In this document: positions 1-9,781 of the stretch, one piece after another
Layout of the letters: the number at the start of each line of letters is the position of its first letter
How positions within the stretch are numbered: the stretch's first letter is position 1
Source: Thermoleophilaceae bacterium
Lineage (GTDB): Bacteria; Actinomycetota; Thermoleophilia; Solirubrobacterales; JACPNS01
Assembly: GCA_016463365.1 (NCBI GenBank)
Contig: JAEMRJ010000090.1
Span: 1-9,781, forward strand
Direction: 5' to 3'
Length of the DNA stretch: 9,781 nt
Made by a program: the position numbers and the translations under genes
The notes under the pieces: generated by a model
Databases searched by the model: none
Seen by the model: only the letters and a program-made list of their open reading frames with translations
What the model was told of the DNA's origin: nothing

Positions 1-2
1 TC

Positions 3-1244
3 GTCAACCTCTACCCCTTCCAGCGCTTTGCCAACCGCCGCGGCGTCTCCGACGCTGAGGTGCTTGAGCAGATCGACATCGGCGGACCGACCATGGTCCG
101 CGCCAGCGCGAAGAACTACGAGTTCACCGGCGTCGTCGTCAGCCCCGAGAGCTACGACGCCGTGCTTGATGAGCTCGGCGAAGAAGACTGCATGCTCGGT
201 CTCGAGACGCGCGAATCGCTCGCGGTCGACGCCTTCAACTACACGGCGCAGTACGAGGCTGCGATCAGCACGTGGTTCAACGAGCGCTCCGGCAATGTTC
301 CCGACCAGTTCGTGCGCGCCTACGAGAAGCAGATCGATCTGCCCTACGGCGAGAACCCGCACCAGCGTGCTGCCTATTACGCCGAAGTCGGCACCCGCAC
401 TGACCTGCTGAGCATGGTCAGTCAGGAACAGGGCAGGGAACTTTCCTACAACAACCTTCTGGATCTCGACGCTGGTCGGCGCCTGATCGAAGAGTTCGAG
501 CTGCCCACCTGCGTGATCCTCAAGCACAACAACCCGTGCGGAATCGCGATCAGCGCGACGCTCGAGGACGCCTACCTGAAGGCGCTGCACACCGACCCGC
601 TCTCGGCGTTCGGTGGCATCTACATCTACAACCGCGAGGTCGACGGATCGCTCGCGGCAAAGATGATCGAGAACTTCGTCGAGCTGGTCTTTGCGCCGGG
701 TTATACCGAGGAGGCGCTCGAAATCTTCGCGGCCAAAGAAAACCTGCGTGTGCTGGTCAACAACGAGCGCCGCTTCTGGCCGGTCTCAGACCCTGACCTG
801 CGCGGCGTGCGCGGCGGGCTGCTGCTGCAGGACCGCGACGTCGACATCGACCCGCGTGAGGCGATGCAGGTTGTAACTCAGGCCCACCCGTCAGAGAAGC
901 AGTGGGGCGACCTGCTCTTCACCTGGCGCGTCTGCAAGCACGTCAAGAGCAACGCGATCGTGATCGGCAACGACCTGGCGACGCTGGGCATCGGAGCGGG
1001 TCAGATGAGCCGCGTGGACTCCGTGAAGCTTGCCGTGAAGAAGGCGCGGGCCGACCTGACCGGCGCCGTTCTGGCCGGCGACGCATTCTTCCCGTTTGCC
1101 GACGGCCCCGAGTACGCGATCAAAGCCGGCGTCACGGCGATCATCCAGCCGGGTGGGTCAAAGCGCGACTCTGAAGTCGTGACAGCCTGTGACGAAGCTG
1201 GAATTGCGATGGTCTTCACCGGCCGCCGTCATTTCCGCCACTAG
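3..1244 (+). CDS. purH: Bifunctional AICAR formyltransferase / IMP cyclohydrolase (PurH), 5' end missing
   Basis: PurH catalyses the last two steps of de novo IMP synthesis in the cytoplasm: formyl transfer from 10-formyl-THF to AICAR, then ring closure to IMP. The reading frame is open from the left edge (first full codon at base 3), and 413 residues are visible of a protein usually about 520 long, so roughly the first 100 residues of the N-terminal cyclohydrolase (MGS-like) domain lie outside. Visible signatures are VNLYPF at the very start, DIGGPTMVRASAKN (end of the cyclohydrolase domain), and the transferase motif KHNNPCG with the catalytic Lys-His pair at visible residues 174-175. DPLSAFGG, LRGVRGG, SNAIVIGND, GAGQMSRVDS, GDAFFPFADG, IQPGGSKRDSE and the family's usual C-terminus FTGRRHFRH follow. 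The gene ends 12 bases before the end of the convergent operon. No frameshift or missing catalytic residue is seen. Identification is secure. Confidence 0.98.
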   Translation, partial: VNLYPFQRFANRRGVSDAEVLEQIDIGGPTMVRASAKNYEFTGVVVSPESYDAVLDELGEEDCMLGLETRESLAVDAFNYTAQYEAAISTWFNERSGNVPDQFVRAYEKQIDLPYGENPHQRAAYYAEVGTRTDLLSMVSQEQGRELSYNNLLDLDAGRRLIEEFELPTCVILKHNNPCGIAISATLEDAYLKALHTDPLSAFGGIYIYNREVDGSLAAKMIENFVELVFAPGYTEEALEIFAAKENLRVLVNNERRFWPVSDPDLRGVRGGLLLQDRDVDIDPREAMQVVTQAHPSEKQWGDLLFTWRVCKHVKSNAIVIGNDLATLGIGAGQMSRVDSVKLAVKKARADLTGAVLAGDAFFPFADGPEYAIKAGVTAIIQPGGSKRDSEVVTACDEAGIAMVFTGRRHFRH

Positions 1245-1283
1245 CCGAGCGCGGTTTCAGGGGACGTCAAACTCCTGGCTCGG
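1245..1283. terminator. Possible bidirectional hairpin between convergent genes
   Basis: The 12-base gap between the two convergent stop codons begins an imperfect hairpin. Its outer arms are CCGAGC (1245-1250) and GCTCGG (1278-1283). Its inner arms are CAGGGG and CTCCTG, with one G-T wobble and an 8-base loop. Most of it lies inside the last codons of the minus-strand gene. There is no T-run on either side, so factor-independent termination is doubtful. It is listed because convergent genes this close need a stop signal somewhere. Confidence 0.25.
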
Positions 1284-2567
1284 ATCGGTACTGGGCTTGG
1301 GCGGCTTGGGCTTTGGCTTGGGCTTCGGTTTCGGGGCAGGGGCGGCCGGTGCCTGCGGCTGGACAATGACCGGTGCCTGCGGCTGAACCTGCGGCGTCCT
1401 CGCCACGGCGTTGGCGCGAGCGGCCCTGCGGGCGGCGGCGCGAGCACGGGCACGCGCACGCGCACGGGAGCGGGCACGGGAGCGGGCACGGGCGCGGGCC
1501 GCGCGGCGAGCCTCAGCGCGGCGCGCTGCTGCCTTCGCCTTGAGCGCGGCTCTTGCCTGCGCGGCCCTGGCTTCAGCAGCACGCGCGGCTGCGGCTGCTG
1601 CTGCCTCGGGACTCTGCGCAGTGCTCAACGCAGCCTCTTCGTCAGCACCGAACTGGCCCGTCAGCGCGAACAGGCCGAGGATCACCGCCGCCACGACGCC
1701 GGCGAGTATGGCCATCCGTCGCCCGCGGCCAAATTTCGGCGCGTCAGCAGACTGCGAAGGTTTTGTGCGGAGCGGGCTTGGGGCGCGGCGCGCGGCATCG
1801 GTTGTGACGGTGGCCACGCCAAGGCTTACGCTGCCGGTGATCGCCCGCAGCATCGTGCCGGTGGGATTTGTGATCGCGGTCAGGCCGCGCACGCCGATCG
1901 CGTGCCGCCTGCAACCGGGGCAGTCCTTGACGTGGGCGAAGGCACTGCGGTACTCACCTGAGCGCGGATCGAGCACGCCCAGCGCATACTGATTGATCAG
2001 CGGCGCAAGTTCTTCGCAAGGCTGGCCCTCCGGGACTGGTTCGAGGACCGTTTCGAGTTCTTCGATCACATCCCCGAGCAGTCCGGCAATGCGGAACGCC
2101 CCGACGCCCACCACGTCGGCCGCGTCAAAAGCCTTGAATCCGTATACGAGACACAACGTCACCGCCTGCAACTCCCGCTGGTTCAGCGTCGCGCGCATGC
2201 GCGCAGAAAACTCGCGCTGTAGGCGTTGTTGTTCCGGCGTTTCTTCGATCGGTGCTGCGATACCGACCGCCTCGATCACCTCGGCGTCCATGCGCGTCTC
2301 GGGGTGAAGCACGCGGTGCTCGTCGACGGCCTGCCGACAGGTGGACTCGGTCAGCAGCCGCTCGATGTTCTCGATCTCGCCGCCGGCCCAGCGTCGCGAG
2401 AAGATGCCGTGCCAGGCGCGGTTGTAAAAGGTGTCGATGTCGCGCGCCGCAAAATCGATGCCCTCTTTCGCGAGACGGTCGTGGGCCGCGCGCGAAACAT
2501 CGTTGCGGTATTTCGCGTACTCGTCGCCGATCGTGTAGTCGGCCTGGTTCTGGGCCATCGCGCTCAT
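1257..2567 (-). CDS. ECF-sigma-like / zinc anti-sigma fusion membrane protein, downstream paralogue
   Basis: 436 residues from ATG 2567, which overlaps the upstream stop as ATGA; a second ATG at 2558 is possible. Residues 41-90 resemble sigma region 2 and end in a degenerate 'CRQAVDEHR' where active factors have 'RRAIDE.R'. Residues 125-172 resemble region 4 (LNQRELQAVTLCLVYGF), but the expected recognition helix is almost without basic residues. Residues 184-222 form a zinc anti-sigma domain, with likely ligands C184, H212, C216 and C219 (HxxxCxxC). A single membrane segment at about 285-304 follows a basic GRGRR stretch. Then come an Ala/Arg-rich segment (321-390) with an R-A dipeptide run, a Pro/Lys run (PKPKPKPKPKPPKP) and the tail QEFDVP. 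It is a paralogue of the gene at 4253-5428. Inference: a membrane-tethered regulator with sigma and inhibitor in one chain, possibly no longer DNA-binding. Domain calls are by eye from motifs, and membrane topology is uncertain. Confidence 0.8.
   Translation of the reverse strand: MSAMAQNQADYTIGDEYAKYRNDVSRAAHDRLAKEGIDFAARDIDTFYNRAWHGIFSRRWAGGEIENIERLLTESTCRQAVDEHRVLHPETRMDAEVIEAVGIAAPIEETPEQQRLQREFSARMRATLNQRELQAVTLCLVYGFKAFDAADVVGVGAFRIAGLLGDVIEELETVLEPVPEGQPCEELAPLINQYALGVLDPRSGEYRSAFAHVKDCPGCRRHAIGVRGLTAITNPTGTMLRAITGSVSLGVATVTTDAARRAPSPLRTKPSQSADAPKFGRGRRMAILAGVVAAVILGLFALTGQFGADEEAALSTAQSPEAAAAAAARAAEARAAQARAALKAKAAARRAEARRAARARARSRARSRARARARARAAARRAARANAVARTPQVQPQAPVIVQPQAPAAPAPKPKPKPKPKPPKPSTDPSQEFDVP
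1431..1499 (-). repeat. Low-complexity Arg-Ala coding repeat
   Basis: This GC-rich repetitive stretch encodes residues 357-379 of the downstream sigma-like protein, mostly alternating Arg-Ala with two Ser substitutions. It contains a 12-base unit AGCGGGCACGGG in two perfect tandem copies (plus-strand 1469-1480 and 1481-1492), next to GCACGG/GCACGC hexamers. Such tracts are prone to slippage, so copy number may vary between strains. Confidence 0.75.
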
Positions 2568-4162
2568 CGGCGCACCAACACCTGCACCGGCGCGCTTGCC
2601 GTACCGGGCCACGGCCAATCCGGCTTCGCGAGCACGGCGGCGCGGAACGTGAACAGCGTCGGGCGAGTGACCCGCTTGAACCGGTACCGCCACTTGTAGC
2701 TGCCGCGCGGATCGGTCTGTACGAGCGCGACGCGGCTCCATCGCCTGCCGTTCTTCACCTGGATCTCGACCGGCACTGCGGCCGCCGCGCGGCCGGCTCC
2801 GGACAACCGGCCGGCGACCGTCAGTTGAGCGCCGCGGCGAAGCTTCGCCTCGGAGCGACGCGCGCTCAGCGCAATCTTCTGACGAACGGTGGTTGACGCC
2901 GTCGCGATGCTCTGGGCGCCGGCTGAGGGGCGGAAAGTGAACGTGATGCGCAGCGCGCCATTCGGTTTCACCTTGAAGGCGAACGCTCCGTCGGCGTCGG
3001 TCTTGACCGACCCGAGACGGGTGGAAGTCTCGGCTGCCGCGCCGACGCTCGTCGCCGTCACCTCAAGGGTTGCGCCGCTGATCGCGCGACCGGAGCTGGT
3101 GCGCAGCACGCCGGCCACCGAAACTTTGCGGGTGGACCGGACTGAGATCAGCGGCTTTAGCGTCGTGAGCGCCGGAGACTCGCCCGCCGGGAGGCCGTTT
3201 GCGTCCACACCGCCGACCGTGAAGGTGATCGGTGCCAGCGTGCCGAGATTTCCGGCGGCGTCCACCGCGGTCACCACAGCAGAATGAGTACCGACCGACA
3301 TCGATCCAAGGTCGAGCGAGAAGTTCTGAGAACTGATCAGCGGGCATGGCGCAGCCTTGGTGTAGGGCGTGCTGCACGAGCCCCCGCTGTCCCTGCTCGC
3401 GACCGGCGCTCCGTCGACGCTGAGCGTGACGTTGCGAATTCCGCCGCCGATGTCAGTCGCCCAGACGTCCAGCGTGCGCAGCGCGGGCGCTCCGCCTGCG
3501 CCCGGGAGCGTGCCACCGGTCAGTGCCACCACCGGCGCGGTCAGATCCTTCAGGTCAACACGCGAATCAAACAGCCGCGTACGCAATGTCGTGAAGCCTC
3601 CGGATGCGCAGACAGCTGAAGTCTGCGCGCACTCAACGCCCAGTTGCAACTGGCTTGCGGTCAGACCCGCCGACTGCGTTCCGCTCGGGGCGATCTCGCA
3701 GTCGGACTCGACTGCCTCGCATTCGCCCGAGTAGCTGCTGACCGAGTTGACGGTGCGGCGAAGGCCGACGCTCAGTGCAGGGTGGTCGCCGTCGGGCGCA
3801 AACACGACGCTCGCCGACCTGCGTACCGAATAGCCAGAAATCGTCGTGCCGACCGGCGCGTCAAAGCGCAGACCGGCGTTCTCACCGGCGAGCAGCTCAA
3901 GACCGCTGACGGCGACAACCGAGTACTCAGAGCACTGGGGACCGAGGCTGAACGACACAAAGTGAGCGAGGTTTGAGAGGTGAGGGACCCAGGCCTCGTC
4001 GCCAAGAACCTCTCCCGAAGGGCCCTCGCAGCTGTAGACGCTGTAGGTGCCCGCCGACGCGCCGCCCGCCATCACCGCGCCGCCCAGAAGCGCAGCGACC
4101 AGCGCCGCGAGCCATATTGGCGCGCGCCGACCATTAAAGGTTGTTCGCCAACCGTCAGACAT
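2564..4162 (-). CDS. Secreted multi-domain beta-rich protein, downstream paralogue
   Basis: 532 residues from ATG 4162. That start has an AGGGAG ribosome site 8 bases upstream, whereas the in-frame GTG at 4171 would directly abut it. A basic N-terminus and hydrophobic stretch (about residues 14-33) ending GGASA before GTYSVYSC form a signal peptide, so the protein should be exported. The mature part has an uncharacterised N-terminal domain with YSVYSC and GTTISGY motifs (about 38-205), then an Ig-like beta-sandwich (about 208-317; APVVALTGG, LDVWATDIGGG, VDAAGN). A carboxypeptidase-regulatory-like segment follows (about 345-425; GRAISGATLEV, TDADGAFAFKV), then a final beta domain with GSYKWRYRF and PDWPWPG. 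All eight cysteines are in the N-terminal half, at 45, 77, 148, 155, 178, 185, 263 and 273, which suggests disulphides. It is a paralogue of 5981-7600, and its stop overlaps the next start (ATGA), so it is probably translated together with the sigma-like membrane protein. No catalytic motif or sorting signal is seen. Inferred role: envelope sensor, ligand or adhesin partner. Confidence 0.82.
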   Translation of the reverse strand: MSDGWRTTFNGRRAPIWLAALVAALLGGAVMAGGASAGTYSVYSCEGPSGEVLGDEAWVPHLSNLAHFVSFSLGPQCSEYSVVAVSGLELLAGENAGLRFDAPVGTTISGYSVRRSASVVFAPDGDHPALSVGLRRTVNSVSSYSGECEAVESDCEIAPSGTQSAGLTASQLQLGVECAQTSAVCASGGFTTLRTRLFDSRVDLKDLTAPVVALTGGTLPGAGGAPALRTLDVWATDIGGGIRNVTLSVDGAPVASRDSGGSCSTPYTKAAPCPLISSQNFSLDLGSMSVGTHSAVVTAVDAAGNLGTLAPITFTVGGVDANGLPAGESPALTTLKPLISVRSTRKVSVAGVLRTSSGRAISGATLEVTATSVGAAAETSTRLGSVKTDADGAFAFKVKPNGALRITFTFRPSAGAQSIATASTTVRQKIALSARRSEAKLRRGAQLTVAGRLSGAGRAAAAVPVEIQVKNGRRWSRVALVQTDPRGSYKWRYRFKRVTRPTLFTFRAAVLAKPDWPWPGTASAPVQVLVRR

Positions 4163-4170
4163 CGAGTGCA

Positions 4171-4176
4171 CTCCCT
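4171..4176 (-). promoter_or_regulatory. Ribosome binding site deciding the start at 4162
   Basis: AGGGAG on the minus strand lies 8 bases before ATG 4162. It overlaps the alternative GTG at 4171, which therefore has no usable spacing. The choice is supported independently: with this start all eight cysteines have the same residue numbers as in the paralogue at 5981-7600. Confidence 0.7.
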
Positions 4177-4200
4177 GAACGCGCGGTCGTGGCCGAGTGC

Positions 4201-4224
4201 CGAGTACCGCGTACGGAGAAGTTA
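4201..4224 (-). promoter_or_regulatory. Promoter-like element in the gap between cassettes (tentative)
   Basis: The 90-base gap before the downstream secreted gene carries, on the minus strand, TTAAC, then 16 bases, then CTCG, ending about 38 bases before ATG 4162. The same arrangement (TAAC-N16-YTCG) occurs before the upstream secreted gene at 7621-7644. ECF sigma promoters typically have an AAC-containing -35 box and a CG-rich -10 box about 16-17 bases apart, so a self-regulated promoter is conceivable. The match is short and was picked after the fact. A small inverted repeat GTAC-CGC-GTAC (plus-strand 4204-4214) lies within it. Confidence 0.2.
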
Positions 4225-4252
4225 ACCGACCCGATCGCGGAGCGCAACCGAA

Positions 4253-5428
4253 CTACTGCAGATCGAACTCTTCGCCGGCATCCTCTGAAGGTTCGCTCGG
4301 CGCACTCTGCTGCTGCGGCGCAGGTGCCGGCTCGGGCGCAGGCGGTGCCACCGGAGGAGGCGCTGCTGCTGCCTGCGGCGTGACGTCTGGTTGTTTCGTG
4401 GCAGACTTCCGTTTCTTGGCCGCGGCCCTACGTTCCGTCGCACGCTCAGACCTGGCAGCCGGCGCCGCGCCCTCGGAGCCCTGACTGACCGGGGCCCTCG
4501 CCGGAGGGTCGTCTTCGCCCGAAAGCTGATTGGCGACCACAAATCCGCCCGCGGCAACCGCCGCGACTGCAGCCACGACAGCGGCCGCCTGCGCCGCGCC
4601 GCCGATTCCCGCGCTGCTGCCCGCAGCCGCGCCGCCACCGGCAGAAGAGCTGGCCGCAGCTGCTCCAGCCGCACCAGCGCCAACTGCCGCTCCGGTCAAC
4701 GCAACAAGCATCAAGGCGCTGGGGATCGTCACGGCCGTCAGGCCGCGCGTGCCGATCACGTGACGACGGCAGCCGGGACAACCGTCAAGGTGCTCGACCG
4801 CTTCGCGGTAATCAGGCCCGTCGGGATCGAGTGCGCCGAGCGCGAACTCATTGATGAGCAGCGCGCGGTCTTCGCACCAGGTGCCCTGTTTGATCGAGGC
4901 GAGCACCGGGCGCATCTTGCGGGAGACCTCGTCCATGATCTTCTCCATGCGCTTCGGTCGCACGCCGACCTGCTGGGCAGCCTCGGGCCGCGACATGCCG
5001 TACACGTAACAGAGCGTGGCCGCCTGCAGTTCCCGCTGATTCAGTGACGCGCGCATGCCCTCGACGAAGTGCCTGAACTCCTGCTGCTGGTCGAGCGTCT
5101 CTTCGACCGGATTGTCGACGCCCAGCGTTTCCAGCACGACCGGGTCGGCCTGACGGTCGGGGTGCAACGTGCGGTACTCGTCGATCGCCCGGCGGTAGGT
5201 CATCTGGACCAGAAGGCCCTTGCGGTTCTCGATCTTCTGGCCGTCCTGAAGCTTTGTGTAGAGGCCGTACCAGGCCTGGTTGTAGAAGCCGTCCATGTCC
5301 AGCTCGGCGAAGCGGATCTTCGATGCCGCGAGCTTTCCGGCGACAGTGCGCGTGACCTCATCTTTGAACGCGTCGTACTCGGCGCCGATCACCTGATCGG
5401 CGTCTGTGGCGCGCGGGAGGCTACTCAT
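4253..5428 (-). CDS. ECF-sigma-like / zinc anti-sigma fusion membrane protein, upstream paralogue
   Basis: 391 residues from ATG 5428, which overlaps the preceding gene by 8 bases; no clear ribosome site is seen, so coupled translation is likely. Residues 42-90 resemble sigma region 2, with 'QMTYRRAIDEYR' near the end. Residues 126-173 resemble region 4 (LNQRELQAATLCYVYGMSRPEAAQQVGV) and keep a basic recognition helix (R157, K159, R160, K163, R170, K171). Residues 185-224 form a zinc anti-sigma domain with likely ligands C185, H213, C217 and C220. Two Ala/Gly-rich hydrophobic stretches (about 237-258 and 278-301) follow; the second is the better membrane segment and matches the single one of the paralogue. 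The tail is basic (RRAAAKKRKSATK), then Pro/Ala/Gln-rich, ending GEEFDLQ. Known: zinc anti-sigma domains normally sit in a separate protein and hold an ECF factor inactive. Here both are in one chain, suggesting a self-inhibited, membrane-tethered factor (inference). Ligand, release mechanism and target promoters are unknown. Confidence 0.82.
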   Translation of the reverse strand: MSSLPRATDADQVIGAEYDAFKDEVTRTVAGKLAASKIRFAELDMDGFYNQAWYGLYTKLQDGQKIENRKGLLVQMTYRRAIDEYRTLHPDRQADPVVLETLGVDNPVEETLDQQQEFRHFVEGMRASLNQRELQAATLCYVYGMSRPEAAQQVGVRPKRMEKIMDEVSRKMRPVLASIKQGTWCEDRALLINEFALGALDPDGPDYREAVEHLDGCPGCRRHVIGTRGLTAVTIPSALMLVALTGAAVGAGAAGAAAASSSAGGGAAAGSSAGIGGAAQAAAVVAAVAAVAAGGFVVANQLSGEDDPPARAPVSQGSEGAAPAARSERATERRAAAKKRKSATKQPDVTPQAAAAPPPVAPPAPEPAPAPQQQSAPSEPSEDAGEEFDLQ

Positions 5429-5984
5429 GCTCGGTGCTGCCCGCGATCATGAACAGTGCCACGCTCGCTCCCAGTGCGTCGGCGATGTGGCCGGGGACGC
5501 CCATCCTGTCGGCGGGGGCGCAGGCGAGCGCCGCAAAGATGCAGGAGGCCGTGCGGCGCGCCAGCGCAATACATTCGCCACCGGCTCGCAGGCCGTCAAA
5601 CATCGGATCGCGGTCGTCGCTCATCACCAGCTCCGTGGCGTCGAGTGCGTCGGCGATCCAGACTTCCGGGTCGTATCCGGTGTCGCGCGCGTGGATCTCG
5701 AGTGCCCGTGCCGTCAGCCGGGCAACCCCCGCCGCAGCGCTGCGCAACAGTTGAGCATGCTCGTGCGCCTCAGGCGACGCTTCGAAAATCTGCGCGATCA
5801 TCGCCAGATCCACCGTTGCGTCGCCGGCCAGGCAGAGCAGATCCTGAGTACTGCAGATCGCCTCGGACTCGTAGGAAGTGCCGGTGAAGCGTCCGCCGAC
5901 GGCGATCGCGGTGCCGTGGGCCTGGGCGATCGCGTCGCGACCGTGCCGGCCAAGCTCGACAACTGCGCGCTCAAACGGTGTCAT
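5421..5984 (-). CDS. Uncharacterised 187-residue helical cytoplasmic protein
   Basis: Not recognised. It starts at ATG 5984, overlapping the upstream stop as ATGA, and ends 8 bases inside the next gene, so it is embedded in the operon and probably co-translated. GGTGG lies about 5 bases before the start. The protein looks largely alpha-helical and alanine-rich, with no signal peptide and no convincing membrane segment. Notable stretches are the N-terminal FERAVVELGRHGRDAIAQAHG, a central SPEAHEHAQLLRSAAAGVARL helix, the acidic MSDDRDPMFDG and a C-terminal IADALGASVALFMIAG. Cysteines are at 44, 51, 138, 148 and 155. It sits exactly where the sigma-like gene begins in the other cassette, which has no counterpart of it. 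Position suggests an accessory or regulator of the adjacent sigma-like protein, but nothing in the sequence shows a function. It is believable as a gene because of its tight overlaps at both ends and its length. Confidence 0.8.
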   Translation of the reverse strand: MTPFERAVVELGRHGRDAIAQAHGTAIAVGGRFTGTSYESEAICSTQDLLCLAGDATVDLAMIAQIFEASPEAHEHAQLLRSAAAGVARLTARALEIHARDTGYDPEVWIADALDATELVMSDDRDPMFDGLRAGGECIALARRTASCIFAALACAPADRMGVPGHIADALGASVALFMIAGSTEHE

Positions 5985-7600
5985 CGCGCCACCAACACAT
6001 GAAGCGATCTGCTTTTCTCGGTCGGCCAAGGCCAGGATTTGTTCCTGCGCACGATCGCTCGGAACGTGAAGCGGGTTGCCCGCTTGACGCGGGTGAACCT
6101 GTACCTCCAGCGGTAGCTCCCGCGCGAGTTGGCTTCGACCACTCCAACTGCCCGCCAGGACCCGCCGATCAGAGCGTCGATCTCGATCGGCGCACCGTCG
6201 GCGGCCGCGCCTGCTCCGTCGAGCGCGCCGGCCAGCGTGAGGCTGCCACCCGGCTTGACCCTTGACTTCGATCGATTGATTGAGAGTGAGAGCGCTTCGC
6301 GAACGACTGTGGCGGAGATCGCCGTGCCGATCGAGGCCGGATCTGGCCTGAAGAGAACGCTTATGCGGCTGACTCCGTGAGGCTTGATGCTCAGCGAAAA
6401 ACCGCCAGTCGGCGTGGTGGTGGTGGTCCCGATCGACTTCGGGACGGCGTTGAAGACGCCCAGGTCCAAGGATGAGACTTCGAGCACCGCGCCGGCGATC
6501 GGCGCGCCCTGCTGCGTGGTCAGGGTGCCTTCGACCAGAACACTCCTGCCGTTCTTGGATGCGATCACCGACCTGCTGGTCCTGACGATCGGCTGCTGGA
6601 CGGCGGGCGAGCCGTTGCTGGGAATCGTCCCGGCTCCGGGCGCGCCGGCGCTGACGCTGAAGCTGAAGCTGTACGGAGCACTGGATGTGCCCGCAGCATC
6701 GATGGCGGTGAGCGTTCCAGTGTGCACGCCGGCGGTCAGCGTGGCTGTGTTGACGCTGAGCGTGCGCACCAGGCCCGAGGGGCACGGCGCCCGCATGATG
6801 TAGGGCTGACCGCAGCTTCCGCCCGCCGCGCTGCTCTGTTGGAGCGCGCCGTCGACCGCAAGATTGATCGTCCGGACTCCGCCGCCGACGTCGGTCGCCG
6901 TCACGTCAAGCGTGTGGGTGCCGGCGGCCGCGTCTGATCCGGGCAACGATCCTCCGACTGAAGCGATCACCGGCGCCGCCGGATCCTCAACATCCACGCG
7001 GGCGTTCTGCAGCTGCGCCGAAAGCTTGGTGAAACCGCCCGGCTGACAGTCGCCGAGCAACCCATCACATCGGATACCGACGCTGAGACTTGTCAGGGCG
7101 AGGCCGTTGCGCGTGACAACTGCGGGCGCAATCATGCAGTCGGCGATCACCTGCGAGCAGCCGAAGACGCCGGTGACGGCGTCGGTCGTCTCGCGCACGC
7201 CGGCGGAGAGCGTCGGCGGAGTTGAGCCCACAGCAGGGTAAGAAACGTCGACTGCGCGGGTCAGCTGGTAGCCGCTGATGGTGGTTCCGGGCGGCGCATC
7301 AAACACCTGATCGGCACCGTCTCCGGCGGCGAAGCTGGCCGTCGGCGACGCGGAAACGCTGAGATCACCGCAGTTGGCGCCGAAAGAAAAGTCAAGGGCC
7401 TGGCCGGGCGTGATCACTGCGGTGGTCCAGGCAGAGTTGGGCAACGGCTCGGCGGTCGGACCCGAGCAGCTGTAGACGCTGTAGACCGCCGCGCCGGCCG
7501 TGCCCGGCCCTGCTGATGCGAGCGCGCAGAGCATCACTACGACGACGAACGTCATCCGCGTCGCGAAACAAATGTTTATCGATCGAACCTTGATCCCCAT
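5981..7600 (-). CDS. Secreted multi-domain beta-rich protein, upstream paralogue
   Basis: 539 residues from ATG 7600, the first gene of the operon, with a weak GAGAG ribosome site 6 bases upstream. An alternative ATG at 7555 would keep the hydrophobic core but has no ribosome site. The hydrophobic stretch MTFVVVVMLCALASAG followed by GTAGAA before VYSVYSC is a signal peptide. The domain order matches the paralogue at 2564-4162. An uncharacterised N-terminal domain (YSVYSC, GTTISGY; about 38-205) is followed by an Ig-like sandwich (about 208-318; LDVTATDVGGG, AIDAAG). A carboxypeptidase-regulatory-like segment (about 350-430; GAPIAGAVLEV, TPTGGFSLSI) and a final beta domain with GSYRWRYRF and KSWPWP come last. 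Mature-region cysteines at 45, 77, 148, 155, 178, 185, 263 and 273 have the same numbers as in the paralogue. Its stop overlaps the next gene (ATGA). No enzyme motif or wall-sorting signal is seen. Inferred role: extracellular partner of the membrane-tethered sigma-like protein. Confidence 0.82.
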   Translation of the reverse strand: MGIKVRSINICFATRMTFVVVVMLCALASAGPGTAGAAVYSVYSCSGPTAEPLPNSAWTTAVITPGQALDFSFGANCGDLSVSASPTASFAAGDGADQVFDAPPGTTISGYQLTRAVDVSYPAVGSTPPTLSAGVRETTDAVTGVFGCSQVIADCMIAPAVVTRNGLALTSLSVGIRCDGLLGDCQPGGFTKLSAQLQNARVDVEDPAAPVIASVGGSLPGSDAAAGTHTLDVTATDVGGGVRTINLAVDGALQQSSAAGGSCGQPYIMRAPCPSGLVRTLSVNTATLTAGVHTGTLTAIDAAGTSSAPYSFSFSVSAGAPGAGTIPSNGSPAVQQPIVRTSRSVIASKNGRSVLVEGTLTTQQGAPIAGAVLEVSSLDLGVFNAVPKSIGTTTTTPTGGFSLSIKPHGVSRISVLFRPDPASIGTAISATVVREALSLSINRSKSRVKPGGSLTLAGALDGAGAAADGAPIEIDALIGGSWRAVGVVEANSRGSYRWRYRFTRVKRATRFTFRAIVRRNKSWPWPTEKSRSLHVLVAR

Positions 7601-7620
7601 CTCTGACTCTCAAACACCCG

Positions 7621-7654
7621 CGAAGGGCAATTGGTGTGCCGTTAGAAAACTAAC
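7621..7654 (-). promoter_or_regulatory. Probable promoter/operator region of the five-gene operon
   Basis: This is an AT-rich island in GC-rich sequence just before the first gene. On the plus strand it includes the perfect inverted repeat GTTAG-AAAA-CTAAC (7641-7654). On the minus strand it includes CTAAC, then 16 bases, then TTCG, ending about 20 bases before ATG 7600. The same TAAC-N16-YTCG pattern lies before the second secreted gene. No good housekeeping -35/-10 pair was found here, which fits, but does not prove, use of an alternative sigma factor. Confidence 0.3.
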
Positions 7655-7920
7655 TGCCGGCCGCCGCCGGAGGCACGCACCCAAGTATCGCGACAATACA
7701 GTGGGTGAAGCGTGATCCGGTGGACGGCTGGCAGCCGCGTCCCCATGGCGAATGTGCACATGCGCTCTGACCCAAGGGGTCCCGATCGTCCGTGAACAAG
7801 CGCTCGCGCGTAGAGCAGTCCTGGCCGGGGCGAAGTCTGCCTGAATTCGCCCTGCCCGTCAACGCCGAAATCTGCGCCGGAGCCCCCCAGCGCATTGTTG
7901 ACGTGCTCTGAATCGCCACG

Positions 7921-7984
7921 TTACGCGCGGGACTTCCGACCGACCCCGGGGGATTGCCGAAGTTGTCGGTCTCCACGCGCGTAG
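7921..7984. other. Long imperfect hairpin in intergenic DNA
   Basis: Arms ACGCGCG (7923-7929) and CGCGCGT (7976-7982) pair perfectly. Inside them GGA pairs with TCC, and GACCGAC (7938-7944) pairs with GTCGGTC (7965-7971) around a 20-base loop. That gives about 17 Watson-Crick pairs with a 5-base bulge on one side and a 1-base bulge on the other, and a further pair or two at the base. A competing pairing, ACTTC (7932-7936) with GAAGT (7959-7963), exists. It could be a terminator, a small RNA or an mRNA leader structure on either strand; no T-run follows. Arms of this length are unlikely to be trivial, but GC-rich DNA makes some pairing expected. Confidence 0.4.
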
Positions 7985-8050
7985 TTGCGTGTCTGAAGCA
8001 CTGCTCCAGAGAGTTGCTGTGAACGTCATGTTTCACACTTACATGTCGCA

Positions 8051-8071
8051 GGGGGCGGCAACATTCCCCCC
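8051..8071 (-). terminator. Possible terminator of the MerR gene
   Basis: GGGGG (8051-8055) and CCCCC (8066-8070) form a strong 5-pair stem with a 10-base loop, starting about 13 bases after the stop codon of the MerR gene. It lacks the T-run of a classic intrinsic terminator, so the call is tentative. Confidence 0.3.
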
Positions 8072-8083
8072 TCCCCGAGCAGA

Positions 8084-8908
8084 TCAGCGCGTGCGCGAGC
8101 GGCGACCGGCGGATCGCTTTGCCTTGGGCTCTGCGGGCTCTTGCTCGGCCCGCTTGTTGCCGTTGAGCTTGACGTCTTCTTTGGCGATCCGACGAAGGAT
8201 CTTGCCGAACGCCTCTTCGGCAGCCGTGTCCATGTTCACCCGGAATGAAGCCATCACCGTGTCGCTGGCCAGCGGACGCAGGCCCTCGATCGCCTCGATG
8301 ACCCGCGGAAAACTTTCCGGCGGAAGGCCGGCCTTCTCCTGTGGACGAACGACGCCGGTGTCGACGAGTTTCGTGAACACCTCTGCGATCGCGCGGGTGT
8401 GATCATTGACCTTCTTGAAGACATCGAACAGGGTGTCGACCGGTACTCCGAGCTCGAGCGCGCGGATGCCTGCGCGCAGAAGCGTGGGGCTGAGCACCTC
8501 GTAGCGATCTGAGCCGAGCGGAATCACGAAGCCGAGGTCGATCGCCTGTTTGATCATGCGCGAGTCGATCTCGCCGATGTGTTCGGCGATCTCGGCGAGC
8601 GTCATCACCTCGGATGGCTCTTCGGCGAACGGCGTGAGCACGAGATTGCGCAGGTCGCCGATGTTGTCGCCGGTCTCTTCGGCGCGCTCAACGAGGCGCT
8701 GAATCGCCGTCAGATTGAAGCCGCCCGCCTGCAGCTGCTGAATCAGTTCCAGCCGCGCCATGTGGCGGTCGCCGTAGTACCCGATTCGTCCCTGGACCTC
8801 GGGTGCTGGTAGCAGTCCGCGGGACTGATGGGCGCGGATATTGCGGACCGTCATGCCGGTCTGCTGTGCGAGTTCGTCGATCGTGAGTTGGTCTTTTGGC
8901 TGGGCCAT
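8084..8908 (-). CDS. MerR-family transcriptional regulator with a second MerR-like domain
   Basis: 274 residues from ATG 8908; AGGA lies about 10 bases upstream. Residues 8-75 are a typical MerR winged helix: LTIDELAQQTGMTVRNIRAHQSRGLL, then GYYGDRHMARLELIQQLQAGGFNLTAI. Residues 102-165 repeat the same plan in diverged form (MTLAEIAEHIGEIDSRMIKQAIDLGFVIP, YEVLSPTLLRAGIRALELGVPVDTLFDV). Helices run to about 242, and the C-terminal 30 residues are Lys/Arg/Glu-rich and probably disordered. Small effector domains or metal-binding cysteines, as in classical MerR proteins, are absent: the protein contains no cysteine. MerR proteins bind inverted repeats between the -35 and -10 boxes and twist the DNA to control transcription. 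The repeat at 8937-8963, between this gene and a divergent membrane-protein gene, is the obvious site, implying autoregulation plus control of the neighbour. The inducer is unknown. Confidence 0.93.
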   Translation of the reverse strand: MAQPKDQLTIDELAQQTGMTVRNIRAHQSRGLLPAPEVQGRIGYYGDRHMARLELIQQLQAGGFNLTAIQRLVERAEETGDNIGDLRNLVLTPFAEEPSEVMTLAEIAEHIGEIDSRMIKQAIDLGFVIPLGSDRYEVLSPTLLRAGIRALELGVPVDTLFDVFKKVNDHTRAIAEVFTKLVDTGVVRPQEKAGLPPESFPRVIEAIEGLRPLASDTVMASFRVNMDTAAEEAFGKILRRIAKEDVKLNGNKRAEQEPAEPKAKRSAGRRSRTR

Positions 8909-8917
8909 TGTGCGGAA

Positions 8918-8947
8918 ATCCTATATCCAGGACAGAGTTGCATGAAA
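8918..8947 (-). promoter_or_regulatory. Candidate promoter of the MerR gene
   Basis: On the minus strand TTTCAT (plus 8942-8947) is followed after 18 bases by TAGGAT (8918-8923), or after 16 bases by TATAGG (8920-8925). Either resembles a housekeeping promoter. The first -10 lies 9 bases before ATG 8908, so the transcript would be nearly leaderless. The -35 box overlaps the inverted repeat at 8937-8963, so a bound regulator would affect this promoter. Confidence 0.4.
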
Positions 8948-8963
8948 CATGGATTCATGTAAC
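8937..8963. promoter_or_regulatory. Inverted repeat, probable MerR operator
   Basis: Arms GTTGCATGAA (8937-8946) and TTCATGTAAC (8954-8963) are complementary at 9 of 10 positions with a 7-base spacer. The repeat lies in the 63-base gap between the divergent MerR and membrane-protein genes. Its centre is midway between the plus-strand -35 and -10 boxes, which is the usual MerR placement. Confidence 0.65.
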
Positions 8964-8965
8964 AT
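8938..8965 (+). promoter_or_regulatory. Candidate promoter of the membrane-protein gene (leaderless)
   Basis: TTGCAT (8938-8943), 16 bases, then TAACAT (8960-8965), resembling a housekeeping TTGACA/TATAAT promoter. Transcription would begin about 7 bases after the -10 box, at or beside the A of ATG 8972. That fits the lack of any ribosome site and suggests a leaderless transcript, which is common in actinobacteria. The boxes are part of the inverted repeat. Confidence 0.5.
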
Positions 8966-8971
8966 AGCCGG

Positions 8972-9781
8972 ATGACATTTGAACTTTTTTCCACCGTCCT
9001 TGCAGCAGCAGAAGCCGCCCCGCCAGCCGGAGGCGCCGCGTTCAAGGAGATCATCATCGCGACGGTCATGGGAGGTCTTGCGTTCGGTGGCGTGGTGCTC
9101 CTTGCGCTCGGACATCGCGCCGGCAAGATCACATGGCTGCAGACGGTGGGCGACTTCGCCGGACGGCAGCTGAGCCTGCCCGCCTGGACCGCACTTCCGC
9201 TGGTCGTGCTGACCGCTTCGCTCCTGTGCGCCGTCTTCGGGCTCTACTGGGACATCTCGCTGCACCTTTCAGAGGGGCGTGACGAAGGGCCGCTCGCCAA
9301 CCCGTCGCACTACTTCATCCTCGTCGGACTGCTGGGGACTTTCTCGGCAGGCGTGCTGGCGCTGACCATGCCCACGCCCGGCACCAGGCCGAGCCCGTGG
9401 GCCGTTCGCCTTGCCGAAGGCTGGTACGCGCCGGTCGGCGGCATCCTGATCACTGTTTCAGCTGCCTTCGGCCTCGCCGGGTTTCCGCTGGATGACTTCT
9501 GGCACCGCATGTTCGGGCAGGACGTGACGCTCTGGGGTCCGACTCATCTTCTGATGCTCTCTGGTGCCGGGCTCTGCCTGATCGGCGCGTCCGTGCTGCT
9601 GGTCGAGGGCGGCCTCGCCGCCGACCGCCAGCGCGGCGATCGCGAAATGACCAGGAAGGAGCGGCTCGACCGCACCGGCCGCCGGGCGATGTCTGCCGGC
9701 GGACTGCTGATCGCGCTCGGGATCTTCATGGGCGAGTTCGACTTCGGCATCGCTCAGTTCCAGCAGGTCTTCCACCCGTTG
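8972..9781 (+). CDS. Polytopic membrane protein with repeated His/Asp motifs, 3' end outside window
   Basis: The frame is open from ATG 8972 to the right edge: 270 residues are visible and no stop is reached. TAA occurs in frame just upstream (8960-8962), so ATG 8972 is the first possible start. Membrane segments are likely near residues 25-47, 73-93, 115-132, 153-170, 190-211 and 240-256. Between them polar motifs recur: WDISLH (93-98), GRD (102-104) and PSH (111-113), then DDFWH (174-178), GQD (182-184) and PTH (190-192). A third related stretch follows, EFDFG...QVFHP (255-269). Conserved His and Asp at membrane edges suggest metal or haem binding, or proton/ion handling, but I cannot name the family. 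A charged loop (RQRGDREMTRKERLDR, about 219-234) separates the last two visible helices. It is divergent from, and probably controlled by, the MerR-type regulator. It is clearly a real coding region by its regular hydrophobic pattern. Confidence 0.88.
   Translation, partial: MTFELFSTVLAAAEAAPPAGGAAFKEIIIATVMGGLAFGGVVLLALGHRAGKITWLQTVGDFAGRQLSLPAWTALPLVVLTASLLCAVFGLYWDISLHLSEGRDEGPLANPSHYFILVGLLGTFSAGVLALTMPTPGTRPSPWAVRLAEGWYAPVGGILITVSAAFGLAGFPLDDFWHRMFGQDVTLWGPTHLLMLSGAGLCLIGASVLLVEGGLAADRQRGDREMTRKERLDRTGRRAMSAGGLLIALGIFMGEFDFGIAQFQQVFHPL

Follow-up and report, generated by a model that had tools for sequence, protein, structure and literature searches.

Does a secreted protein encoded beside a membrane-tethered sigma factor form the outer half of a receptor, with the tethered chain as its inner half? 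This question is raised by the window, i.e., the whole stretch of 9,781 nucleotides analyzed here, which carries two paralogous cassettes on the minus strand, S1-M-T1 followed by S2-T2 (Table 1). The four reading frames of the original prediction are all present, and their paralogy was reproduced, with 213 of 528 aligned residues being identical between S1 and S2 and 166 of 388 between T1 and T2. A T gene had been expected directly after each S gene. This holds for cassette 2, where the S2 stop overlaps the T2 start (ATGA, 2564-2567), but not for cassette 1, where gene M lies in between, sharing 4 bases with S1 and 8 with T1. M is the third gene of this cassette; relatives of it are located between S and T at L001, L002, L003, L007, L009, and L057, and after T at L004. 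The S-M-T cassette at L007 is that of Conexibacter arvalis DSM 23288, a cultured relative. Neither a membrane segment (hydrophobicity scale) nor a known family (Pfam and NCBI profile searches) was found for M.

Table 1. Coordinates of the features discussed, in positions of the window
Feature	Position	Strand	Basis
Candidate promoter element GTTAGTTT, upstream of S1	7647..7654	-	
S1, 539 aa, secreted, with signal peptide and eight conserved cysteines	5981..7600	-	frames, alignment, hydrophobicity
M, 187 codons, between S1 and T1	5421..5984	-	frames, profile searches
T1, 391 aa, ECF-type sigma2-sigma4 followed by zinc anti-sigma domain, membrane segment, and a tail of 92 residues	4253..5428	-	
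T1 sigma region 2, residues 35-92	5153..5326	-	alignment
T1 sigma region 4, residues 118-178, helix-turn-helix, basic recognition helix intact	4895..5077	-	
T1 zinc anti-sigma domain, residues 183-230 (C185, H213-x3-C217-x2-C220)	4739..4882	-	
T1 main membrane segment, residues 281-299	4532..4588	-	hydrophobicity
T1 conserved C-terminal peptide EEFDLQ	4256..4273	-	
Candidate promoter element GTTAACTT, upstream of S2	4219..4226	-	
S2, secreted paralogue of S1, 532 aa	2564..4162	-	frames, AlphaFold model
T2, 436 aa, diverged T1 paralogue, zinc motif and tail end kept	1257..2567	-	
T2 single membrane segment, residues 285-303	1659..1715	-	hydrophobicity
T2 conserved C-terminal peptide QEFDVP	1260..1277	-	

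A sigma factor and a zinc anti-sigma domain in one membrane-anchored chain had been predicted, with domain searches set beforehand as a refutation test. These revealed both sigma and anti-sigma similarity, and for T1 the architecture is borne out by profiles, invariant residues, and predicted structure. T1 matches the NCBI sigma70-ECF profile with E = 1.3e-7 and 31.4 bits (cut-off 42.9), and the same profile is matched by 70 of 72 aligned T relatives at E ≤ 0.01. In Pfam, no match was obtained for T1 at E ≤ 0.001, a threshold at which Sigma70_r4_2 was matched by 15, Sigma70_ECF by 10, and zf-HC2 by two of the 72 relatives; the zf-HC2 scores of T1 (16.6 bits) and T2 (15.3 bits) lie below the cut-off of 22.2 bits. 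Possessing sigma regions 2 and 4 and no other sigma region, T1 falls into the ECF type. The zinc anti-sigma (ZAS) motif is defined by H-x3-C-x2-C plus an upstream Cys or His, and T1 displays this arrangement, with H213, C217, and C220 being invariant and C185 at least 90% conserved among the 72 relatives. The best 50 listed Foldseek matches of the T1 model comprise 49 sigma factors or transcription complexes, with none of the matches at E ≤ 0.001. Across three species, sigma region 2 is the most conserved part of T1 (95-98% identical), and region 4 reaches 84-93%. Beside the main membrane segment, T1 has a second, weaker hydrophobic stretch (residues 238-256), so that the tail may instead return to the inner side.

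For T2, the sigma assignment is visible through the alignment with T1 only, while no sigma profile was matched at E ≤ 1. The recognition helix of its region 4 has lost basic residues, and its sigma4 part is 66-72% identical between species. Judged from its sequence, T2 probably does not function as a sigma factor.

The secretion claimed for S1 and S2 is supported by one N-terminal hydrophobic stretch in each protein. Eight cysteines had been assigned to both; S2 has exactly eight, all of which recur at equivalent positions in S1, but S1 carries two more within its first 25 residues. Each of the eight is invariant or at least 90% conserved among 53 aligned S relatives. The AlphaFold model of S2 is all-beta, and by analogy S1 can be regarded as an all-beta multi-domain protein. 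Pfam searches with S gave weak Ig-like and CarboxypepD_reg-like matches under the cut-offs, and fold searches, the second of them with residues 208-532 only, matched many tandem beta-sandwich proteins. These matches are generic for the tandem beta-sandwich, and none of them points to a particular ligand. S relatives are mostly named hypothetical or left unnamed in the sources.

Conservation of the gene pairing had likewise been set beforehand as a refutation test, and the S-T pair is kept in related genomes, being found in Conexibacter, Patulibacter, Solirubrobacter, and others. According to hand-set labels denoting an S gene upstream on the same strand, S precedes T directly or via M in 21 of 57 T rows, the two of the window included. 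Many of the 36 rows without such an S still have the EF end described below, some of their contigs end nearby, and L070 and L078 have an S gene nearby in another orientation. An S relative elsewhere in the genome (E ≤ 1e-5) is carried by 18 of 19 genomes with T but no S just upstream, a check in which every candidate was scored; the class surveys scored 4, 3, or 7 candidates per genome and give lower bounds, so that a comparison of the two is tilted toward docking by the unequal scoring. With all candidates scored, no S was found anywhere in G379, which has T without an adjacent S, and only weak ones in G222. All presence/absence counts are confounded by kinship. The S tree and the T tree (21 matched rows each) have their main groups in common, thus indicating that the pair was inherited, and duplicated, as a unit, as had been proposed for the module and is now borne out for S and T. 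These groupings were taken from the 21-row trees, built on clean domains; a larger tree had placed L004, L010, and both L064 entries at its root because of spurious N-terminal sequence, and L059 and L063 (duplicates of L010 and L008) as well as L062 (a near-repeat of L060) had been left out of it.

The original prediction missed that the tail ends in an EF peptide. EF[GDSE], in one case EYA, lies inside the last 14 residues of 96 of 101 homologues (a count that includes those of the window but not L059 and L063), and exactly two residues follow the EF-x triplet in 81 of these 96. Among 48 T frames that have a stop codon and a profile score of at least 150, the strict motif is unmatched in 12: two of these end in EFAPG, one has the motif further in, and nine are without it. 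Apart from its end, the T1 tail is 40-61% identical between the three species; its last ten residues (7-8 of 10 identical) are no more conserved than other T1 parts. In T2, the last ten residues are 10/10 identical between species, and over the last 14, three species agree completely although their DNA differs by synonymous changes.

It is unlikely that an EF end is a common trait of Thermoleophilia proteins, as it was found in 4 of 1,648 coding-like frames (0.8 Mb of G205), none of them T-like by eye. The number of in-frame DNA matches to an EFGFE-stop pattern (10 of 26 loci) was not used as evidence, since it equals the chance expectation for the allowed gaps (4 of 10 in frame); read backwards, the pattern had no match in 199 genomes. 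Considered instead was the make-up of the ten in-frame proteins: a membrane segment was seen in six of them (simple hydrophobicity scale), and four EFGFE-stop matches are located at most 1.3 kb from an S match.

The peptide recurs beside S relatives elsewhere. Among same-strand frames ending just upstream of S, 8 of 81 contain EF[GDST] in their last nine residues versus 4 of 3,116 frames elsewhere (p = 5.5e-11); L195 and L202, where the motif had already been seen before the choice, were left out of this test, and five control tripeptides gave p ≥ 0.12. Three of the four frames counted as elsewhere are themselves same-strand S neighbors, and the fourth is an antisense frame within an S gene. 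In eight of 12 EF-tailed S partners, no sigma domain is recognizable, as judged by a scan for four of them and by eye for the other four, and these eight look like anchors; on the simple hydrophobicity scale, a membrane segment was not found in two of the 12, L190 and L198. At 26 of 38 S loci chosen regardless of the motif, no EF-tailed neighbor was present, some contigs ending there. A protein search with the sigma-less anchor L193 returned only one near-identical protein, suggesting that such anchors diverge quickly or are sparse. Because EF-ended membrane proteins without a recognizable sigma part stand beside S, the motif appears to follow S and not the sigma domain. Tail-end conservation together with the association of S with EF-tailed partners without recognizable sigma argues that S docks on the tail. 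In this case, the outer module that is fused in ECF52 would be a separate secreted protein here. The role of S as outside partner, as originally proposed, is thus backed by gene association, including that with membrane partners without recognizable sigma, and it is from this association that we infer binding.

In our preferred reading, to which we assign a probability of roughly 55%, each cassette encodes a split envelope receptor in which S is held by the tail peptide of T and sigma2-sigma4 is released. T1 would be a membrane-tethered ECF-type sigma factor carrying its own zinc anti-sigma domain, with a disordered tail exiting on the outer side of the membrane and ending in the docking peptide EEFDLQ. 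S1 is presumably a secreted, disulfide-rich beta-sandwich protein that has no anchor itself; binding of this peptide would keep it at the cell surface, where it would be the part meeting the outside (a wall polymer or ligand). A change in S or in tail tension would then lead to proteolytic cleavage of the membrane segment, and the freed sigma2-sigma4 would transcribe both cassettes, i.e., act autoregulatorily, as well as other targets. T2 would no longer read promoters and is probably an anchor or decoy for S2. A wider proposal, which we hold tentatively and at slightly less than even odds, is that the EF[D/G/S]-x C-terminal peptide serves as a general outer docking tag in Thermoleophilia: single-pass anchors with long disordered tails would capture S-family beta-sandwich proteins, and one branch would be wired to a fused sigma/anti-sigma protein reporting loading or loss to transcription. 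Should S indeed dock on the tail end, the result would be a sigma receptor whose secreted sensor is separate, exchangeable, and held by a peptide of ~6 residues; this tag would mark out a group of surface proteins and their anchors in Thermoleophilia, and the largely unnamed secreted family would gain a function.

The EF end may instead be a tag for another outer partner, for example a PDZ-type or tail-specific protease starting sigma release or a wall component, with S being merely co-made. Proteases that read carboxyl ends are expected to find their ligands at the extreme C-terminus, which is where the EF motif sits in most homologues, and the motif is retained where the S gene is not adjacent. 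A precedent is IutY, a sigma/anti-sigma fusion processed by Prc and RseP, according to an excerpt of PMC8999054. This alternative has to face the EF-ended membrane proteins without recognizable sigma that also adjoin S relatives, and we judge it unlikely, if still a serious contender. As a further possibility, T could be an ordinary ECF52-type one-chain receptor and S a co-expressed target gene without physical contact. Sigma genes are commonly found next to their own targets, and GTTA[AG][CT]TT, a candidate promoter element, precedes S1 as well as S2 in each of three genomes (6 of 6), but it was not found within 330 bases of S at the remaining S-paired loci. S relatives also adjoin EF-tailed membrane proteins whose sequence revealed no sigma domain, and the tail varies except for its end, which 96 of 101 homologues retain; this makes S as a mere sigma target distinctly improbable. 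Least credible of all is a relic sigma part in both paralogues, with T1 and T2 only anchoring S at the surface, which would fit the altered T2 recognition helix, the partners of S without recognizable sigma, and the T1 profile matches under curated cut-offs, but not the conservation of T1 regions 2 and 4 or the basic residues kept in its recognition helix.

The module had been put forward as a candidate for an undescribed signaling system; its one-chain sigma/anti-sigma design is already known from ECF48, ECF52, and ECF53 (excerpts of PMC8999054 and PMC5826349). New are the conserved EF tail end and the S relatives beside EF-ended membrane proteins, most of which show no sigma domain; literature searches on ECF signaling in Thermoleophilia found no work. 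We know of no EF-ended tail or S partner for IutY, and RsgI and SigI are two separate proteins, with a SigI-type sigma factor; their sensing part belongs to the anti-sigma chain, whereas that of the S/T pair would be secreted. IutY of Pseudomonas putida (ECF243), which answers aerobactin in iron cell-surface signaling, resembles T1 in uniting sigma and membrane anti-sigma in one chain (excerpt of PMC8999054). In Clostridium thermocellum, the membrane anti-sigma factors of the RsgI/SigI type sense substrates and are cleaved by RseP (excerpt of PMC12203970). ECF48 and ECF53 share with T1 the fusion of a sigma factor to a zinc-finger anti-sigma domain and membrane anchoring, by one or two helices and with proteolytic release expected, whereas a secreted partner gene or a conserved tail end is not mentioned for them in the excerpt of PMC8999054. 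ECF52 (SCO4117 of Streptomyces coelicolor) combines an ECF sigma factor, a zinc finger (pfam13490), a membrane segment, and a proline-rich outer tail in one chain, and T1, compared by description, likewise has a sigma domain, zinc finger, membrane segment, and proline-rich tail. In the S. clavuligerus ECF52, a stop codon splits off the carbohydrate module, for which the authors suspect a sequence error. The same excerpt of PMC5826349 describes ECF52 as ending in a fused carbohydrate-binding module, whereas T1 and T2, in which no carbohydrate-binding Pfam domain was found at E ≤ 1, end in a short EF peptide, and the beta-rich outer protein S is encoded as a separate secreted gene.

The association between the secreted proteins S1 and S2 (family S) and the sigma/zinc anti-sigma/membrane/tail proteins T1 and T2 (family T) extends to relatives of the window's organism. 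Scanning of genome contigs for the T family yielded 22 loci. Of 399 Thermoleophilia genomes surveyed, 59 gave T matches at E <= 1e-10 and 92 gave S matches, both counts being lower bounds as four (T) and three (S) candidates were scored per genome. Both families were present in 31 genomes (31/59 with T vs 61/340 without, p = 6.5e-8, uncorrected for kinship). A same-strand S gene located upstream of T, either directly or with gene M in between, was recognized in 21 out of 57 T rows, including Conexibacter, Patulibacter, and Solirubrobacter (the window's two rows counted; two duplicates and one near-duplicate left out), so that the gene pairing put forward in the original prediction is retained in relatives. 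Among weaker T relatives (profile score 60–150), three of seven (L086, L087, and L088) adjoin an S gene, in differing gene orders. In five loci (L013, L016, L017, L018, and L021), T has no adjacent S and follows a gene judged by eye to be sugar-nucleotide dehydratase-like, which hints at surface polysaccharide. The T gene of L012, a contig titled Chlamydiae bacterium, groups with that of L020, another metagenome bin, inside the Solirubrobacterales rows of the tree; therefore, the L012 bin may be mislabelled or contaminated.

For 19 genomes chosen for a T gene lacking a same-strand S upstream, an S relative was nevertheless detected in 18 at E <= 1e-5, which fits a partner encoded elsewhere in the genome when not beside T. 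At E <= 1e-20, 17 of the 19 held one in comparison to 67 of 199 class genomes, a comparison tilted toward the former by scoring all candidates there and seven per genome in the latter. Within the 19, no S relative was found in G379; the S matches of G222 are weak only.

The T1 outer tail is of low complexity and variable (40–61% identity between three species). A conserved peptide at the tail's C-terminus (EEFDLQ in T1, QEFDVP in T2), here termed EF end, recurs in the family: EF[GDSE] (one EYA) is found in the last 14 residues of 96 out of 101 homologues, the window's own among them, with exactly two residues following in 81 of these. A strict form of the motif occurs within the last 12 residues of 36/48 T frames (with stop, score >= 150); the other 12 comprise two ending in EFAPG, one with the motif further in, and nine without it. 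As background, only 4 of 1,648 coding-like frames in 0.8 Mb of G205 carry the motif anywhere in their last 12 residues. The T2 tail contains 29 Lys and Arg in 133 residues, many as alternating Arg-Ala runs, and could bind wall polyanions.

A further 40 S loci were fetched, 38 of them from the S survey list in approximate rank order, irrespective of the motif and excluding loci next to a T of the survey; the remaining two (L195 and L202) had been seen earlier with the motif. Every frame of >= 60 residues between stops was counted, and a frame was classed as upstream if it was on the same strand and its stop fell between 60 bases within and 300 bases ahead of the aligned S start. In the 38 loci, EF[GDST] appeared in the last nine residues of 8/81 upstream frames vs 4/3,116 others (p = 5.5e-11, overstating independence given closely related loci such as L170 and L171), and in 10/87 vs 4/3,308 with all 40 loci included (p = 6.7e-14). 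Five control tripeptides were not enriched upstream of S in the same test (p >= 0.12). Three of the four non-upstream frames are likewise same-strand S neighbours, located after S (L164), 0.9 kb after S (L166), and 0.8 kb before S (L191), and the fourth is antisense inside the L171 S gene. Altogether, 11 of the 38 loci have an EF-ended same-strand neighbour, or 12 counting a variant ending in L190; none was found at 26, some on contigs ending close by. By translation, 4 of these 12 partners (L172, L190, L191, and L198) are of sigma or zinc anti-sigma type, two with a detected membrane segment. The other eight (L164, L166, L169, L170, L171, L189, L193, and L194) combine a single membrane segment with a tail of 93–162 residues, and no sigma domain was recognized in them, by Pfam scan without match for L170, L189, L193, and L194 and by eye for the rest. 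The Pfam scan of L195 also gave no match. A further kind of anchor is seen in L152 and L153, EFGFE-ended single-pass proteins sharing the stretch REVYRVY ahead of the membrane segment, again without Pfam match.

Features of the window (66% GC) around the two cassettes
Feature	Position	Strand	Remark
purH (presumed), 3' part	3-1244	plus	one flank of cassettes
T2	2567-1257	minus	leftmost of five cassette genes
T2 tail	1260-1658	minus	
S2	4162-2564	minus	left of T1
GTTA[AG][CT]TT	4219-4226	minus	upstream of S2
T1	5428-4253	minus	left of M
M	5984-5421	minus	between S1 and T1
S1	7600-5981	minus	rightmost of five cassette genes
GTTA[AG][CT]TT	7647-7654	minus	upstream of S1
MerR-like gene	8908-8084		other flank of cassettes
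Membrane protein	8972-9781		beyond MerR-like gene, by eye

The gene order of the window, from membrane protein and MerR-like gene through S1, M, T1, S2, and T2 to purH, is repeated in L001, a Thermoleophilaceae metagenome-assembled genome with a T2-to-purH spacing of ~3.2 kb. L057 (G137) has the five cassette genes in the same order, and L002 has one S, M, T set only, adjoining purH. Trees of S and T (21 matched rows) agree in their main groups and disagree on the order within L058/L022/L064, on where L006/L008 belong, and on how the three closest species are ordered. Tandem copies fall together in both trees, for the window with L001 and L057 and, separately, for G192 (L064), where the S-T cassette was tandemly duplicated independently. 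Because the trees share main groups and tandem-copy groupings, we conclude from these phylogenies that S and T are inherited and duplicated as a unit, in line with the predicted module duplication. The window's duplication may have come before or after the split from L002, with 85/64 in the T tree and no clear order in the S tree.

The sequence GTTA[AG][CT]TT lies 86–96 bases before the first aligned S residue in all six S genes of the window, L001, and L057, with nine occurrences in total on both strands of 546,082 bases of S-paired loci; at the remaining S-paired loci, no copy was detected at a distance of up to 330 bases from S. It may represent a T1 site, but the S1 and S2 upstream regions are also related through duplication.

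S1 and S2 have eight conserved cysteines each and are predicted to be secreted, with no membrane segment found besides the signal peptide. The confident S2 model (mean pLDDT 89.4) is all-beta and matches tandem beta-sandwich proteins of varied kinds, which point to no ligand. The M family is present in eight loci including the window, with relatives in S-M-T position in six others and 3' of T in L004. A family search with M (187 aa) gave no match; it forms a third component, probably a cytoplasmic one.

The most likely reading is a split receptor: the T tail end would hold S outside the cell, the zinc domain of T itself would keep the sigma part held inside, and proteolysis would then free it. 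This last step is proposed by analogy with IutY and from the proteolytic release expected for ECF48, ECF52, and ECF53 (PMC8999054). Among the papers listed in searches of an open-access library, none describing the EF end or the S-T pairing was seen. One-chain sigma/anti-sigma fusions as such are already known. The closest template for the T1/T2 chain is ECF52 (PMC5826349), in which the chain runs from sigma through a zinc finger, a membrane segment, and a proline-rich tail to a fused carbohydrate-binding module; where ECF52 carries this module, T has the EF peptide instead, and an adjoining gene encodes a beta-rich protein.
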